From Gloeobacter violaceus PCC 7421 (GTDB lineage Bacteria > Cyanobacteriota > Cyanobacteriia > Gloeobacterales > Gloeobacteraceae), in NCBI RefSeq assembly GCF_000011385.1, contig NC_005125.1:2170001-2234000 (forward strand): a DNA stretch of 64,000 nucleotides. Direction: 5' to 3'. Below the pieces are notes generated by a model that had not been told where the DNA came from, searched no databases, and was given only the letters and a program-made list of their open reading frames with translations. The position numbers and the translations under genes are program-made. This document shows, piece by piece, positions 1-64,000 of this stretch. How positions within the stretch are numbered: the first letter of the stretch is position 1; every line of letters begins with the position of its first letter.

Positions 1-72
1 GCGGAGAAGTTGGCTTGTCGTTGGGCTGCAAATGTGTTGAGGAGTGAAGCGACTAAGGCTTTGCAAACTTGA
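1..72 (+). CDS. possible C-terminal end of a gene entering from the left (partial)
   Basis: Frame 1 is open from the window edge to a TGA at 70-72 and would encode about 23 residues rich in Ala, Leu and charged residues. It would converge on the DNA glycosylase gene that ends at 97. The stretch is too short to recognise a family, and an open frame of this length is expected by chance in GC-rich DNA, so it is listed only as a possibility. Confidence 0.25.
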   Translation, partial: AEKLACRWAANVLRSEATKALQT

Positions 73-96
73 CGGGCAGCGGGTTTTTCCTGGCAC

Positions 97-717
97 CTAT
101 TCGAGACTGCGCCAGAGGTACCAGCAGGCGATCGTGCAGTAGGGATGCCACGGCTCGGACACGGCCGCCATCTGTTTGGGTGAAGGGAGCGCTTTCAGGC
201 TGTAGGCAAGCTGGATGGCTTTTTGGATGCCCAGGTCGCCTTCGGGGAGTACGTTGGGCCTTCCAAGGCGAAACATCAAAAACATCTGGGCGGTCCAGCG
301 GCCGATTCCTTTGAGGCGCATCAGTTCGGCGAGGATCGCCTGGTCTTCGAGGATGTGGAGCGTCTCGATGGCGAGAGCGCCCGACTCCACCTGGGCTGCC
401 AGGGATTTTAGATAGTTAAGTTTCTGGCGCGAGAGGCCGACGCCGCGCAGGGCCGCCGCTTCGACCGCCAGCAATTCGGCGGGCAGGGGCGGCCGGCCGT
501 CGAACAAGTCGCACAGGCGTTTGTGGATGGTGGCGGCGGCTTTGCCGGACAGTTGCTGGTAGACGATGGCGCGCACCACCGCGTCGAAGTGAGTGCCTGC
601 CGCCGAAGTTTGGTAGCTGCAGTCGCCCACCCGCTCGATAATCGCGGCCAGTATCGGGTCCGACCGCTTGAGGTGACCGACGGCTTCAGCAAGGAGGAGA
701 GTGTCGCTGGTCTGCAT
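97..717 (-). CDS. DNA-3-methyladenine glycosylase II (AlkA-like, HhH-GPD family)
   Basis: Predicted base-excision repair glycosylase of 206 residues that removes alkylated purines from DNA. The middle of the protein has the family opening (AIVYQQLSGKAAATIH, about residue 50). It is followed by a helix-hairpin-helix (LKGIGRWTAQMF, about 135-146) and the loop with the catalytic aspartate (LPEGDLGIQKA, about 157-167). The start is the ATG at 717. The protein is shorter than E. coli AlkA (282 residues) and lacks its N-terminal TBP-like domain, as in many bacterial short AlkA proteins. No operon partner is evident; the next gene on this strand begins beyond a 38-base gap. Confidence 0.9.
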   Translation of the reverse strand: MQTSDTLLLAEAVGHLKRSDPILAAIIERVGDCSYQTSAAGTHFDAVVRAIVYQQLSGKAAATIHKRLCDLFDGRPPLPAELLAVEAAALRGVGLSRQKLNYLKSLAAQVESGALAIETLHILEDQAILAELMRLKGIGRWTAQMFLMFRLGRPNVLPEGDLGIQKAIQLAYSLKALPSPKQMAAVSEPWHPYCTIACWYLWRSLE

Positions 718-755
718 GTGGACAGAGTATCACAAGGCGTCCATCCACGGCGCCG

Positions 756-1094
756 TTACCGCCTGTGTTCTTCTTCCTCGAACAGCCGGTCGAGTCCCCA
801 GGCTTTGAAGGCCGATTCGCAGGCTTCTTCGAAGCGATGCACCAGGGGGCTCACGTGGGTGTCCACCTGGACCAGCGCCTCGTCGACGACCAGTTCGACT
901 CTGTCCATGGCGCGGTCGAAGGCCTGGAACGCCTCGCCCACCCCAAGCGGATCGACGGGCAGCGGCATGACGCCGTGGGGCGGAAAAGCCCACCAGCGCC
1001 CCCCGAGGATCTGATCCGGTTCATCGACCCAGCACGGGTCGCTGTAGCCGTTTTGCCTGCACCACTCTTCGAGCCACCAGGGCACTTCATCCAT
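756..1094 (-). CDS. conserved hypothetical acidic protein
   Basis: A protein of 112 residues from an ATG at 1094 (MDEVPWWLEEWCRQ). The upstream frame is open to 1175, but this ATG overlaps the stop of the preceding membrane-protein gene (ATGGATGA), a normal coupled start. The product is acidic, rich in Trp near the N terminus, and ends in a Glu/Arg-rich helix; there is no signal peptide or membrane segment. I recognise it only as a small cyanobacterial-type protein of unknown function, probably co-translated with the DUF2301 protein. Confidence 0.7.
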   Translation of the reverse strand: MDEVPWWLEEWCRQNGYSDPCWVDEPDQILGGRWWAFPPHGVMPLPVDPLGVGEAFQAFDRAMDRVELVVDEALVQVDTHVSPLVHRFEEACESAFKAWGLDRLFEEEEHRR

Positions 1095-1722
1095 GGATTT
1101 CTCCCCGCACGTAGGCGTGGACGGACTTGTCGCCGATATCGTCGGGGGCGGGCACCGAGAACTTGCGCACCGCAAAGATCAACAGCGACGCGGCGCAGAC
1201 GCCGAACAGGCCCGTCTCCACAGCCGGGCTGAGGATCCCGCCCAGATGCCCGAGCAGCAACAGCGGCAGAGCGGGCACCACCAGCACCGTTTCCCACCAA
1301 CCGAAGCAGAACGATTCTTTGACGCACACACCGGTGAGGGCCGCGAAGACAAAGCCCGTGGCGATGAGCCCTACCGGTTCGCTGTAGGCGATTTGGGCCA
1401 GGGGGGTTCCGGTGTTGAGGGTGAGGACGGTACTCGCCGTCACCCCCACCGCCCACAACAGCCACAGTGCGCGGTGCAGGGCGAGCATATAAATGTGGAT
1501 CGTGGCGAGGGCCACCCCGAGGGCGGCGGCAAACACGGCGAACAGCACCGTCACCACCCACGGCGAGCCGCCGGCGAGGGCCACAGCGCCCCCCGCCGCG
1601 AAACTGACGGCCACCGCCAGCAGGGCCAGACGATAGATGAGCACACCCCGGCGGTCGGCCTCGGTGATTTCGTAGGTGCCGAAGCGGCCGGAGTAAATGT
1701 TCAAAGCAGTCTGTTGAGCCAT
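1087..1722 (-). CDS. DUF2301-family integral membrane protein
   Basis: A 211-residue multispanning membrane protein of a family of unknown function typical of cyanobacteria. After a short soluble head (YSGRFGTYEITEADRRGVL) there are about six hydrophobic segments between residues 30 and 190, including HIYMLALHRALWLLWAVG and the conserved CVKESFCFGWWE motif near residue 135. The ATG at 1722 is the first plausible start. The 3' end overlaps the start of the 112-residue gene by eight bases, so the two form a translationally coupled pair. Confidence 0.8.
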   Translation of the reverse strand: MAQQTALNIYSGRFGTYEITEADRRGVLIYRLALLAVAVSFAAGGAVALAGGSPWVVTVLFAVFAAALGVALATIHIYMLALHRALWLLWAVGVTASTVLTLNTGTPLAQIAYSEPVGLIATGFVFAALTGVCVKESFCFGWWETVLVVPALPLLLLGHLGGILSPAVETGLFGVCAASLLIFAVRKFSVPAPDDIGDKSVHAYVRGEIHG

Positions 1723-1846
1723 GGGTCGAAACCTCGCCGTACCTCAATCTTAGCGCCGCGCAGTGTTTGTCCCGTTGATCCCCCGGCTGGGAGGCATGGG
1801 GAGCGACGGATTACAATGGGTTTCGAGATCCCTGGAGCATCGCCCT

Positions 1847-3220
1847 ATGACATCCCTCTGGCGGGATATCCGGCATGAGGTGGCCGCCTGGCTCGGTTCG
1901 TTGAAACTGGCCATCGGGCTTTTTCTGGCCATCGCCGCCGCGAGCATCGCCGGCACGGTCATCCCCCAGGGCGAATCGACCGATTTTTATCGACAGAACT
2001 ATCCCGACTCCGGTGCGGTGGTCTGGGGGTTTGTCACCTGGCGCTTTATCATCAGTCTCGGGCTCGACGAAGTCTACCGCAGCTGGTGGTTCGTGGCCCT
2101 GTTGCTGCTATTGGCCACGAGCCTGACTATCTGTACCTTCCGCCGCCAGATCCCGATGCTCAAGGCGGCGCAAAACTGGAAGTTTTATACCGAACCGCGC
2201 CAGCTCAGCAAATATGCCCTGCGCACGGCCATTCCCGCCCGGGGCACGGGGCCGCTGGCCGAGCAACTACGCGCCGGCCGCTACAAGGTCTATCAGCGCG
2301 ACGACTTGATTTACGCCACCAAGGGCACCATCGGTCGGGTGGGACCTATCGTCGTGCACGTGAGCCTGCTGCTCATCATGGCGGGGGCGATGATCGGCGC
2401 CTTCGGCGGTTACCAGACCCAGCGGATGACCCTCGCGGGCGACAGTTTCGACATCCAACAAGTCGAGCAGTCGCGCCTGTCGCTGGCGCGCCCGCCCGAC
2501 TGGACAGTGCGCGTCAACAAGTTCTGGATCGACTACCGCCCGGACGGCTCGGTGGACCAGTTTCACTCGGATCTCTCGGTGGTGAGCCCCGCAGGCAAGG
2601 AACTGGAGCGCAAAACCATCTCCGTCAACGACCCGCTGATTTACGACGGGGTGACGATGTACCAGGCAAGTTGGGCGGTCGGTGCTTTTAAGCTGCGCCT
2701 CAACGACAGCCCTGTGCTCACCATCCCGATGCAGCCTATCGAAGCCCCAAATGGCCAGGAAGCCTGGGGTCAGGCAATCCCCTTCGACAAAGACGGCCGG
2801 GTGGCTCTGCAGATGGTCACCCGCGGTCTGCAGGGCAGCCTAATGCTGTTGCCCTTCAACCCGCGCACCGGTGAAACCGTCCGCGAGGCGGCCACCCCCG
2901 CCCGGGTCGGCAAACCGGTGAGCGTACTCGGCCAGCGGCTGGTGATTGAAGAACTGGTGGGCCAGACCGGCATCCAGATCAAGGCCGATCCCGGCATCCC
3001 GGTGGTCTACGCCGGGTTCGCTTTGTTGATGGTAGGGTTGGCCATGAGCTATCTCAGCCACTCCCAGGTATGGGCCATCTACCGCGACGGCCAATTGCAC
3101 GTCGCCGGGCGCACCAACCGGGCGCAGATCGGTTTTGAGCGTGAACTGGTCCGCATGGTGGCCGCCGTCCAGACCCCCCGTCCCCGCACTTCCGACGCCC
3201 TATCCGCCGCACAGGAGTAA
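1847..3220 (+). CDS. ccs1: cytochrome c biogenesis protein Ccs1/ResB (CcsB)
   Basis: Component of the system II cytochrome c maturation machinery, which with CcsA delivers and attaches haem to apocytochromes on the p-side of the membrane. The 457-residue product opens with a membrane span ([19 protein letters not shown]), has two more spans at about 75-95 and 170-190, a long lumenal domain, and a final span ([17 protein letters not shown]). This is the ResB topology. The open frame extends upstream to 1763, but the ATG at 1847 places the first helix at the family position. It ends eight bases before ccsA, as expected for a Ccs1-CcsA operon. Confidence 0.92.
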
Positions 3221-3227
3221 CGGTCCC

Positions 3228-4244
3228 ATGAACGCGAGCCAGCTCGTCGCCATTCAGGTGCTTCTCGACAACGCCGCCTTTGCCGCTTTGATGGTGGCCA
3301 CCGCTCTCTACTGGCTGGCCGCCGCCTTTCGCCGGGTGCCGCTGTTGCACGAACTGGGCACCGGCGCCTCGGCGGTGGCGCTTTTGAGCGTCACGGGCCT
3401 GCTCACCGCCCGCTGGATCGAGACGGACCACTTTCCGGTGAGCAACCTTTACGAATCGCTGTTTTTCTTGTGCTGGTGCGTGCTCGCCGTCCACATCGCC
3501 GCCGAAGCCTTCGCCCGCCAGCGGCTGGTGGGCGTGTTCACCCTGCCGGTGGCGCTCGGCATGGTTGCGTTTTCTTCATTGACGCTCTCACCCGCGATGA
3601 AGGCCGGCGGACCGCTGGTGCCCGCCCTCAAATCCAACTGGCTGATGATGCACGTGAGCGTGATGATCCTGAGCTACGGCGCGCTGATGGTCGGTTCGCT
3701 GGTGTCCATTGCCTTTTTGATCGTCACCTGGAAGCAAAAAGACCCCGAATTGCGGGGCAGCTCCGTGGGCACCGGCGGGTTTCAGAAAGCCGAATACACC
3801 GACTCCGAGAGCACACCGCCCGCGGGTTCGATGCTTTCGAGCCTGGGTGTGGGTGGAAGTGAGACCACTGTCACTCTCACTTCCGCCACCGCCACCGCCG
3901 GTACTGCCCTGCGCCGCTCGAATCTGGCCGAGACCCTCGACAATCTGAGTTACCGCCTGATCGGCCTGGGCTTTCCGCTGATCACCGTGGGCATCATCGC
4001 CGGGGCCGTCTGGGCCAACGAAGCCTGGGGTTCCTACTGGAGCTGGGATCCCAAGGAAACCTGGTCGCTGATTACCTGGTTCATCTTTGCGGCCTACCTG
4101 CACGCGCGCATCACCCGGGGCTGGCAGGGCCGTCGCCCGGCTACGCTCGCGGCGGTGGGTTTCGTTTCGGTATGGATCACTTATCTTGGGGTCAACTTCC
4201 TGGCCCAGGGCCTGCACAGCTACGGCTGGCTGTCTGGAAACTGA
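3228..4244 (+). CDS. ccsA: cytochrome c biogenesis protein CcsA (haem handling, WWD domain)
   Basis: A 338-residue polytopic membrane protein that works with Ccs1 to export and ligate haem. The tryptophan-rich WWD signature is clear ([18 protein letters not shown], about residues 264-281), flanked by membrane helices. A hydrophilic, Ser/Thr/Gly-rich linker of about 60 residues separates the N- and C-terminal halves, as in other cyanobacterial CcsA proteins. The ATG at 3228 follows the upstream stop by seven bases with an AGGAG-like site in the preceding codons. The lepB start lies only 28 bases beyond the stop. Confidence 0.94.
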
Positions 4245-4272
4245 AGCGCGTCACGAGTGCGGGGAGCCTGAC

Positions 4273-4848
4273 GTGGTGGAGCATCCAAATTCGACCGAGC
4301 CATCCCGGCCATCCGTTGCCCACGGTTTCTGGCGCTGGTTCTCCAGTCAGCGCGAAAACCTCCAGACCATCGTGCTTGCTGTCTTCCTGGCGCTATTTAT
4401 TCGCTCGTTCGTCGCCGAGGCGCGCTATATCCCTTCCGGTTCGATGGAGCCGACCTTGCGCATCGACGACCGGCTCATCGTCGAAAAGCTCAGCTACGAA
4501 TTTCAACAGCCCGAGCGCGGCCAGGTGATCGTCTTCACACCGCCCAAGCGCACCAACATCGACCAAGCCTTCATCAAGCGCGTCATCGGCCTGCCGGGGG
4601 ACACCATCGAAGTCAAAAACGGCAAAGTCCTCCTCAACGGCAGGACTTTAAACGAGCCCTACATTGCCACTCCCCCCGCCTACATCCTGCCTCGCCAGAA
4701 AGTACCGGCGGGTCATTTTTTTGTGATGGGCGACAACCGCAACAACAGCTTCGACTCGCACCTGTGGGGCTTCCTGCCGCGCCAGAACGTGATCGGCCGG
4801 GCCGTCTTCCGCTTCTGGCCCCTCGAACGGGTCGGGGCAATCGAGTGA
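4273..4848 (+). CDS. lepB: signal peptidase I
   Basis: Membrane-bound serine/lysine protease of 191 residues that removes signal peptides after Sec/Tat export. One N-terminal membrane anchor (about residues 31-46) precedes the nucleophile motif PSGSMEPTL (Ser about 57). The general-base lysine is in the box IKRVIGLPGDTIEV (Lys about 102), and the conserved GDNRNNSFDSHLWG box follows. No in-frame ATG precedes the catalytic domain at a sensible distance. The start is taken as the GTG at 4273 (GTG at 4276 is equally possible) behind a GGGAG site. It is read with ccs1-ccsA. Confidence 0.93.
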   Translation: MVEHPNSTEPSRPSVAHGFWRWFSSQRENLQTIVLAVFLALFIRSFVAEARYIPSGSMEPTLRIDDRLIVEKLSYEFQQPERGQVIVFTPPKRTNIDQAFIKRVIGLPGDTIEVKNGKVLLNGRTLNEPYIATPPAYILPRQKVPAGHFFVMGDNRNNSFDSHLWGFLPRQNVIGRAVFRFWPLERVGAIE

Positions 4849-4979
4849 AGCTGTTGTTGAGCAGCTGCGTACCCTCAAAATCGTGGTCTTGTCCGGAAAA
4901 ACTTCTCCAGAGATCAGCTCTTCCTGTGTTTTGGTGTGCCCTGAAACGGCATTTGGTCACAACAGCCATGTCATTCCCA

Positions 4980-5366
4980 CTACCAAATACGTTTGATCCC
5001 ATACTGATCGAAGACAACATCGGCACTCACGAGTGGAATATCTTCAACCAATGCCTGAGCCACCAGGAGCCGGTCGAATGGGTCTTTGTGGTGAAACGGC
5101 ATCGTGGTCAGGGCACCAGTGTGTCTCGGGGTGATGGGAAGGATTGTGAAACCGTACTGATTCAGACACCCATCCATAAAATCCTTGTAGGGCTGATGTA
5201 GGGTGAGCTTGTTGATGCTGATTTTGATGGCAATTTCCCAAAATGAAGCCGGGCTGATGAACGCCTCGTTATCCAGATCGAGTATCAACCTGCTTGCCGT
5301 GCTACTGAGTTGTACTTCACCAAGCGTGTACCAGAGTAGTGTGTGGGAATCAAGAAGGTGCTTCAC
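4980..5366 (-). CDS. PIN-domain toxin (VapC-like) of a type II toxin-antitoxin pair
   Basis: Predicted Mg-dependent ribonuclease toxin of 128 residues. PIN-domain acidic residues are visible: the Asp in the opening strand (MKHLLDSHTLLW), a Glu in PASFWEIAIK (about residue 43), and the Asp pair in HKDPFDRLLVAQA, followed by SADVVFDQYG. Size and motif order fit the bacterial PIN/VapC family, subgroup with the KDPFDR motif. Its ATG overlaps the end of the Phd-type antitoxin gene by four bases, the usual antitoxin-first arrangement. Confidence 0.92.
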   Translation of the reverse strand: MKHLLDSHTLLWYTLGEVQLSSTASRLILDLDNEAFISPASFWEIAIKISINKLTLHQPYKDFMDGCLNQYGFTILPITPRHTGALTTMPFHHKDPFDRLLVAQALVEDIPLVSADVVFDQYGIKRIW

Positions 5367-5593
5367 GGCATGTACTCTGCAAAGTCCTGCAAATGATCAT
5401 CATCATCTGCCATGATGGTGATCATTCCCTTCAAAAGCCCTGGTCCCGGACGTTGGGTTAGCGGAGGCTTTTGACTGACCAGCTTTGCTAGCGGACGCTC
5501 GTTCTCAGTAATCACCAACTCTTCACCCGGTTTCAGATTGTGGAGCAAGTCCGGCAAGTTTGCCTGCGCTTCTTGAATCGTGATCGTCACCAT
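5363..5593 (-). CDS. Phd/YefM-type antitoxin
   Basis: A 76-residue antitoxin expected to bind and neutralise the downstream PIN toxin and to autoregulate the pair. The N-terminal DNA-binding fold of Phd proteins is recognisable (TIQEAQANLPDLLHNLKPGE, then ELVITENERPLAKLV). The C-terminal tail is short and acidic (MADDDDHLQDF), as expected for the toxin-wrapping segment. The ATG at 5593 has a GGAGCA site upstream. It overlaps the toxin gene by four bases. Confidence 0.9.
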   Translation of the reverse strand: MVTITIQEAQANLPDLLHNLKPGEELVITENERPLAKLVSQKPPLTQRPGPGLLKGMITIMADDDDHLQDFAEYMP

Positions 5594-5648
5594 GAGTGAT
5601 GCTCCTTTCTCAGTTTTGGGACTAATCCGTTCTCCTCAACTTGATGGC

Positions 5649-5891
5649 CTATTGGGCTGCCCCAATGGGGAGAGCGACCATGCGATCGCGGGCCAGATCT
5701 GCTGCGTAAAACAGAGCCGCCTGAATATCCGCTTCCTCAATGTGATAACTATCCATAATGGCTTGGTGTGATTCCCCTGCTGCCAAATTGTCGAGAATCA
5801 CCGACACCATAATCCGGGTGCCCTTGATGCACACCTTACCGTGGCATATGTTCGGATCGACACTAATGCGCTCTTGCCAGTGCATAGACAT
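5649..5891 (-). CDS. DUF433-family protein (antitoxin-type), without its usual partner
   Basis: An 80-residue DUF433 protein with the diagnostic core DPNICHGKVCIKGTRIMVSVILDNLAAG, followed by a winged-helix-like segment and the C-terminal motif EADIQAALFYAADLARD. Members are usually encoded immediately before a DUF5615 PIN-like protein and are thought to act as its antitoxin. Here the next gene downstream is instead the Phd/PIN pair, 55 bases away. The only DUF5615 sequence in the window is a broken copy near 62.5 kb. The ATG at 5891 follows an AGGAGAAT site. Confidence 0.88.
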   Translation of the reverse strand: MSMHWQERISVDPNICHGKVCIKGTRIMVSVILDNLAAGESHQAIMDSYHIEEADIQAALFYAADLARDRMVALPIGAAQ

Positions 5892-6188
5892 TCTCCTGTC
5901 CGAGTTATTGGACTCAACCCTTTTTGCCGCAATTGCTTACCAATGAAGGACCACTCGTACTCGCCTTCGATGGTCTTCCTCCGAATGCTTGAACCAGTTT
6001 TTTCGGGAGAAGACCAATCATCCTCAAGAAGCCGGTATCTCACATTCTAGGCAGCTCAGTTTCCCGATTGCACGTCACAGCCGGCTGCACCAACTTTGCG
6101 CCCCGCCAGGTGCAACACTTTGCACGCTATGCAAGGATAAAGGCACACTCGGGAATACACCGACCTCCCGTACACTGATTCTGGATCC
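5892..6188. other. intergenic region between the toxin-antitoxin islet and the BlaI-type gene
   Basis: About 300 bases with no convincing gene. A minus-strand open stretch from 6043 with a GTG start could encode about 50 residues before it runs into the DUF433 gene in another frame. It has no recognisable motif and is not called. The right half holds TGCA-rich sequence, including the perfect repeat TTGCA-N5-TGCAA at 6120-6134. Confidence 0.6.
6119..6134. promoter_or_regulatory. inverted repeat TTGCA-N5-TGCAA, candidate operator upstream of the BlaI-type gene
   Basis: The repeat reads TTTGCA (6119-6124), spacer CGCTA, TGCAA (6130-6134), and lies about 55 bases before the start of the BlaI-family gene. 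The same half-sites with the same five-base spacer recur in front of the efflux operon at 7561-7579. BlaI-family repressors bind inverted repeats as dimers and usually repress their own gene, so autoregulation is an inference from position and recurrence. Confidence 0.6.
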
Positions 6189-6602
6189 ATGAACCCCACC
6201 GAAACCAGCCGCATCGTCCGTGCCCACCGCTCCGGCCTCAAGAAGCTCTTGGGTGAGCAGGAAGCCGAGATCATGGAGCAAGTCTGGGCAATAAGTGGAC
6301 CGGTGCTTGCCAAACAGGTGCACGAGCGGTTGCCTGCGAATGTCAGCCTCGCCTACTCGACGGTCGCCTGCACGATGGGACGACTGGTGCAAAAAGGGCT
6401 GCTGCAAGTGATCAACGGCAACACAAAGCCCTATCTGTACCTGCCTACCCTCAGCCGCGAACAGTTTATCCAGCGGGCGGTCGATCAGTTGCTCGAATCG
6501 CTCGCGGTGGATTTTCCGGCGGCGGTTTCAAGCTTTGTGCGCAAAGAAAGCTCCAAAGATGCGGCTCACTTGGTCGAGAAAATTGCGCAACTGGAGGATT
6601 GA
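6189..6602 (+). CDS. BlaI/MecI/CopY-family transcriptional repressor
   Basis: A 137-residue winged-helix repressor. The N-terminal wHTH is recognisable (LLGEQEAEIMEQVWAISG, then VLAKQVHERL, and the recognition-helix part AYSTVACTMGRLVQKGLL). It is followed by the helical dimerisation tail (SREQFIQRAVDQLLESLAVDF). Family members repress until a partner membrane protease cleaves or releases them. Here an M56-type protease gene starts six bases after the stop codon. It resembles in arrangement the PetR-PetP copper-responsive pair of Synechocystis; that assignment is an inference. Confidence 0.92.
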   Translation: MNPTETSRIVRAHRSGLKKLLGEQEAEIMEQVWAISGPVLAKQVHERLPANVSLAYSTVACTMGRLVQKGLLQVINGNTKPYLYLPTLSREQFIQRAVDQLLESLAVDFPAAVSSFVRKESSKDAAHLVEKIAQLED

Positions 6603-6607
6603 GGCTG

Positions 6608-7543
6608 ATGATCGCCATGGAACTATTTCCAGTGCTGGTGGCCGTGGTGATCTACGGCCTGACCTTGCTCGCCGTCGGCAGGCTCGCCCGCACCCGTCCC
6701 GAAGCGCGGGTGGTGCTGAGGTACGCAAGCTTGCTGGTTCCGGCGGCGGCGGCAGCCCTCGCCCTGGCGCATCTGCACGCCGACTTGCAGCCCGTGGACC
6801 TGGACAGCTGGTTGTGCCTGCCGTTGTGGTCGCTCGCAGCGATGGGCCTGCTGGCGATGGGCTTCGCGGCCGGATTTTTTTGGGAGCAGGTCCGCCTGGA
6901 GCGGCAGTTGCACATCTGGGCCGAACCTGCCCAGGGCGAACTGACCGAAGCCCTGGCGCCGCTCGCAGCGAAAATGGGCTTGGCGCGAGTACCGCAAGTG
7001 CATCTGGTCGCCGCCGATGCGCCGCTTGCCCTCACCATCGGCGTTCTCAGACCGCGCATTTATGTGTCGAGTTGGCTGGTCGAGCGGCTCGATTCGGTCG
7101 AAATCGAGCAGGTACTCGCCCACGAACTGGCCCACATTGCCCGCTCGGACAACTTGATTGCCCTGGTGGCCACCGCCTTGATGGGGGCGACCGCCTTTTT
7201 GCCCACCAGCTGGCAGGCCGTGCGCGCCCTGCTGCGCGAGCGCGAACTGGCCGCGGACGAACTGGCGGTCGCCGTTACCGGCAAACCGATCGCCCTCGCC
7301 CGCGGCCTGCTCAAAGCGGGCGTGCCGGACCACCCGGCCTTCACCGCGGCGGCCGGTCTGCTCGAAGCCGGTTCGATTACCGAGCGCGTCGATAACCTGC
7401 TGCGCCTGCACTCGTCCCGGCCCGAGCGCACCAGCCCTGTTCAGTGGCGCGAAAAAACGGCTCTGATGGCCATGACCGCCCTCGGGCCGCTCGCCCTCAC
7501 CTGGTTCGTCTTCGATCTGCCCCACCTGCTGCAGCTGCCCTGA
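6608..7543 (+). CDS. M56/M48-type membrane zinc metalloprotease (BlaR/PetP-like)
   Basis: A 311-residue integral membrane protease, the expected partner that inactivates the adjacent BlaI-family repressor. Membrane spans lie at about 5-25, 37-56 and 75-95. The cytosolic catalytic part has the zinc motif HELAH (about residues 172-176, context IEQVLAHELAHIARSDN), and a downstream RERELAADELAV motif supplies the third ligand Glu. Another span (ALMAMTALGPLALTWFVFDL) ends the protein. No penicillin-binding sensor domain is present, unlike BlaR1/MecR1, so beta-lactam sensing is unlikely. The ATG at 6608 follows a GGAGG site in the end of the repressor gene. Confidence 0.88.
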   Translation: MIAMELFPVLVAVVIYGLTLLAVGRLARTRPEARVVLRYASLLVPAAAAALALAHLHADLQPVDLDSWLCLPLWSLAAMGLLAMGFAAGFFWEQVRLERQLHIWAEPAQGELTEALAPLAAKMGLARVPQVHLVAADAPLALTIGVLRPRIYVSSWLVERLDSVEIEQVLAHELAHIARSDNLIALVATALMGATAFLPTSWQAVRALLRERELAADELAVAVTGKPIALARGLLKAGVPDHPAFTAAAGLLEAGSITERVDNLLRLHSSRPERTSPVQWREKTALMAMTALGPLALTWFVFDLPHLLQLP

Positions 7544-7560
7544 GCCGCTCGATCCTGGCT

Positions 7561-7579
7561 TTTTGCAGTTAATGCAAAA
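7561..7579. promoter_or_regulatory. inverted repeat TTTTGCA-N5-TGCAAAA, candidate operator of the efflux operon
   Basis: A perfect 7-base inverted repeat (7561-7567 and 7573-7579, spacer GTTAA) lies 22 bases before the start of the outer-membrane efflux gene, between the M56 protease gene and the efflux operon. It matches the core TTGCA-N5-TGCAA found upstream of the BlaI-type gene. Its location close to the start codon would suit repression. Confidence 0.65.
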
Positions 7580-7601
7580 TCGTGTTAGATTCTGCGCAGC
7601 A

Positions 7602-8882
7602 ATGAGAAAGCTTGTGCGTCGCTGGGTTGCGGGTGTGGTGTTGGCGTTGTTGCTGCCGAAGGCGGCGGCAGCCCAGGTCTTGGAGCTGGAGCAGGCTTTT
7701 GAGCTGGCCCTGGTCAAAAGTCCGCAGGCGATGGCGCTCGGGCGGCGGCTGGCGGTGAGCGAGGCGGAGGTGCTGGTGGCCGGGGCGGTGCTCAACCCTT
7801 CGATCGGGGCCACTTTTGAGAGTGCCGGGGCCGAAAACCGCAGCAACGTGCCCTATATCGAACAGACATTTGAACTCGGGGGCAAGCGCGACGCCCGGTT
7901 GGCGGTAGCCGACAGCCAGGTGGCCATCACCCGGGTGCAGATCGCCGAGGCGCTGCGGGAACTGCGCGCCCAGGTGCGCAGAGCCTACGCCGAATTGTTG
8001 GTGGTGCGCGCCGGTTCCGAGGCTCTGCAGGAAGTAGCGGCGGCGGGGGAGCGACTGCAGGTGGTGGCGGCCCAGCGCTTTCGCCTCGGGGACATTCCTG
8101 AACTGGATCTGATCCGCGCCCGGCAAGAACTGGCCCTGGCGCAAAACGAACTGCAGTTGGCCCGTTCGCGCGAAGCCGCTGCCCGTATCCAGCTCAACAC
8201 GCTGATCGGCCGTGACCCCGGAGCGGCGGTGACAGTGCCGACGGTGGCCCAGTTTTCGCTGCGGGTCGAAAACGACAGCCTGCTGCCCCCCGACAACCGG
8301 CCCTCGGGCGAGCGCGAAGACAAACTGCGCGGTTTGATCGCCCTGGCCCTCGCCAGCCGCGCCGATTTGCAGGTGTTGGGAGGCCAGGTGGCCTTGGCTG
8401 GAGCCGAGCGGCGGCTCGCCGAGGCTGAGCGCGCCCCGGATCTGCGCGTCGGTGCCGGGCCGCGGCTCTCCTTTGGCGAAACGCTGCAGGTGGGGGCGGC
8501 GGCGGCGGTGAACGTGAACTTTCCGCTCTGGTACGCCCAGCAGGGCCAGATCGCCCGGGCCGAGGCGAGCGCCAGGCAACTCGAAACCGAGCGCGAGGCG
8601 CTGGTGGCGCGCATCAAAGCCGAAGTCGAGTCGGCTTTTGTGCGGGTGCTCAGTGCCCGCGAGCAACAGCAAATTTACGAGCAGGGGCTGCTGCCCACCG
8701 CCCGCACCGTCGAGCAGACGGCCCGCCTGGCCTACGAGCGGGGCAAGGCGGATCTGACGGTGGCCATCGGCGCCCAGACCACCGGCAACCTGACCCGCAA
8801 CCGCTACTACCAGTCGATCCTCGAATACCAGACGGCCCTGGCCGATCTGGAAAAGGCGATCGGTGTTCCCCTCACCACCTGA
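7602..8882 (+). CDS. TolC/CzcC-type outer membrane efflux protein
   Basis: Outer-membrane channel of a tripartite RND pump, 426 residues. A signal peptide is evident (LVRRWVAGVVLALLLPKAAAAQ, cleavage after about residue 22). The two repeated coiled-coil OEP domains follow: LEQAFELALVKSPQAMALGRRLAVSEAEV at the start, and a second copy around residues 225-400 (AEASARQLETEREALVARI). The frame is open upstream to a TTG at 7563, but the ATG at 7602 directly precedes the signal peptide. It is the first gene of the pump operon; the membrane fusion protein starts nine bases after its stop. Confidence 0.9.
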   Translation: MRKLVRRWVAGVVLALLLPKAAAAQVLELEQAFELALVKSPQAMALGRRLAVSEAEVLVAGAVLNPSIGATFESAGAENRSNVPYIEQTFELGGKRDARLAVADSQVAITRVQIAEALRELRAQVRRAYAELLVVRAGSEALQEVAAAGERLQVVAAQRFRLGDIPELDLIRARQELALAQNELQLARSREAAARIQLNTLIGRDPGAAVTVPTVAQFSLRVENDSLLPPDNRPSGEREDKLRGLIALALASRADLQVLGGQVALAGAERRLAEAERAPDLRVGAGPRLSFGETLQVGAAAAVNVNFPLWYAQQGQIARAEASARQLETEREALVARIKAEVESAFVRVLSAREQQQIYEQGLLPTARTVEQTARLAYERGKADLTVAIGAQTTGNLTRNRYYQSILEYQTALADLEKAIGVPLTT

Positions 8883-8891
8883 CGAGGCACC

Positions 8892-10352
8892 ATGTCCAAG
8901 GCCATGTTCGGTATACGAATCGTCGGGTCGGCCGCTCTGCTAGCCGGAGTGCTTTATGCCACCCCGGTCCTGGCCCATGGCAACCACGGCGATAAGGAAT
9001 TTGCCGGAAACAAGCCAGCGGCGGTTGCAGGCGAGCAGGTGAAGGTAGCCCCCGACGTGCAAAAGGCGCTCGGGCTTGCCGTCACGGCTGTGGGCGAGCA
9101 GGTGTTGCGCGCAGGTTTCGAGGCGAACGGCCGCATCGAGGCGATTCCTGGCCGCAGTGCCGAGATCCTGGCTCCCGTGGCCGGTCGAGTCTTGCGGCTG
9201 GTCGCCTCGCGCGGGCAGGCGGTGCGCCGGGGTGAAACCTTACTGGTGCTCGACAGCTCCGAGATTCGCGCCCTCGCTGTGCAGAGCGAGCAGGCAAAAG
9301 CCGCCGCCCGCGCCGAGTCGAAGCAGGCCGAGGCCCGGCTGCGGCTGGCGAGGAGCACCTTCGAGCGCGAAAAGGAACTGGTGGATCTGAAGATTTCGGC
9401 GCGCAAAGATTTTCAGGTGGCCCAATCCGAGTACGAGCAGGCGGCAGCCGATCTCGAAGCAGTCAGAGCGCGTCTGAGGCTGAGCGGGGCGCAACTGGAC
9501 GCCCGCCTCGCCCAACTCGGACAGCGCGGGGTGCAGGCGGCCCGCGACGGCCGCGTCACCGTCGCTTCTGCGGTGAGCGGCTTCGTGGCGCAGCAGAGCG
9601 TCAGTGCCGGGGAGGCGGTTGAAGCGGGGACGCCCCTGTACCGGGTGGTGGACACCGCCGGTGGAGTCTGGGCGACGGCGCAGATCTACGAACAAGACCT
9701 GGCGCAGGTGCGGGTGGGCCGGCCGGTGGAAGTGGTGACGGCCGCCTACCCGGGCCAGGTCTTCAAAGGCCGTGTGGACAGTGTCGATCCTGCCGTCGAT
9801 CCCGAGACGCGCACGCTTGCGGTGCGGGCGGTGCTCGCCAACCCCGGCGGCCGTCTCAAGCCCGAGATGTTCGCCACCCTGCGCGTGACGACCAGCGACC
9901 GCCCGGCTGCTGTATCGGTCATTCCCCGCTCCGCCGTGGTCGAGGCGGATGGGGCGCGGATCGTCTATGTCCAGAACGGTCCCGACGTCTTTGAGCCGGT
10001 GGAGGTGGATCTGGGTCGGCTAAGCGGCGAACTGATTGAAGTCAAAAGCGGTGTCTATCCGGGCGACCTGGTCGTGAGCCGCCGCGCTTTTCAGCTACGT
10101 GCCCAGGCGCTCAAGGGCGGCATCCCGGCTGAAGACGGCGCCTCCGGCGAGATCGAATCGGAAAAGCCAAAGCCCGAGAGTCCGTCACCGGGCGGTACGC
10201 CCTGGTGGGCGCTCACCTTTGGGGCTATCGGGTTGGCCGGTGTCGCTTTTTGGGCCGGGGCGCGCTTTGCGGCGGGGCGCGTCGCCGGTGTCGGCCTGGG
10301 CGCCGGGGAGGGGGCTCCGCCGCATCGCTCCGCCGCCCGTCCGCGCCGCTAG
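8892..10352 (+). CDS. RND efflux membrane fusion protein (HlyD/CzcB family)
   Basis: Periplasmic adaptor of 486 residues linking the RND pump to the outer-membrane channel. It has a signal sequence (residues about 1-28, ending VLAHGNHGD), a short His-containing mature N terminus, and biotinyl-lipoyl halves (EILAPVAGRVLRLVASRGQAVRRGE and VASAVSGFVAQQSVSAGEAVEAG). A coiled-coil hairpin lies between them, with a beta-barrel at about 260-320. Unusually, it ends in a hydrophobic segment (WWALTFGAIGLAGVAFWAGARF) and a basic tail, suggesting an extra C-terminal anchor. The ATG at 8892 is nine bases after the upstream stop. Confidence 0.9.
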   Translation: MSKAMFGIRIVGSAALLAGVLYATPVLAHGNHGDKEFAGNKPAAVAGEQVKVAPDVQKALGLAVTAVGEQVLRAGFEANGRIEAIPGRSAEILAPVAGRVLRLVASRGQAVRRGETLLVLDSSEIRALAVQSEQAKAAARAESKQAEARLRLARSTFEREKELVDLKISARKDFQVAQSEYEQAAADLEAVRARLRLSGAQLDARLAQLGQRGVQAARDGRVTVASAVSGFVAQQSVSAGEAVEAGTPLYRVVDTAGGVWATAQIYEQDLAQVRVGRPVEVVTAAYPGQVFKGRVDSVDPAVDPETRTLAVRAVLANPGGRLKPEMFATLRVTTSDRPAAVSVIPRSAVVEADGARIVYVQNGPDVFEPVEVDLGRLSGELIEVKSGVYPGDLVVSRRAFQLRAQALKGGIPAEDGASGEIESEKPKPESPSPGGTPWWALTFGAIGLAGVAFWAGARFAAGRVAGVGLGAGEGAPPHRSAARPRR

Positions 10353-10364
10353 GGGGCTCCCAGA

Positions 10365-13300
10365 ATGCTCAACCAACTGATTTTCTGGTCGATCGTCCAG
10401 CGCTGGCTGGTGGTGCTCGCCTCGGTGCTGCTGCTGGTGGTGGGTACCGCCGTCGTCGTGCGCATGCCCCTCGACGTCTTTCCCAACTTCGCTCCGCCCC
10501 AGGTGGTCCTCCAGACCGAGGCGTCGGGACTGGCGCCGGAGGAAGTCGAGTCGCTGGTCACCATTCCCCTCGAGAGTGCCCTGGGCGGCATGCCGGGGCT
10601 CACCGACATCCGCTCCAGCTCCGCCGTGGGCCTCTCGGTGATCACGGTCGTCTTCGACTGGGGCACCGATGTTTTTCGCGCCCGCCAACTGGTCACCGAG
10701 CGCGTCTCGCAGGTGGCGGGCCGTTTGCCCGAGGGGGTGAGCCCGCCGTTGCTCTCGCCCATCAGCTCGCCCGTGGGCGATGTGATCAAGTACGCCCTCA
10801 CCATCGACCCCGACGCAAAAGTCCAGAAGCGCACCTCGCTATTGGATCTGGCCACCACCGCCAACTGGCAGATCCGCAACCGGCTTCTGGCGGTGCCGGG
10901 GGTCACCCGCGTGCTGGTCATCGGCGGCGGCGAATTGCAGTACCAGGTGCTGGTGGAGCCTGCGAAGCTGCGCCAGTACGGCGTCACGTTAAATCAAGTG
11001 AGCGAGGCGGTGGCCAAGGCCAACGTCAACGCGGCGGGGGGCTTCTTGCAGACGCCGGACGAAGAATTTCTGATCCGCGGCGTTGGTCGCATCACTTCGC
11101 TGGCCGAATTGGGCAAGTCGGTGGTGGTGGTGCGCGGGGGGATCCCCGTGCGGCTGTCGGAAGTGGCACGCATCCAGACCGGCGCCGGGGTCAAGCGCGG
11201 CGACGGCTCGCTGGGTGGCCGGGAGGCGGTGATCGTGACGGTCACCCGCCAACCGTTTGCCGATACCCCCACCGTGACGCGCGGCGTGGAAGCGGCGATG
11301 GCGGACCTGGTCTCGACCTTGCCCAAGGACGTCAAGGTGACCGTCACCTTCCGGCAGGAGGACTTTATCGAGAAGTCCGTGGGCAACGTCGTCGAGGCGC
11401 TCAGGGACGGGGCGATTATCGTCGCGGTGATTCTGGTGCTCTTTTTGGGCAACTGGCGCACGATGCTCATCACGCTCACCGCCCTGCCGCTCTCGGTGGT
11501 GCTCGGGTTGCTGGCGCTCAACTGGTTTGGCGTCGGGCTCAACACGATGACGCTCGGAGGGCTCGCGATTGCCCTGGGTGAAGTAATTGACGATGCGATC
11601 ATCGATGCGGAGAACGTTTACCGTCGACTGCGCGAGAACCGGCTGCGGCCCGACCCGGCGCCGGCTTTGCAGGTGGTCTTCGCAGGTTCGGTGCAAATCC
11701 GTACCTCCGTGGTTTTCGCGACCTTGATTTTGGGGGTCGTCATTGCTCCCATCTTTGCGCTGAGCGGCGTCGAGGGCCGCATCTTCACCCCGCTGGGGCT
11801 TGCCTATGTCTTTGCTGTCGCCGCTTCGCTCGCGGTGGCGCTCACCCTCACCCCGGCGCTTTGCTATGTGCTTCTGGCAGGCCGGGATCTGCCCGAGGAG
11901 GAGACAACCACGGTGCGGGTACTCAAAAAACTCTACCGGCCGGTGTTGCGCTTTGCCCTGGCCCGCCCGATTCCTGTGTTGGCCGCTTCGGCGGCGGCCT
12001 TTGCCGCCTCGCTCGTGCTGATTCCGTTTTTGGGGCGGACCTTTTTGCCGGAATTTCAGGAGCGCAGCTTGATCATCGCCGTCTCGCAGCTGCCGGGTGC
12101 GTCGCTTGCTTCTACTCAGCAGTTGGGGATCGCCCTCGAAAAAGCCCTGATGCGCCACCCGGAGATCGAGACGGCCCAGTTTCGCGCCGGCCGCGCCCTG
12201 GGGGACGATGACGCGGGGGGGGTGAATTTCGGCGAACTGGACGTGCAGGTGGCAGCCGGTGCCCAGGACCGCGAGGCGGTGCTCGAGATGATCCGCGCCG
12301 AATTCGCCCGTTTTCCCGGTGTGGCCGTGAATGTGGGCGGATTTATCTCCCACCGCGTCGATGAAGTGCTCTCCGGGACGCGGGCGGCTATCGCCATCAA
12401 AGTCTTCGGTCCCGACCTCGCCCAATTGCGCCGCCTCGCCGGGGAGGTCGAAGCGGTGATGAAGACCGTCCCGGGCACCGTCGATCTGCAAATCGAGCCG
12501 CAGGTGCCGGTGAACCAGTACACGGTGCGCTTCAACCGCGACGCGGCGGCCCGCTATGGTCTGGCGGTGGGGGATCTGGCCGAGGCGGTGGAGACGGCCT
12601 TCAACGGTCGGGCGGTCTCTCAGGTGCTCAAAGACCAACGGCTGTTCAACCTGGTGATCTGGCTCGCCCCGGAGGCGCGCAACCGGCCCGAGGCGCTCTC
12701 CGATTTGCTCGTCGACACCCCCACCGGCCAGAAAATTCCGCTCTCGCAGGTAGCGGCGGTCGTGCTCGACAAAGGCCCCAACACGATCAACCGCCAGAAT
12801 GTTTCGCGCCGCATCGTGGTGGCCGCCAACGCCGGCGGGCGCGACATCGGCTCATTGATCGCCGAGGCGCGCGAAAAAATCTCCCAACAGGTGCCCTTGC
12901 CCGACGGCTATTACATCGACTACGGCGGCCAGTTCGAAGCCCAGGAGCGCGCCACCCGCGAACTGATTCTCTTCGGGGTGTTGGCGCTTTTGGGGGTGGC
13001 GGTGCTGTTGTACCTGGCGGTGCGCTCGGTGCGCTCGACGCTGCTGATTCTGGCCAATTTGCCTTTAGCTTTTATCGGCGGCATCGTGGCCGTTTGGTTC
13101 GGAGGCGGGGTGCTCTCGGTCGCATCGCTGGTGGGCTTTATCACCCTGTTTGGCATCGCCAACCGCAACGGCATCATTCTGGTCACCACCTACCAGCAGC
13201 GGATGGCGGCCGGGGAAAGTTTCGATGAGGCCATCGAAGAAGGATCGGTCGAGCGACTCTCGCCGGTACTGATGACCGCCCTGACCGCCGCCCTGGCCAT

Positions 13301-13511
13301 GGTGCCCTTGATGGTGGGTTCCGGCGCCGGTAAGGAGATTCTCCAGCCGTTGGCGGTGGTGGTTTTTGGCGGACTCTTCACCTCCACTGCGCTCACGCTG
13401 GTGGTGATCCCGGCTTTGTTCGAACGCTTCGGCGAGCGGACGGCCCCGGTGATCAGCGAGCAGGAAAAAGTGGCGATGGACCTGCAGAGCGTGCTTGCCG
13501 ACAGGCAGTAA
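10365..13511 (+). CDS. heavy-metal-type RND efflux transporter (CzcA/CusA family)
   Basis: Proton-driven inner-membrane pump of 1048 residues, the normal length for the family. The N terminus (LVVGTAVVVRMPLDVFPNFAPPQV) is that of the heavy-metal efflux subgroup. Twelve hydrophobic segments are arranged as TM1, a large periplasmic loop, TM2-6, and the repeat. Transmembrane helix 4 carries acidic residues in the motif ALGEVIDDAIIDAEN (about residues 404-418), the site used for proton relay. This differs from the CzcA and CusA forms I know, so I do not name the metal. Gene order outer membrane-MFP-RND is standard; two exported His-bearing proteins follow. Confidence 0.93.
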   Translation: MLNQLIFWSIVQRWLVVLASVLLLVVGTAVVVRMPLDVFPNFAPPQVVLQTEASGLAPEEVESLVTIPLESALGGMPGLTDIRSSSAVGLSVITVVFDWGTDVFRARQLVTERVSQVAGRLPEGVSPPLLSPISSPVGDVIKYALTIDPDAKVQKRTSLLDLATTANWQIRNRLLAVPGVTRVLVIGGGELQYQVLVEPAKLRQYGVTLNQVSEAVAKANVNAAGGFLQTPDEEFLIRGVGRITSLAELGKSVVVVRGGIPVRLSEVARIQTGAGVKRGDGSLGGREAVIVTVTRQPFADTPTVTRGVEAAMADLVSTLPKDVKVTVTFRQEDFIEKSVGNVVEALRDGAIIVAVILVLFLGNWRTMLITLTALPLSVVLGLLALNWFGVGLNTMTLGGLAIALGEVIDDAIIDAENVYRRLRENRLRPDPAPALQVVFAGSVQIRTSVVFATLILGVVIAPIFALSGVEGRIFTPLGLAYVFAVAASLAVALTLTPALCYVLLAGRDLPEEETTTVRVLKKLYRPVLRFALARPIPVLAASAAAFAASLVLIPFLGRTFLPEFQERSLIIAVSQLPGASLASTQQLGIALEKALMRHPEIETAQFRAGRALGDDDAGGVNFGELDVQVAAGAQDREAVLEMIRAEFARFPGVAVNVGGFISHRVDEVLSGTRAAIAIKVFGPDLAQLRRLAGEVEAVMKTVPGTVDLQIEPQVPVNQYTVRFNRDAAARYGLAVGDLAEAVETAFNGRAVSQVLKDQRLFNLVIWLAPEARNRPEALSDLLVDTPTGQKIPLSQVAAVVLDKGPNTINRQNVSRRIVVAANAGGRDIGSLIAEAREKISQQVPLPDGYYIDYGGQFEAQERATRELILFGVLALLGVAVLLYLAVRSVRSTLLILANLPLAFIGGIVAVWFGGGVLSVASLVGFITLFGIANRNGIILVTTYQQRMAAGESFDEAIEEGSVERLSPVLMTALTAALAMVPLMVGSGAGKEILQPLAVVVFGGLFTSTALTLVVIPALFERFGERTAPVISEQEKVAMDLQSVLADRQ

Positions 13512-13531
13512 ATCCTGTTCAGGAGATAATC

Positions 13532-13912
13532 ATGTCCACAAAACGCATGCTGAGCGCCCTTGCCCTCCTGGCGATCCTGACTGGCGCGCTCCCGGCCATT
13601 GGTGCGCCGAGGCACGGCGGCCAGGCGGTCGAAATCCAGGGCTACCAGTTCGAACTGGTGGTCGAGCCGGAATCGGGGGGCGCGCACCTGGATCTGTTCA
13701 TCAACGATCCCAAAAGCAAAACGGTATCCGACGCCGCTGTCCAACTACAAGTCAGCGCCCCGGGCGGCCAGAAACTTTCGCTGCCGATGAAGTACGGCGA
13801 GGGCCACTACGAGGCGGTGCTGCCGGCCGCAGCCAAGGGGGTGTACCGGGTGGTGGCCCTCGCCACCGTCGGCGGCAAAAAGCTCAACTCGCGTTTTTCC
13901 TTTAAGCTCTAA
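13532..13912 (+). CDS. exported hypothetical protein of the efflux operon
   Basis: A 126-residue protein with a clear signal peptide (MLSALALLAILTGALPAIGA) and a mature part that reads as a single beta-sandwich-like domain (VVEPESGGAHLDLFIND to GKKLNSRFSFKL). It begins 20 bases after the pump gene behind the site AGGAGA, so it belongs to the same operon. I do not recognise a named family. The position and the small Ig-like fold suggest a periplasmic accessory of the metal pump. Confidence 0.75.
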   Translation: MSTKRMLSALALLAILTGALPAIGAPRHGGQAVEIQGYQFELVVEPESGGAHLDLFINDPKSKTVSDAAVQLQVSAPGGQKLSLPMKYGEGHYEAVLPAAAKGVYRVVALATVGGKKLNSRFSFKL

Positions 13913-13956
13913 CTGGCTGGTTTATGTTCACCCTGTAAAGACACGGAGATACACCA

Positions 13957-14853
13957 ATGCATCGATGGTTTGTTGTCTGCTCTGTCGCGACGTTACTGGC
14001 CCTCGCCGCTCCCGCACAGACACACGAGGAAGCCCACAGCCCTCAAAAAACCGGTACCCCGATGCATTCCGGCGGTCACCACCGCGCGCAGAAATCGGCT
14101 GCGCAACTGGGCATCACCCCCACCGTCAATCTGCGCGCCGGCCAACCCAAAACCTTCACCCTGCAGGTGCGCAACGCCGACGGCAAGCCTATCGGCGACT
14201 TTGCCACGGTCCACGAAAAACTCCTGCACCTCATCGTCGTAGATAGCGACCTCGGCTACTACAACCACGCCCACCCTACTTACCTTGGCAACGGCCGCTT
14301 TGAGATCGCCCTTGATTTTCCGCGCGGTGGCAAGTATGTGCTTTTTGCCGATTTTGTGCCCAAGGGGGGCGCCCCGCAGGTGCAGACTCAAGAGTTGCGC
14401 GTGAGCGGAGCCACCCCGCCCCCGACAACGACCCTCAAGCCCGACACCAGCCTCACTAAGACCCAAGAAGACCTCACCGCCACCCTGTTGTGGGATGCCG
14501 GAGCCGTGCGCCCCGGAAGGGAGGTGACCGTCGCCTTTGCCCTCAAAGACAGCGAGGGCAAGCCGGCCGCAGACTTGCAGCCCTATCTGGGGGCGATGGG
14601 CCACCTGGTCGTCCTCAAGCAGTCCAAAACTTTGCAGGCCGCCAGCTACCTGCACGCCCACCCGGAGTCCGCGCCAGCAGAGCAGTCGGAGGCCGCCATG
14701 GCGGCTGCTCACGCCGGTCACAACGCCCCCAAATCAGCTCCCGGCGTGGTCAGTTTCGCCACGACCTTTCCTGAACCCGGCCTTTACAAGCTCTGGGGCG
14801 AATTTAAGCGCAACGGCCAAGTCCATACCTTCGACTTTGTCGTGGCAATTTAG
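13957..14853 (+). CDS. exported histidine-rich protein with YtkA/FixH-like beta domains
   Basis: A 298-residue protein with a signal peptide (FVVCSVATLLALAAPAQT). Histidine clusters stand out: HEEAHSPQ and HSGGHHRAQK near the N terminus, YNHAHPTY near residue 108, LHAHPESAP near 232 and AHAGHN near 249. Two similar beta-rich repeats (about 55-150 and 170-298) each contain a HLVV/HLIVV strand and a GLYKLWGEF/GKYVLFADF motif. It is the last gene of the efflux operon and probably binds a transition metal in the periplasm. It overlaps the convergent pstS gene by four bases at the stop codons. Confidence 0.8.
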   Translation: MHRWFVVCSVATLLALAAPAQTHEEAHSPQKTGTPMHSGGHHRAQKSAAQLGITPTVNLRAGQPKTFTLQVRNADGKPIGDFATVHEKLLHLIVVDSDLGYYNHAHPTYLGNGRFEIALDFPRGGKYVLFADFVPKGGAPQVQTQELRVSGATPPPTTTLKPDTSLTKTQEDLTATLLWDAGAVRPGREVTVAFALKDSEGKPAADLQPYLGAMGHLVVLKQSKTLQAASYLHAHPESAPAEQSEAAMAAAHAGHNAPKSAPGVVSFATTFPEPGLYKLWGEFKRNGQVHTFDFVVAI

Positions 14854-15950
14854 CTGCCAATTTGCTCGACAGCCGCCAGGACGCGCTCGGTAACCGGTTT
14901 GGGCAGTTCAATGTATCCGAGGGATTCGCTCGACTTTTGCCCTTCGGTGAGGCACCACTTGAGAACTTCCTTCAAAGCCGTCGCCTTTTCGGGGGTGTCC
15001 ATTGTCTTGGGTGCGAGGATCCAGGTGTAAGTGACCAGTGGATACGAATCCTTACCGGGCGGATCGGCGATAAAAGCGCGCAGGTTGGGCGGCAACTCTA
15101 CCGAGGCGAGGGCCGCGGCGGAATTTTCCAGCGTCGGCAGGACATAGTTGCCCTCTTTGTTTTCAAGCGAAGCGTAGGGCAACTTGTTGTTGGTGGCGTA
15201 GCCGTATTCCACGTAGCCGATCGAGCCGGGGTTCTGCTGGACCTGAGCCGTCACACCGTCGTTGCCCTTGCCGCCTACACCCGTGGGCCATTTGACGGCG
15301 ATGCCTTCGCCGACTTTCGTTTTCCACTCGGGGCTGACGGCACTCAGGTGGCGAGTGAACACGCCGGTCGTGCCGCTGCCGTCGGCGCGGCGCACCACCG
15401 TGGCGGCCAGATCCGGCAGTTTGACACCCGGGTTGAGTGCGGCAATCTTCGGGTCGTTCCAGTTTTTAATCTTGCCCAGGAACATATCGCTGTAGACGGC
15501 GCGGGAGAGTTTAAGATTCTCCGGCGCACCCGGTACGTTGTAGATGAGCACGACGCTACCGGCGGTCATCGGCAATAGCACCACGCCTCGATCCGCCGGC
15601 ACCGCGGCAATCTCCTCGTCGCTCATTGCCACGTCGCTCGCGGCAAAATCGACGGTTTTGCTTTGAAACTGCTTGATGCCGGCGCCGCTGCCCACGCCCT
15701 GGTAGCTGACTTTGACGTTCGGGTTGGCCTGGCCATAATCGTAGAACCACCGCTGATAGAGCGGTGCCGGGAAGGTGGCCCCGGCGCCGGAGAGGGTCAC
15801 CGCACCGGCCGGTGCGCCGCCGGGGCTAGGGGCGGTGGCACTGGGACCCTCCGGTGGGGAAGACTGGCACTGGGACAACAAAAGGTTTGCTCCCAGCATG
15901 GCGGCCAAAACAGGAAAAATCCGCCGGATTAAAGTTGCTCTTGTGACCAT
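14850..15950 (-). CDS. pstS: phosphate ABC transporter substrate-binding lipoprotein PstS
   Basis: High-affinity periplasmic phosphate binder of 366 residues. A lipoprotein signal ends at LLLSQC. The family core is plain: LSGAGATFPAPLYQRWFYDY, YQGVGSGAGIKQF (phosphate-binding Ser/Gly loop), DFAASDVAMSDEEIA, and RADGSGTTGVFTRHL. The frame is open to 15962, but the ATG at 15950 sits directly before the signal sequence. No pstC, pstA or pstB gene is adjacent on either side, so this copy is an orphan here. It converges on the efflux operon with a four-base overlap. Confidence 0.93.
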   Translation of the reverse strand: MVTRATLIRRIFPVLAAMLGANLLLSQCQSSPPEGPSATAPSPGGAPAGAVTLSGAGATFPAPLYQRWFYDYGQANPNVKVSYQGVGSGAGIKQFQSKTVDFAASDVAMSDEEIAAVPADRGVVLLPMTAGSVVLIYNVPGAPENLKLSRAVYSDMFLGKIKNWNDPKIAALNPGVKLPDLAATVVRRADGSGTTGVFTRHLSAVSPEWKTKVGEGIAVKWPTGVGGKGNDGVTAQVQQNPGSIGYVEYGYATNNKLPYASLENKEGNYVLPTLENSAAALASVELPPNLRAFIADPPGKDSYPLVTYTWILAPKTMDTPEKATALKEVLKWCLTEGQKSSESLGYIELPKPVTERVLAAVEQIGS

Positions 15951-16045
15951 GGTTTGACCCACAAATTATCTCGGATCCTACGCGCAGGGGAGCTCAAGCA
16001 CGTGTATCGCGCAATGCCTTACCATATCGGGCCGGGGGCTTCGGG

Positions 16046-16309
16046 TCACAGCAACATATCGACGGCGGCCAGAAAATTCTCCAGTTCTGCTTCATAGCGC
16101 TCGCTGCCGGCCGCTTCGACTAAGCAATGTTCGGTGTGGTCCTTGAGGACCAGTTGGGCCGCCGCGTTGACCGCCGAGCGGAGGTAGACCATGCGGACGA
16201 GCACATCCGGGCAAGCGCCGCCCGCCTCGACCGTGGTGTAAACGTCGCGGACGCGCCCTTCGATGCTCGCCAGGTGCTTCAACACGTCCTGGGTGTACTT
16301 GTGCGGCAT
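16046..16309 (-). CDS. CsoR/RcnR-family metal-sensing repressor
   Basis: An 87-residue all-helical DNA-binding repressor that releases DNA on binding metal. The ligand positions Cys33 (GGACPDVL), His58 and Cys62 (KDHTEHCLVEA) have exactly the C-x24-H-x3-C spacing of copper-sensing CsoR and are shared with the nickel sensor InrS; formaldehyde sensors lack the last Cys. The ATG at 16309 matches the family N terminus (MPHKYTQDVLKHL); the longer open frame upstream is not needed. It is divergent from a 54-residue gene and lies about 1.2 kb from the RND metal efflux operon, a possible target. Confidence 0.9.
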   Translation of the reverse strand: MPHKYTQDVLKHLASIEGRVRDVYTTVEAGGACPDVLVRMVYLRSAVNAAAQLVLKDHTEHCLVEAAGSERYEAELENFLAAVDMLL

Positions 16310-16441
16310 GAGCAATCCTCGCAATGGACCGGATGTGGAGCCCGGCGGCACCCCAATGGTAGGCCCACGTCGCCCTCTCTTTCTCGACAGACTCAAACTC
16401 GCACGTCGATGATAAAGTCGGCAAAGCGGGCAGGCGCAAAG

Positions 16442-16606
16442 ATGAAAAGCTTCGAGAAAATTGCCGATGAGCAGGGCTGGTCCAGCGAAATCCAGGTGCA
16501 GATTCTCTTGAAGTACATCGAGAAGCAGGTCAGGCCGGAGGATTTCGAAGATTTTCTGCTCGATCAAGTCGATAGAGAAGACGCGAGCGATCACATCGGC
16601 GGATAA
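16442..16606 (+). CDS. small hypothetical protein
   Basis: A 54-residue acidic protein (MKSFEKIADEQGWSSEIQVQ start) that is mostly helical, with several Glu/Asp and a motif EDFEDFLLDQ near residue 35. It has no signal or membrane segment. The wording resembles short conserved proteins I have seen in diverse bacteria, but I cannot attach a function. It is divergent from the CsoR-type gene, with a 132-base shared upstream region, and is followed by the tRNA gene on the other strand. Confidence 0.6.
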   Translation: MKSFEKIADEQGWSSEIQVQILLKYIEKQVRPEDFEDFLLDQVDREDASDHIGG

Positions 16607-16673
16607 ATCAAGAGCCGCACGCGAAGCCAAGTCCGACGGCACTCCTGCAACTTTCGATGTGCTTGAACTTCAG

Positions 16674-16745
<72 letters not shown>

Positions 16746-16904
16746 ATGCGTCTCTTAATGTAACCCGTTCACAGCAGCGGCGGCAAGTGCCGGAGGAGTC
16801 CTGGGACCGTCCGACGCCAGACGGGTTCACCCACATCAATCCCATTTGTGGGAATAGCCGGTGTGCCTTGCCTATGCTGTTGTCTGTCTAAGGACGGTGC
16901 AGCA

Positions 16905-17666
16905 ATGAAGGCAGCGAGCAGCAGTCTATTTGGCGGGTTTGTGCTGGCGACGGCGGTTTCAGGAGCAATTTTGCTTGCCCTGACGCTCTGGAACACGGTG
17001 CAGTTGCAGATTCTGGCCCATCGGCCCGCTCCGAGCCTGGTGCAGCTCAGCGATGGGCAGTCGGTGCAGGTGCGGGCGGCGGGGCACTATGCGCGGGAGC
17101 CGGAGGTGATCCGCCGCTTCGTGGCTGAGGCGTTGGGGATGCTCTTTACCTGGCGGCGCTATATTCCGGCGGCCGGGCCGGGCCAGGCCGACAGCGAAGA
17201 CCCGGGGATCGTGCTGAGTAATCGCGCGTGGGTGCCTACCAGCGTCTTTCAGGCGGGGTTTTGTCTGAGCGAGGATCTGCGCACCGAACTGCTGCGCCAG
17301 CTTGCTGAATTGAGCGCCCGTACCCTGAGCGGCAAGAGCGGCCAGGTGCTCTTCAGCGCCACCTTTATCGGCCGGCCGCAGCCGGTGGCGGGTCAGGAGC
17401 ATACCTGGTCCCTCAGCGTTGTCGGTTCGCAGGTGGTCTTCAGCCCGGAGCGGCCGGAGGGGGTGCCGATTCCCTTCAACAAACAGGTGACCGTGCGGGC
17501 GGTGGAGCCACCCGTCGTGCCGGGCGAGCTGCCCCAAACGCCACTAGAAAAAGCCGTCGCGCGGGTGCGCGGCAGCGGGCTTGAGATCGTCTCCCTGCGA
17601 TCACTCGCCGCCCCAGAAATCTCCCCAGAAATCTCCCCAGAAATCTCCAAGGAGCAATCGCGATGA
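16905..17666 (+). CDS. membrane-anchored protein, VirB8/TraE-like topology (T4SS-like operon gene 1)
   Basis: A 253-residue protein with a short cytosolic tail, one N-terminal membrane span (LATAVSGAILLALTLWNTVQ, about 13-32) and a periplasmic domain containing VIRRFVAEALGMLFTWRRYI and RTELLRQLAELSARTL. This plan and its place before a VirB10-like gene suggest a VirB8/TraE-type inner-membrane scaffold, but the match is by topology only. The ATG at 16905 follows AAGGACGG. Near the C terminus three perfect 12-base tandem repeats (17611-17646) encode PEIS three times. The stop overlaps the next start by four bases (ATGA). Confidence 0.65.
   Translation: MKAASSSLFGGFVLATAVSGAILLALTLWNTVQLQILAHRPAPSLVQLSDGQSVQVRAAGHYAREPEVIRRFVAEALGMLFTWRRYIPAAGPGQADSEDPGIVLSNRAWVPTSVFQAGFCLSEDLRTELLRQLAELSARTLSGKSGQVLFSATFIGRPQPVAGQEHTWSLSVVGSQVVFSPERPEGVPIPFNKQVTVRAVEPPVVPGELPQTPLEKAVARVRGSGLEIVSLRSLAAPEISPEISPEISKEQSR
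17611..17646 (+). repeat. three tandem 12-base repeats inside a coding sequence
   Basis: The unit CCCCAGAAATCT is repeated three times without a mismatch, in frame, giving PEIS-PEIS-PEIS near the C terminus of the VirB8-like protein. Copy-number change by replication slippage would alter protein length by four residues without shifting the frame. Confidence 0.95.
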
Positions 17667-19027
17667 CCCAGCCGGAATTTGATCAATTCGACCAACAACC
17701 CGACCGCCGCGAACGGCTGCTGCGCTGGCTGACGCCGGGGCGCAAGGTGGCCATCGTGGGGGGGCTCACGCTACTGCCGGCCCTGGGCATCGGCGCTGCC
17801 CTCAACGGGCTGTTTTACCCGAGCGCTCCTCGTCCGAAGGCCGAGGCGGCGGCCAAACCCGCCGCCGCTGTGCCACGGGCGACCCAACCGGCTCCCACCG
17901 ACGAGGTGGATCGGTTGAAGGCGGAGGTGGCCCTGGCCGACCAGCGCCAGATGCTCGAACAGTTGCGCTCCCAGCAAAAAGACAAGCCGTCTCCACCGCC
18001 CGCTACGAAGCTGCGAGGGGCGAAGTCGCTGCCCCCGGCGCGTCTGCTGAGCCCCCCCGCCCTTGCCCAGTCCGCCACCTGGCGCCCGGATACGAACGGG
18101 GTGCGGGTGCTGCCGCCCCCTGCCGCCCTGGGAGCGCTCGCCGCCTCCGGCACGGGTCCGGCCCAGCTCGCCTTTTTGGGTTCCAGCCGCGAACAAGAAG
18201 GAGCCCGCGGCGGCACTCCACCCCCGACGGCCAGTGCCCCGGATGTCGCGCTTCCTCCTGTGGCGCGCCGGACGGCCATCCCGCGGCCCGCCCCCGCGAT
18301 CTCAGCCGCCACCAGCCTCGACCCGAGTCTGGAGCCGCTCGCCGCCCAGGGCTCACCCGTCCACCACCTCTCTGCCACCCACCGCCTGCCGGCTGGGGCG
18401 GCGATCCCCGCCGCCAGCCTGGCGGCGGGGGTGCTCGAACGGCCCATCCTCTGGGAGCAGGAGCAAAAGCACAGTCCCGCCGCTTCTGAGGCCGATCGCC
18501 ACGTGGTGGTGCTCACCGAGCCGCTGGCAGGACCGGAGGGCGACAGCTTGCTTCCCGCTGGCACGCGCGTGCTTGCCGCCCTGCGGCGCGTGTCGCCGGG
18601 GGGGCTGGTGACCCTCGAAGCGGTGGCGTTGCGGGCCGACCGCCGGGAGATCCCGTTGCAATCGGTCGCGGTGCGGGCGGTTGGCGGGTTGCCCCTGGTG
18701 GCGGTTCGTCAGGACAAGGGAGGCGAAATCGGCGGTCTTGACACTGGTCAGTCGCTACTGAAGGGAGCCGAGGAGGGACTTGCCATCCTCAACCGCGCAA
18801 GCAGCACCATCGAAGCGAGCGGCTTCGGCGGGGCTACCACCAGCGCAAATTACGGGCAGGCCAATGCCCTGGCGGCCTTCGGCAGCGGCCTGTTTGGCGA
18901 ACTGGGCAGGCTGATTCGCCAGCGCAACCAGCAGGCGGTCCGCCAGGTGATCGAGCGTCCGGACCTGTGGCTCATCCCCGGCGGTACGGCGGTCGAACTG
19001 CTCTTCGGCCGGGAGGTGCCGCTTTGA
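17663..19027 (+). CDS. VirB10/TraB-like envelope-spanning T4SS protein (operon gene 2)
   Basis: A 454-residue protein. It has a cytosolic head, a single span (KVAIVGGLTLLPALGIGAALNGLF, about 29-52), a long Pro/Ala-rich region with a short coiled coil (DEVDRLKAEVALADQRQMLEQLRSQQ), and a C-terminal beta-domain. That domain contains LLPAGTRVLAALRRVSPGGLVTLEAVAL and ends in LWLIPGGTAVELLFGREV. Both the proline-rich periplasmic stalk and the GTRV...PGG...GTAVEL core are features of VirB10/TraB proteins, which bridge the two membranes. It overlaps the upstream gene by four bases and the downstream gene by four (TTGA). Confidence 0.78.
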   Translation: MTQPEFDQFDQQPDRRERLLRWLTPGRKVAIVGGLTLLPALGIGAALNGLFYPSAPRPKAEAAAKPAAAVPRATQPAPTDEVDRLKAEVALADQRQMLEQLRSQQKDKPSPPPATKLRGAKSLPPARLLSPPALAQSATWRPDTNGVRVLPPPAALGALAASGTGPAQLAFLGSSREQEGARGGTPPPTASAPDVALPPVARRTAIPRPAPAISAATSLDPSLEPLAAQGSPVHHLSATHRLPAGAAIPAASLAAGVLERPILWEQEQKHSPAASEADRHVVVLTEPLAGPEGDSLLPAGTRVLAALRRVSPGGLVTLEAVALRADRREIPLQSVAVRAVGGLPLVAVRQDKGGEIGGLDTGQSLLKGAEEGLAILNRASSTIEASGFGGATTSANYGQANALAAFGSGLFGELGRLIRQRNQQAVRQVIERPDLWLIPGGTAVELLFGREVPL

Positions 19028-19497
19028 GAATTGCGCTCGCGCTGCCGCTGGCCCTGTGGATAGCCTGCGTCCCTGCCGCTTCGTCCTCGGTGATGGCGCG
19101 CATCGACCGGGCGACGGCCACCGGGGCAGGCAAACCCGCCTTTGTGATCGACCTGTTTAGGGGAGTCGGTTTCGACGTCAGCCTGCTGGCCACAGGAGAA
19201 ACGATCGCCGACTGGTGGGTGGAGGACCCGTCGCGGGTGGTGGCGCGCACCGATCGCAGCGGCCGGATCTTGAGCCTGAGGCTGGTCGATCTGCCCGCCG
19301 TGGTGCCGAGCAACCGCAACTGGACGACGCTCAAAGTGCTCGCCGGCGATCCCCAGGGCCGGTTGAGCCTGCTGCACTTTGTGGTGCGCTTTCAGGAGCG
19401 CCCCCCGCCGCGCGCCGAGCACGTCCGCTACCACGGGCTGGAGGTTCTACCCGCAGCCCCGGCCCCCGCTTCGACCGGTCCCACACCCTTGAGGTAA
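19024..19497 (+). CDS. exported VirB9/TraK-like protein (operon gene 3)
   Basis: A 157-residue protein starting at a TTG that overlaps the previous stop codon (TTGA). A signal peptide is clear (ALALPLALWIACVPAASSS). The mature domain (VIDLFRGVGFDVSLLATGE, then IADWWVEDPSRVV, and TLKVLAGDPQGRLSLLHFVV) has the pattern of the N-terminal domain of VirB9/TraK-type secretin-like proteins: a strand ending in a trigger-hook phrase, then a W..DPS motif. The C-terminal VirB9 domain appears to be missing or reduced. Assignment rests on pattern and operon position. Confidence 0.65.
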   Translation: MRIALALPLALWIACVPAASSSVMARIDRATATGAGKPAFVIDLFRGVGFDVSLLATGETIADWWVEDPSRVVARTDRSGRILSLRLVDLPAVVPSNRNWTTLKVLAGDPQGRLSLLHFVVRFQERPPPRAEHVRYHGLEVLPAAPAPASTGPTPLR

Positions 19498-19502
19498 CCG
19501 CC

Positions 19503-20621
19503 ATGCGCCCGCTTGCCCTGACCCTCGCCCTACTGTTGAGTGGGTCCGCTCCCGCCCTCGCCATTCCGGTACGGCAGGTGGCGGGCGTGCCGATGCCCGA
19601 CTTCGAGCAAATCACGTTCAGGGTGCTGCCGGCCCTGGCTGCGGCGGGTGAGATTGCCATCACCCACCCGACCGTCCTAAAACACCTGGGTTACGACCCA
19701 AGCCGGTTGTGGCAGGTGGGGGCGGCGGCCGACACCGTTCTGATGCTCGGGGATGTGGCGGGGGCTTTCGGGCTGGAGCGCTTCTCACTGGAGCAAATCG
19801 CCCAATGGGGTTTGACCGGGCGCTTGCGCCTCGAAAGGCTCACTCTTGCCCGCCTCAAGATGCTCGCCGCCAACACCGTGGGGGAGATTGTCAAAGCCCT
19901 GGCCTACGAACAATTGCCGCCGGAGTCGGTGCCGCTCCTGCGGGATCTGGCCAACTACTACTTCAACGGCGCCATCCCCTACGAGCGGCTGGGGGAGCTG
20001 ATCGCCCAGGTGCCGGGTTTCGCCGGATTGCCCCTCGGCACGACGGACCTGGCGGGCTACGCGCTTTCGGGACTGCCCGGCATCGAGCGGGTGGCCATAG
20101 GCAAGCTCGCGGGCTGGGCAAGCCAGTACATTCGCGACATTCCGGGGCTCAGCGACGTGCCCTTTTCGAAATTTCTGTCCTTCACGGGCAACTTTACCGG
20201 CATCGCCGGCCTGGTGGACGTTCCCCTCTCCAAAATCGAGCACAACCGCACCCGAACGATCACCGGTTCCGATGTCGAAGGTTTTGCGGTGCCCTGCCCG
20301 CGCGATTGCCTGCACGTCGAATTGGGCGACCCGTTGCGCGGCAGCCAGTGGGTGGGCAGCACCCAGCAGGTGCGCGGCGGCCACGGTGTACTCGCGGCGG
20401 TCAACGGCGGCAAAGAACCCACCGGTCGCCACCCCTTTGGCCGCTGGGGCAAAATCGTGCTCACCGGTGTCGACGAAAAAGCCGGCAAAGCCGACTTCGG
20501 CCTGTACCTGCGGGTTTGCATCAAGACGACCTTGTTTGACTTTGGATGTACCCCGTATTTTCTGGGTCCCATCCCCTGGATTCCGAGCCAGGAAAAAGCG
20601 CTGACCTTCGTGGGACCTTAG
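19503..20621 (+). CDS. exported hypothetical protein (T4SS-like operon gene 4)
   Basis: A 372-residue protein with a signal peptide (LALTLALLLSGSAPALAIPV). The middle consists of short helical Leu-rich repeats (IAQWGLTGRLRLERLTLARLK; PGFAGLPLGTTDLAGYALSG). The C-terminal third is beta-rich with at least four cysteines (PCPRDC, VCIK, GCTPYF), which could form disulfides in the periplasm. I do not recognise the family. The ATG at 19503 lies five bases after the preceding stop, and the coupling ATPase starts three bases after its own stop, so it is integral to the operon. Confidence 0.75.
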   Translation: MRPLALTLALLLSGSAPALAIPVRQVAGVPMPDFEQITFRVLPALAAAGEIAITHPTVLKHLGYDPSRLWQVGAAADTVLMLGDVAGAFGLERFSLEQIAQWGLTGRLRLERLTLARLKMLAANTVGEIVKALAYEQLPPESVPLLRDLANYYFNGAIPYERLGELIAQVPGFAGLPLGTTDLAGYALSGLPGIERVAIGKLAGWASQYIRDIPGLSDVPFSKFLSFTGNFTGIAGLVDVPLSKIEHNRTRTITGSDVEGFAVPCPRDCLHVELGDPLRGSQWVGSTQQVRGGHGVLAAVNGGKEPTGRHPFGRWGKIVLTGVDEKAGKADFGLYLRVCIKTTLFDFGCTPYFLGPIPWIPSQEKALTFVGP

Positions 20622-20624
20622 AGC

Positions 20625-22241
20625 ATGGAAAACGACTGGACAAATTACGCCCTGCTTGCCGGATTGGGAGCGGCGGCTCTGTGGGTCAACCGTTCGCGCC
20701 GGGGGGCGCTGCCGCGCTCCGCCTCCGGCCGCTGGGCCGGTGCCAAAGAGCGCGAACACGCCCGGCGCACCGCCCGGCGTCAGCAGGAGCAGCGGGCCAA
20801 GAACAAAGTCGCCCTGCAGATCAACCCCGGTGGGCGGGGCGAGCGAGTGATCCCCGTACCGCATGCCGAACGGGGTGTGCTGGTGATGGGCCAACCGGGT
20901 TCGGGCAAAACCTACTCGGCCATCGACCCGCTCATTCGCTCCGCACTGCGCCAGGGCTTTCCGCTGGTGCTGTACGACTTTAAGTACCCCACCCAGACCC
21001 GGCGGTTGTTTGCCTACGCCCGGCATCTGGGCTACACCGTCCAGGTCTTTGCCCCGGGATTGCCCCAATCCGCCGTGTTCAATCCTTTGGATCTTCTCGT
21101 CTCCGCCGAGGACAGCGAGACGGCCCGCCAGCTGGCCGAGGTACTCAACCGCAACTTCAAGCTTGCACAGCAAAAAGGGGGGGAGGACGCTTTTTTTGGT
21201 CCGGCGGGCGATCAGCTGGCCGAGGCGGTGCTGCTCACGGCCAAAGCGAGCCCCTACCCGGATCTATTGATGGTGCAATCGCTATTGAGTCTCGACCAGT
21301 TGCCCCAGCGCCTGCAGACAGCCGAGCACCTTTCCAGTTGGGTCAAAGCCTCCTACGGCCAGTTCTTGAGTGCGGCCAGTTCCGAAAAAACGGCTGCGTC
21401 GATCGTGGCTACTGCAAGCGCTCTATTTACACGCTTTCTCAAGCCCCAGGTGGCTCGCAGCTTCGCAGGGCCGAGCGCCATCGACTTTGATCTCTCGGGC
21501 AAGAAGCTGTTGGTGCTGGGGGTGGATCGCACCCGCCGCGACGTGGTGCTGCCTTTGGTGGCTACCCTGCTGCACATGCTCATTCAGTTCAACACCCACG
21601 AGCGGCGCACCGAACCGCTCGTGCTTGCCCTCGACGAGTTACCGACTTTGTTTTTGCCGGCTCTTGTCAACTGGCTCAACGAAAACCGCGAGGACGGGCT
21701 GGTGAGCGTGCTTGGTCTGCAAAACCTGGCCCAATTGGAGCGCACCTACGGCAAAGAAACCGCCCAGGCGATCTTCGGCGCCTGCGCCACCAAGTTTTTG
21801 TTCAATCCCGGCGAGAAAGATTCCGCCCAGTACATCTCCGACATGCTGGGCCAGGAATCGATACTCCAGCGCTCGATCAGCCGCAACACCGGCAAGGGCG
21901 GCCCCTCGCGCACCCACTCCGAAAGCGAGAAGACTCGGCCGCTTCTGGAGGCGAGCGGCCTGCTCAAACTCGGCCAGGGCCACTGCATTTTACTCAACCC
22001 CGAGTACGGCAGCGGCAAAGAGTCCGGGGTGCCGATGCGCCTCGCCGTCCGACTTGATCCGGGTGAAATGGCGATAGCCGAACTGGCCGAAAAGCTCTGG
22101 TCCACTCAGCAGCCGGAACTGCTCACCAATTCGCCGCCCGTCAGTGCCCAGTCCCTGGCAGAGCGTCAGGCGTCGGCGGAACAATTTTTGCCCCTCGCCC
22201 CAGCTGACGCCTCCACAGTACGATCCGTGCCGCTGTTTTAG
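20625..22241 (+). CDS. VirD4/TraD-type coupling ATPase (T4SS-like operon gene 5)
   Basis: A 538-residue FtsK/HerA-superfamily ATPase that in conjugation links substrate to the secretion channel. It has one short N-terminal hydrophobic segment (YALLAGLGAAALWV) and then a very basic stretch. Walker A is GQPGSGKT (residues 89-96), followed by LVLYDFKYPTQTR. The region VFNPLDLLVSAEDSETARQLA is typical of T4CPs, Walker B is LVLALDELPTL, and a sensor strand reads VSVLGLQNLAQLE. It is shorter at the membrane end than TraD/VirD4, which usually have two spans. It is the last gene of the operon and overlaps the convergent Rpn gene by four bases. Confidence 0.87.
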   Translation: MENDWTNYALLAGLGAAALWVNRSRRGALPRSASGRWAGAKEREHARRTARRQQEQRAKNKVALQINPGGRGERVIPVPHAERGVLVMGQPGSGKTYSAIDPLIRSALRQGFPLVLYDFKYPTQTRRLFAYARHLGYTVQVFAPGLPQSAVFNPLDLLVSAEDSETARQLAEVLNRNFKLAQQKGGEDAFFGPAGDQLAEAVLLTAKASPYPDLLMVQSLLSLDQLPQRLQTAEHLSSWVKASYGQFLSAASSEKTAASIVATASALFTRFLKPQVARSFAGPSAIDFDLSGKKLLVLGVDRTRRDVVLPLVATLLHMLIQFNTHERRTEPLVLALDELPTLFLPALVNWLNENREDGLVSVLGLQNLAQLERTYGKETAQAIFGACATKFLFNPGEKDSAQYISDMLGQESILQRSISRNTGKGGPSRTHSESEKTRPLLEASGLLKLGQGHCILLNPEYGSGKESGVPMRLAVRLDPGEMAIAELAEKLWSTQQPELLTNSPPVSAQSLAERQASAEQFLPLAPADASTVRSVPLF

Positions 22242-23173
22242 TCCTGGCCTGCAAGCCAGCTGTCCAAATCTGAAATGGATGCAAAATCCAGCAGCGCTTC
22301 GCTCAAGGCTTCGAGAGCAGTCGTGGAGAGGCCACTCACCCGTTCGGCGTTCTGGGCCGGCAACGTCCCCAGGCGGCGGCTCAGCTGACGCAGGACAATA
22401 GCCAGAGCTTCTTCCTGTCTGCCCTCCTGCCTGCCCACCTGCCTGCCCTGCTCAAGACCCTGCTGCATCCAACTGGTGACAATCTGCACGACCGCCTCCT
22501 GCTCGCTTGCCCCGATGGTAGCAAGTTCCGCCGCGAACAACCGTTCCTCCTGGGCCGTCAGCTTCAAATAGGTATCCACGAAACCTGAAATCAACTGCGT
22601 TCGCGCCGGGTCCAGCCGGAGGGTAGCCAAAAGCCGCAAGCATTCGAGCTTCACCCGAGGCCGATCTGCCGGAGCAATGCGCATCCGGGCCATCAGCGCG
22701 CTGGCTACCGGATTGGGCTGGCGCAAAAAGTCCCGCCAGTCCAGCCTATTGAGTTGCACCACCCGGTAATGGAACTCCAGCACAGTGAAATCTGGAAACG
22801 CGACCCGGTGGGCAGTGGGTTCAGCCCGCAGCGGCTCGGTAAACGAAAAAACGGCAATCGGATAGATTGGCAGTTGATACTTTTCGTACAGCCGTGCAAA
22901 GTAGCGGAACATTCGGTAGCTAAAAATTGACTGGGCCTCCGTCTGGTTTTCGATGTGCACCAGGAAGAAAGACTGGTGGTCACGAAAGCGGGCTTTGACC
23001 ACCAGATCCGCCTCGTAACGTTCGCCTGCAGTGATGTCGGAAAACAGCTCTTTCTCCAAAAAAACAATAGAGCCCCGCTCGAGATAGTTGCCGACGTCGG
23101 CGAAAAACAGGTCGATGAACTCGACAAAAAAAGTGCTGAGCAACTCTTTAAACAGTCGATCGTGGTCGGTCAT
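22238..23173 (-). CDS. Rpn-family PD-(D/E)XK nuclease/putative transposase with DUF4351 tail
   Basis: A 311-residue protein of the recombination-promoting nuclease family common in multi-copy form in cyanobacteria. The N terminus (DHDRLFKELLSTFFVEFIDLFF) is characteristic. The nuclease core shows the Asp in YEADLVVKARF and the E-x-Q-type motif in FLVHIENQTEAQSIF, followed by RMFRYFARLYEKY. After a linker with a GRQ-rich low-complexity run (about residues 245-257) comes a DUF4351-like end (LRQLSRRLGTLPAQNAERVSGLSTTALEAL). All core motifs appear intact. It is a single gene convergent with the T4SS-like operon. Confidence 0.9.
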   Translation of the reverse strand: MTDHDRLFKELLSTFFVEFIDLFFADVGNYLERGSIVFLEKELFSDITAGERYEADLVVKARFRDHQSFFLVHIENQTEAQSIFSYRMFRYFARLYEKYQLPIYPIAVFSFTEPLRAEPTAHRVAFPDFTVLEFHYRVVQLNRLDWRDFLRQPNPVASALMARMRIAPADRPRVKLECLRLLATLRLDPARTQLISGFVDTYLKLTAQEERLFAAELATIGASEQEAVVQIVTSWMQQGLEQGRQVGRQEGRQEEALAIVLRQLSRRLGTLPAQNAERVSGLSTTALEALSEALLDFASISDLDSWLAGQD

Positions 23174-23242
23174 GGTCCAATCCTACGGCTCCTGCGGTTC
23201 CGACAAACGGTATGCTGATGTCCACCATCGCGAAATCGAACG

Positions 23243-24067
23243 ATGAGCTACCTGGCGGAGGGTTTTGCAAATGTCGATTCGACAGGCAACCCAGAAAAAT
23301 TTGTCGATTGCCTCAAGCTATTGATGTCACTGCCATATTTTCAGCGCTACAAGCATAAGACTTTCGATTTGCTGCAGCTTGGCGAGGGCGATCGGGTACT
23401 GGAGGTGGGTTGCGGCGGGGGCGAGGATGCTATTGCCCTGGCAGACCGGGTGGGAGCAACAGGCCGAGTGGTTGCCCTCGACAGCAGTCAGGAAATGCTC
23501 GCACTGGCCAACCAGCATGCGGCGGGGCTGAATCTGCCCGTGCAATTCGTTCTGGCCGACGCCCAGAACTTACCGTTTGCAGACGAAAGCTTTCAGGCGG
23601 CGCGGGTCGATCGCACTCTCCAGCACATCCGGGAGCCCAGGCGTGCGGTGGCTGAGATGGCCCGCGTCGTCGCTGCTGGCGGGCGCGTGGTGGCCATGGA
23701 GCCGGACTGGGAGACGTTCGTGGTCAACTCCGACGATCGCGCCCTCACCCGCACGATGCTCAATTACTGGTGCGACGGGTTTACCAGCGGCTGGGTGGGA
23801 CGCTACCTGCCGGCGTATTTTACCGCCGCCGGACTGGTCAATATTGAAATCAGCCCTGAAACCCTGGTGATCCGCGAACTGAAACTGGCGGACAAAGTCT
23901 TCGACCTCTACGCCACCGCCCGGCGGGTGCAGGAAGCCGGGCGGCTGGACTTCCAGCAGGCGCAGGGGTGGCTTGCCGGTTTGGAGCAACTCGACCGGGA
24001 AGGGCAATTCTTCTGCGCGTTTACCGGGTTCGTCGTGAGCGGAACAAAGCCCCAATCACCGCAGTGA
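23243..24067 (+). CDS. class I SAM-dependent methyltransferase (UbiE/Methyltransf_11 type)
   Basis: A 274-residue methyltransferase. SAM-binding motifs are clear: motif I VLEVGCGGGED (about residues 53-63), the acidic residue after strand 2 in VVALDSSQEML, motif with DAQNLPFADESFQAARVDRTLQH, and VAAGGRVVAMEPDWE. The substrate is not deducible; the pattern of motifs is that of small-molecule C- or O-methyltransferases. It stands alone, 40 bases before a HAD-hydrolase gene on the same strand. Confidence 0.88.
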   Translation: MSYLAEGFANVDSTGNPEKFVDCLKLLMSLPYFQRYKHKTFDLLQLGEGDRVLEVGCGGGEDAIALADRVGATGRVVALDSSQEMLALANQHAAGLNLPVQFVLADAQNLPFADESFQAARVDRTLQHIREPRRAVAEMARVVAAGGRVVAMEPDWETFVVNSDDRALTRTMLNYWCDGFTSGWVGRYLPAYFTAAGLVNIEISPETLVIRELKLADKVFDLYATARRVQEAGRLDFQQAQGWLAGLEQLDREGQFFCAFTGFVVSGTKPQSPQ

Positions 24068-24107
24068 TACTGTACAGAGGCAACGCCTCGACACACCGCC
24101 ACAGGCT

Positions 24108-24893
24108 ATGGCCACCCCTGCACCGGACCTGCTTGCCCTCGATTTTGACGGCGTCCTCTGCGACGGATTGTTGGAATATTTTCAAACCGCCTGGCAGGTA
24201 TACCGCCGGTTGTGGACACCACCGGACAACCTGGCTCCTCCCGCCGCTGTCGCGGAGCTGTTCTACCGGCTGCGGCCTGTGGTCGAGACCGGCTGGGAGA
24301 TGCCATTACTTGTCAGCGCGATTGTCGGAGGAGTCGAACCTGAGGCCATTCTTGCCGATTGGGGAGGCATCTCCCAGCAACTATTGGCCCAATCCGGTGT
24401 CAGTGCTCCACAATTGGCCGGGGAGGTAGACCGGACGCGCGACGCGTGGATAGCCCGGGATCTCGAAGGCTGGCTGCAGTTGCACCGACTCTATCCCGGT
24501 GTGGCCGGACGGTTGCGTGCCCTGTGCGAGCACCCGCAACCGGCGGTGTTCATGATCACCACCAAAGAAAGCCGCTTCGTGCTGTTGCTGTTGGAGCAGG
24601 CGGGGGTAGACTGGCCCGGCGAGCGGATCTTCGGAAAAGACACTCAGCAGCCCAAGACCGAGACGCTCGCCAAACTGCTGGGAGCGGGCTACGAGCGCAT
24701 CTGGTTTGTCGAAGACCGGCTTGCCACGCTGGAGAAAGTGGCCAGGCTGGCAGAACTGGCTAGTGTGCAGCTGTACCTCGCCGACTGGGGCTACAACACC
24801 CCGACCGAACGGGAACGGGTGCGCGCAGATAGCCGCATCCGTCTGCTCAACCTCGAACAATTTGCGGACGACTTTTGCAACTGGCCCCAGTAA
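24108..24893 (+). CDS. HAD-superfamily hydrolase
   Basis: Predicted phosphatase-type hydrolase of 261 residues. Motif I is LALDFDGVLCDG (nucleophile and general acid Asp about 12 and 14). A helical cap occupies about 20-140, motif II is FMITTKES, motif III Lys lies in GKDTQQPKTETLAK, and motif IV is WFVEDRLATLEKV. All four motifs look intact. The substrate cannot be told from sequence. It may be co-transcribed with the upstream methyltransferase gene (40-base gap). Confidence 0.9.
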   Translation: MATPAPDLLALDFDGVLCDGLLEYFQTAWQVYRRLWTPPDNLAPPAAVAELFYRLRPVVETGWEMPLLVSAIVGGVEPEAILADWGGISQQLLAQSGVSAPQLAGEVDRTRDAWIARDLEGWLQLHRLYPGVAGRLRALCEHPQPAVFMITTKESRFVLLLLEQAGVDWPGERIFGKDTQQPKTETLAKLLGAGYERIWFVEDRLATLEKVARLAELASVQLYLADWGYNTPTERERVRADSRIRLLNLEQFADDFCNWPQ

Positions 24894-25058
24894 GCAGCCC
24901 CACCGCATTGCCCACGTTTAACGATTCTCCTTGTTTTGCAACAATCGAATCACTTTTTTTGGCGTCGGTTACACTGTTCCTATGCGAACAAGTTCGCAAA
25001 ATTTTTCTTGAGTGTCTGCCATTTTTTGAACCCAGACATCGATAAGGAGGGTTCTCCC

Positions 25059-25442
25059 GTGGTCGAAAAAATCAAACATTTGTTTGCACATTTTTGGGTT
25101 CCCTTGGGCATATTATTGATTGCTCCTGTGGCCTACAACTTTTTGCAGGCGTTGGGAATGCCCGCTTTGAACGCAGGCTTCTGGACCAGCGGGGTGGTGT
25201 GCGCGGCCTTGGTCGGATGGGTTTATACCTATACGCTGGGTAAGCGCGAACCACTCGGGCAATCGACCCATCCGACGGTCGATCAAGACATCCGCAATCT
25301 CTACGATGCCCTTCGACAAGAAGACCGCATCATTCAGGAGCACGAGGCCAGAATTGCCCAACTCAAGTTGGAGGAGGAGGCCCTGGAGGCCCAAATTCAA
25401 GAACTCAAGCGGCAAATCACCGCCCTGACTTCCGCCGGTTGA
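25059..25442 (+). CDS. small membrane protein with C-terminal coiled coil
   Basis: A 127-residue protein. The start is a GTG at 25059 behind the strong site AAGGAGG (25044-25050); the open frame extends further upstream but without a better start. Two hydrophobic segments (FWVPLGILLIAPVAYNFLQAL and FWTSGVVCAALVGWVYTYTLG) are followed by a charged helix with heptad spacing (DRIIQEHEARIAQLKLEEEA). No family name is recognised. It precedes the adenosine-specific-kinase family gene by 26 bases. Confidence 0.75.
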   Translation: MVEKIKHLFAHFWVPLGILLIAPVAYNFLQALGMPALNAGFWTSGVVCAALVGWVYTYTLGKREPLGQSTHPTVDQDIRNLYDALRQEDRIIQEHEARIAQLKLEEEALEAQIQELKRQITALTSAG

Positions 25443-25468
25443 AGCGGATCTGCAATAGCGGCAAAGCG

Positions 25469-25951
25469 ATGGAATTTAAAGCGGTCACCATGGTCATTCC
25501 CGAGGACTGTAACTTGATCCTCGGCCAGGCCCATTTCATCAAAACCGTCGAGGATCTGCACGAGATATTCGTGGGGATCTCCGCGCAAGTCAAATTCGGC
25601 ATCGCCTTTTGCGAGGCTTCCGGTCCTTGCTTGATTCGCCTCTCGGGCAACGATGCGCCGCTGCAGGAAGTTGCGACGGCCAATGCCCAGGCCCTCGGTG
25701 CCGGTCATTGCTTTGTCATCTTGCTGAAGGAGGCCTATCCGATCAACTTTCTCAACGCCATCAAGCAGTGTGCAGAAGTCTGCACGATCTACTGCGCCAC
25801 GGCCAACCCCACCCAGGTGATCGTTGCTGTTACCGAACAGGGCAACGGCATCCTTGGGGTGGTAGATGGTTTTGCGCCCCGGGGTGTAGAAAGTCCGGCC
25901 GATGTGCAGCAGCGCCAGGCTTTTTTGCGGCGGGTGGGTTACAAACTTTGA
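25469..25951 (+). CDS. adenosine-specific kinase family protein (DUF355)
   Basis: A 160-residue protein that matches the small archaeal/bacterial family of which PAE2307 is the type. The conserved phrases are CNLILGQAHFIKTVEDLHE, VKFGIAFCEASGPCLIRLSGND, ALGAGHCFVILL, AYPINFLNAIKQCAEVC and CATANPTQVIVAVTEQGNG, ending in FLRRVGYKL. Structural work on the family indicated an adenosine-binding site, but its cellular role is not established. The ATG at 25469 gives the family N terminus (MEFKAVTMVIPE). Confidence 0.88.
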   Translation: MEFKAVTMVIPEDCNLILGQAHFIKTVEDLHEIFVGISAQVKFGIAFCEASGPCLIRLSGNDAPLQEVATANAQALGAGHCFVILLKEAYPINFLNAIKQCAEVCTIYCATANPTQVIVAVTEQGNGILGVVDGFAPRGVESPADVQQRQAFLRRVGYKL

Positions 25952-25967
25952 GCTTTCTGGAATCGAC

Positions 25968-26165
25968 TTACCGACGCATCAACCGTGGCCAGAGAAAAAG
26001 AAAATAACCCATCCAGACCACTACCGGGGCGACGGCAACCCCCCACCACACCGAGAGTCCGAGTACCCAATACGTCAGTGCCATCCAACTGCAGCCGGTG
26101 AGGGCAATCGACCACGGTTGGCACCACCAGGGTTTAAAGCGCCAGGGGCTGTCGTCGCCGGTCAT
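25968..26165 (-). CDS. small DUF6737-like membrane protein
   Basis: A 65-residue protein with two hydrophobic helices and a Trp-rich opening (WRFKPWWCQPWSIALTG). The phrase WWCQPWSI followed by two spans is typical of a small cyanobacterial membrane family (DUF6737). Its ATG overlaps the stop codon of larE by four bases, so it is translationally coupled to it. Function unknown. Confidence 0.72.
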   Translation of the reverse strand: MTGDDSPWRFKPWWCQPWSIALTGCSWMALTYWVLGLSVWWGVAVAPVVVWMGYFLFLWPRLMRR

Positions 26166-26998
26166 GGTTTTTGGGTGAATCGCTGCAACTGCTCAGGGGA
26201 CAAAGCGGCGTTGAGTTTGCCGCTGCGGTAACCCTCCAGGTCCAACGTCACCAGGCTGTAGCCAAACGATTGAAAGGCTTTGACCAGTTCGGCCAGATCG
26301 ACGCGCAGCACGAACTCTTTGATGCGCTCGGGAGCCAGCTCGATGCGCGCCGTGTCGCCGGCCGAGCGCACCCGGAACTGGCGCTCCCCCAGCGAACGCA
26401 TGAAGCGCTCGGCGGCGGCCAGGCGCAGCAGCTTTTCGCGGTCGATGGCCTCTCCGTAGGGGAAGCGCGACGACAGACAGGGCATCGCCGGTTTGTCCCA
26501 GGTGGAAAGCCCCAGCCCACGGCTCAACTCGCGCACCTCCAGCTTGGTCAGCCCCACCTCGATGAGCGGCGAGCGGATTCCTTTTTCGCGCGCGGCCTGA
26601 AAGCCGGGGCGGTAGTCGCCCAGATCATCCAGGTTGGCGCCGTCGACGACCACCTCGATGCCGCGGGCCGTGGCCAGGGGCACCAGTCTGCCGTGCAGTT
26701 CGCTCTTGCAGAAGTAGCAGCGGTTGGCCGGATTGCTCGTGTAGTTAGGATCGTCCAGTTCGGTGGTCTCGATGATCTCGTGGGCGATGCCGATCTGGGC
26801 GGCCTGGCGGACGGCCTCTTCGAGATCTTCGGCCATCAGCGAGGGCGAGGCGGCCGTCACCGCCAGGGCGCGATCTCCGAGCGCGTCGAAAGCCACCTTG
26901 GCCACCAGGGTGCTGTCGACCCCACCCGAGTAGGCGACCAGCACCCGATCAAGGGAAGCAAAAATGTCGATGAGCTTGGTGTGTTTGGTCTGAAGCAT
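26162..26998 (-). CDS. larE: ATP-dependent sacrificial sulfur transferase LarE
   Basis: PP-loop enzyme of 278 residues that activates a pyridinium dicarboxylate intermediate and donates sulfur for the nickel-pincer cofactor of lactate racemase-type enzymes. The PP-loop is AYSGGVDSTLV (about residues 21-31). Cysteine-bearing motifs follow: NRCYFCKSEL (about 92-101) and KPAMPCLSSRFPYG (about 170-183). The latter holds the cysteine equivalent to the sacrificial Cys of Lactobacillus LarE. larB and larC are not in this window. It is downstream of a PHP-domain gene (11-base spacing from its 3' end) on the same strand. Confidence 0.92.
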   Translation of the reverse strand: MLQTKHTKLIDIFASLDRVLVAYSGGVDSTLVAKVAFDALGDRALAVTAASPSLMAEDLEEAVRQAAQIGIAHEIIETTELDDPNYTSNPANRCYFCKSELHGRLVPLATARGIEVVVDGANLDDLGDYRPGFQAAREKGIRSPLIEVGLTKLEVRELSRGLGLSTWDKPAMPCLSSRFPYGEAIDREKLLRLAAAERFMRSLGERQFRVRSAGDTARIELAPERIKEFVLRVDLAELVKAFQSFGYSLVTLDLEGYRSGKLNAALSPEQLQRFTQKP

Positions 26999-27000
26999 GG

Positions 27001-27810
27001 CTATACCGCCGCCGGCACCCCGGCCAGGCGTTTAATCGGATCCAGCAGGGTCAAGGGCAATTGGAGCATGTTGAGGCTGACCCCGGACTTGTTGTCGCCG
27101 TGAAAATCGCTGCCGCCGGTCACCACCAGACCCCACTGCCGGGCCAGTTCGGCGAGGCGGGCGCTCTGGCGGGGGGTGTGCTCGCTGTGGTAGACCTCGA
27201 TGCCCTGCAGGCCGCTTGCCGCGAGCGCCGGCAGCACCTCCTCGACACTGCCGCCCCGAAACAACAGCGGATGCGCCCACACCGTCACCGCGCCGCACTC
27301 GCGCAGGCGGCGAATGCCTTCCTCGGCGCTCAGGTGCTCGTAGGGGACGTAGGCGGGTTTGCCCTCCCCCAGCCAGCGCCGAAAGGCATCTTGTTCGTCG
27401 TTCACGTAGCCCGCCTGCTTGAGGGCGCTTGCGATGTGAAAGCGCCCCGGCGTCGGTACCGAGGGCATCGCGATCGGATAGCCCAGTTCGGCCAGCCGCC
27501 CGACGATACGCCCCGCCCGGCGCACCCGGGCGGCGTGGCGCTCCTCCAAAAAGGGGGCCAGCTGCACCGGATCCGGGTAAAAGCCCAAAATATGCAGCGA
27601 ACTGCTGTTGTGGACCGTGCTGAGTTCGAGACCGGGGATCAGCTCCAGGCCGTGGCGGAGGCAGGCTTCGTGCGCCTCGGGCCAGCCGGAGAGCGTGTCG
27701 TGATCGGTGATGGCCAGGGCTGTGATCCCCGCCGCCGCCGCCGAGGCCACCAGTTCACTCGGCGTCAGGGTGCCGTCGGAACAAGTCGTGTGACAGTGCA
27801 GTTCGATCAT
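27001..27810 (-). CDS. PHP-domain metal-dependent phosphoesterase
   Basis: A 269-residue polymerase/histidinol-phosphatase (PHP) domain protein of the YciV/RNase AM type, which acts on 5'-nucleotides or nucleoside 3',5'-bisphosphates in characterised members. Metal-binding motifs are ELHCHTTCSDGTLTPSE, ITDHDTLSG, PGLELST, VWAHPLL and VTGGSDFHGDNK. The ATG at 27810 starts the first strand; an in-frame TTG six codons earlier is possible. The end abuts larE on the same strand, so the two may share a transcript. Confidence 0.9.
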   Translation of the reverse strand: MIELHCHTTCSDGTLTPSELVASAAAAGITALAITDHDTLSGWPEAHEACLRHGLELIPGLELSTVHNSSSLHILGFYPDPVQLAPFLEERHAARVRRAGRIVGRLAELGYPIAMPSVPTPGRFHIASALKQAGYVNDEQDAFRRWLGEGKPAYVPYEHLSAEEGIRRLRECGAVTVWAHPLLFRGGSVEEVLPALAASGLQGIEVYHSEHTPRQSARLAELARQWGLVVTGGSDFHGDNKSGVSLNMLQLPLTLLDPIKRLAGVPAAV

Positions 27811-27911
27811 TGCGCTCGGGGCAGCCAAGGTGTCGCCTCCAAGCTAACAGATGCCGACCCGGCGAGGACGAATCGCGCTTTGCCGGTGGTAAAATCTGTC
27901 CGCAAAACTTT

Positions 27912-27917
27912 TATAAT
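27912..27917 (+). promoter_or_regulatory. candidate -10 element (TATAAT) for the epimerase gene
   Basis: A perfect TATAAT lies about 40 bases before the TTG start of the downstream gene in an otherwise GC-rich stretch. No good -35 match is visible at 17 bases spacing. Confidence 0.4.
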
Positions 27918-27956
27918 TGGAACCTTGATCCCACTTTCCCCTGGAGGTCCACAGTT

Positions 27957-28901
27957 TTGAGCGGCGGGACGCGGCGTAGGAATGTCTTTGTCACTGGTGC
28001 CAGTGGATGTGTGGGTCAGTACCTGCTCGATATCCTCATCGAGGATGACCGATACCATTCCTATCTGCTCCTCAGAGAGCCCCTCAAACTCAAAAGCAGC
28101 GTCCGCGCGCATCCGAACGTCACGATTATCCCAGGCACCCTTGCCGACCTCGACCTTTATCGGCCCTACCTGGAGCAGAGCGATTACCTGATCCACATGG
28201 CCACCTCCTGGGGCGGGGCCGACGCCGCCTACGCGGTCAACTTCGTCCAGACTCTCCAACTGCTGGGCGCCGTCAACCACGAGCGCTGCTGCAAGGTGCT
28301 CTATTTTTCGACCAGCAGCATTCTCGACAACGACAACCGGCCCCTCGAATTCGCCAAGCGCGAGGGCACCGACTACATCCGCACCAAATACCTCTGCCAC
28401 GAGCGGCTGCCCGAACTGGGCGTCTACGACCGGATTGTGTCGCTATTTCCAACGCTCATCATGGCGGCGGGCAAGGATAAACCCGTCTCCCACGTCTCCT
28501 CGGGTATTCCTAAGGTGGCTCCGTGGCTGGGGGTCGCCCGTTTTTTCAAGACCGACGCGAGTTTTCATTTCATCCACGCCCACGATGTCGCCCTGGTCAC
28601 CCACCACCTGCTTGCCCATGACACCGAGAGCAACGAACTGGTACTGGGCAACCCGGCCATCACCGTCAACGAATGCCTCGAACAGTTGTGCGCGTTTTTT
28701 GGCAACAAGCGGGTGTTTGGGCGCTTCGAGATGACGGTGGGCATCATGGAGTGGATTATCAAAGTCTTCCATATCCAGATGAGCCCCTGGGATTATTACT
28801 ACATCAAGCAGCGCCACTTCAATTACAAGCAGGTGGTCAATCCGGCCACCTTCGGGCTGAGCACGCCCTTCAACACCCTGGCGGGGATTTTGGCGGAATA
28901 G
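27957..28901 (+). CDS. NAD-dependent epimerase/dehydratase (extended SDR)
   Basis: A 314-residue extended short-chain dehydrogenase. The Rossmann motif is NVFVTGASGCVGQYLLD near the N terminus. The family strand with SDYLIHMATSWGG and the Ser of LYFSTSSILDN follow, but the usual YxxxK is replaced by a segment TDYIRTKYLCHE, which still contains Tyr and Lys in YIRTK. A C-terminal stretch covers substrate binding. The start is read as TTG at 27957, nine bases after GGAGG. The substrate is unknown; it stands alone, convergent with the gyrA-like gene. Confidence 0.83.
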   Translation: MSGGTRRRNVFVTGASGCVGQYLLDILIEDDRYHSYLLLREPLKLKSSVRAHPNVTIIPGTLADLDLYRPYLEQSDYLIHMATSWGGADAAYAVNFVQTLQLLGAVNHERCCKVLYFSTSSILDNDNRPLEFAKREGTDYIRTKYLCHERLPELGVYDRIVSLFPTLIMAAGKDKPVSHVSSGIPKVAPWLGVARFFKTDASFHFIHAHDVALVTHHLLAHDTESNELVLGNPAITVNECLEQLCAFFGNKRVFGRFEMTVGIMEWIIKVFHIQMSPWDYYYIKQRHFNYKQVVNPATFGLSTPFNTLAGILAE

Positions 28902-28916
28902 GCCACCTGAAGCCGA

Positions 28917-31394
28917 TCAATCCGTTTCCTCCGGCTCCGCCGACAGACGGGTGACCGCGATGATCTGCTCAGCCGGATTGAGCACTGCGAGGGGCTTGCC
29001 GGGGCTTGAGCGGTCGGTTGCCGCCAGTTCGCCCAGATCGACCTGCACCAAGCGCTCTTGATCGGTGGCCATAGCCACCTCCCCTTCGGCTCCGACCGCC
29101 AGCACCGCCAGCAAACTGTCGCCGTTGCGCTCGCGCAATAGACCCACGGGTGTACCCAAGCCCGCGCGCTCCTGCAGGCGTATCTCGCCTGTCTTCAGGC
29201 GCTTGCCGAGGCCCAGGCGGCTTACCATCAGCAGATCTTCGCCGTTGCCCACTACGGTCATGGCCGCGAGCGACTCGCCGCGGCGCAGCTTGATGGCCTG
29301 CAAACCGAGGGCGGAGCGGCCCATGGCCGGCAGCTGCGCCTCGTCGGCCACAAAGCGCAACAGCCGCCCGGCGCTGGTACCCACGACGATCTGGCTGTGG
29401 GCTGTGGCAAGCCCCACCTGGATGAGCTGGTCCTCCTCGCTCAGTTTGAGCATCATCAGGCCGCGACCGGTAAGGTTGGCACACTCGCTCAAGAGCAGCT
29501 TCTTAATGCGGCCCTCGCGGGTGAGCAGCACCAAAAACAAATCCGGTGGATAATTTTCGCGCACGAAGGTGGCGGCTATCTGCTCCCCCTGGATCGACAG
29601 CAAAGTGACCAGGGGCGTACCCCGGCTGCGGGGTCCCGTCTCGGGGATTTCGCTGACTTTCAGCGAGTAGGCGCGTCCGGAGCGGGTGATGACCAGCAAT
29701 TCGTTGCGGGTGCGCGTCGGGTAGCTCTCGACGACAAAGTCGTTGTCCTCCGTGCGCGAGACGGCCCTGCGCGAGCGGCTGCGCCGCTCAAAGGCGGCGG
29801 CGGGGATCCGGCGCACGTAGCCGCGGTGGGTCAGTTGCACCACAACTTCGTCGTCGCTGGTGATCTCGGCGAGGGTCGGCAGCGGCGCGGTGCGCGCCTC
29901 GATGCAGGTGCGGCGGGGGTCGGCGTGTTTTTTCTTGAGATCGCGCAGTTCGCGCTTGAGCAGACCGAGCAATTTGCGGCGGCTATCGAGCTGCGACTGC
30001 AGCTCGATCACCTTCTCGCGCAGTTCGCGGTGCTCGGAGGCAAGGCGCTCGCGGTCGAGCTGGGTGAGCCGCCTGAGGGGCATCTGCAAAATTTCTTCGG
30101 ATTGCCGTTCGCTCAGGCCGTAGCTCGCCTCCAGTTCGGCTCGGGCCTGGGCGGCGTCGCGCGCCGCACTCAGCATCTGGACGATGGGCTGCAAATTGGC
30201 CAGGGCGACAAGTTGTCCTTCGAGCTGGTGGGCGCGCTCACTCGCGCGCCGGAGGTTGTACTGAATGCGGCGGGTAAGGGTAGCCACCCGAAATTCGAGA
30301 AACTGCTCGAGCAGTTCGCGCAGCTTGAGCAGGCGGGGCTGGCCCCCCACCAGCGTCAGCAAGATCGTCCCGAAGTTGGCCTGCAGCGGCGTGAGGCGGT
30401 AGAGGCCCGCCAGAATCGCCTCGGGGCGCGCCTCGCGCTTCATTTCGAGCACGACGCGCACCCCTTCGCGGTTCGATTCGTCGCGCAGGTCGCTGATGCC
30501 GTTGACCTTGCCCAGGTTGACCAGCTCGGCCACTTTTTCGATCCAGGCGGCTTTGTTGACCTGGTAGGGCAGGGCGGTGACGATGATCGCCGGTTTGCGC
30601 CGTCGGCCGCTGCCCACCTCCTCGCAGTGGGTGATCCCGCGCATGGTGATCGAGCCGCGGCCAGTGAGGTACGCCTCGCGGATGCCCTCGGTGCCGATAA
30701 TTTGGCCGCCGGTCGGAAAGTCCGGCCCGGGAATGATCCGCAGCAACTGCTCGTCGGCCAATTCGGGATTGTCGATCAGGGCCACCAGCCCATCCACCAG
30801 CTCCCCCAGGTTGTGGGGCGGAATATTCGTGGCCATGCCGACGGCGATCCCGGCGCTGCCGTTGAGCAGCAACACCGGCAAACGCGCCGGCAGCACTTCC
30901 GGTTCGCGCTGGGAGCCGTCGAAGTTGTCGGTAAATTCGACTGTCTGATCGTCGATCTCCGCCAGCAGCGCATCGACCCCCACCGCAGCCAGCCGGCACT
31001 CGGTGTAGCGCATCGCCGCGGGCGGGTCGTTGTCGATCGAGCCGAAGTTGCCGTGGCCCGACAGCAGCGGGTAGCGCGAAGAAAAATCTTGCACCAGCCG
31101 CACCAGGGCGTCGTAGACCGCCGTGTCGCCGTGGGGATGGTACTTGCCCAGCACGTCGCCCACGACGCGGGCGCACTTGCGAAAAGGCCGGTCGGGGGCC
31201 AGTCCCAGTTCGTGCATCGCAAAGAGAATCCGCCGGTGCACCGGTTTGAGGCCGTCGCGCACATCCGGCAGCGCCCGCCCGACAATCACGCTCATCGCGT
31301 ACTCAAGATACGAGCGCTGCATCTCCGAGTGCAGGGCGGTGGGCACGACCCGGGCTTTGGGTTCGGGGCCGGTCAGTTCGAGTTGTCTGGGCAT
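28917..31394 (-). CDS. gyrA: DNA gyrase/topoisomerase IV subunit A
   Basis: The 825-residue subunit cuts and rejoins DNA. The N-terminal part is canonical: [22 protein letters not shown], then [17 protein letters not shown], and the active-site Tyr in [10 protein letters not shown]. It continues through the tower and coiled-coil gate and six beta-pinwheel repeats. The first pinwheel blade reads [19 protein letters not shown], where gyrases normally carry the QRRGGxG box, so DNA wrapping and true gyrase activity are uncertain and a ParC-like role is possible. The ATG at 31394 gives the family N terminus; the frame is open a further 51 codons. No gyrB is adjacent. Confidence 0.9.
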
Positions 31395-31419
31395 GGCGAT
31401 GGCGGCACTCGGGTAAGAA

Positions 31420-31497
31420 GGTGGCCGGACAAATAGGCGGACGCGACAAGGGACGAGTTGTGCACGATTGTACACAGCGCTTGTCCCGGTGGCCACC
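31420..31497. promoter_or_regulatory. long imperfect inverted repeat with alternative pairings between gyrA-type and TonB-receptor genes
   Basis: GGTGGCCGGACAA (31420-31432) can pair with TTGTCC and GGCCACC at 31481-31497, with a four-base bulge CGGT. The same right-hand TTGTCCC can instead pair with GGGACGAG (31451-31458), extended by TTGTG/CACAG. The two structures exclude each other, as in attenuators or riboswitches. It lies in the divergent promoter region, 26 bases from the gyrA-type start and about 150 from the receptor start. No known riboswitch consensus was matched. Confidence 0.5.
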
Positions 31498-31643
31498 CCC
31501 AGGGAGCAGTTCTTCCAATGGCGGGCGGTTACAGGCCTTTGTATCACAGGTGCGGGATTTTCCGGTTTGCCTATCCCCCCTGCCCGGATTGGGTAATCGC
31601 TTCCGGTATGGCATCAATCGGAGGGTGAGCGAGTGAACAAACG

Positions 31644-33770
31644 ATGCGATTCTCCTGCCTGTCCGTCCTTTTGATCCTGGGTGCGGCTCTCGTTGCGCCG
31701 GCCTATGCCCAGCAGACCCCCGACCTTCCCGGAGCGCCCGACACCACCCAGGCGGCCGAATCGGACCTCGACGAGGTGACCGTCACCGCGAACCGCCGGG
31801 CGACGCCGCGCTCGAAGACCCCGGCCACGGTGTCGATCAAGACCCGCTCCGAACTCGATCGCGAGCAGCCGCTGTTGCGCACGGTGGCCGATGCGCTGCA
31901 GACCTTGCCGGGGATCACCATCAACCGCCTGGGCTTGCTGAGCGGGGCGGCGAATATCCGCGGCCTGACCGGCGAGCGCATCGCGGTGCTGGTAGACGGT
32001 GAGCGGCTGCCGAATCTGGAATTCGGCCCGGATCTCGGTTCTGTGGACCCATTCCGGGTCGAGCGGCTGGAGGTGCTCAAAGGCCCGGCCTCGTCGATCT
32101 ACGGGGCGGACGCCTTTGGGGGCGTCATCAACATCATCACGACGCTGCCGCGCTTCGACACGCCGCCCAAGGTGCGCACGTATCTCTACGGCGGCAACTT
32201 CTCAGAAATCGGCGGCAACGTCGAATTTCAGGGGCCGAACGTAGTGGCGGGGTTGTCTTTGCGCACGGCGGGAGACGCCAAAGACGGCCTCTCGCGGCCC
32301 ATTCCCACCAACGGCACCGGCTACGACGCCTTCGACGCCTACGCGAGCGGCCGGATCGACTTCGATGCGACCAATCACCTGGAGCTGCGCTTCGACCGCT
32401 ACCGCCAGAGTTACGCCGATCTCAACGGTTTTCCGACTCCGCCTTTTGTCTTTGCCCAGAACCAATTTCGCAACCGCGACCGCTACTCGATCGCCTACAT
32501 CAACGACGGGGCGCCGGGAGGAACGAGCTTTGCCCTCAGGGCCAACTACCAAAAAAACGAGCGGCGATTCGACAACACCACGGCGGTGACAATCCCGGTG
32601 TTTGCCAGCCCATTTGCTGTCGGGGGGAACGGAACGTCCAGCCTGTTCGGGACGCCCAGCCGGCAGGCCGCATTCTTCCCGCCCGCGCCGCCGACGTTTA
32701 TCACCCTCACCACCCCCAGTTCGACCTACAGCCTCACCGAGACCTACGGCCTCTCCGCGCAGGCCAACACGGCCCTCGGTTCGGCGGTGCTCACCTACGG
32801 CTACGACTTCAGCCAGGACGCTTCGACCTCGATCGATCGCTTTGCTGTGCCTTCGGTGCAATCGCCGCTGGCCACCCGCAGCTTCAACGGCGTCTTTCTG
32901 CAGGGTTCCTACGACATTACCCCGAGCTTCACCGTGGCGGGCGGGGTACGCTACGACACCTACGACCAGAACACGAACACGGGTCTGGTCAACAACGCCA
33001 ACCGCGTCACCTTCAACGCCGGGGCCATTTACTCCATCACCCCCGAACTGGCCCTGCGGGCAAATTTTGCCCAGGGCTTCCGGCCCCCGAGCCTGCTGTT
33101 TTTGTTCGGCAGCAGCCCGGAGGGCACCTTCTTCGCCCCGAGCGCCGGCAACGTCCAGGCAAATCCCAACTTGCGGCCGGAGCGGGCCGACAACTTCGAC
33201 ATCGGCATCAACTACACGAGTCCCGAGTTTCGCGCCGGGATCACTTACTTCAACAACCAGGTCACCGACTTTCTCGGCTTCGGGCCGCTCGTTGCCTTTG
33301 GAGCGCCCCCCTTCGGACCGCCGCCCCCTTCCCAAACCGTGCTCAACAAAAATGTCCAGCTGCAGGGGCTCGAATTTTCGAGCGCTTACTTTTTTTCGCC
33401 CCAGGCTTTTTTTGAAGCCAACCTCACCTACGTCGACGGCCGCGACGGCTCCGGGCTGCCGCTGTCGCAACTGGAAGTTTTTCCGCTCACGGCCCTGTTG
33501 CGCCTGGTCTACGACGACAAGACCTTCAACGCCCTGCTGCAGTCGCGCATCTACGGCGGCCAGGGTTCGGTGATCGGCAACAACGGTGTGGTCGGCCCCG
33601 GCACCCCCCCGGCGGGTGTGCTCGATCTGAGCTTCGGTTACCGCTTCGTCCCCAATGTGCAGCTGACGGTGAGCGTCGAGAACGTCACCAACGCCCAGTA
33701 CATCTATCCGACCAGCGGCTTTGTGGCGCCGGGGGCGAGGCTATTGGGGGCGGTGAGGGCGGAGTTTTGA
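31644..33770 (+). CDS. TonB-dependent outer membrane receptor
   Basis: Outer-membrane active-transport receptor of 708 residues. It has a signal peptide (LSVLLILGAALVAPAYAQ), a TonB-box-like segment (LDEVTVTANR), and a plug domain with ALQTLPGITI, IRGLTGERIAVLVDGER, VERLEVLKGPASSIYGADAFGGVINIIT. A 22-strand barrel ends in the aromatic residue of AVRAEF. The arrangement is that of vitamin B12/siderophore receptors (BtuB/FepA type). It heads a same-strand run with an ECF-type importer, so receptor and importer may handle the same ligand. Confidence 0.92.
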   Translation: MRFSCLSVLLILGAALVAPAYAQQTPDLPGAPDTTQAAESDLDEVTVTANRRATPRSKTPATVSIKTRSELDREQPLLRTVADALQTLPGITINRLGLLSGAANIRGLTGERIAVLVDGERLPNLEFGPDLGSVDPFRVERLEVLKGPASSIYGADAFGGVINIITTLPRFDTPPKVRTYLYGGNFSEIGGNVEFQGPNVVAGLSLRTAGDAKDGLSRPIPTNGTGYDAFDAYASGRIDFDATNHLELRFDRYRQSYADLNGFPTPPFVFAQNQFRNRDRYSIAYINDGAPGGTSFALRANYQKNERRFDNTTAVTIPVFASPFAVGGNGTSSLFGTPSRQAAFFPPAPPTFITLTTPSSTYSLTETYGLSAQANTALGSAVLTYGYDFSQDASTSIDRFAVPSVQSPLATRSFNGVFLQGSYDITPSFTVAGGVRYDTYDQNTNTGLVNNANRVTFNAGAIYSITPELALRANFAQGFRPPSLLFLFGSSPEGTFFAPSAGNVQANPNLRPERADNFDIGINYTSPEFRAGITYFNNQVTDFLGFGPLVAFGAPPFGPPPPSQTVLNKNVQLQGLEFSSAYFFSPQAFFEANLTYVDGRDGSGLPLSQLEVFPLTALLRLVYDDKTFNALLQSRIYGGQGSVIGNNGVVGPGTPPAGVLDLSFGYRFVPNVQLTVSVENVTNAQYIYPTSGFVAPGARLLGAVRAEF

Positions 33771-33859
33771 TCGCTGTTATGCTGGCTTCAGGGTGATTGA
33801 GCCGCCCAGCCGACTTGCCTGGGATGCGTTTTTTCTCGAATTGGGTCAGGAGAACCGCG

Positions 33860-34435
33860 ATGGAAAAGTCGATGGCACAGCGCTGGCAACTCAAAGACTA
33901 TGTTTTCGCCGCCTTGATGACCGTGGGTCTGGCCGTAACGGCCAAGGTCACCCAGCCTTTCGCTTCGGCTATTCCGCTACCCGGGGCGACCACGATCGCC
34001 TGGGCGCCGTTTGCCGCCATCTTTCTCACCCTGGGGATGGCCCGGTTGCGCCGTTCGGGGGCCGTCGCCCTGATGGCGGGGGTGCTCGCGCTGATCTTGG
34101 GAATCATCTCCTGGACGATCTCGGCTTTTCTGGTGGCGGCCCTGCTCGCCGCCGAGCTGGTGGGGCTGGTGAGCGGCGGCTTTGCCGGCAGAACCACCCG
34201 CCTGTTGGCCAACATGGCCTTCTTTGCCGCCACCTGCCTGACCGGCTGGTTCATCGGCGTCACCTTCCTGCGCGGCACGCCGGTGGGAGATCTGGCCGCC
34301 CAGTGGCTCACCCAGCCCTGGGTGCTGGTGCCCGCCGCTGTGGTGAGCGCCCTGGCCGGGGCGGTCGGTTGGTGGCTGGGGGAGCAGATCGTCTTTCAGT
34401 TGCAGCGGGCGGGCAAGCTCGATGTCGCTCGCTAA
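33860..34435 (+). CDS. ECF transporter substrate-binding (S) component
   Basis: A 191-residue membrane protein with about six hydrophobic segments starting at KDYVFAALMTVGLAVTAKV. Size and helix count are those of ECF S components. Recognition relies on the context: a T component overlaps its end and a double ATPase follows. The first in-frame candidates are upstream (33797), but the ATG at 33860 follows AGGAGA. Arrangement S-T-AA recalls YkoE-YkoC-YkoD of Bacillus thiamine-precursor uptake; the substrate is not deducible here. Confidence 0.78.
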   Translation: MEKSMAQRWQLKDYVFAALMTVGLAVTAKVTQPFASAIPLPGATTIAWAPFAAIFLTLGMARLRRSGAVALMAGVLALILGIISWTISAFLVAALLAAELVGLVSGGFAGRTTRLLANMAFFAATCLTGWFIGVTFLRGTPVGDLAAQWLTQPWVLVPAAVVSALAGAVGWWLGEQIVFQLQRAGKLDVAR

Positions 34436-35111
34436 GCTGCCGCAGTTTTTGGGCTCCGTCAACCCGCTGCTCAAGATCGTTTTGAGCATTGCGCTGACGG
34501 CCTGCGCCTTCGCGCTCAAAAGCGTATGGGCCAACCTGTTGTTGGTGAGCGTGCTGATGGTGCTCACTTTTGTGTCGGTGCGGGTGGAGACAAAGAGCGT
34601 CGTCGGCGTCGGCGTCTTTTTGCTGATCTTCACCGGTCTTACGGGCACACTTTCGGGCGACTGGGGCTACGCGGGGCTGGGAGCGGCCAGGTTGCTGGTC
34701 TTGATTCTGCCCGCGCTGTTGCTGCCTGCCACCACCGCCCCCGGCGATCTGGTGCGGGCCTTTCAGGCGGTGCGGCTGCCGCCTTTTTTGGTGCTGAGCC
34801 TGATGCTCACCTGGCGTTTCTTGCCGATCATCCAGCAGGAAGCGCAGCGCATTATCGAAGCGAATTTGCTGCGGGGCGTCGATCTGGCCCGGCGGCCGGG
34901 GCTGTGGTTCTCGGGGCTGTTCACGCCCTTGATTTTTCGGATCGTGAGCTATGCCGACGATGTGACCGTGGGCCTCGAGACGCGCGGCTACGACCCGGAG
35001 TCGCCGCGCAGCACCAGCCAACCGCTGCGCTGGCGCCCCGGGGATACGCTCTTTGCCCTGGGTGCCGCGGCGTTGCTGATCGCGGTGGGGGGACTGGAAT
35101 GGACAGCCTGA
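34422..35111 (+). CDS. ECF transporter transmembrane (T) component
   Basis: A 229-residue EcfT/CbiQ-family coupling protein. It begins with the family phrase NPLLKIVLSIALTACAFALKS, has hydrophobic segments at about 15-95 and 190-225, and two cytosolic coupling helices. One carries LTWRFLPIIQQEAQRIIEANLLRG, the other ADDVTVGLETRGYDPES. Arg-Gly and Ala-Arg-Gly motifs that contact the ATPases are represented by LLRGVD and LETRGYD. It overlaps the S component by 14 bases and the ATPase gene by 13. Confidence 0.9.
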   Translation: MSLAKLPQFLGSVNPLLKIVLSIALTACAFALKSVWANLLLVSVLMVLTFVSVRVETKSVVGVGVFLLIFTGLTGTLSGDWGYAGLGAARLLVLILPALLLPATTAPGDLVRAFQAVRLPPFLVLSLMLTWRFLPIIQQEAQRIIEANLLRGVDLARRPGLWFSGLFTPLIFRIVSYADDVTVGLETRGYDPESPRSTSQPLRWRPGDTLFALGAAALLIAVGGLEWTA

Positions 35112-36418
35112 TTGAAGTGCGGGGACTGGGATTCGCCCCGCCCGGCCAGGAGCGGCAAATTTTGCACAACGTGCAGCTCACCCTCGCTCCCGGCGAGATC
35201 GTGCTGGTGGCCGGTCCCACCGGCAGCGGCAAAAGCACCCTGATCAATGCCGTCGCCGGGGTGATCCCCGCCCATACCGGCGGTCGCCTCGAAGGGGAAG
35301 TGGCCTTTGCCGGCCGCTCGCTGCTGCCGCTGTCGGTGCGCGAGCGCGCCCGCCACATCGGCACGGTGCTGCAAAACGTCGAGGTGCAGATCTTTACCGA
35401 CCGGGTGCGCGAGGAGGTGGCCTTTGGCCTGGAGAATCTGAATGTCCCCCCAGGGCGGATCGCAGAGCAAATGGGCGAGTTGCTCGCCGAATTTGGCCTT
35501 CAAAGCCAGCGCGATTGGCCAATCGCCCGCCTCTCCGCCGGTCAAAAACAGCGTCTGGTGCTCGCCTGCGTGCTTGCCATGGATCAGCCGGTGCTGTTGC
35601 TCGACGAACCGTTTGCCTACCTCGACCGGGCCGGGGCGCAGTTGCTGCTGGAGTTGCTGGTCCGGCGCGCTCGTGCCGGCCAGGCGATTTTGCTGGTCGA
35701 ACACCGGCTCGACTTGGTGGCCGCCGTCGCCCACCGCAGCTACTGTTGCGCCGATGGAACGTTGCTCCCGGGTCTGCCGCAAAGCGCTGTCGCCAGCGCC
35801 GTTCTCGTCCGGCCCGCCGCCGGGCCGGTGGTGCTCGAAAGCCGGATCCTCGCCTACGGAGGCTATCCGCCTTTGCCGGATCTGACCGTGCGTGCCGGGG
35901 AGACGGTGTTGCTCAAAGGCGACAACGGCTGCGGCAAGACGACGCTGCTCAAGCTGTTGTGCGGTTTGTTGCGCCCGACCGGCGGGTCGCTGGCGATCCT
36001 GGGTAAAGATGCCCTCAAACAGAATGTTGCCGAGCGCGCCCGCACCCTGGGCTTTGTGCTCCAGAACCCCAATCACCAGCTCTTTGCCGACAGCGTCGCA
36101 GGCGAAGTGGCCCAGCCGGGGGTGGCGCCGGAATTTGCCGAGCAGCTACTCGAACAACTCAATTTGCTCCCCCAGCGCGAGCAGCACCCCCAATCGCTCT
36201 CCCAGGGCCAGAAGCGCCGGTTGGCCCTCGCAGCGGTGCTCGCCCGCAGGCCGCGCATCTGTCTGCTCGACGAGATCACCGTGGGCCAAGATCCGCGCTC
36301 GCTCTCGCTGATGCTGGACGCACTCGAAGCGTTCACCGGCAAGGGCGGAGCGCTGATTCTCACCAGCCACGACCCCCAGGCGGCTTCCCGCCTGGGAGCG
36401 AGGGTGGTTGCGCTCTAG
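35099..36418 (+). CDS. ECF transporter ATPase, two ABC domains fused
   Basis: A 439-residue fusion of two ECF ATP-binding domains. Domain 1 has Walker A GPTGSGKSTL, the Q-loop VLQNVEVQIF, signature LSAGQKQRLV, Walker [13 protein letters not shown] and switch His in VEHRLD. Domain 2 has Walker A KGDNGCGKTTLL, VLQNPNHQLFADSV, signature LSQGQKRRLAL, Walker B ICLLDEITVGQD and TSHD. The Q-loop phrase NPNHQLF is typical of ECF proteins. Fused ATPases occur in YkoD-type systems. The second Walker B has Glu then Ile and a GQD in the D-loop, slightly unlike domain 1. Confidence 0.93.
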   Translation: MDSLIEVRGLGFAPPGQERQILHNVQLTLAPGEIVLVAGPTGSGKSTLINAVAGVIPAHTGGRLEGEVAFAGRSLLPLSVRERARHIGTVLQNVEVQIFTDRVREEVAFGLENLNVPPGRIAEQMGELLAEFGLQSQRDWPIARLSAGQKQRLVLACVLAMDQPVLLLDEPFAYLDRAGAQLLLELLVRRARAGQAILLVEHRLDLVAAVAHRSYCCADGTLLPGLPQSAVASAVLVRPAAGPVVLESRILAYGGYPPLPDLTVRAGETVLLKGDNGCGKTTLLKLLCGLLRPTGGSLAILGKDALKQNVAERARTLGFVLQNPNHQLFADSVAGEVAQPGVAPEFAEQLLEQLNLLPQREQHPQSLSQGQKRRLALAAVLARRPRICLLDEITVGQDPRSLSLMLDALEAFTGKGGALILTSHDPQAASRLGARVVAL

Positions 36419-36419
36419 C

Positions 36420-37187
36420 ATGGCAAAGCCCGGACGCGCGCTGCTGTTGGCGGAATTGACGGCGGGAGCTCGCGCCGCCAGCCGCTTTCGCTCCCCCGAG
36501 TCTGTCTTGCTGTCCCGGGGTTGGTCGCGCCTGGCGGCAGGCTGGACACTGCGCCTCGGAGCCACGGCCCTGGTGGACCAGTTCGCCGTGCGCGAAGAAG
36601 TGTTCTTTGCGCTGGGGTGCGATATCCTCCGGGGCAAACCGACCGGTTTTGTAGTTGATATCGGCAGTGGTTTTTCTACCCTGGGGCTGCGCTGGGCGCG
36701 CACTTTCCCGGATTGCTCGGTGCTGGAACTGGACCTGCCTGCGGTGGCCCAAAGCAAGCGGCGGCGGGTAGAAAGCCTGGGTAAGCCTGACAACTGGCAT
36801 GCCGACGGGTTTGATCTTTCAATTGACCGCCTCGAAGATGCCCTCGGCGGCGAGCGGGCCTGCCTGCTCTCGCTGCAGGGTGTACTGCCCTACTTCAGCG
36901 TGGAGGACATTGGGCGGCTTGCCGACAACTGGCGAGATCGCTCCCTGGTTGCGCAAGGCGTTCTGCTGTGCGACTTGCTCGATGCCGGGTATTTTGACAA
37001 CCAGGGCAAAAGCCTTTCCCGCAGCCCGTTTCGTAGTCGCTTTGCCGATGCCGCCGCCGCTGCGCGGGTCTTTACCCAAGCAGGCTTCGAGCCTGTGGAA
37101 AGCACGGCGCTCGAAATCCTTGGTCGGCCCCTCGGTTGGCGAAACCCCGGCAACAACGGTCTATTTATCTGCAAAGCATTCGCTTGA
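36420..37187 (+). CDS. SAM-dependent methyltransferase (leucine carboxyl methyltransferase/TcmP-like)
   Basis: A 255-residue methyltransferase with GFVVDIGSGFSTLGLRWARTF (motif I) followed by CSVLELDLPAVAQSKRR, and a motif ACLLSLQGVLPYFSVEDIGRL that fits the PPM1/TcmP family of carboxyl or O-methyltransferases. A helical N-terminal domain includes ESVLLSRGWSRLAAGWTLR. It begins one base after the ATPase stop and is therefore likely in the same operon as the receptor and importer. It may modify the imported compound; this is inference. Confidence 0.8.
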   Translation: MAKPGRALLLAELTAGARAASRFRSPESVLLSRGWSRLAAGWTLRLGATALVDQFAVREEVFFALGCDILRGKPTGFVVDIGSGFSTLGLRWARTFPDCSVLELDLPAVAQSKRRRVESLGKPDNWHADGFDLSIDRLEDALGGERACLLSLQGVLPYFSVEDIGRLADNWRDRSLVAQGVLLCDLLDAGYFDNQGKSLSRSPFRSRFADAAAAARVFTQAGFEPVESTALEILGRPLGWRNPGNNGLFICKAFA

Positions 37188-37198
37188 CGTAAAAAAGC

Positions 37199-37218
37199 CC
37201 GGTGCTGGTAAGCACCGG
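37199..37218 (-). terminator. rho-independent terminator-like hairpin
   Basis: The perfect hairpin CCGGTGCT-GGTA-AGCACCGG is preceded on the + strand by a run of A, so read on the minus strand it is followed by T residues. It would end transcription coming from the HLIP gene on the minus strand, and may also serve the convergent methyltransferase gene. Confidence 0.75.
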
Positions 37219-37321
37219 ACCTTGCGTTTCGCTATCGCTACAGACTTTTAGTTAACTACATCCAGCATGATATGCCGGTGTCATCGTTGCAGGCAATTGA
37301 CAAACCAGCGCCGGATTGAAA

Positions 37322-37513
37322 TTAAATAATGCCGAGAACTTGGCGCAGAACGCTATAGCCTGCATAATCCCAAAGCAGATAAGCGACAAAGCCAATCATC
37401 GCCAGACGGCCGTTCCAGATCTCCGCCTGGGGAGTGAAACCAAAAAGAAAGGCATTGCGGTCGCGGCCGTTGATTTCGGTGCGCTCAAGATCATTCTGGG
37501 GTCCCGTGGTCAT
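37322..37513 (-). CDS. high-light-inducible protein (HLIP, one-helix chlorophyll-binding family)
   Basis: A 63-residue one-helix protein of the ELIP/HLIP family that binds chlorophyll and carotenoid and protects photosystem assembly under high light. The signature E-x-x-N-G-R-x-A-M is present (AEIWNGRLAMIGFVAYLLWDY), forming the single membrane helix. The ATG at 37513 follows the site AGGAGA; an ATG seven codons earlier is also in frame. It is single, with a terminator-like hairpin about 100 bases downstream. Confidence 0.93.
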   Translation of the reverse strand: MTTGPQNDLERTEINGRDRNAFLFGFTPQAEIWNGRLAMIGFVAYLLWDYAGYSVLRQVLGII

Positions 37514-37670
37514 GGCTATTCTCCTGGGGTTCATCAGTGTTGCTTGAATTCATCCTATTCGCGACCGTGATCCGACTCCACCTGCCACAAGGGACAATTG
37601 TTCCTCGGTCTTGCGAGGTACCCAGGAGGCGTGTACAGCCAAAATGCTCTATCGCTGGAGGGGAACCCCA

Positions 37671-39323
37671 TCAAACGGCGGCCGGACGCACCCGCTGGCC
37701 CATCGAATCGGTCATGCGCCGGAGGGCGGGCGAGAGATCTCCCGGTTCGAGGTGCACATCGATCAAGGAGAAACTGCCCCGGTGGCGGCGCGCTTCGTGC
37801 AGGGCGGCGGCAAGTTGGTCCTCTGTCGAAACTTCGAAGCCCCGGCCCGTGCCCAGCAACTCCGGCAGACGGCTGTAGTTCCAGTTGAGCACGTCGTTGA
37901 AAGAACCGTCCTGCATCGGCCGCTCGGTGCCGTAGCCCCGGTTGTTGAGCAACACGACAATCGGGTCGAGGCCGAAGCGGGCAATGGTCGAGAGTTCCAG
38001 GCCGCTCATCTGAAAGGCGCCGTCGCCCACCAGCACCAGGGGCCTGAGGCGCGCGTCGGCCATCTGGGCGCCGAGGGCGGCGGGGACGGCAAAGCCGAGG
38101 GAGGCGTAGTAGGCAGGAGCCAGAAACCGCGTCTTGCCCGGGATAAACAGATCCGCCCCGGCAAAAAGGGCGTCGCCGGGGTCGGCCACCACGATCGTTT
38201 CGTCGTCCAAAAAGGCGTTGAGCTGCTGGAAAAGGCGCAGCACGGTCATCGGTCTATCCTGGACCGGCTGGAACTGGGCGAGGGGCAGGGGATGGGGAGT
38301 CGGTCCGTCCACCCGCCGCTCGATCTCGCCTGCCAGTAGACCGGCTGCGAAGTCCTGCAACCGCACGTCCTCGTAGGAGTGGTAGCCGATAGTGAGCTTC
38401 TCGGTGGCGCAGTAAATGGACCGGCGCGGGTCGAGATTGGCGGTGTAGATGCCCAGGTTCATATCGGTCATCAGCGCTCCGAGCAACACCAGGCAGTCGC
38501 TCGCTTCGACGTAGTCGCGCACGTCCTCGCGGCCCATCGCTCCCTCGTAGACGCCCAGGTAGCGCGGATGGGACTCAGGGAAGACCGATTTGCCCAGGAT
38601 GGTCGAAGCCACCGGAATGTTGGTCTTCTCGATGAGCTGCGCGAGCAAGGGCTGCAACGCGAAGCGGTGCAGTTCTTCTCCAGCCAGAATCACCGGCTGG
38701 CGGCTCGCGTTGATGCGGGCTACGGCTTCTTTGACGGCTTCGCCCAGCGTGGCCGGGTCGCTGGTCTCCTGGGGCAACTCGCGCAGGTGACAGGCGGAAC
38801 CGGTGGCGCGGGCGACGTTGCGCGGCAATTCGATGTAGACCGGCCGGCGGTAGCGCAAAGCCGCCTCGAACACCCGGTCGATTTCACAGAAGGCCGTCTG
38901 CGGGTCGTCCAGTACCGTCGCGGCGACTGTCAGTTGCTCGAACACTTTGAGTTGGGTGTCGAACTCGCGCACTTTGTGGTGCAACAGCGGATTTTTGTGG
39001 CGCTCGTTGGTGCCCGGCGCGCCGCTAATCACCACGACCGGCGATTTTTCGGCGTAGGCCTGGGCAGTAGTATTGGCAACTTTGAGGCCGCCCACGCAGT
39101 AGGTGACGCAGACGGCCCCGAGTCCGCGTACGCGGGCGTAGGCGTCGGCGGCGAACCCGGCCCCCTGTTCGTCACACGTATTGATCACTTTTATGGGGCT
39201 GTCGCACAGTTGCTTGAAAAAACCGAGGACGTAATCGCCGGGCACGCCGAAGATATGGTGCACGCCGTGGGAGTACAACCGTTCGATCAAGTACTCGCCC
39301 ACGGTCAATACAGAAGAAGCCAT
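37671..39323 (-). CDS. thiamine-diphosphate-dependent 2-oxo-acid decarboxylase (pyruvate/indolepyruvate decarboxylase type)
   Basis: A 550-residue ThDP enzyme of normal family length. It has the activating Glu in TCDEQGAGFAADAYARV, the catalytic His-His pair in NPLLHHKVRE, the GDG...NN cofactor motif (LVGDGAFQMSGLE to VVLLNNRGYGTE), and the Glu following NNRGYGTE. These motifs are of the decarboxylase rather than the acetolactate-synthase type. Substrate (pyruvate, indolepyruvate or another keto acid) cannot be decided. The ATG at 39323 is the family start; the frame is open upstream to 40115 but that is antisense to the neighbour. Divergent from the TDO-like gene. Confidence 0.9.
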   Translation of the reverse strand: MASSVLTVGEYLIERLYSHGVHHIFGVPGDYVLGFFKQLCDSPIKVINTCDEQGAGFAADAYARVRGLGAVCVTYCVGGLKVANTTAQAYAEKSPVVVISGAPGTNERHKNPLLHHKVREFDTQLKVFEQLTVAATVLDDPQTAFCEIDRVFEAALRYRRPVYIELPRNVARATGSACHLRELPQETSDPATLGEAVKEAVARINASRQPVILAGEELHRFALQPLLAQLIEKTNIPVASTILGKSVFPESHPRYLGVYEGAMGREDVRDYVEASDCLVLLGALMTDMNLGIYTANLDPRRSIYCATEKLTIGYHSYEDVRLQDFAAGLLAGEIERRVDGPTPHPLPLAQFQPVQDRPMTVLRLFQQLNAFLDDETIVVADPGDALFAGADLFIPGKTRFLAPAYYASLGFAVPAALGAQMADARLRPLVLVGDGAFQMSGLELSTIARFGLDPIVVLLNNRGYGTERPMQDGSFNDVLNWNYSRLPELLGTGRGFEVSTEDQLAAALHEARRHRGSFSLIDVHLEPGDLSPALRRMTDSMGQRVRPAAV

Positions 39324-39470
39324 CGTGCAAACCCTGACCCATCGATTTCCATGATGCCCAATGGGGGAAGGGGCGGCTTTTGACCCACACAAATCGCAAA
39401 ATGCCCGCCTTGACGGCACCGGCCACTTTGGCGATAAGGAAGTGGCCCCCTCGATAGGAACCCCCGCGCC

Positions 39471-40370
39471 ATGGCCGAACCGTACCGGGCCGAGCCGCTG
39501 CCGCCGCGCGACGGCAGCCTGGATGTGAGTGCCAACCACTACTGGCACTACCACCGCCTCGAAGCGCTCCTGGCGTGCAAGCAACCGATAACCGCTTCGC
39601 AGGACGAAGACTTGTTCATCGCCGTGCACCAGATCTGCGAGGTGGCCTTTCACCAGATGATTGGCGATCTGGAGCGCACCCTGGCGGCCCTGGCCATCGC
39701 CCTCGATGCCGACGAGGAGCGTCCCGTGGGCGACACCGTCGAGGCGTGCTACTTTCTGGAGCGCGTTGTGCGGCTCTACGAGGTCGTGAATGTGACGATG
39801 CCCATCCTCGTCTCGATGCGCGCCTTTGGCGAATTTCGCAGCGCCATCGGTCCCACCAGCGGCTTTCAATCGTTTCAGTTTCGGCATCTGGAGATCTTGA
39901 GCGGCGTGGCCGCCCCGTACTGGCGGGGGGGCACCCGCGACGCACGGGGCGAGGTGCACCCGGCAGAAGCCGAGTTCGATCGCCGCTACGGCGCCCGGGT
40001 AGCCGGCTGGCTGGCGGAACATCAGGAGCACAACCTGGCGCATTACTACCGGCGCTTGCTGGAGCGGGCACCGGGCACGGAGGTGCAGACGAGTCTGACG
40101 GCGCTTTTTACCCACCCCGGCGCAGCTTCATTGTTGCGCCTGTTGGCCCGCTACGAGCAGCAGCAGACCCGCTTTCACCGCGGCCACCTGGCTCTGGCGG
40201 TCCGCCAGCTCGCGATGGTCGGGGCGAGCGCCGGGACGGGCGGCACGGCGTTTCAAGCCTATCTGGCCAGGTACCAGCGCGAAGTGGAGCCGCTGTTCGC
40301 GGGACTCGGCCCGGAAGACGAGGGAGCATCGGCCGGTGTTCCTGGCGGCGGCTCAATCCCGGGGCGATAA
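39471..40370 (+). CDS. tryptophan 2,3-dioxygenase-like haem protein
   Basis: A 299-residue protein of the tryptophan 2,3-dioxygenase superfamily. The opening ANHYWHYHRLEALLACKQP and DEDLFIAVHQICEVAFHQM place the conserved distal His at about residue 53. PTSGFQSFQFRHLE carries the Arg that binds the substrate carboxylate, and RFHRGHLALAVRQL with GASAGTGGTAFQAYL carries the haem-ligand His and GTGG loop. Sequence around the tryptophan pocket differs from classical TDO, so the substrate could be a related indole. The ATG at 39471 has no obvious strong ribosome site. Confidence 0.83.
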   Translation: MAEPYRAEPLPPRDGSLDVSANHYWHYHRLEALLACKQPITASQDEDLFIAVHQICEVAFHQMIGDLERTLAALAIALDADEERPVGDTVEACYFLERVVRLYEVVNVTMPILVSMRAFGEFRSAIGPTSGFQSFQFRHLEILSGVAAPYWRGGTRDARGEVHPAEAEFDRRYGARVAGWLAEHQEHNLAHYYRRLLERAPGTEVQTSLTALFTHPGAASLLRLLARYEQQQTRFHRGHLALAVRQLAMVGASAGTGGTAFQAYLARYQREVEPLFAGLGPEDEGASAGVPGGGSIPGR

Positions 40371-40422
40371 TTGGGTGAGCCGGTGTGCCCGTCGGCGTGA
40401 GGAATATTCCGCAGAGACGTCC

Positions 40423-42471
40423 ATGCAGCATCCAAACCGTCTGTCCTCTTTGTTGCCTTCGCTCGATCAAGCGATGGAGACCAGGGTCAAACTGGTCACA
40501 CCCGATACTGTCCTGAGCGACATCGTCGAGTGGATGGGCGGCCAGGCGGACTACCGTTGCGCCCTGCCCGAGCGCAAGGACCGCACCCTGCGGCAATCGG
40601 GCGAATTGCAGCCCGATTGCGTGCTGGTGGCCGAAGGAGCACATCTGGTGGGGATCATCACCGAGGGCGATATTGTGCGCCTGACGGCCCTGGGCAAAGA
40701 TCTGGCGGCGGTGCGCGCCGGGGAGGTGATGTTGGGGGGAGTGGTGACCCTCGTCCAGGATGGTCGCCAGGATATCCTGGGTGCCCTCGATCTGATGCGC
40801 AGGCACAACGTGCGCCACCTGCCGGTGCTCGACGACGGCGGCCGGGTGACCGGTCTACTCAGCGCAGGCGGCATCCGGCGGACCTTGCAGCCGATTCACC
40901 TGTTGACCTTGCGTTCGGTGGCCGAGGTGATGACCACTCCGGTCGTCCACGCCCCCGCCGGCAGCTTGCTGGTGAATCTGGCCCGGCTGATGGCCGGCCG
41001 CCGCGTCAGCTGCGTGGTAATCGCCGAGCCGCACACCGACGGAGTACACGTTCGCCCGGTCGGATTGATCACCGAGAGCGACATCGTTCAGTTTCGCTAT
41101 TTGCAGTTCGACCTCACCCAGACCCGGGCGGCGGCGGTGATGAGCGCGGTGGCGTCTCCCCTCAAGCCTTTCGAGTCGGTGCTGGTGGCCCACCAGCAGA
41201 TGCTGCGCCGCCGGGTGCGCCGGTTGGTGGTCACCGGCGAGCGGGGCGAACTGGTGGGCATCGTCACCCAGACCGGGCTGTTGCGCCTGCTCGATCCGCT
41301 CGAAATTTTCGGTGTCATCGAAGCGCTCCAGCGCAGCGTCCACCAGCTGGAGGCCGAAAAAATGGAATTGTTGCAGGGGCGCACCCTGCAGCTGGAGCGG
41401 CTGGTGGAGGAGCGCACCGCCCAGGTGCAAGAACAGGCGCGCCGCGAGCAGCTGGCGCGGGCGGCGGCGGAGAGCGCCCGGCAGGAGGCCGAAGAAGCCA
41501 ACCGCATCAAGGACGAGTTTTTGGCCACCCTCAGCCACGAACTGCGCACCCCCCTCAACCCGATCATCGGTTTTACGCAGCTGTTGCGCAAAGGCCAGCT
41601 CGACGAAGCATCCGCGGCGCGGGCGCTCGAAACGATCGAGCGCAACGCCCGCGCCCAAAGCCGAATCATCGAGGACATGCTCGATCTCTCGCGCATCATC
41701 ACGGGCAAGCTGCGCCTGGAGGTGCGGCCGGTGGCCCTCGCCACGGTGGTGGAGGACGCCCTCGACACGGTGCGCTTCGCCGCCCAGAGCAAAAATATCG
41801 AACTGCGCGCCCGCCTCGATCCGAACGTGGTCCTGCCTTTTGGCGATTCGAACCGTCTGCGGCAGGTGGTCTGGAATTTGCTTTCCAACGCCATCAAATT
41901 TACTCCCGAGAACGGCAGCATCGAAGTGCAGCTCGAGCGGGGGCGGGCGGAGGCGGTACTGACCGTTCGCGATTCGGGGGTAGGCATCGCCGGCGATTTT
42001 CTGCCCCACGTCTTTGAGCGCTTCCGGCAGGCCAACAGCACCACCACCCGCAGCCACGGCGGCCTCGGGCTCGGCCTGGCCATCGTGCGCCAATTGGTCG
42101 AGCTGCACGGCGGCACCGTCGGGGTCGAAAGCCCAGGAAGCGACCAGGGGGCGACATTTACCGTTCGCCTGCCGCTGTTGTTGGGCCGGGGCGCCCGCAC
42201 GAGCGCGACGCAAGCCCCGCTGCCTCCGGAGGCAATGGGTCTACAGGTGATCACCGTCGAGACCGGCTGCCTGCTCGACGGGCACACCCTGGCCGAGACC
42301 GACCTTCGCCGCCGCTACGGGGTGGTGGTGCACGCCCTGCGCCGCGAAGGCCGGCTGATCGGTTTTCCGGACGCGGACACGCCCTTGCGCGAGGGCGATC
42401 AGTTGCTGGTCAGCGGCGGGTGCGACCAGCTTGAGCGCCTCAAGCAACGCATGGCCGAGAGCCAGGGGTAA
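40423..42471 (+). CDS. CBS-domain sensor histidine kinase with C-terminal RCK_C (TrkA-C) domain
   Basis: A 682-residue soluble kinase. Four CBS motifs form two Bateman modules (about residues 15-160 and 165-305); typical phrases are LVGIITEGDIVRLTALG, VRHLPVLDDGGRVTGLLS, PVGLITESDIVQF and LVGIVTQTGL. A coiled coil follows (about 310-360). HisKA has the phospho-acceptor in LATLSHELRTPLNPI (His about 372). HATPase_c has the N-box NLLSNAIKFTP, DSGVGI and GGLGLGLAIV. The last 80 residues (LQVITVETGCLLDGHTLAET to EGDQLLVSGGCDQLERLK) match RCK_C domains of potassium channels/TrkA. No response regulator is adjacent. Adenine-nucleotide or ligand sensing is inferred. Confidence 0.9.
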   Translation: MQHPNRLSSLLPSLDQAMETRVKLVTPDTVLSDIVEWMGGQADYRCALPERKDRTLRQSGELQPDCVLVAEGAHLVGIITEGDIVRLTALGKDLAAVRAGEVMLGGVVTLVQDGRQDILGALDLMRRHNVRHLPVLDDGGRVTGLLSAGGIRRTLQPIHLLTLRSVAEVMTTPVVHAPAGSLLVNLARLMAGRRVSCVVIAEPHTDGVHVRPVGLITESDIVQFRYLQFDLTQTRAAAVMSAVASPLKPFESVLVAHQQMLRRRVRRLVVTGERGELVGIVTQTGLLRLLDPLEIFGVIEALQRSVHQLEAEKMELLQGRTLQLERLVEERTAQVQEQARREQLARAAAESARQEAEEANRIKDEFLATLSHELRTPLNPIIGFTQLLRKGQLDEASAARALETIERNARAQSRIIEDMLDLSRIITGKLRLEVRPVALATVVEDALDTVRFAAQSKNIELRARLDPNVVLPFGDSNRLRQVVWNLLSNAIKFTPENGSIEVQLERGRAEAVLTVRDSGVGIAGDFLPHVFERFRQANSTTTRSHGGLGLGLAIVRQLVELHGGTVGVESPGSDQGATFTVRLPLLLGRGARTSATQAPLPPEAMGLQVITVETGCLLDGHTLAETDLRRRYGVVVHALRREGRLIGFPDADTPLREGDQLLVSGGCDQLERLKQRMAESQG

Positions 42472-42549
42472 CCGCTCAGCCTATCCGCGGGCGGATGCCC
42501 GGGGCCGCCCGCCTGGCCACGATGGGCTTGCAGTCCGACTTCAATCACC

Positions 42550-42924
42550 ATGGCCAATCCCACCGTGGAGCGCTTCATGCAGACGCTCCAGCACACCGAG
42601 CAATCCGGCGACGTCGAATCGCTGGTCAACCTATTTGCCGAAGACGCCGAACTGAGCAATCTGGTGCTCACCGAACCCCTGCGGGGTCTTGCGGGCGCCC
42701 GGCAATTCTGGAGCGACTATCTGGGGGCTTTCGGCCAGATCCGCTCCCACTTCGAGCGCGCCATCGCCGCAGACAACGCGGCGGTGCTCGAATGGGTCTC
42801 CGAGGGCAAACTGCACAGCGGCGAGCCGATTCGCTACCGGGGCGTGAGCATCCTCGAAATCGAAGGGGACAGGGTACGCCGCTTCCGTTCCTACTACGAC
42901 TCGGCGGCCTTCTCTTTGAAGTAA
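42550..42924 (+). CDS. SnoaL/NTF2-like protein
   Basis: A 124-residue single-domain protein of the cone-shaped NTF2-like fold. It opens with a helix (VERFMQTLQHTEQSGDVESLVNLFAEDAEL), followed by PLRGLAGARQFWSDYLGAF and C-terminal strands (YRGVSILEIEGDRVRRFRSYYD). These are the usual SnoaL_2 features. It could bind a small hydrophobic ligand; no catalytic role is apparent. It lies 78 bases after the kinase gene and is convergent with the ThiS-like gene. Confidence 0.8.
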   Translation: MANPTVERFMQTLQHTEQSGDVESLVNLFAEDAELSNLVLTEPLRGLAGARQFWSDYLGAFGQIRSHFERAIAADNAAVLEWVSEGKLHSGEPIRYRGVSILEIEGDRVRRFRSYYDSAAFSLK

Positions 42925-43006
42925 GACCATACAAGCTGAACGCCGCCCAGAAAAAATCCGCCCGACGCCGGGGATGCGCCAGATGGCTCGGGCAAGGCGC
43001 AAAAGA

Positions 43007-43282
43007 TTACCCCCCGGCGATGGCCGGGACGATGCTCACTTCGTCGCCGTCTTTGAGGGGCGTGTCGCGGCCCTGCAAAAAGCGGATGTCTTCGCTGTTG
43101 ACGTAGAAATTGACGAAGCGGCGCAGGTCGCCGTTTTCGGCGCACAGGCGGGCCTTGATGCCGGGACAGTGCGCTTCGAGCGAATCGAGCACCTCGGCCA
43201 GGTTGCTGCCACTGCAATGGACCGTCGGCTGTTCGTTGGCGAGTTTGCGCAGGGGCGTGGGGATGAGTACGGTCACGGCCAT
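43007..43282 (-). CDS. MoaD/ThiS-family sulfur carrier protein
   Basis: A 91-residue ubiquitin-like protein ([19 protein letters not shown] start) ending in the Gly-Gly tail AIAGG, the residue pair that is adenylated and thiocarboxylated in ThiS, MoaD and CysO proteins. Internal phrases ([50 protein letters not shown]) are those of the MoaD/CysO branch. It starts 15 bases after the thrC stop on the same strand, so the two are in one operon. A link to sulfur amino-acid metabolism via thrC is inferred. Confidence 0.9.
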
Positions 43283-43297
43283 GGGTCAGTCGGGCTC

Positions 43298-44587
43298 CTA
43301 AACAAGGGTCTGTTGCCAGTCGAGGCGGTCGAGGGTACGGGCGCGCTCCAGGGCGCGCTCGAAGCTCGCCAGATTCGCCTCGATTTTCAGGGTCTCGCCC
43401 GCGTAGGGGGCAATTGCTTCTTGGGTCTTGAGGCCGTTGCCGGTGATGTAGACCACGGTCAACTCGTCGGGGGCGATTTTGCCCTGTTCGACCAGTTTCT
43501 TGAGCACCGCCACGGTCGTGCCCCCGGCGGTCTCGGTGAAAATGCCCTCGGTCTGCGCCAGGAGCTTGATGCCCTCGATGATTTCGGCATCGGTGACGTC
43601 TTCGATGTGTCCGCCGGTGCGGCGGGCCAGATCCAGGGCATAAACGCCGTCGGCGGGGTTGCCGATGGCGATCGACTTGGCGATGGTGGCGGGCTTGACC
43701 GGAGCGATAAAGTCGCGTCCGGCCTTAAACGCCTGGGCCACCGGCGAGCAGCCCGTCGCCTGCGCCCCGCTCATGCGCACGGGCCGCTCCCCAACCAGAC
43801 CGGTTTTGATCAATTCCTGAAAACCCTTGTAGATTTTCGTATAGAGCGATCCGGAGGCCACCGGCGCCACAACGTGATCGGGCAGGCGCCAGCCCAACTG
43901 CTCGGCCACCTCAAAACCCAGGGTCTTGGAGCCTTCTGAATAATAGGGGCGCAAATTGATGTTCACAAACCCCCAGCCGTGGCGGTCCGCCACCTCCGAG
44001 CACAGGCGGTTGACCTGGTCGTAGTTGCCCTCCACCGCCATCACCTGCGGCCCGTAGATGAGCGTGCCCAACACCTTGCCCGCCTCCAGATCCGCTGGGA
44101 TGAAGACATAGCACTCGAGACCCGCGTGGGCGGCGATCGCCGCGGTGGCGTTGGCCAGGTTGCCGGTCGAAGCGCACGAAACGGTCGTAAAGCCCAGCTC
44201 GCGCGCCCGCGTGAGCGCCACCGAAACCACCCGGTCTTTAAAGCTCAAACTCGGCACGTTCACCGCGTCGTTCTTGATGTAAAGCGCCCCCAGACCCAGG
44301 CGCCTTGCCAAGCGCTCGGAGCGAATCAGCGGCGTGAGCCCCGTTCCCACGTCGATCACCCGTTCACCCACCACCGGCAAAAACGGCCGGTAGCGCCAGA
44401 TCGAGCGCGGCCCCGCCTCGATGGTCTTGCGGCTGGTGCACCCGCGGATGGCTTCATAGTCGTAGAGCGCTTCGAGCGGACCGAAACAAAATTCACAGAC
44501 GTGCCGGGCTTCGGCCGGGTACTGTTCGCCGCATTCCCGGCAGCGCAAGCCCTTCAAGGTGGTGATGCGCAGGGGCGTCTGGGTCAT
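43298..44587 (-). CDS. thrC: threonine synthase
   Basis: PLP-dependent enzyme of 429 residues converting O-phosphohomoserine to threonine. An N-terminal four-cysteine motif (LRCRECG ... HVCEFC) precedes the PLP-Lys motif VPSLSFKDRVVSVAL (Lys about 115). The phosphate-binding STGNLANATAA and the C-terminal TETAGGTTVAVLKKL and VYITGNGLKT are conserved. The ATG at 44587 is chosen because the open frame upstream has only a weak extension. The ThiS-like gene follows at 15 bases. Confidence 0.95.
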   Translation of the reverse strand: MTQTPLRITTLKGLRCRECGEQYPAEARHVCEFCFGPLEALYDYEAIRGCTSRKTIEAGPRSIWRYRPFLPVVGERVIDVGTGLTPLIRSERLARRLGLGALYIKNDAVNVPSLSFKDRVVSVALTRARELGFTTVSCASTGNLANATAAIAAHAGLECYVFIPADLEAGKVLGTLIYGPQVMAVEGNYDQVNRLCSEVADRHGWGFVNINLRPYYSEGSKTLGFEVAEQLGWRLPDHVVAPVASGSLYTKIYKGFQELIKTGLVGERPVRMSGAQATGCSPVAQAFKAGRDFIAPVKPATIAKSIAIGNPADGVYALDLARRTGGHIEDVTDAEIIEGIKLLAQTEGIFTETAGGTTVAVLKKLVEQGKIAPDELTVVYITGNGLKTQEAIAPYAGETLKIEANLASFERALERARTLDRLDWQQTLV

Positions 44588-44714
44588 GGCAGTCTCACAT
44601 CGAGCAACGTGGGCGCATACTACCACACCCCGTCAAGCAATCCAAAATAAACCCGACTAAAATACTCGTATATTTATTCTTGAGACAAATCAGGCGAAGC
44701 CCTACCCTAAAGCC

Positions 44715-45227
44715 ATGGAATGGGGACAACTGGAGAAAGTGGTTGCGGCGGACACTGCCGCCATGGCCGAGATGGGCGCGCTGCTGAGCCTGGGGATGCC
44801 GGGTTATTGGAGCGAAGGGATGCTGCGCTCGGATGTGGCCCAGCAGGCGGGGCACTATTGTCTGGCGCGCGCCGTCGACTCGGGTGAGGCGCTCGGTTTC
44901 GCCGGCTTCCAACTGGTGCTCGACGAGGCGCACTTGGCGATGCTGGTGGTCCATCCCGAATGCCGACGGCGCGGAGTTGGGACGGCCCTGCTGCACGGGT
45001 TGTTGCGCTGGGCGCGGGAGGTTGGGGCACGGCGGATGACCCTGGAGGTGCGCGCCTCCAATGCTGCTGCGATCTCGCTTTATTGCCGTTTTGGCTTCGA
45101 GACGCTTGGGCGACGCGAACGCTATTACGGTGAGGAGGACGCTTTGGTGATGTGGACCCCGCGCATCGACACCCCCCACTTCACGACCCTGCTGGGACAA
45201 GTCGCTCTTCCCTGGCCCTTTGCCTGA
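44715..45227 (+). CDS. rimI: ribosomal-protein-alanine N-acetyltransferase RimI-like (GNAT)
   Basis: A 170-residue GNAT acetyltransferase. The acetyl-CoA loop is VVHPECRRRGVGTALLHGLLRWARE, followed by RMTLEVRASNAAAISLYCRFGFETLGRRERYY, the combination found in RimI. The last 20 residues (HFTTLLGQVALPWPFA) extend beyond E. coli RimI. The target is expected to be a ribosomal protein or other N-terminus. The ATG at 44715 is the first start; it is divergent from thrC with about 127 bases between the starts. Confidence 0.86.
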   Translation: MEWGQLEKVVAADTAAMAEMGALLSLGMPGYWSEGMLRSDVAQQAGHYCLARAVDSGEALGFAGFQLVLDEAHLAMLVVHPECRRRGVGTALLHGLLRWAREVGARRMTLEVRASNAAAISLYCRFGFETLGRRERYYGEEDALVMWTPRIDTPHFTTLLGQVALPWPFA

Positions 45228-45508
45228 AGAAGCGCCGCCCTGCCCGAATGGCCAGGTTAAAAATGCGTTGGAAATGGAGCAAACTTGGTTACGATGGAGG
45301 CGGGCGCATGGGCCGAACCCGGTCAACTAAAATCCCATTTGGATACATACATTCGGCTGCCCTCGCGGGCGGCTTTTCAGCGGGTGTAGAGCAGTTTTGT
45401 CGAGACCCTCAGAGCGCGGCCAGGAGCGGCTCATGCCCGGATCCCGGCTGCAGCCTGTGTTAGGATTAGGTAACCCTCAAAGGGCGCTGCAGGTGAAGGG
45501 ACATAGCC

Positions 45509-47968
45509 ATGTTTGAAAGATTTACCGAGAAAGCAATCAAAGTGATCATGTTGGCCCAGGAGGAAGCCCGTCGCCTGGGACACAACTTTGTGGGTACCGA
45601 GCAAATCCTGCTCGGCCTCATCGGTGAGGGCACCGGCGTCGCCGCCAAGGTGCTCAAGTCCATGGGAGTCAACCTGAAGGACGCCCGCATCGAGGTCGAA
45701 AAAATCATCGGCCGCGGCTCCGGGTTTGTGGCGGTCGAAATTCCGTTTACGCCCCGGGCCAAGCGGGTGCTGGAGCTGTCGCTCGAAGAAGCACGCCAAC
45801 TTGGCCACAACTACATCGGCACCGAGCATTTGCTGCTGGGCCTCATCCGCGAGGGAGAAGGCGTCGCTGCCCGGGTGCTCGAGAATCTGGGAGTCGATCT
45901 GTCCAAGGTCCGCACCCAGGTCATCCGCATGCTGGGAGAGACCGCCGAGGTCTCCGCCGGGGGCAACACCGGCCGCACCAAGACCCCGACCCTGGACGAG
46001 TTCGGCTCCAATCTCACCCAGATGGCCGCCGAGGGCAAACTCGACCCAGTGGTGGGCCGCGAAAAAGAAATCGAACGGGTCATCCAGATCCTGGGTCGCC
46101 GCACCAAAAATAACCCCGTGCTCATCGGCGAACCGGGCGTGGGCAAGACGGCGATTGCCGAGGGCCTCGCCCAGCGCATCTCCAACAACGACATTCCCGA
46201 CATCCTGGCCGACAAGCGCGTCGTCACCCTCGACATTGGCTTGTTGGTAGCGGGCACCAAGTACCGCGGTGAATTCGAAGAGCGGCTCAAAAAGATCATG
46301 GACGAGATCCGTGCCGCCGGTAACGTCGTGCTGGTCATCGACGAGGTGCACACGCTCATCGGCGCCGGGGCTGCCGAGGGGGCCATCGACGCCGCCAACA
46401 TCCTCAAGCCGGCCCTCGCGCGCGGCGAGCTGCAGTGCATCGGGGCGACCACCCTCGATGAGTACCGCAAGCACATCGAGCGCGACGCCGCCCTCGAGCG
46501 CCGCTTCCAGCCGGTGATGGTGGGTGAGCCGACGGTCGATGAGACTATCGAGATCCTGCGCGGGTTGCGCGAGCGCTACGAGCAGCACCACAAGCTCAAG
46601 ATCACCGATGAGGCGCTCATCGCCGCCGCCCAGCTTTCCGATCGCTACATCTCCGATCGCTACTTGCCGGACAAGGCCATCGACCTGGTCGACGAGGCCG
46701 GTTCGCGCGTGCGGTTGCTCTCCTCGCAACTGCCCCCGGCGGCCAAGGAACTCGACAAAGAACTGCGCCAGATTCTCAAAGAAAAGGACGACGCCGTGCG
46801 CGGCCAGGACTACGAGCGGGCGGGCGAGTTGCGCGACCGCGAGATGGAAATCAAATCCCAGATTCGCTCGATTGCCCAGGCGCGCAAGTCCGAGACCGCC
46901 AACGAAGAGTCTCCCAACGTCACCGAAGAGGATATCGCCTACATCGTCTCGAGTTGGACGGGGGTGCCGGTCAGCAAGCTCACCGAGTCTGAGACCGAGA
47001 AGCTCCTGCACATGGAAGACGTGCTCCACCAGCGCCTCATCGGTCAAGAAGAAGCAGTCAAGGCCATCTCCCGGGCCATCCGCCGGGCGCGCGTCGGCCT
47101 CAAAAATCCGAAGCGGCCGATCGCGAGCTTCATCTTCAGCGGTCCCACCGGCGTCGGCAAGACCGAACTGGCCAAGTCGCTGGCGACCTACTTCTTCGGC
47201 TCCGAGGATGCGATGATCCGCCTCGACATGTCCGAGTACATGGAGCGGCACACGGTGAGCAAGCTCATCGGTTCGCCCCCCGGCTACGTGGGCTACAACG
47301 AGGGCGGTCAGCTCACTGAGGCGGTGCGCCGCCGTCCCTACACGGTGATCCTCTTCGACGAAATCGAGAAGGCCCACCCGGACGTGTTCAACGTGCTGCT
47401 GCAGATCCTCGAGGACGGTCGCCTCACCGATGCCAAGGGCCGCACGGTCGACTTCAAGAACACCTTGATGATCATGACCAGCAACGTCGGCTCCAAGGTG
47501 ATCGAAAAGGGCGGCGGCGGCCTCGGCTTCAACACCGCCGGCACCGAAGAGGAGCAGCGCTACAACCGCATCAGCGAACTGGTCAAAGAAGAACTCAAGC
47601 AGTACTTCCGCCCCGAGTTCCTCAATCGCCTCGACGAGATCATTGTCTTCCACCCGCTGACGCGCGAGGAAGTCAAGCAGATCGCCGTGATCATGCTGCG
47701 CGAGGTGTTCGCCCGCCTCGAAGAGCAGAACATGAAGATCGAGATTACCGACGCGTTCAACCGAAAGCTGATTGAAGAAGGCTACTCCGCCACCTACGGC
47801 GCCCGGCCGCTGCGCCGCGCCATCCAGCGCATGCTCGAAGACCAGCTGGCCGAAGAAATTCTGGCCGCCCGCCTTAAAGAGGGCGACACGGTCTTGGTCG
47901 ACGTCGATAGTGACGGCAAGCCGACCTTCATCGTCAAGGACCGCACCTTGGCCACCGCCGAAGGTTAA
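45509..47968 (+). CDS. clpC: ATP-dependent Clp protease ATP-binding subunit ClpC
   Basis: Hsp100 AAA+ unfoldase of 819 residues that feeds substrates to ClpP/R in cyanobacteria. It has two N-domain repeats ([17 protein letters not shown] to RVLENLG, about 1-140) and D1 Walker [10 protein letters not shown] with [10 protein letters not shown]. The UVR/M region is around 430 ([20 protein letters not shown]). D2 has Walker [10 protein letters not shown] and Walker [13 protein letters not shown], followed by the ClpP-binding loop region GGLGFN. Its N-domain is closely similar to that of the ClpN-Uma2 gene 2.7 kb downstream on the other strand. The gene is followed by a strong terminator. Confidence 0.98.
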
Positions 47969-47983
47969 GGCCCATTACCCCAC

Positions 47984-48009
47984 AGCCCCCGACCGATCGG
48001 TCGGGGGCT
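47984..48009 (+). terminator. rho-independent terminator of clpC
   Basis: AGCCCCCGACC-GATC-GGTCGGGGGCT is a perfect 11-base stem with a GATC loop, followed on the + strand by TTATTTTAT. It lies 16 bases after the clpC stop and would end clpC transcription. Confidence 0.92.
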
Positions 48010-48033
48010 TTATTTTATCGCTCCATGCAAAAA

Positions 48034-48055
48034 CCCCCAGCCAACGGACCGGGGG
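48034..48055 (-). terminator. terminator-like hairpin for the small minus-strand gene
   Basis: CCCCC...GGGGG stem at 48034-48055 with inner GCC/GGA pairing around an AAC loop. On the minus strand it is followed by TTTTTGC, and it lies about 20 bases past the stop of the 79-residue gene at 48076. Confidence 0.7.
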
Positions 48056-48075
48056 CGATTCGCTCAAAGGAATTC

Positions 48076-48315
48076 TTAGGACCGGGCGACGCGGCTCCCC
48101 GCAAAAAGCAAAACCAGACCGGCCATCGCCATCAACGGCCAGGACCAGGGACCGGCACCGAAGCCGTCGAGAAACAAACTGGCAATTCCCAACACAACAC
48201 CAAGGCCGAAGAGTTGACCCGTCTGGCGAGAGGCTGGGAAAAGTTCACAGGCAGGATGCTCAGGCGTTTGTACCGCAGTCCCCTGATAAACGCCATCGGA
48301 AAAAGGTGTGAGCAT
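48076..48315 (-). CDS. small hydrophobic hypothetical protein
   Basis: A 79-residue protein with an N-terminal polar stretch and two hydrophobic segments (FGLGVVLGIASLFLDGFGAG and WPLMAMAGLVLLFAGSRV). There is no signal peptide or recognised family. Support comes from the hydrophobic design and the terminator-like hairpin directly downstream. It is convergent with clpC. Confidence 0.55.
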   Translation of the reverse strand: MLTPFSDGVYQGTAVQTPEHPACELFPASRQTGQLFGLGVVLGIASLFLDGFGAGPWSWPLMAMAGLVLLFAGSRVARS

Positions 48316-48673
48316 GAAACCCTCGAGCTATAGTCCGTTAACAACAGGTTAGTGGCAGCTCACCCGCGCGGCGCGAAAAAAGCCGAAAAATTCATCAACG
48401 TTTACACAAAGGAATTGACCATCGATTTTCATAGGCACAAATGCTTACGCCGACTGCTGAGCACAAATACTTAGCGGTTAGGATTGATACTTTTCGATTG
48501 TCCTCAACCCGGCTCCTGTAGACGGGCCTGCTCGACAAAACCGACACAGGAAGGTAACAATCCATCGCCCACTTATATCCGGAACGAGCTGCGGCCCGCC
48601 CATCCAGGCGACCAGACCGTTGGTCGTCCCTAGGTCGATGCCGATCACCTTTGCCATCTGTGTATGAACAGCA
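48316..48673. other. gap containing an Hsp70 gene fragment and no intact gene
   Basis: A 358-base interval between the 79-residue gene and the first ankyrin gene. The minus strand holds a 5' fragment of a DnaK gene at 48478-48657. The rest (about 48316-48477) shows no recognisable coding sequence and is comparatively AT-rich. Confidence 0.7.
48478..48657 (-). pseudogene. 5' fragment of a dnaK/hsp70 gene
   Basis: An ATG at 48657 opens a frame that reads MAKVIGIDLGTTNGLVAWMG, the invariant nucleotide-binding N terminus of DnaK (GIDLGTTN phosphate loop). After about 28 residues the similarity stops, and the frame ends with TAA at 48478-48480 (59 codons in all). Full DnaK is about 630 residues, so this is a truncated remnant, possibly a recombination scar. 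Confidence 0.78.
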
Positions 48674-49213
48674 ATGGATAATCAGCAACTCCTTCAGGCC
48701 ATCCGAACGGCCGACAGCGAACAGATCCGGCAATTGCTCGCCCAGGGCGCCTCTGCCAACGGCCAACCGGAACCGCTGCTGCTGTGGCTGCGCCCCCGAA
48801 CCTTACCGTTGGTCGAGGCGATCCGCAGCCGCAATGCAGCGATCGTGCGGCTGCTGTTGGAGGCGGGGGCCAACCCGAACGCGGCGGATCGCCAGGGGGT
48901 GTTGCCGCTCAAAGTCGCGATCTACCTGAGCGATGAGGAGATCGTCCGGCTGCTGCTGGTGCACGGAGCCGATCCGGAGAAGCGCGGCGGCGACGAGATT
49001 GCCAATGCGCTGCAGCAGGCCGCCTACGAGGGCAATCTCCAGATGGTGCGGTTGTTGCTGGAGCATGGGGCGGCTCCAGCGGCGGTCACCGCCCAGGACA
49101 AGACCGTCCTTGCGCGCCTGCGCGGCCCGGTGCTGCAACTGCTCATCGACGCAGGAGCGGAGGTGCCGCCGGAAATTCTGGCCATGCTGCGAGAAGGGTC
49201 GGCGCTTCCGTAA
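48674..49213 (+). CDS. ankyrin-repeat protein (tandem copy 1)
   Basis: A 179-residue protein made of about five ankyrin repeats. Typical units are LPLVEAIRSRNAAIVRLLLEAGANPNAADRQG, LPLKVAIYLSDEEIVRLLLVHGADPEKRGG and LQQAAYEGNLQMVRLLLEHGA. It ends in RGPVLQLLIDAGAEVPPEIL and the tail LREGSALP. It has no signal peptide. It is paralogous to the next gene. The ATG at 48674 is the first start. Protein-protein interaction is expected; the partner is unknown. Confidence 0.88.
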   Translation: MDNQQLLQAIRTADSEQIRQLLAQGASANGQPEPLLLWLRPRTLPLVEAIRSRNAAIVRLLLEAGANPNAADRQGVLPLKVAIYLSDEEIVRLLLVHGADPEKRGGDEIANALQQAAYEGNLQMVRLLLEHGAAPAAVTAQDKTVLARLRGPVLQLLIDAGAEVPPEILAMLREGSALP

Positions 49214-49397
49214 GGTGCCTCTCCCCAGGAACTCCCCGCTCCCCGGGTTCGGTCTTCAAGGTCGATGCCCTAAATAACTATGAAAAGCTTCCCTACAAAG
49301 GACAAATCTCTTGTCCGAAAGTGCGAGCGTGGGACACCCCTCAGGAGGTCTCTATGATCCCGGAAGAATCAGATCCATCCCGACGAACAGAAACCCG

Positions 49398-50252
49398 ATG
49401 GTTGATCAAAAACTGATTCTCGCCATACAGAGAGCTGAAATCGCGCAAATTCGGCGATTGCTCGCAGATGGGGTGTCACCCAATGGTCCTACAGTGGCCC
49501 CGTTGTTCGGCACCCGACCCCAGACATTGCCTTTGATCGAAGCCATTCGTTGTCGGCAAAAAGAGATCGTTCATCTGTTGCTCGAAGCGGGAGCAGACCC
49601 GCAGGCCTCCGAATATTCCGGGGCGACACCGCTTGCAATGGCAGTCCACCTGAATTTTCAGGAGGCGGTACAGTTTTTGCTCGCCAAAGGAGCGAACGCA
49701 GAAACCGATCGACATTTGCGCAGTCCGAACGCACTAGTGCAAGCGATCAGGATTGGCGACAGCCATGCGGTGCGTCGGCAGTTGGAGGATGGCGCATCTG
49801 CGGAAGGGCAGGCAGGTTTGCTCAAAGCGTTGGTGCGGCCGGAGGCGGTCCCTCTGGTCGAGGCGGTGCGCGGTGGGCAGCAAGAGATTGTGCGCCTGCT
49901 GCTTGAAGCGGGAGCCAATCCAAACGCGGCGGATAAACGCGGAGCCCTGCCTCTGAAGCTCGCAGTCCATCTGGGCAGCGAACCCATCGTCCGGCTACTT
50001 CTGGAGCACGGAGCCGATCCCAACAAACGCGCCAGTGGCGAGACCACCAGTGCGCTCCAGCACGCCGCCTTCTACGGACATGTCGAATTGGTGCGTGTGC
50101 TGCTGGAGCACGGCGGGAACCCCGCCGCGGTCCTGCAAACCAAGTCCCTGTTTCGCATTCGCGGGCCGATTTTGCAGATGCTCATCGACGCGGGCGGCGA
50201 AGCGCCGGAGGAGATTCTGCAGATGCTGCGCGAAGGTTCGGCTTTGCCGTAA
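49398..50252 (+). CDS. ankyrin-repeat protein (tandem copy 2)
   Basis: A 284-residue ankyrin protein. The internal phrases are close to copy 1: TLPLIEAIRCRQKEIVHLLLEAGAD, LPLKLAVHLGSEPIVRLLLEHGADPNKRASGE, and the ending RGPILQMLIDAGGEAPEEIL with LREGSALP. About seven or eight repeats are present, so copy 2 has internal duplication relative to copy 1 (compare EAVPLVEAVRGGQQEIVRLLLEAG with the earlier unit). The ATG at 49398 is in a good position relative to the first repeat. Confidence 0.88.
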   Translation: MVDQKLILAIQRAEIAQIRRLLADGVSPNGPTVAPLFGTRPQTLPLIEAIRCRQKEIVHLLLEAGADPQASEYSGATPLAMAVHLNFQEAVQFLLAKGANAETDRHLRSPNALVQAIRIGDSHAVRRQLEDGASAEGQAGLLKALVRPEAVPLVEAVRGGQQEIVRLLLEAGANPNAADKRGALPLKLAVHLGSEPIVRLLLEHGADPNKRASGETTSALQHAAFYGHVELVRVLLEHGGNPAAVLQTKSLFRIRGPILQMLIDAGGEAPEEILQMLREGSALP

Positions 50253-50654
50253 GCAGGTGTCAGGACCAAACCGCTGCCCGTCAGGTTTTCCTAGACCTTT
50301 GCCTCGACCGCTTTACTCCCCATTCCATGCGCAGCCTAGCGACCGGCCAGCCCCATCGCCGCAGTCGACACGCGTCGTGCAGGCCCTGGAAGAGTAAGCC
50401 CATCCCACCCACCGACTCTCACGCCCACCTCGCCATCGAGTCCGGGGGGGGTGTCGGGGGGGTGGCACGCCCCTCGACGCGGGGAGGTTGGAGAGCGCGA
50501 GAGGGGAACCCGAAGGGGGTTCCGCCTCTCGCACCCACAGATCGTCGTGCCAAACCAACCACCAGATCTCAGGCTATAAACTCCTACCTCTCTCAACATT
50601 TCCAGTTCATCATTTGGTCAAGACTTTTTTATTCGCTCAGGCGAGTTCTGGATT
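50253..50654. other. 402-base gap with G-runs and a strong hairpin
   Basis: No gene is evident. It contains G-runs (eight at 50444-50451, seven at 50456-50462, then GGGG further on) and a long hairpin at 50497-50532. The right end (from about 50560) is AT-rich and precedes the convergent ClpN-Uma2 gene's stop. Confidence 0.6.
50497..50532. repeat. 36-base inverted repeat (hairpin)
   Basis: GCGAGAGG and GGAACCC pair with GGGTTCC and CCTCTCGC, with a single bulged G and the loop GAAGG. On neither strand does a T-run follow, so it is not an ordinary terminator; a dispersed repeat element is possible. Confidence 0.65.
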
Positions 50655-51647
50655 TCACGATTCCGATTGGGTTTCCGCCAGGGGAGGCCAGAATTCTGAG
50701 ATCGGTACTTCCCAGCCGGGAAAAAGTTCGTGTAATCTGAGCGTGTCCTGGCCTTGCAGAATTTGCCTATCGTCCTCCCCGCAATAAACAGAAACCGTCT
50801 GCAATTGGGGATCAAGCAACAGGCCAACCTTTACCCCATACTCCATCAAAATTTCCAGTCGCGTTTGCTTTGCGGAAGGCTCAGGGCCGCAGAGAACCAC
50901 AGCTGCCAGCTCGGGGATGACATCTTGAAAAGGGTGTTGATCAAGCTGACCGTGGCCAATAAAAGCGACGTTGGGAGTCAAAGTCAAGTAATCGTCCTCG
51001 TTGAGCACCAGTCGCAGGCTGGGCGAGTTAAGGACATGTCCCAGTCGGCGCGGTTCCACCCACCGGTAGAGAGCGGCGCTGAAGCGGGCAGCGACGATGG
51101 CCGCTACCGGTTCAACAAAGCGAAAGATTGGGTTACTCAGCTCTTCAATGAGGGGGCGAACCCGGCTCGCAGACGAAGAAAGTGTACGGGGCAAACTTGA
51201 TGGGGGTTCCGGAGATTGCTGGGCAGTGCTCCTGATTTGCTCCAGCAGCTGCGCAAGATTAACGCCCATATTTTCAAGAACGCGAGAAGCAACTCCTTCT
51301 CCCTCTTGCAGCAAGCCGATGAGCAGGTGTTCCGTACCGATATGGTTGTGCCCCAGGTAGCGCGCTTCTTGAAGCGATAGCTCCAGAACCCGCTTGGTCC
51401 GGGGGGTAAACGGAATCTCGACAGCGACAAACCCACTGCCGCGACCAATGATCTTTTCGACCTCGATGCGGGCACGCTTCAAGCTGACCCCCGCTGACTT
51501 GAGCACGTGAGCGGCGTTTCCGGTGCCTTCGCCAACAAGCGCGCAGAGGATTTGCTCGGTGCCCACAAAGTTGTGCCCCAGGCGACGGGCTTCCTCCTGG
51601 GCCAGCATGACCACTTTGATCGACTTCTCGGTAAACCGCTCGAACAT
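50655..51647 (-). CDS. ClpC N-domain / Uma2 (DUF820) fusion protein
   Basis: A 330-residue protein. Residues 1-137 are a ClpC double N-domain, strongly similar to the ClpC encoded nearby ([20 protein letters not shown] start; [39 protein letters not shown]). After a Ser/Pro linker, residues about 195-325 form a Uma2-type PD-(D/E)XK domain ending in [40 protein letters not shown] and [16 protein letters not shown]. The nuclease Asp of SPDVAF is Asn (TPNVAFI), and the VVEV/LSPS acidic residue is not visible ([11 protein letters not shown]). It starts 15 bases after the ATP-grasp gene, so it is likely co-translated with it. Confidence 0.85.
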
Positions 51648-51662
51648 GGGTGTCCCCCCAAA

Positions 51663-53117
51663 TCAGGATTTGCCCAGTACCCAGGTGTCTTTGGAGCCGC
51701 CACCCTGGCTGGAATTGACCACCAGCGAGCCCGGGCGCAGGGCGACGCGGGTGAGGCCGCCGGGCAATACCCAGATGTCCTCGCCGTTGTTGAGGATATA
51801 GGGGCGCAGGTCGATGTGGCAGCCGTAAAGGTTGTGGTTGTCTTCGGAGTAAGTAGGGTGCCGGGAAAAATTGACGACCGGTTGGGCCAGATAGTTGCGT
51901 GGGTGGGCGCGTACCCGGCCGCGAAATTCTTCGACCTCGGCTTGGGTGGCCTTGGGGCCGATGAGCATGCCGTAGCCGCCGGAGTTGTCGGCCTCCTTGA
52001 CCACCAGCTCCTCCATGTGCTCGAGGATGTAGCTGCACTCGGAAGCATCTTCGGCCAGGTAAGTATCGACGTTCTTGAGGATAGCCTCCTCGCCCAGGTA
52101 ATAGCGGATGATCTCAGGAACGTACTTGTAAATCACCTTGTCGTCGGCGACACCGGTACCGACCGTATTGGCAAGCACGACGTTGCCGGCGCGGTAGGCG
52201 CGCATCAAGCCCGGCACGCCGAGCACCGAGTCTTTGCGAAAGACTTCCGGATCAAGATAATCGTCGTCGATGCGCCGGTAGATCACATCCACCGGCTGCA
52301 AGCCGTTCACGGTCTTGGCGAAGACACGGTCGTTTTCAACTACCAGGTCGCGGCCTTCGACCAACTCAGCACCCATCTGCAGGGCCAAAAAGGCGTGCTC
52401 GAAGTAGGCGGAGTTGTAGACGCCCGGGGTGAGCACCACCACCGTCGGGTCCGGCCGCGGCGAGACCCCCCGCAACGTTTGCAGCAGGCGCAACGGATAA
52501 TCGAGCACCGGACGCACCGGGTAGTTGGCGAAGATGAGCGGGAAGACCTGCTTCATGATCCGCCGGTTTTCGAGCACGTAGGAAACCCCCGAGGGCACCC
52601 GCAGGTTGTCCTCAAGCACCCGGTACTCGCCACCTCGGTCGCGAATCAGATCGGTACCGCAGATCTGTACGTAGGCATCTTTGGGCACCTTCATGCCCAT
52701 AAACTGGGGCCGAAACTGGCTGGCGCTCTCAATCAAATGCCTGGGCACGACCTTATCCAGCAGAATTTTCTGGCCGTTGTAGAGGTCTTTGAGAAACAAA
52801 TTCAGCGCCAACAGCCGCTGCTTGAGGCCGCTTTCTAAAACCTGCCATTCGGTATGGGGAATGATGCGCGGAATCAGATCAAAAGGAAAGATTTTCTCGG
52901 TACCCTCATCGGAGCCGTAGACCGCAAAGGTGATGCCGCGGGTCAAAAAGGCGATGCGCGCCTGGCGGGCGCGGTTGGCCAATTCCACCGGCCCGAAGCG
53001 ATCGAGAAATTCGGCTACGACTTTGTAGTGCTCGCGCGGCACGCCCGGCTCGCTGAACATCTCGTCGTAGAAGTCCCCGGGGACGTACTGCTGGAGCATG
53101 GTTGCCGATTCGGGCAT
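51663..53117 (-). CDS. circularly permuted ATP-grasp protein (DUF404/DUF407)
   Basis: A 484-residue protein of the CP_ATPgrasp family, a predicted ATP-dependent ligase of unknown product. Recognised phrases are [104 protein letters not shown], and [11 protein letters not shown] with the final [26 protein letters not shown]. The usual downstream alpha-E (DUF403) partner is absent; a ClpN-Uma2 gene follows at 15 bases instead. An in-frame ATG seven codons later (MLQQYVP) is another possible start. Confidence 0.92.
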
Positions 53118-53192
53118 GGATTACCTTGGATGGAGTGAGGCTTGCGAATCTATTTAAAACCTTCGGCCCCCGTGGGGCAAACGTATCCAGCC

Positions 53193-53369
53193 ATGTCCCT
53201 CCCCAACGAGCCCAAAGTCCAGAAGCCCGAAGAACCCGCCCCCAGTTATGTCAAATTGGCGATGCGCAATATGGTGCGCAAGCGGGGCACCTCACTCAAG
53301 CACTTCGCGCTCACGTTGGCGGCCGTTCTCGCTTTTTTTGTGCTGCTGAGCGTTGTCTTCCGGGGCTAA
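53193..53369 (+). CDS. small DUF3285 membrane protein
   Basis: A 58-residue protein with the cyanobacterial DUF3285 signature PSYVKLAMRNMVRKRGTSLKHF followed by one hydrophobic helix (ALTLAAVLAFFVLLSVVF). The ATG at 53193 gives a short polar N terminus; a longer frame from 53142 is less likely. Function unknown. Confidence 0.85.
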   Translation: MSLPNEPKVQKPEEPAPSYVKLAMRNMVRKRGTSLKHFALTLAAVLAFFVLLSVVFRG

Positions 53370-53685
53370 AAACGCCCCCAATTGGCAAAACGTGATCGTG
53401 AAGGCATCCCTATGCGCCACATCGGGCAGCTGTGGACACAGGAGCACCTGAGCGAATGGGCAGAGGACGAAGCTGAACTGTATCATAAACAAAATTGTTT
53501 GATCGCATATCATCTATCTATTATTTTGATAAGTTAGATCTATTGATCCGACAAAAATGCCCTATGATACGAACAATTACCACAGCCTGTTTTAAAAGTA
53601 CTCATCTTCTTTTCGCAAGCTTTTTGGCCTTGATCACCTTTCAGCCTGCACAGCAACACCTACTTGGTTCTATCGGAGTCTACCT
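53370..53685. other. 316-base AT-rich gap upstream of the sulfate operon
   Basis: No gene. The right part (53490-53600) is unusually AT-rich for this genome (for example TATCATCTATCTATTATTTTGATAAG) and is the likely promoter region of the sulfate uptake operon. I do not see a convincing NtcA or CysR operator. Confidence 0.6.
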
Positions 53686-54720
53686 GTGTCGATACTTATC
53701 GATAATGTTTCCAAGAACTTCGGTGATTTTCAGGCGGTAGCCGACATTCGCCTGGAGATCCAGCCCGGCAACCTGGTGGCTCTTTTGGGGCCTTCCGGCT
53801 GCGGCAAATCGACGCTGCTGCGCCTGATCGCCGGGCTCGAACTGCCCGACAGCGGCCAAATCTGGTTGGAGGGGCAGGACGCCACCCGCCAGCGGCTGCA
53901 GGAGCGCAATATCGGTTTTGTCTTTCAGCACTACGCGCTTTTCAAGCACCTGACCGTCGCCCAGAACATCGCCTTTGGCCTGGAGGTGCGCAAGACGCCC
54001 AAGGCCCAGATCAAAGCCCGTGTCGAAGAGCTGCTCGAATTGGTGCAACTGGCGGGCTACGGCGGTCGCTACCCGGCCCAACTCTCCGGTGGCCAGCGCC
54101 AGCGGGTGGCCCTCGCACGCGCCCTGGCTGTCGAACCGCGGGTGCTGCTCCTCGATGAGCCCTTCGGTGCCCTCGACGCCAGGGTGCGCAAAGACTTGAG
54201 AGCCTGGCTGCGTCGTCTGCACGACGAAGTGCACGTCACGACCATCTTTGTCACCCACGACCCCGAAGAAGCGCTCGAAGTCTCCGACACGATCGTGGTC
54301 ATGAACAAGGGCCGTGTCGAGCAGGTGGGTTCGCCGGTCGAGATTTACGACCATCCGGAGAGTGCTTTTGTGATGAGCTTTTTGGGGCAGGTCAATACCT
54401 TGCCCAACAGCCCGGAACTGTTCCCGCAACTGAGCGAGGCGGTCCGCGAGGTGCTGGTGCGCCCCCACGATCTGAGCTTGAGCGTCCAGGCGGGCGGACC
54501 CGCCCTAGCTGCCCGCGTCGAGCGGCTGATGTACCTCGGCTGGCAGGTCCAGGCCGAATTGGTGCTGGAGGCAGGCCAGCCGCTGATCGTCCAGCTCAGC
54601 CGCGAGCAGGCGGACCGCCTGCAGTTGCGTCCCGACCAGCCCGTCTACGTACAGGTGCGCAATCCGAAGATCTTCCCGGCGGTCGCAGCCGACAAACAAC
54701 TGGCCGAAGCCGCCGCCTAG
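53686..54720 (+). CDS. cysA: sulfate ABC transporter ATP-binding protein
   Basis: Cytosolic ATPase of sulfate/thiosulfate import, 344 residues. It has Walker [14 protein letters not shown], a Q-loop [14 protein letters not shown], signature [15 protein letters not shown], Walker [15 protein letters not shown] and H-loop [16 protein letters not shown]-terminal TOBE-type domain follows ([15 protein letters not shown] to [12 protein letters not shown]). The phrase [23 protein letters not shown] is of the CysA subgroup. Start is GTG at 53686 behind GGAG. It is the first gene of a cysA-sbp-cysT-cysW operon, a different order from E. coli. Confidence 0.96.
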
Positions 54721-54752
54721 ATCGTCCCCCGTTCATATTGAGGATTTTTTCG

Positions 54753-55802
54753 ATGGTCCTTGTGTTCAATCGGGCCTGGCTTTCGCGCGCCCTGGTTTCC
54801 CTCGTCGTTCCTGTGTTTGCAGCGGCGGCGCTGGTCGGGTCTCCGGCCGCCGCTCAGACTCCCAAGGAAGTGGCCCTGCTCAATGTGTCCTACGACCCAA
54901 CCCGCGAGCTGTACAAAGATTTCAACGAAGTGTTCGCGGCCTACTGGAAGAAGAAGACCGGCCAGAGCGTCACCGTCAAGCAGTCCCACGGCGGCTCCGG
55001 CAAGCAGGCCCGCTCGGTGATCGACGGGCTGGAGGCGGATGTGGTCACCCTCGCCCTCGCCTACGATATTGACGCCCTCGCGGACAGAGCCCAGCTCATC
55101 CCCGACGACTGGCAAAAGCGCCTGCCCAACAACAGCACCCCCTACACCTCGACCATCGTGTTTTTGGTGCGCAAGGGCAATCCCAAGAAGATCATCGACT
55201 GGAACGACCTGGTGCGGCCGGATATCGCCGTGATCACTCCCAACCCCAAGACCTCCGGCGGGGCGCGCTGGAACTACCTGGCCGCCTGGGCCTATGCCGC
55301 CAAGCAGAACAAAGGCGACGAGGCCAAGACCCGCGATTTTGTGGCCCGCCTGTTCAAGAACGTGCCGGTGCTCGACTCGGGCGCCAGGGGTTCGACCACG
55401 ACTTTCGTGCAGCGCGGCATCGGCGATGTGCTGCTCTCCTGGGAAAACGAAGCCTACCTGGCGGTCAACGAACTGGGTGCCGATAAAGTCGAGATTGTCA
55501 CCCCTTCGCTCAGCATCCTGGCCGAGCCGCCCGTCACCTGGGTCGATAAAGTCACCGACAAGCGCAAGACCTCCGAAGTCGCCAAAGCCTATCTGGAGTA
55601 TCTCTACAGTCCCATGGGCCAGGATCTGGCCGGCAAGCACTATTACCGTCCCCGCGAGGCCGCCGCGGCCAAAAAGTACGCCAAGACCTTCGGCAAGGTC
55701 AACCTGGTCACCATCGACAAGGAATTCGGCGGCTGGGAGAAAACCCAGAAAAAGCACTTCGACGACGGCGGCATCTTCGATCAGATCTACAAGCCCAAGT
55801 AA
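54753..55802 (+). CDS. sbpA: sulfate-binding periplasmic protein
   Basis: Solute-binding protein of 349 residues delivering sulfate to CysTW-CysA. It has a signal peptide ([22 protein letters not shown]). The mature core shows the family motifs [95 protein letters not shown] and [12 protein letters not shown]. The ATG at 54753 follows TTGAGG; a TTG five codons earlier is possible. It is second in the operon. Confidence 0.95.
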
Positions 55803-55844
55803 GTTCTCCCATCCCTGCCTGCCTTCGTGGCAAGGAAACGCACC

Positions 55845-56681
55845 ATGACCCTACTGGCATTCAAAAAGCACAGCGTCCTGCCCGGCTTCGGGCTCAGTCT
55901 GGGGTACACCGTCTTCTACCTCAGCATGATTGTCTTGATTCCCTTGTCGGCTCTGTTTTTCAAATCGGCGACGATGGGCTGGGCACAGTTCTGGACGACA
56001 GTCACCGACCCACGGGTGGTCGCCGCCTACCAGCTCACCTTCGGCGCTTCGCTGGTGGCCGCCCTCATCAACGCCGTCTTCGGGCTGTTGGTGGCCTGGG
56101 TGCTGGTGCGCTACACCTTTCCGGGCAAGCGCATCCTCGACGCGCTGGTGGATCTGCCCTTTGCGCTGCCCACCGCCGTGGCCGGTATCGCCCTGACCAG
56201 CCTCTACGCCCCGAACGGCTGGATCGGGCAGTACCTCGACCCGCTCGGGATCAAAGTCGCCTTTACCCCGATCGGCATCATTATTGCGCTGACGTTTATC
56301 GGGTTTCCGTTTGTCGTGCGCACGGTGCAACCGGTGCTGCAGGATCTGGAGCTTGAGAGCGAGGAAGCCGCTGCCTGCCTGGGGGCAAGCCGCCTGCAGA
56401 CGTTTCTCACCGTCATCCTGCCCACGCTGATGCCGTCGCTGCTGACGGGCTTTACGCTGGCCTTTGCCCGCGCCCTGGGCGAGTACGGTTCGGTGGTCTT
56501 CATCTCGGGCAACATGCCCGGCAAGACTGAAATCGCCTCGCTGCTCATCATCACCAAGCTCGAACAGTACGACTACGCTGGGGCCACGGCCATCGCCGTG
56601 GTGATGCTGGTGGCGGCCTTCGTACTGCTCTTTGCCATCAATTTGATCCAGCGCTGGAGCAGCCGCTTCGCCGCCCGCTAA
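55845..56681 (+). CDS. cysT: sulfate ABC transporter permease CysT
   Basis: Inner-membrane permease of 278 residues with six hydrophobic segments. Characteristic phrases are [44 protein letters not shown] and the coupling EAA loop [30 protein letters not shown]. The later segment [25 protein letters not shown] is of the CysT/CysU type. Start chosen at the ATG 55845 behind AAGGAA; a GTG six codons earlier is in frame. Confidence 0.95.
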
Positions 56682-56699
56682 CCCGCAGGAGGATATCCT

Positions 56700-57569
56700 A
56701 TGGTTGCTGTCATCGAAAAACGCCCGCAAAGGCGGGAATTCTGGGAGCGAGCCACTACCGAACCTGCCTGGCTGCGCTGGGTGCTGGTTGCAGTGGCGCT
56801 CGCCTTCTGCGGATTGTTCCTGGTGGTACCGCTGGTGGCGGTCTTTGCCCAGGCCCTCGAAAAAGGTTGGGGACTGTATCTGGCTTCCTTCGCCGACGCC
56901 GACGCCCTGACGGCCATTCAACTGACGCTCCTGGTCAGCGCCATCGCCGTGCCCGTCAACCTGGTCTTCGGTGTCGCCGCCGCCTGGGCGATTGCCAAGT
57001 TCGATTTCAAGGGCAAGAACTTTTTGACCACGTTGGTGGATTTGCCCTTCTCGGTATCGCCCGTGGTCTCGGGGTTGATTTTCGTGCTGCTGTTCGGGGC
57101 GCAGGGCTGGTTTGGCCCCTGGCTTTCGGCCAACGACTTCAAAATCATCTTCGCGGTGCCGGGAATTGTGCTGGCGACCGTGTTCGTCACCTTTCCGTTT
57201 ATCGCCCGCGAACTGATTCCGCTGATGCAGGAGCAGGGAACAGAGCAGGAGGAGACGGCCCTGGTACTCGGTGCAAGCGGCTGGCAGGCCTTCTGGCGGG
57301 TCACCCTGCCCAATATCAAGTGGGCTTTGCTTTACGGGGTGATCCTCTGCAACGCCCGGGCGATGGGCGAATTCGGCGCCGTCTCGGTGGTCTCGGGCCA
57401 CATCCGCGGACAAACCAACACGATGCCCCTGCACGTTGAGATCCTCTACAACGAGTACAACTTCGTGGGCGCCTTCGCGGTCGCCTCGCTGCTGGCACTG
57501 CTGGCGCTGGTCACCCTGGTGCTCAAGAGCCTCGTCGAGTGGAAATCGGCCCACCCAACCGAGCGTTGA
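56700..57569 (+). CDS. cysW: sulfate ABC transporter permease CysW
   Basis: Second permease subunit, 289 residues. It contains the hydrophobic core segments and the EAA-loop region ETALVLGASGWQAFWRVTLPNIKWALLYG, with the CysW phrases FDFKGKNFLTTLVDLPFSVSPVVSGL and AMGEFGAVSVVSGHIRGQTNTMPLHVEILYNEYNF. The ATG at 56700 follows AGGAGG. Its TGA shares a base with the next ATG (TGATG), so the barrel gene is translationally coupled. Confidence 0.96.
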   Translation: MVAVIEKRPQRREFWERATTEPAWLRWVLVAVALAFCGLFLVVPLVAVFAQALEKGWGLYLASFADADALTAIQLTLLVSAIAVPVNLVFGVAAAWAIAKFDFKGKNFLTTLVDLPFSVSPVVSGLIFVLLFGAQGWFGPWLSANDFKIIFAVPGIVLATVFVTFPFIARELIPLMQEQGTEQEETALVLGASGWQAFWRVTLPNIKWALLYGVILCNARAMGEFGAVSVVSGHIRGQTNTMPLHVEILYNEYNFVGAFAVASLLALLALVTLVLKSLVEWKSAHPTER

Positions 57570-58306
57570 TGGCCGGGTCCATTGCCCAGCTGAAGGCCGC
57601 TTTGGTAACGCTCGCCGCCCTACTTGGGCTCGGCTTGCTCCACACCCCGTCTGTCCTCGCCCAGTCCGCCGCCGACTTGGTCGAGGACTTTCAACTCTGG
57701 ACCCGGCTTACCCTCAGGGGTCGCTTCGAAGGCAGTCCGACCCGCTGGGGTTTTGAGATCGAAAACCGGCTGCGCAACGGTGCGCGCGAACAGCGCCAAC
57801 TGCTCGTCCGTCCCTACGTCGGGCTGACAGTAAGCGACAAATTCACGGTCAACCTGGGCTTTGCGAACTTTTTTACCTGGCCCACCCAGGGCAACAACAT
57901 CACCGTCGAGACGCGGCTTTTTCAGGATTTTATCTACGCCTTCCGGGTGGACAATCTGACCATCGGCCAGCGCATCCGGCTGGAGGAGCGCTGGATCGAA
58001 GGGGCTTCGGCCGTCTCGCTGCGCGCCCGCTACCGGCTGCAGCTGCAACATCCGCTCGACGCCGAGAAGCGCTGGCTGGTCAATGTCAGCGACGAATTGT
58101 TCTACAACCTCAACACGCCCACCAACGGCCCCGTGGGAGGCTTCGAGCAAAACCGGGCCATCTTCTCGATCATCCACAAGCTCAATGCGCAGTTGAGTCT
58201 GGAAGTAGGCTACCAGGGCAACTTCAACAACCGCCCCGCCCCCCGCGCCGACCAGTTCGACCACGATTTGCTGGTCTACTTCACCTACGACTTCGACGGT
58301 CGCTAA
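57569..58306 (+). CDS. DUF2490 outer membrane beta-barrel protein
   Basis: A 245-residue protein with a signal peptide (LVTLAALLGLGLLHTPSVLAQ) and alternating beta strands typical of small outer-membrane barrels (DFQLWTRLTLRGRF, FGFANFFTWP, QFDHDLLVYFTYDFDGR). It matches the DUF2490 family. It overlaps cysW by one base, so it belongs to the sulfate operon. A role in outer-membrane passage of sulfate or a sulfonate is an inference. Confidence 0.85.
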   Translation: MAGSIAQLKAALVTLAALLGLGLLHTPSVLAQSAADLVEDFQLWTRLTLRGRFEGSPTRWGFEIENRLRNGAREQRQLLVRPYVGLTVSDKFTVNLGFANFFTWPTQGNNITVETRLFQDFIYAFRVDNLTIGQRIRLEERWIEGASAVSLRARYRLQLQHPLDAEKRWLVNVSDELFYNLNTPTNGPVGGFEQNRAIFSIIHKLNAQLSLEVGYQGNFNNRPAPRADQFDHDLLVYFTYDFDGR

Positions 58307-58390
58307 ATCCGCTGCGACATCAGGCGTTGCGGTGCATGCCCTGACTTGCGTTGCCCTACAATGAAAGCACGTCACGGTAAATCAGGGACG

Positions 58391-58633
58391 ATGGCCAAAG
58401 AATCGGTGACCTTCAGAGTGGAGGCGGGATTGCTCGCCTCGGTGGACGAACTGGCGCGGCTATTTGAGCGCGACCGCTCCTGGGTGCTCAACGAAGCCAT
58501 CCGCGTCTACATCCGCGAGCAACAAGCCCAACTGGAACGCCTCGACGAAGGCATTGCCCAGGCTGAAAGGGGCGAGTTTGCTACCCAGCCACAAATTGAC
58601 GAACTATTTCGCCAGATCCGCGCGCTGCCTTGA
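58391..58633 (+). CDS. ribbon-helix-helix (CopG/ParD-type) antitoxin
   Basis: An 80-residue antitoxin with an N-terminal ribbon-helix-helix DNA-binding motif (ESVTFRVEAGLLASVDELARLFERDRSWVLNEAIRVYI). The C-terminal acidic tail (EGIAQAERGEFATQPQIDELF) is expected to bind the toxin. ATG at 58391. It overlaps the ParE-type toxin gene by four bases. Confidence 0.9.
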   Translation: MAKESVTFRVEAGLLASVDELARLFERDRSWVLNEAIRVYIREQQAQLERLDEGIAQAERGEFATQPQIDELFRQIRALP

Positions 58634-58920
58634 ATATCCTCTGGACCTTGCGAGCCCTGGCGGACTTGCAGGAATACAAAGCGCAGGCACAGACTTCCGG
58701 GACGGGGGGCGAAATGTTGCGCAGAGTTGAGGGTGTCGTTTTGCGGCTGGCCGATTTTCCAAACTCCGGCCGCCCCGGCCGCAGGCCCGGCATCCGCGAA
58801 CTGGTGGTACCGCGCACGCCTTATATTGTCGAGTACCGCGTCGAGGCCGATGCGGTGGTCGTCGTGAGCGTGCGCCGCGGGGGTACACCCTACGATCTGC
58901 AACCCGAAGATTTGAACTGA
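58630..58920 (+). CDS. RelE/ParE-family toxin
   Basis: A 96-residue toxin with the ParE-like pattern: an N-terminal helix-rich part (LRALADLQEYKAQAQT), FPNSGRPGRRPGIRELVVPRTPYIVEYRV and a C-terminal strand (VVVSVRRGG). It starts with a TTG at 58630 that overlaps the antitoxin stop (TTGA). Members of this group inhibit gyrase or translation; which one is unknown here. Confidence 0.9.
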   Translation: MNILWTLRALADLQEYKAQAQTSGTGGEMLRRVEGVVLRLADFPNSGRPGRRPGIRELVVPRTPYIVEYRVEADAVVVVSVRRGGTPYDLQPEDLN

Positions 58921-59096
58921 CCTGACAAGACCCGATGGGGCTCCCGCTTCGGTCGGGCGATTGGCGAATCGTGTACTTGCGGTGTGCAAAAGCCGGTCCG
59001 ACGTCGCCTTTCAAACAGTTGTGAAGTGTATTGAAGCCAACAGGTCAGTCCACTTGCGGGGCTTACCATACGGTGGCAACCGTTTTGCAGGTTCCC

Positions 59097-60560
59097 ATGC
59101 TTTGCCCATCGAGGCGCTCCCTTCCGGCGTTGTTGGCTTTGCTGGTGTTCGTTTTCGCCAACCCGCCATTGCTGTGGGCTGCGCCCACCCCTGCCGCCGT
59201 CCCGCCGCCCAAAACGCCAGCTCCCCTGCAAGCGACCCTTGAACTGCAGGCGAATCAGAACTACGGCCGACTGCCTGTCAGCTTCGAGCCCAACGTCGGC
59301 CAGACCGACGAGCGGGTGAAGTTCCTGGCGCGCGCCGGTGGCCACCGCGTCTTCTTGATGCCCGCCGAGGCCGTTTTCGTCCCGGGCAGCAGGCCGAAGC
59401 GCAATCTGCCCAAACTCGACGCCCGCCCGCAATCCGGCCCGACGCAGCTGGAGGCGTCCGGACCCGCTTCGGTGGTGCGCATGGAACTGGTGGGGGCCAA
59501 TCGCGATGCGCTCATGGAGGGTTTGTCGCCGCTGCCCGGCAAGGTCAATTACCTCAAAGGCAACAACCCGAAGCAATGGCGCACGAACATTGGCACCTAC
59601 GGCCGGGTGCGGGTGCAGGCGGTCTACCGCGGCATCGATCTGGTCTACCACAGCGACAACGGCCGGCTGGAGTATGACTTCGTGGTGGCACCGGGGGCAA
59701 ATCCGGGTCGGATCCGCTTGCGTTTCGGCGGCGGGCAGAAGGTACTCATCGACAAAGACGGCGCCCTGGTGGTGAAGACGCAAGTGGGGGAGGTGCGCCA
59801 GCCCAGGCCCGTCGTCTATCAGCGGTTCGGCGCCGGACGCCGAGTGGTGCCGGGGCAGTACGTGCAGTCGAACGACAAGACGGTGGGCTTCCAATTGGGC
59901 CGCTACGACCGCACTCGGCCGTTGGTGATCGACCCGACGCTGGCCTACTCCACTTATCTAGGGGGCAATGACTATGATTTTGGCACTAGCATCGCGGTGG
60001 ATGGGGCAGGCAACGCCTATGTGACCGGGTACACTTATTCCACCAACTTTCCGGCTGCCAACGCCCTGCAGCCCACAATCAAGGGCACCAACGATGTCTT
60101 CGTCAGCAAGTTGAACGCCTCGGGCAATGCCCTGGTCTACTCCACCTACCTGGGAGGCAGTGACGATGATGATTACACTGGCATCGCGGTGGACGAGGCG
60201 GGCAATGCCTATGTCGAAGGGAACACTGCCTCCACCAACTTTCCGACCGCCAACGCCCTGCAGCTGACCAACAAGGGCAAATCCGACGTCTTCGTCAGCA
60301 AGATAGACATCTCAAAACCGAACATCACCGGTTTCTCCCCGACTTCCGGAGCGATAGGCACCGCCGTCACCGTCACCGGCGTCGGCTTTGCCAATGCCAC
60401 CCGCGTCGATTTCGCCAACCAGACGCCAGCCCCGTTCACCATCGTCTCCGACAACGAGATCGTCGCCACGGTCAACGCCGGTTCCAAGACCGGCAAGATC
60501 GTCGTCTTGGTGCCTAACGGCCGCACCTCCAGCCCCACCAAGTTCACCGTCACCCCCTAA
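59097..60560 (+). CDS. exported SBBP-repeat protein with IPT/TIG domain
   Basis: A 487-residue protein. It has a signal peptide (LPALLALLVFVFANPPLLWAA) and an N-terminal DUF7948-like domain with the hallmark VSFEPNVGQTDERVKFLARA and RGIDLVYHSDNGRLEYDFVV. Two SBBP beta-propeller repeats follow (YSTYLGGNDYDFGTSIAVDG and YSTYLGGSDDDDYTGIAVDE). It ends with one IPT/TIG domain (NITGFSPTSGAIGTAVTVTGVGF). Only two SBBP repeats are present, few for a propeller, so the gene may have lost or never had more. Surface location is expected. The frame opens earlier (59031); the ATG at 59097 fits the signal peptide. Confidence 0.85.
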   Translation: MLCPSRRSLPALLALLVFVFANPPLLWAAPTPAAVPPPKTPAPLQATLELQANQNYGRLPVSFEPNVGQTDERVKFLARAGGHRVFLMPAEAVFVPGSRPKRNLPKLDARPQSGPTQLEASGPASVVRMELVGANRDALMEGLSPLPGKVNYLKGNNPKQWRTNIGTYGRVRVQAVYRGIDLVYHSDNGRLEYDFVVAPGANPGRIRLRFGGGQKVLIDKDGALVVKTQVGEVRQPRPVVYQRFGAGRRVVPGQYVQSNDKTVGFQLGRYDRTRPLVIDPTLAYSTYLGGNDYDFGTSIAVDGAGNAYVTGYTYSTNFPAANALQPTIKGTNDVFVSKLNASGNALVYSTYLGGSDDDDYTGIAVDEAGNAYVEGNTASTNFPTANALQLTNKGKSDVFVSKIDISKPNITGFSPTSGAIGTAVTVTGVGFANATRVDFANQTPAPFTIVSDNEIVATVNAGSKTGKIVVLVPNGRTSSPTKFTVTP

Positions 60561-60578
60561 AAAGTATCAATGGGTGAT

Positions 60579-61625
60579 TCAGGCGCGAGTGCTCGCCGAT
60601 TGCGCCTCGCCGCTCAGGCTGCGCCGCCTGAGTTGGCCGCAGGCCGCCGCTTCCTCTAGACCGCGGGTGTGCCGCACGCTCGCGGCAATCTTGTGGCGGA
60701 CAAGTTCGCGCTCAAAAGCGCGCACCCGTGCCTCGCCCGGCCGCTCGTACTCGACCCCTTCGATCGGGTTGTAAGGAATCAAATTGACGTGGGATTGGAA
60801 GCCGCGCAAAATCGCCGCCAGTTCGCGGGCGTGGTGCGGCTCGTCGTTGATACCGGCTAGTAGCGTGTACTCGAAGCTCACCCGGCGGTTGGTCGTCTCG
60901 ACATAGTCGCGGCAGTCTTCGAGCAGCTCCTCGATCGGATAGTGCTGGGCGGTTGGGATGAGTTTGAGACGCAGATCCTGATTGGGGGCGTGCAGGCTCA
61001 CCGCCAGGGTGATCTGCAGCTTGTAGGTTCCAAGCCGCCGAATCTGGCCCGGTACTCCCACCGTCGAGACGGTGATCTGCCGCTGGCCGATGCCGATGTC
61101 GCCATTGAGCACCCGGAGGGCCTGCACCACCGCTCCCAGGTTCAACAGCGGCTCACCCATGCCCATGAAGACAACGTGGCTCACCCGGCGGCCGAAACCC
61201 TCCTGCACCGTGAGCACCTGATCGACGATCTCGTGCACACCCAGGTTGCGGGCAAAACCGGATTGGCCGGTGGCGCAGAAGCGGCAGGCCATGGGACAAC
61301 CCACCTGCGACGAAACGCAGACCGTCAGCCGCTCGGCGGCCGGAATACCCACGGTCTCGACGGTTTCGCCGTCGGCCCCCGCAAGCAGGTACTTGATCGT
61401 GCCGTCGGCGGCAGCGCTTTGGCGCACGACCTGCGAGCGGCCCACCGGCACCGAGTGCACCTGTTCGCGCCACGCCTTGGGCCAGTCGGTAATCTCCATC
61501 AGCGAGCGCACCCCCCGCTGGTAAAGCCAACGGTGCAACTGTTGGGCGCGGTAGGCAGGCTGGCCCTGGGATTCAACCCAGATGCGCAGTTCCTCGGCGC
61601 TCTGGCCAAGCAAAGGTGTAGTCAT
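60579..61625 (-). CDS. rlmN: 23S rRNA (adenine2503-C2)-methyltransferase RlmN
   Basis: Radical SAM rRNA methyltransferase of 348 residues. The 4Fe-4S motif is CPMACRFC (about residues 109-116), followed by [15 protein letters not shown] and the mechanistic cysteines in CVSS and near [17 protein letters not shown]. It has the N-terminal [27 protein letters not shown] accessory domain. All family motifs look intact. It is convergent with the SBBP gene. Confidence 0.97.
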
Positions 61626-61839
61626 GACCGATCAAAAACACTCCTTCGATCATAGTGCGCAAGCGAAGCTCCCGCCCGTATTGCGCCATCTCCCGGCAGG
61701 TAGTATCCTTTGAAGCGTTTTGAAGATGAAGCGAACAATCAGCCCGTGAAACAGCAGAGGGAGACCATCGTGAACTGCTCTCCGGCCGCGGTGATTCCGT
61801 TTACTCAATTGGTTGCTTTAGACAAACTGGAGACGCATC

Positions 61840-62310
61840 ATGCACATGCAGAAGTGGGGGGCACTACCGGTTGCCCTTGGATTGACTTTTACCCTGTGCG
61901 GCTCTGCTGCGGCACAGGTGAAGGCGGATCTCGCTTTGACCCGTTCGTTGCTGCGGACCGATCGCCAGGAAGTGGTAGCCAGGGCGATGAATCTGCGCGA
62001 GAAAGAAGGCGAAGTTTTCTGGCCCCTCTACCGGGAATACCAGGCAGAGGTTACCAAACTCAACGACCGGTTCATTCCGATTCTCGATACGGTCTTTGAG
62101 AACAAACCCCTCGGCGAACCAAAAGCCCAACAGCTTATCGACGAGGTTCTTCAAATCCGCGAAGACGAGCTCAAGCTTAAAAAAACCTACGTCCAGAAGT
62201 TTCGGACCGTATTGCCTGCTCCCATCGTCGTCAGGTATTTTCAGCTGGAAGACAAACTGGATGCCGTCGATCGATTTGATCTAGCCGGTACCATTCCGCT
62301 TGTAAAATAG
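61840..62310 (+). CDS. exported helical hypothetical protein
   Basis: A 156-residue protein with a signal peptide (LPVALGLTFTLCGSAAAQV). The mature chain is mostly charged helices (VEFWPLYREYQAEVTKL-like stretch, LRTDRQEVVARAMNLREKEG). The size, Arg/Glu-rich helices and export resemble Spy/CpxP-type periplasmic proteins, but no LTxxQ motif is seen, so the comparison is weak. The ATG at 61840 follows GGAG. It stands alone. Confidence 0.7.
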   Translation: MHMQKWGALPVALGLTFTLCGSAAAQVKADLALTRSLLRTDRQEVVARAMNLREKEGEVFWPLYREYQAEVTKLNDRFIPILDTVFENKPLGEPKAQQLIDEVLQIREDELKLKKTYVQKFRTVLPAPIVVRYFQLEDKLDAVDRFDLAGTIPLVK

Positions 62311-62409
62311 ACCTCTTGCATAAAGCTTCGCGTCCTTGGCAAAATTGGCCGAGCGCGAGACGCGGCCATGCATGGCTGACTGGGCGAAGCGGTCGACCTT
62401 CGCCGCCGA

Positions 62410-62752
62410 TTGTCAGTCTAGATATTTTCCATTTCTAGAGCAAAGCGGTTTCGATGCAGTGCACTGGTCCTGCATCGGTGACCCAAAAGCAGAAGATCGC
62501 GCCTTGGTGTTGTAGGCGAAGGCCAATGGGTACCTCGTTTTCACCCACGATTTAGATTTTGGAGCAGTGTTGGCTGCTACTCGCGCAGATGGCCCCAGCG
62601 CCATGCAAGTACGCTCACAGGACACCCTACCGGGCACCATGGCAAACGTCGTCGCCAGCGCTCTGCATCAGTTTCAAACTGAATTGGAGGTAGGAGCCCT
62701 TGTTGTTGTAGATAGGGGTCGTTCGAGAGTGCGTGTACTTCCAATCAGTTGA
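62410..62752 (+). pseudogene. DUF5615 PIN-like toxin pseudogene, interrupted by an in-frame stop
   Basis: The frame reads FLEQSGFDAVHWSCIGDPKAEDRALVL, then an in-frame TAG, then AKANGYLVFTHDLDFGAVLAA and on to GALVVVDRGRSRVRVLPIS. The order matches DUF5615 proteins (THDLDFGA motif and the final RxRVLPI). The N-terminal strand with the first Asp (MKxLVDxxLSP) is not recognisable, and one stop splits the middle, so this is a degraded gene. It lies between the exported protein and the chpX-type gene. The preceding bases, including GACCTCTTGCATAAAG at 62310, do not reveal its origin. Confidence 0.75.
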
Positions 62753-63872
62753 ACGCCGGCAGCCGAGAATGCATTAGCCGGTCCATCCAGTTTTCAAGAT
62801 AGGCGCGGTTGGCCCGCTGCTGATCAGGTCCGTCGGTATCGATTGGGTAGGGGGCAAGACCCAGCATGGCGGCGGTGGTGACACAGAACATCGATTTTTG
62901 GAAGCTCACGCAGATTTGCACCCGCATGTCTTCTTCGCCGCGCAGGCTGCCCAGGTAATACTCGCGCAGGTACTTGGGCAGGTGCTGCTTCATGTCCTGC
63001 ATCAACAGCGTCGGCGGAATGCCCGAGCCGCCGATGGGAAGCGGATCGGCGTAGAGCGCGCCGTAGTTGAAATCGGCCTGATTTTCGGAAATTTGGCCCG
63101 CCTGGGCGTTGTAGGAGACCGTGCCCATAAACGGAAACGAGCGGAAGAAAACCGCTTCGACGTAGGGCACCGCGGCGTCCATCAAAAAGTGCAGTCCGGC
63201 CTCGGCCGGAATCAGTTCGTAGTGCTCGCCGCGAATATCGACCGCGTAGGTAAGGGGCAGATTCGCCGCCTCCACCAGACCGTCTTTGATGTGGGCCACC
63301 ACGTCGGGAATCGAGCGGATCTCACCCCGGTCGTAGCGGTCGGAAAGGATCAGAAACATCGGGCTCATCACCCGCCAGAACTGCCCCAGCACGCTGTAGT
63401 AACAGCTCTGGCGCGCCCACTCCGGCAGGAAATCCGGGAATATGCGGTGCAACAGCCCGGCGGCCGGGTTGAACTTGATCTTGGCGCGGATCGCCCGCTC
63501 GGCCCGCTCGGCAAAGGCGGGGCTGTCCAGGTAGGCGTCGAGTTTGGCGGCCCCGTGCCAGAGCATCGCCTTCATGCAGTACTCAGAAAATTCGTAATTA
63601 ATTCGCTGGTGGGCCCAGTGATCGAGCAGCTTCGGCAGGCTCACCTTGCCGTTGAAATACTTGAAAAACGGAAAGAAGACCAGAAACTGGCGATCGGCGA
63701 TGTAGAGCAGGTTGCGCCAGTAGGCGTCGAGCACCACGCCGTAGCTTTTGAGGACACCGACCACCTCCATCAGGTTGTCGGAACCGTCGGGCAGGAGCGC
63801 CCCGCCCGCCTCCATCCGCAAGATCACCTTGCCGAGGGGATGGGAAGAGCCTTTCTGGTCGTACATCACCAC
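62745..63872 (-). CDS. CO2 hydration protein (ChpX/ChpY, CupA/CupB family)
   Basis: A 375-residue protein of the cyanobacterial NDH-1 complexes that convert CO2 to bicarbonate. The family phrases are LMEVVGVLKSYGVVLDAYWRNLLYIADRQFLVFFPFFKYFNGKVSLPKLL, YCMKAMLWHGAAKLDAYLDSPAF and FPDFLPEWARQSCYYSVLGQFWRVMSPMFL. The GTG at 63872 sits eight bases after AAGGAG; an ATG two codons later is the alternative. It follows the 3' end of another gene by 12 bases, as in the ndhF-ndhD-chp operons. ChpX and ChpY cannot be told apart here. Confidence 0.93.
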   Translation of the reverse strand: MVMYDQKGSSHPLGKVILRMEAGGALLPDGSDNLMEVVGVLKSYGVVLDAYWRNLLYIADRQFLVFFPFFKYFNGKVSLPKLLDHWAHQRINYEFSEYCMKAMLWHGAAKLDAYLDSPAFAERAERAIRAKIKFNPAAGLLHRIFPDFLPEWARQSCYYSVLGQFWRVMSPMFLILSDRYDRGEIRSIPDVVAHIKDGLVEAANLPLTYAVDIRGEHYELIPAEAGLHFLMDAAVPYVEAVFFRSFPFMGTVSYNAQAGQISENQADFNYGALYADPLPIGGSGIPPTLLMQDMKQHLPKYLREYYLGSLRGEEDMRVQICVSFQKSMFCVTTAAMLGLAPYPIDTDGPDQQRANRAYLENWMDRLMHSRLPAFN

Positions 63873-63884
63873 GGACGGTTCTCC

Positions 63885-64000
63885 TTAGGGGGTAGGGGCG
63901 CGGCGCACCGCGACGGTGTGGGTGCGCTCGGCTTTAGCGGGCAGCGCGTCCGCCAGGGCGGGCCGCTCGGCGACGAGGGCGGCGGTGGTCGCTTCACTCC
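63885..64000 (-). CDS. C-terminal end of the upstream gene (probable NdhD-type subunit), partial
   Basis: The open frame enters from the right edge and ends with TAA at 63885-63887. About 38 codons are visible, with a tail rich in Ala and Arg (ALADALPAKAERTHTVAVRRAPTP). It lies 12 bases before the CO2 hydration gene on the same strand. In cyanobacteria the gene before chpX/Y is usually ndhD, but the visible tail has no diagnostic motif, so the identity is inferred from position. Confidence 0.5.
   Translation of the reverse strand, partial: SEATTAALVAERPALADALPAKAERTHTVAVRRAPTP

Follow-up and report, generated by a model that had tools for sequence, protein, structure and literature searches.

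The window analysed here is a stretch of 64,000 nucleotides from the chromosome of Gloeobacter violaceus PCC 7421 (genome G000, chromosome C1), covering positions 2,170,001–2,234,000 of a single contig of 4,659,019 bp. It contains an operon of five genes on the forward strand. The first gene (g1, 16905–17666) encodes a VirB8-like inner-membrane/periplasmic subunit of 253 aa and overlaps by 4 bases with the second (g2, 17663–19027), which encodes a VirB10/TrbI-like subunit of 454 aa. Another 4-base overlap leads into g3 (19024–19497), which has a TTG start and encodes a short, exported VirB9-like subunit of 157 aa. After a gap of 5 bases comes g4 (19503–20621), encoding an exported protein of 372 aa with four conserved cysteines, and 3 bases further on g5 (20625–22241), encoding a VirD4/TrwB-type coupling ATPase of 538 aa. 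The coordinates and ORFs bear out the first-pass annotation, which had described five same-strand genes with small overlaps and gaps. No relaxase, VirB4 or pilin gene adjoins the operon. In other cyanobacteria, where that annotation had proposed a check for co-occurrence, homologues of g2, g3 and g5 lay no more than 3 kb away and in the same orientation at 60 of the 65 g4 loci that had full flanks, so the arrangement is not due to chance. Together the five genes probably form one module, envelope core plus coupling protein, of a type IV secretion system (T4SS) of the MPF_C (cyanobacterial) type, a likelihood that we assign jointly to the whole of the explanation developed below.

To identify the individual subunits, profiles of the cyanobacterial families were compared by hhalign with references taken from the R388, R751 and F systems. 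This gave 30.6% for g1 with VirB8, 63.0% for g2 with VirB10 and 22.3% for g3 with VirB9, while every other reference scored below 1% in all three cases; since the reference sets held only 1–3 sequences each, the specificity of these matches is more telling than the absolute probabilities. The same comparison gave 99.4% for g5 with VirD4 and 97.1% for cyanobacterial VirB4 with VirB4. An AlphaFold2 model of g1 (mean pLDDT 81) had one long N-terminal helix followed by an alpha/beta domain, and all of its top matches in the PDB were VirB8-family or VirB8-containing structures: CagV (3.6e-4), the R388 T4SS subcomplex, TraM, DotI and TrwG. The g2 protein also matched the Pfam TrbI/VirB10 family at 1.5e-6, under the curated cut-off. 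PDB sequence searches with the g1, g2 and g3 profiles yielded nothing useful, and neither g1, g3 nor g4 belongs to a family in Pfam or NCBIfam. The g5 protein matched TrwB_AAD_bind (8.7e-28) and TraG-D_C (2.8e-26) in Pfam as well as TrwB in a PDB profile search, and has intact Walker A (GQPGSGKT) and Walker B (LALDELP) motifs. The earlier assignments of VirB8, VirB9, VirB10 and a VirD4/TraD-type ATPase were thus upheld, the first three each being the sole match in the profile comparison that had been suggested as a check on VirB9/VirB10 homology. Support is weakest for VirB9. Alignment showed that the chromosomal g3 lacks a C-terminal helical part of ≈70–100 aa that is present in the plasmid homologues.

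The product of g4 begins with a signal-peptide-like segment and contains exactly four cysteines, which are conserved in its family. The structure model (mean pLDDT 73) contained a confident short-repeat solenoid at residues ≈90–220, and a search with this model returned no PDB match with E < 1. Relatives of g4 occur at 259 GTDB loci, of which the best 80 were all cyanobacterial. A tail of 160–390 residues is present in about 50 of 69 homologues, and among the 41 homologues scanned, nine had an M23 peptidase, two a GH19 and one an Ntox50 domain; many of the others appear to have a lysozyme-like tail in common. The window copy has no Pfam domain, and hence no peptidoglycan hydrolase domain, and the Gloeobacter copies all lack the tail. 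While g4 had been noted as a gene without recognised family, and its absence from Pfam and NCBIfam stands, it is no orphan: by its alignments it is a member of a conserved, cyanobacteria-only T4SS family that often carries peptidoglycan hydrolases. Because its homologues bear C-terminal enzyme tails and the Gloeobacter copies have none, g4 is best seen as the putative scaffold half of an MPF_C-specific cell-wall-opening protein. The enzyme half in Gloeobacter may be supplied by a separate muramidase encoded at another locus, beside VirB2–VirB4.

When the genome was searched with profiles built from cyanobacterial plasmid-type operons, the rest of the machine was found at two distant loci on the same chromosome, identified by profile matches and gene order. 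One locus (C1:658740–663576) holds the genes for a VirB2-like pilin, VirB3 and VirB4, and upstream of them that for a VirB1-like muramidase. VirB4 (C1:658749–661220, reverse strand) was the single full-length match, with an E-value of 6e-253 and intact Walker A (GTTRSGKS) and Walker B (LFILDEAP) motifs; its best NCBIfam family was VirB4_CagE (9e-8). Being divergent, this class of VirB4 is missed by the Pfam model PF03135 but is detected with the cyanobacterial profile. Directly upstream, with a 4-base overlap, is a VirB3-like gene (E ≈ 1e-12), preceded by the gene for the pilin, which is 85% identical between G. violaceus and genome G002 and about 41% identical to plasmid-type pilins. Upstream of VirB2 in genomes G000–G003 lies a gene for a protein with PG_binding_1 and Muramidase domains, which on this domain content is the predicted equivalent of VirB1. 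The other locus (C1:131296–133190) encodes VirB6 (C1:132135–133109, forward strand, E = 6.9e-30) and, directly upstream and overlapping it by 4 bases, a VirB5-like protein (E ≈ 1e-11). Homology of VirB2, VirB3, VirB5 and VirB6 to the R388 and F proteins was not significant by hhalign, and these names rest on homology to, and order in, the cyanobacterial plasmid operons.

The description of the operon as VirB4-less therefore holds for the locus itself and fails for the genome, which has a full-length VirB4 1.5 Mb away. That no VirB4 lies near the operon was the basis for proposing a reduced machine powered by the coupling ATPase alone. This proposal is already contradicted, and we consider it very improbable: VirB4 is on the same chromosome with both Walker motifs intact, is retained in five genomes along with VirB3, VirB5 and VirB6, and has the genes for the VirB2-like and VirB1-like proteins upstream at its own locus. 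Instead of a stripped-down machine, the operon in the window appears to be one third of a conserved one that is nearly complete.

In other cyanobacteria the same genes form part of a longer operon, with the order VirB2-like, VirB3-like, VirB4, VirB5-like, VirB6-like, g1, g2, g3, g4, a small exported protein, g5 and a giant strawberry-notch helicase. The Gloeobacter morelensis plasmid pGMOR1 (genome G003, contig C2, 172,328 bp) has a contiguous B2-B3-B4-B5-B6-B8-B10-B9-D4 arrangement without g4, and loci L053 and L032 have the same contiguous order with g4. Since the B2-B3-B4, B5-B6 and B8-B10-B9-g4-D4 fragments are collinear with the plasmid operon, the operon appears to have been cut at two points, with the order kept within each fragment. 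pCC7120alpha is a described MPF_C plasmid, encoding virB4 (alr7206), virD4 (alr7213) and a MOBV relaxase (alr7199) (PMC8600333). Like the apparatus of this plasmid type, which also includes pGMOR1 and L032/L053, Gloeobacter has the VirB8/9/10 core with VirD4, the VirB2/3/5/6 partners and a VirB4 of the cyanobacterial class, the last found with the cyanobacterial plasmid-type profile. It differs from that apparatus in that its genes are chromosomal and lie, not in one cluster, but at three loci 0.5–1.5 Mb apart, that VirB9 and g4 lack the C-terminal domains, that there is no small gene between g4 and VirD4, and that neither a relaxase nor the giant strawberry-notch helicase was detected on the chromosome.

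The absence of a relaxase, first remarked on for the operon, extends to the whole genome for the four Pfam relaxase types searched. There was no match in G000 to PF03432 (Relaxase), PF08751 (TrwC) or PF01076 (Mob_Pre), and a candidate at 630 kb, a sub-threshold match of 34 positions to PF03389 (MobA_MobL) in a 276-aa frame, was shadow-like and was rejected. In G000 the search for the strawberry-notch helicase that accompanies the plasmid systems was also negative. As no relaxase was detected, the system by itself should be unable to mobilise DNA in the known way. Elsewhere in the family, relaxases are present on two extrachromosomal replicons of G. morelensis, and relaxases of the MobA/MobL or Mob_Pre type occur in G002 and in the metagenome-assembled genome (MAG) G001. 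The neighbouring tRNA-Asn gene is not favoured as an integration site: its 3' end points in the opposite direction to the operon, and no second copy of that end was found in the window; nor was a flanking 13-mer repeat found.

Five genomes of the family (G000–G004, of which G004 is MAG ES-bin-313) have all three gene clusters, with the same split. Matches to both VirB4 and VirB6 were found in G000, G001, G002, G003 and G004, the VirB4 of G003 being on the chromosome. The distance between VirB4 and VirD4, which is 5–8 kb in contiguous systems, amounts to 1.53 Mb in G000 and 1.74 Mb in G002; on the chromosome of G003 it is 0.21 Mb. The proteins have diverged to 43–78% identity, and the reading frames are intact, with no stop attributable to disruption. 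A stop flagged in g1 of G001 and G003 is most plausibly explained by an ungapped alignment that extends beyond a shorter repeat tail, and alignment showed an intact frame for g1 in G003. Pairwise dN/dS within the family was 0.00–0.36 for all ten genes, which shows purifying selection and is comparable to the values for the neighbouring pstS (0.12–0.14) and two other neighbours (0.20–0.24). In each of the trees built for VirB4, VirD4 and VirB10, the chromosomal Gloeobacteraceae copies formed a clade of their own on a long branch, separate from the copy on the G. morelensis plasmid, as would fit shared vertical descent. No VirB9 was found in G004, either in the operon or elsewhere. In MAG ES-bin-141 the operon has g1–g4, and no VirD4 was found within 3 kb after g4; in G005, taken as the same MAG, a VirD4 of the family type sits on a different contig, and neither VirB4 nor VirB6 was found in this fragmented genome. 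The cases of G004 and ES-bin-141 show that parts can be lost or moved.

Our preferred explanation, which we consider probable, is that the operon belongs to a domesticated, relaxase-less MPF_C T4SS, the remaining apparatus of which is encoded at the two other loci of the same chromosome. The three pieces would once have been a single operon of a conjugative element captured by an ancestor of the family; the element would then have lost its relaxase and DNA-processing module, and the operon would have been broken up. In the resulting machine, VirD4 would recruit substrates and VirB4 would drive assembly of the pilus and channel, with VirB3, VirB6 and VirB8 forming the inner-membrane part and VirB9 and VirB10 the trans-envelope core. 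The g4 protein would serve as a periplasmic or surface scaffold, and the separate VirB1-like muramidase would open the cell wall. That the system now works as a protein-exporting T4SS is a reading to which we give slightly less than even weight. MOBless T4SSs, which have been noted in cyanobacteria, are argued to be mostly protein secretion systems (Guglielmini et al. 2011, PMC3158045). More tentatively, the deepest-branching cyanobacterial family may have domesticated a whole conjugation apparatus, making of it a dispersed, host-owned system that delivers proteins to neighbouring cells. An MPF_C-class effector T4SS in a free-living phototroph would be a use not demonstrated for that class.

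Alternatively, the chromosomal T4SS could act as a helper in trans, transferring relaxase-bearing mobilisable plasmids that lack a T4SS of their own as they pass through the family. Intact VirD4 and VirB4 would allow this, and relaxases do occur on the two G. morelensis replicons and in G002 and G001, but G000 has no plasmid contig and no detected relaxase, and a vertically kept, non-mobile helper offers little obvious benefit to its host; we regard this as unlikely. It is more doubtful still that the genes no longer have a function and are the decaying remains of a conjugative element. The three broken loci, the short VirB9, the hydrolase-less g4 and the missing VirB9 in G004 would all fit decay, yet every gene that is present remains intact across genomes despite the extent of protein divergence, dN/dS is similar to that of pstS, and the split is identical in five genomes.

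In other bacteria T4SSs have been co-opted to take up or release DNA, and this precedent makes a competence or DNA release system conceivable here. Uptake in H. pylori is mentioned by Guglielmini et al. (PMC3158045). For natural competence, however, G. violaceus already possesses every com gene together with a full pil set (PMC7690421), and no recognised DNA-processing gene adjoins any of the three loci, which makes such a role quite improbable.

To return to the domesticated T4SS, the Gloeobacter chromosome encodes, in three distant clusters, almost the full set of components of a DNA-transfer-type secretion machine, with no detected DNA-nicking enzyme. If the dispersed machine works, it would be a host-owned cell-to-cell delivery system in a free-living, deep-branching phototroph, and a clean case for how a conjugation operon survives fragmentation once selection for co-transfer ends. 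Relaxase-less T4SSs in cyanobacteria and MPF_C plasmids were already known; the dispersed arrangement appears to be unreported, as the literature searched, which included few subscription journals, held no report of it or of a Gloeobacter T4SS. The rvh T4SS of the Rickettsiales likewise consists of scattered genes, lacks a relaxase and is vertically kept, but belongs to another MPF class and to organisms with a different lifestyle. Chromosomal MOBless T4SSs share with the Gloeobacter system the lack of a relaxase and a presumed role in moving protein. They were called from co-localised clusters with genes at most 60 ORFs apart (PMC3158045), a rule that would not join VirB4 and VirD4 at a distance of 1.5 Mb; finders of this kind could score Gloeobacter as having no complete T4SS.

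The VirB2-B3-B4 genes are also separated from the rest of the system in another cyanobacterium, G014:C41 (extracted loci L050 and L033), where 194 kb lie between a VirB2-B3-B4 piece and a piece running from VirB5 to VirD4; the same operon break as in Gloeobacter may therefore have arisen there independently. A contiguous cluster with the gene order B3-B4-B5-B6-B8-B8-B10-B9, with two VirB8 genes in each case, was found in genomes G211, G251 and G334 (L051, L052 and L054), and neither g4 nor VirD4 adjoins any of these clusters. VirB4 of this class is also present in G089, G107, G190, G282, G346 and G382, and no VirD4 of the family was detected in these six genomes at 1e-30.

Upstream of the g1-g5 operon, at 10365-16642 of the window, genes for a CusA-like RND efflux pump and a PstS-like protein lie together with one for a metal-sensitive repressor (PF02583), and the stretch resembles a metal-resistance block. 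Upstream of the VirB2-B4 locus, a conserved protein of ≈400 residues is encoded in G. violaceus and in two other Gloeobacteraceae genomes, G002 and MAG ES-bin-313 (L045:14021-15442, L047:14753-16015 and L049:7094-8284). Scanning of two copies gave no Pfam family; the protein could be a regulator or of plasmid type. Downstream of VirB5-VirB6, at a distance of ≈5 kb, the Gloeobacter morelensis chromosome carries two ORFs that were seen in this species only (L058:14276-15243): a small, basic one of the mobilisation-accessory type and, after it, a truncated relaxase-domain ORF of 155 residues.

One of the 41 g4 homologues scanned ends in an Ntox50-like domain in place of a cell-wall hydrolase. This is probably L077:2899-5250, from MAG UBA11371, to which it was assigned because of the unusual tail. 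Full-length cyanobacterial VirB9 carries a helical C-terminal motif that is also present in other G. violaceus chromosomal proteins, at G000:C1:1673466-1673678 and G000:C1:3375360-3375560.

Follow-up and report, generated by a model that had tools for sequence, protein, structure and literature searches.

The window analysed here, a stretch of 64,000 nucleotides from Gloeobacter violaceus PCC 7421, encodes a protein in which a ClpC-type double N-domain is joined to a Uma2-type domain (Table 1). We refer to this protein as paralogue A, and to a second fusion encoded in the same genome (C1:2741673-2742722) as paralogue B. Both domains of paralogue A had been recognised in the original prediction, and profile and fold comparisons agree with it. 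In a Pfam search the protein matched Clp_N twice (3e-32) and Uma2 once (1e-10; score 41.8 bits, cut-off 27), and residues 1-138 show 81% identity to the genome's own ClpC N-domain in a gap-free alignment. The AlphaFold model (mean pLDDT 79) consists of two folded domains joined by a linker that is disordered. In Foldseek comparisons, residues 1-145 resembled ClpC N-domains such as that of plant ClpC1 (5gui, TM 0.94), and the C-terminal half resembled the Uma2-type structure 9y1l (probability 1.00, TM 0.74, E 1.4e-9), so that it matches Uma2 by fold as well as by profile. Unlike ClpC, the fusion carries its N-domain without AAA+ modules and would thus have no substrate unfolding or motor function. 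In having a Clp_N fold outside an AAA+ protein it resembles the plant ClpT1 and ClpT2 proteins, Clp_N-only components of the chloroplast protease, and ClpT2 (4y0c) was also matched by Foldseek; the identity in that structural match is only about 25%, however, and ClpT lacks Uma2. Pfam found no N-terminal HTH_3 domain in paralogue A, and none of the PADLOC defence-system models matched it.

Table 1. Features of the paralogue A locus (positions in the window).
Feature	Position	Strand	Remarks
clpC	45509..47968	+	819 aa; carries the Clp_N sequence nearest to that of paralogue A; Pfam, alignment; neighbourhood not conserved
Clp_N2-Uma2 fusion gene (paralogue A)	50655..51647	-	330 aa; Pfam
Double Clp_N domain, residues 1-138	51234..51647	-	Pfam, ClpC alignment, AlphaFold/Foldseek
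Disordered linker, residues 147-178	51114..51209	-	AlphaFold pLDDT < 50
Putative pseudo-Uma2 domain, residues 180-322	50682..51110	-	Covers Uma2 profile positions ~34-171 and lacks the N-terminal strands; Pfam, AlphaFold/Foldseek
Asn226 replacing metal-binding Asp	50970..50972	-	Alignment
Val250 replacing catalytic Glu	50898..50900	-	Alignment and AlphaFold model
Arg263 replacing conserved helix Lys	50859..50861	-	Alignment
Circularly permuted ATP-grasp gene	51663..53117	-	15 nt upstream of paralogue A, same strand

The close spacing to the ATP-grasp gene, which is also found in the relative G003, makes it probable that the two genes are co-transcribed. The pair does not represent an old operon, since unrelated genes occupy this place in G002, G004 and other genomes. 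The original prediction had drawn attention to clpC, 2.7 kb from paralogue A. This distance is correct for the source genome but is found there only: in G003 and in G001, the metagenome-assembled genome (MAG) of Aphanocapsa lilacina HA4352-LM1, the locus with its ATP-grasp neighbour adjoins an aminopeptidase gene, away from clpC. A functional linkage to the neighbouring clpC was therefore rejected, and linkage of the fusions to Clp genes is not conserved across genomes. Between clpC and paralogue A lie two adjacent genes for ankyrin-repeat proteins that are much alike in their repeats and endings (48674-49213 and 49311-50252).

Paralogue A had been put forward as a single odd protein, and this part of the prediction has to be abandoned. 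Besides being one of two fusions in its genome, it has relatives in four more Gloeobacteraceae genomes, as paralogue B is present in the source genome (G000), G001, G002, G003 and G004, the last being the MAG Gloeobacterales ES-bin-313. Thirteen further Clp_N2-Uma2 proteins were found in cyanobacteria outside Gloeobacter, four with the fused Uma2 half as query against 390 cyanobacterial genomes and nine among 391 genomes belonging to a single order. Most of these carry an additional domain: in 12 of the 13 an N-terminal XRE-type helix-turn-helix (HTH_3) precedes the two Clp_N repeats and Uma2, an architecture that Pfam confirmed in three and that was assigned to the other nine by the same sequence pattern. 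A first class-wide search had missed these HTH-type fusions because its list was crowded by ClpC matches. No HTH was found in the thirteenth protein (from G366), in the G003 copy of paralogue A or in paralogue B. Since the same architecture recurs in independent assemblies of several genomes, a frameshift or assembly artefact, which had been named as a possible refutation, was rejected.

In a tree with 36 unfused relatives, the Uma2 halves of 21 fused sequences form one clade (support 96/93), within which the HTH type is one subclade and paralogue A, paralogue B and the G366 protein the other. Paralogue A, with its two Clp_N repeats and N-terminally truncated Uma2, thus belongs to a family of common descent. 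Fusions are known from 18 genomes in searches that sampled the phylum, and the true range is probably wider. A search of 84,980 species genomes, using a B-type alignment and two narrow patterns only, returned just the two known relatives of paralogue B and says little about range; a plasmid search returned no full-length relative. As the original prediction had supposed, no such fusion seems to have been described: a literature search, with most subscription journals outside its reach, found no paper naming both Clp_N and Uma2. We therefore regard Clp_N2-Uma2 as a previously unremarked cyanobacterial family.

Uma2 proteins (PF05685, COG4636, DUF820) are expanded in cyanobacteria, and Makarova et al. 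considered Uma2 to be a likely solo toxin and a predicted PD-(D/E)XK endonuclease (PMC2701414). The source genome alone, of 4.66 Mb, has 97 Uma2 matches, including an apparently split gene at C1:3609057-3609546. While the C-terminal half of paralogue A is like this family in fold and sequence, it differs from it in being truncated at its N-terminus, in lacking the catalytic residues and in being joined to Clp_N. The predicted change of the catalytic Asp to Asn (TPN226VAFI) and the absence of the acidic residue were both borne out by alignment to 53 unfused cyanobacterial Uma2 domains, of which 51 keep both Asp and Glu, two lack the Asp and none lacks the Glu. Asn226 stands at the metal-binding Asp, and Val250, which the AlphaFold model puts in the expected strand (247-251), stands at the position of the catalytic Glu. 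Leu252 and Arg263 stand at the ExK lysine and the helix lysine, respectively, so that Asp, Glu and Lys are all lost, and the first 30 or so Uma2 profile positions, comprising the ELxDG hairpin, are missing.

These losses are not peculiar to paralogue A. At least one catalytic residue is lost in all 20 full-length fusions, compared with 2 of the 53 unfused domains, although the counts are not independent as the fused domains share ancestry, and the initial Uma2 strands are missing in every fusion examined by Pfam. If catalysis were not needed, lesions would be predicted to differ between subclades, and they do: the HTH types have Arg, Lys, Gln, Leu or His in place of the Asp (12/12) but keep ExK, paralogue B and the G366 protein keep the Asp but have lost the Glu, and the G003 copy of paralogue A has His at the metal-binding position. 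The loss is less certain for paralogue B than for paralogue A, since Glu273 falls at the catalytic position in an alternative alignment. The idea of a non-catalytic fusion is thus strengthened, with the qualification that it describes a family and not a lone oddity beside clpC, a nearness that is not conserved. We infer that the fused Uma2 domains would lack nuclease activity.

Upstream of the HTH-type genes a further pattern was found. The palindrome GTAAAG-N4-CTTTAC occurs within 250 bp upstream of 10 of the 12 (with at most 2 mismatches), as a tandem pair spaced 20-22 bp apart in 8 of the 12, and it often reads CTTGACA over a -35-like hexamer. Dinucleotide shuffles gave 0.2 for the site and 0.02 for the tandem arrangement against the observed 10/12 and 8/12. 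These figures make the evidence look somewhat stronger than it is, since these very regions supplied the consensus and the twelve include four close relatives. The palindrome was found in none of 19 clpC upstream regions and none of 48 other flanks. In nine genomes, exact palindromes were mostly at the family's own gene, the others being about as frequent as matches to a reversed control pattern. Such a distribution is what would be expected of an autorepressor, and the palindromes at their own promoters suggest that the HTH-type genes are autoregulated. No such palindrome was found upstream of the paralogue A operon or of paralogue B.

Ligand-site positions in the Clp_N half were defined after studies of mycobacterial ClpC1 and ClpC2, in which F2, F80, K85 and E89 contact cyclic peptides (PMC10030653, PMC12913811, PMC12583610). 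Paralogue A keeps these four groove residues and also the phosphoarginine-pocket positions T6/E31 and T81/E106. In a permutation test, retention in paralogue A by itself did not exceed what its background identity to ClpC predicts (p 0.56), and retention across the family was marginal (p 0.04). Some HTH-type members have changes at E89, F80 or F2. Candidate ligands in the source genome are its three ClpS homologues. Clp_N repeats were also met in other settings: in cyanobacterium G011 a MerR-type regulator ends in two Clp_N repeats (L156:448-1713), and in a Tsukamurella plasmid protein (NZ_LR134450.1, L217:1498-2352), annotated just as a Clp N-domain protein, a Clp_N pair precedes a weakly matched glyoxalase/bleomycin-resistance-like domain. 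That Clp_N is joined to such different partners would fit a receptor role. In addition, the source genome encodes a stand-alone Clp_N pair of 148 residues with no other domain (C1:143.6 kb, L160:609-1052), and a 289-residue frame with four Clp_N matches in G005:C528 (L158), a genome with 8% contamination, is a possible tandem Clp_N protein.

By analogy, the closest working counterpart of the family would be mycobacterial ClpC2. This Clp_N protein is an autorepressor and a sponge for cyclomarin: once cyclomarin lifts the repression, ClpC2 is produced in large excess and takes the compound up (PMC10030653). Like the fusions, ClpC2 has a ClpC-like N-domain outside an AAA+ chaperone and joined to another domain; its groove residues F2, F80 and E89 are kept in paralogue A, and the own-promoter palindromes of the HTH types, often in tandem, have a parallel in ClpC2 of some actinobacteria. 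There are also differences. The partner domain of ClpC2 is a small dimerising four-helix bundle instead of Uma2, ClpC2 binds DNA without the HTH_3 domain of the HTH types, and paralogue A, unlike ClpC2, has neither an HTH nor an operator-like palindrome detectable upstream. The HTH-type members have the parts that the ClpC2 logic would call for.

We therefore propose, with a confidence just short of even, that the family senses or titrates ligands of the ClpC N-domain with a dead Uma2 domain as scaffold, paralogue A being an HTH-less decoy. The N-domain of the fusions would be a receptor for ClpC ligands (ClpS or other adaptors, parts of substrates, or peptides that target ClpC), and the Uma2 domain would probably serve in oligomerisation or binding and not in cutting. 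In the HTH types the receptor would be coupled to a DNA-binding domain repressing its own promoter, and ligand binding would lead to derepression and the production of a sponge for ClpC ligands. Paralogue A would most likely be the effector part alone, a soluble decoy titrating these ligands or, less probably, an adaptor passing the partner bound by its Uma2 domain on to ClpC, and both Gloeobacter paralogues would be sponges or adaptors lacking the switch. Ligand binding, repression and titration are predicted here from the two domains seen by Pfam and by fold, the family-wide catalytic loss, the single clade, the palindromes and the ClpC2 precedent. Against the proposal stand the lack of an HTH or palindrome for paralogue A, the groove changes in some HTH-type members, the loss of the Clp_N half in G001 (see below), the absence of conserved linkage to Clp genes and the unremarkable site retention in paralogue A.

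A rather unlikely alternative is that the fusions are adaptors. The pseudo-Uma2 would bind a client such as nucleic acid or a live Uma2 paralogue, and Clp_N would dock this client, directly or through adaptors already on ClpC, so that it is degraded or controlled. The roughly 97 Uma2 matches of the genome (about 95 paralogues) would provide potential partners, the disordered linker would allow tethering, and the genome encodes adaptors of the ClpS type, which bind Clp_N. Adaptors, however, generally bind a Clp_N domain and do not consist of one; moreover the HTH-type relatives point to regulation, and the interface with ClpC is putative.

We give a similarly low probability to the view that paralogue A is a drifting family member with little function left. 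Its locus is unstable. The gene is missing there in G002 and G004, which have other genes in its place, and in G001 the Clp_N half is missing while the Uma2 half remains, although an assembly fault is possible in this MAG. Between G000 and G003 (L051:3990-4988), dS for paralogue A is about 1.3, near saturation, against 0.14-0.22 for the ATP-grasp neighbour, clpC and paralogue B. The two copies are thus not simple orthologues, which suggests allelic replacement or the differential loss of old copies, and paralogue A may be a recent recapture of a ClpC N-domain, on which the Clp_N tree lacks resolution. On the other hand, dN/dS in this comparison, read with the near-saturated dS in mind, is 0.16 in Clp_N and 0.23 in Uma2, indicating past constraint on both halves; both folds are also predicted well, and paralogue B is kept throughout the five Gloeobacteraceae genomes. 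It is very unlikely that the fusions are active nucleases with unusual catalytic residues under Clp_N control of activity or stability, since even with Asp248 and Lys287 kept in paralogue B, where Glu273 might take the catalytic position, and the ExK pair kept in the HTH types, paralogue A has none of the three catalytic residues, the HTH types have no Asp and none of the fusions examined by Pfam has the first Uma2 strands.

Returning to the sensor and decoy proposal, its more specific form must be worded more cautiously. It is possible, though doubtful, that the cyanobacterial proteins combining an HTH, a ClpC-type N-domain and a pseudonuclease are one-component sensors of ClpC-targeting peptides or of ClpC overload that answer with a sponge, following the ClpC2 logic with different parts, and that the Gloeobacter proteins are HTH-less sponges. 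That an entire clade keeps a folded but apparently catalytically broken Uma2 domain bears on the role of the vastly expanded Uma2 family. The proposal would also extend the sensing or sponging of ClpC N-domain ligands, known in mycobacteria, to cyanobacteria, and it comes with a defined operator sequence as a prediction. Cyanobacteria are rich in bioactive peptides, and if the ligands are peptides that target ClpC, the Clp protease would seem to be the object of an arms race in this phylum.
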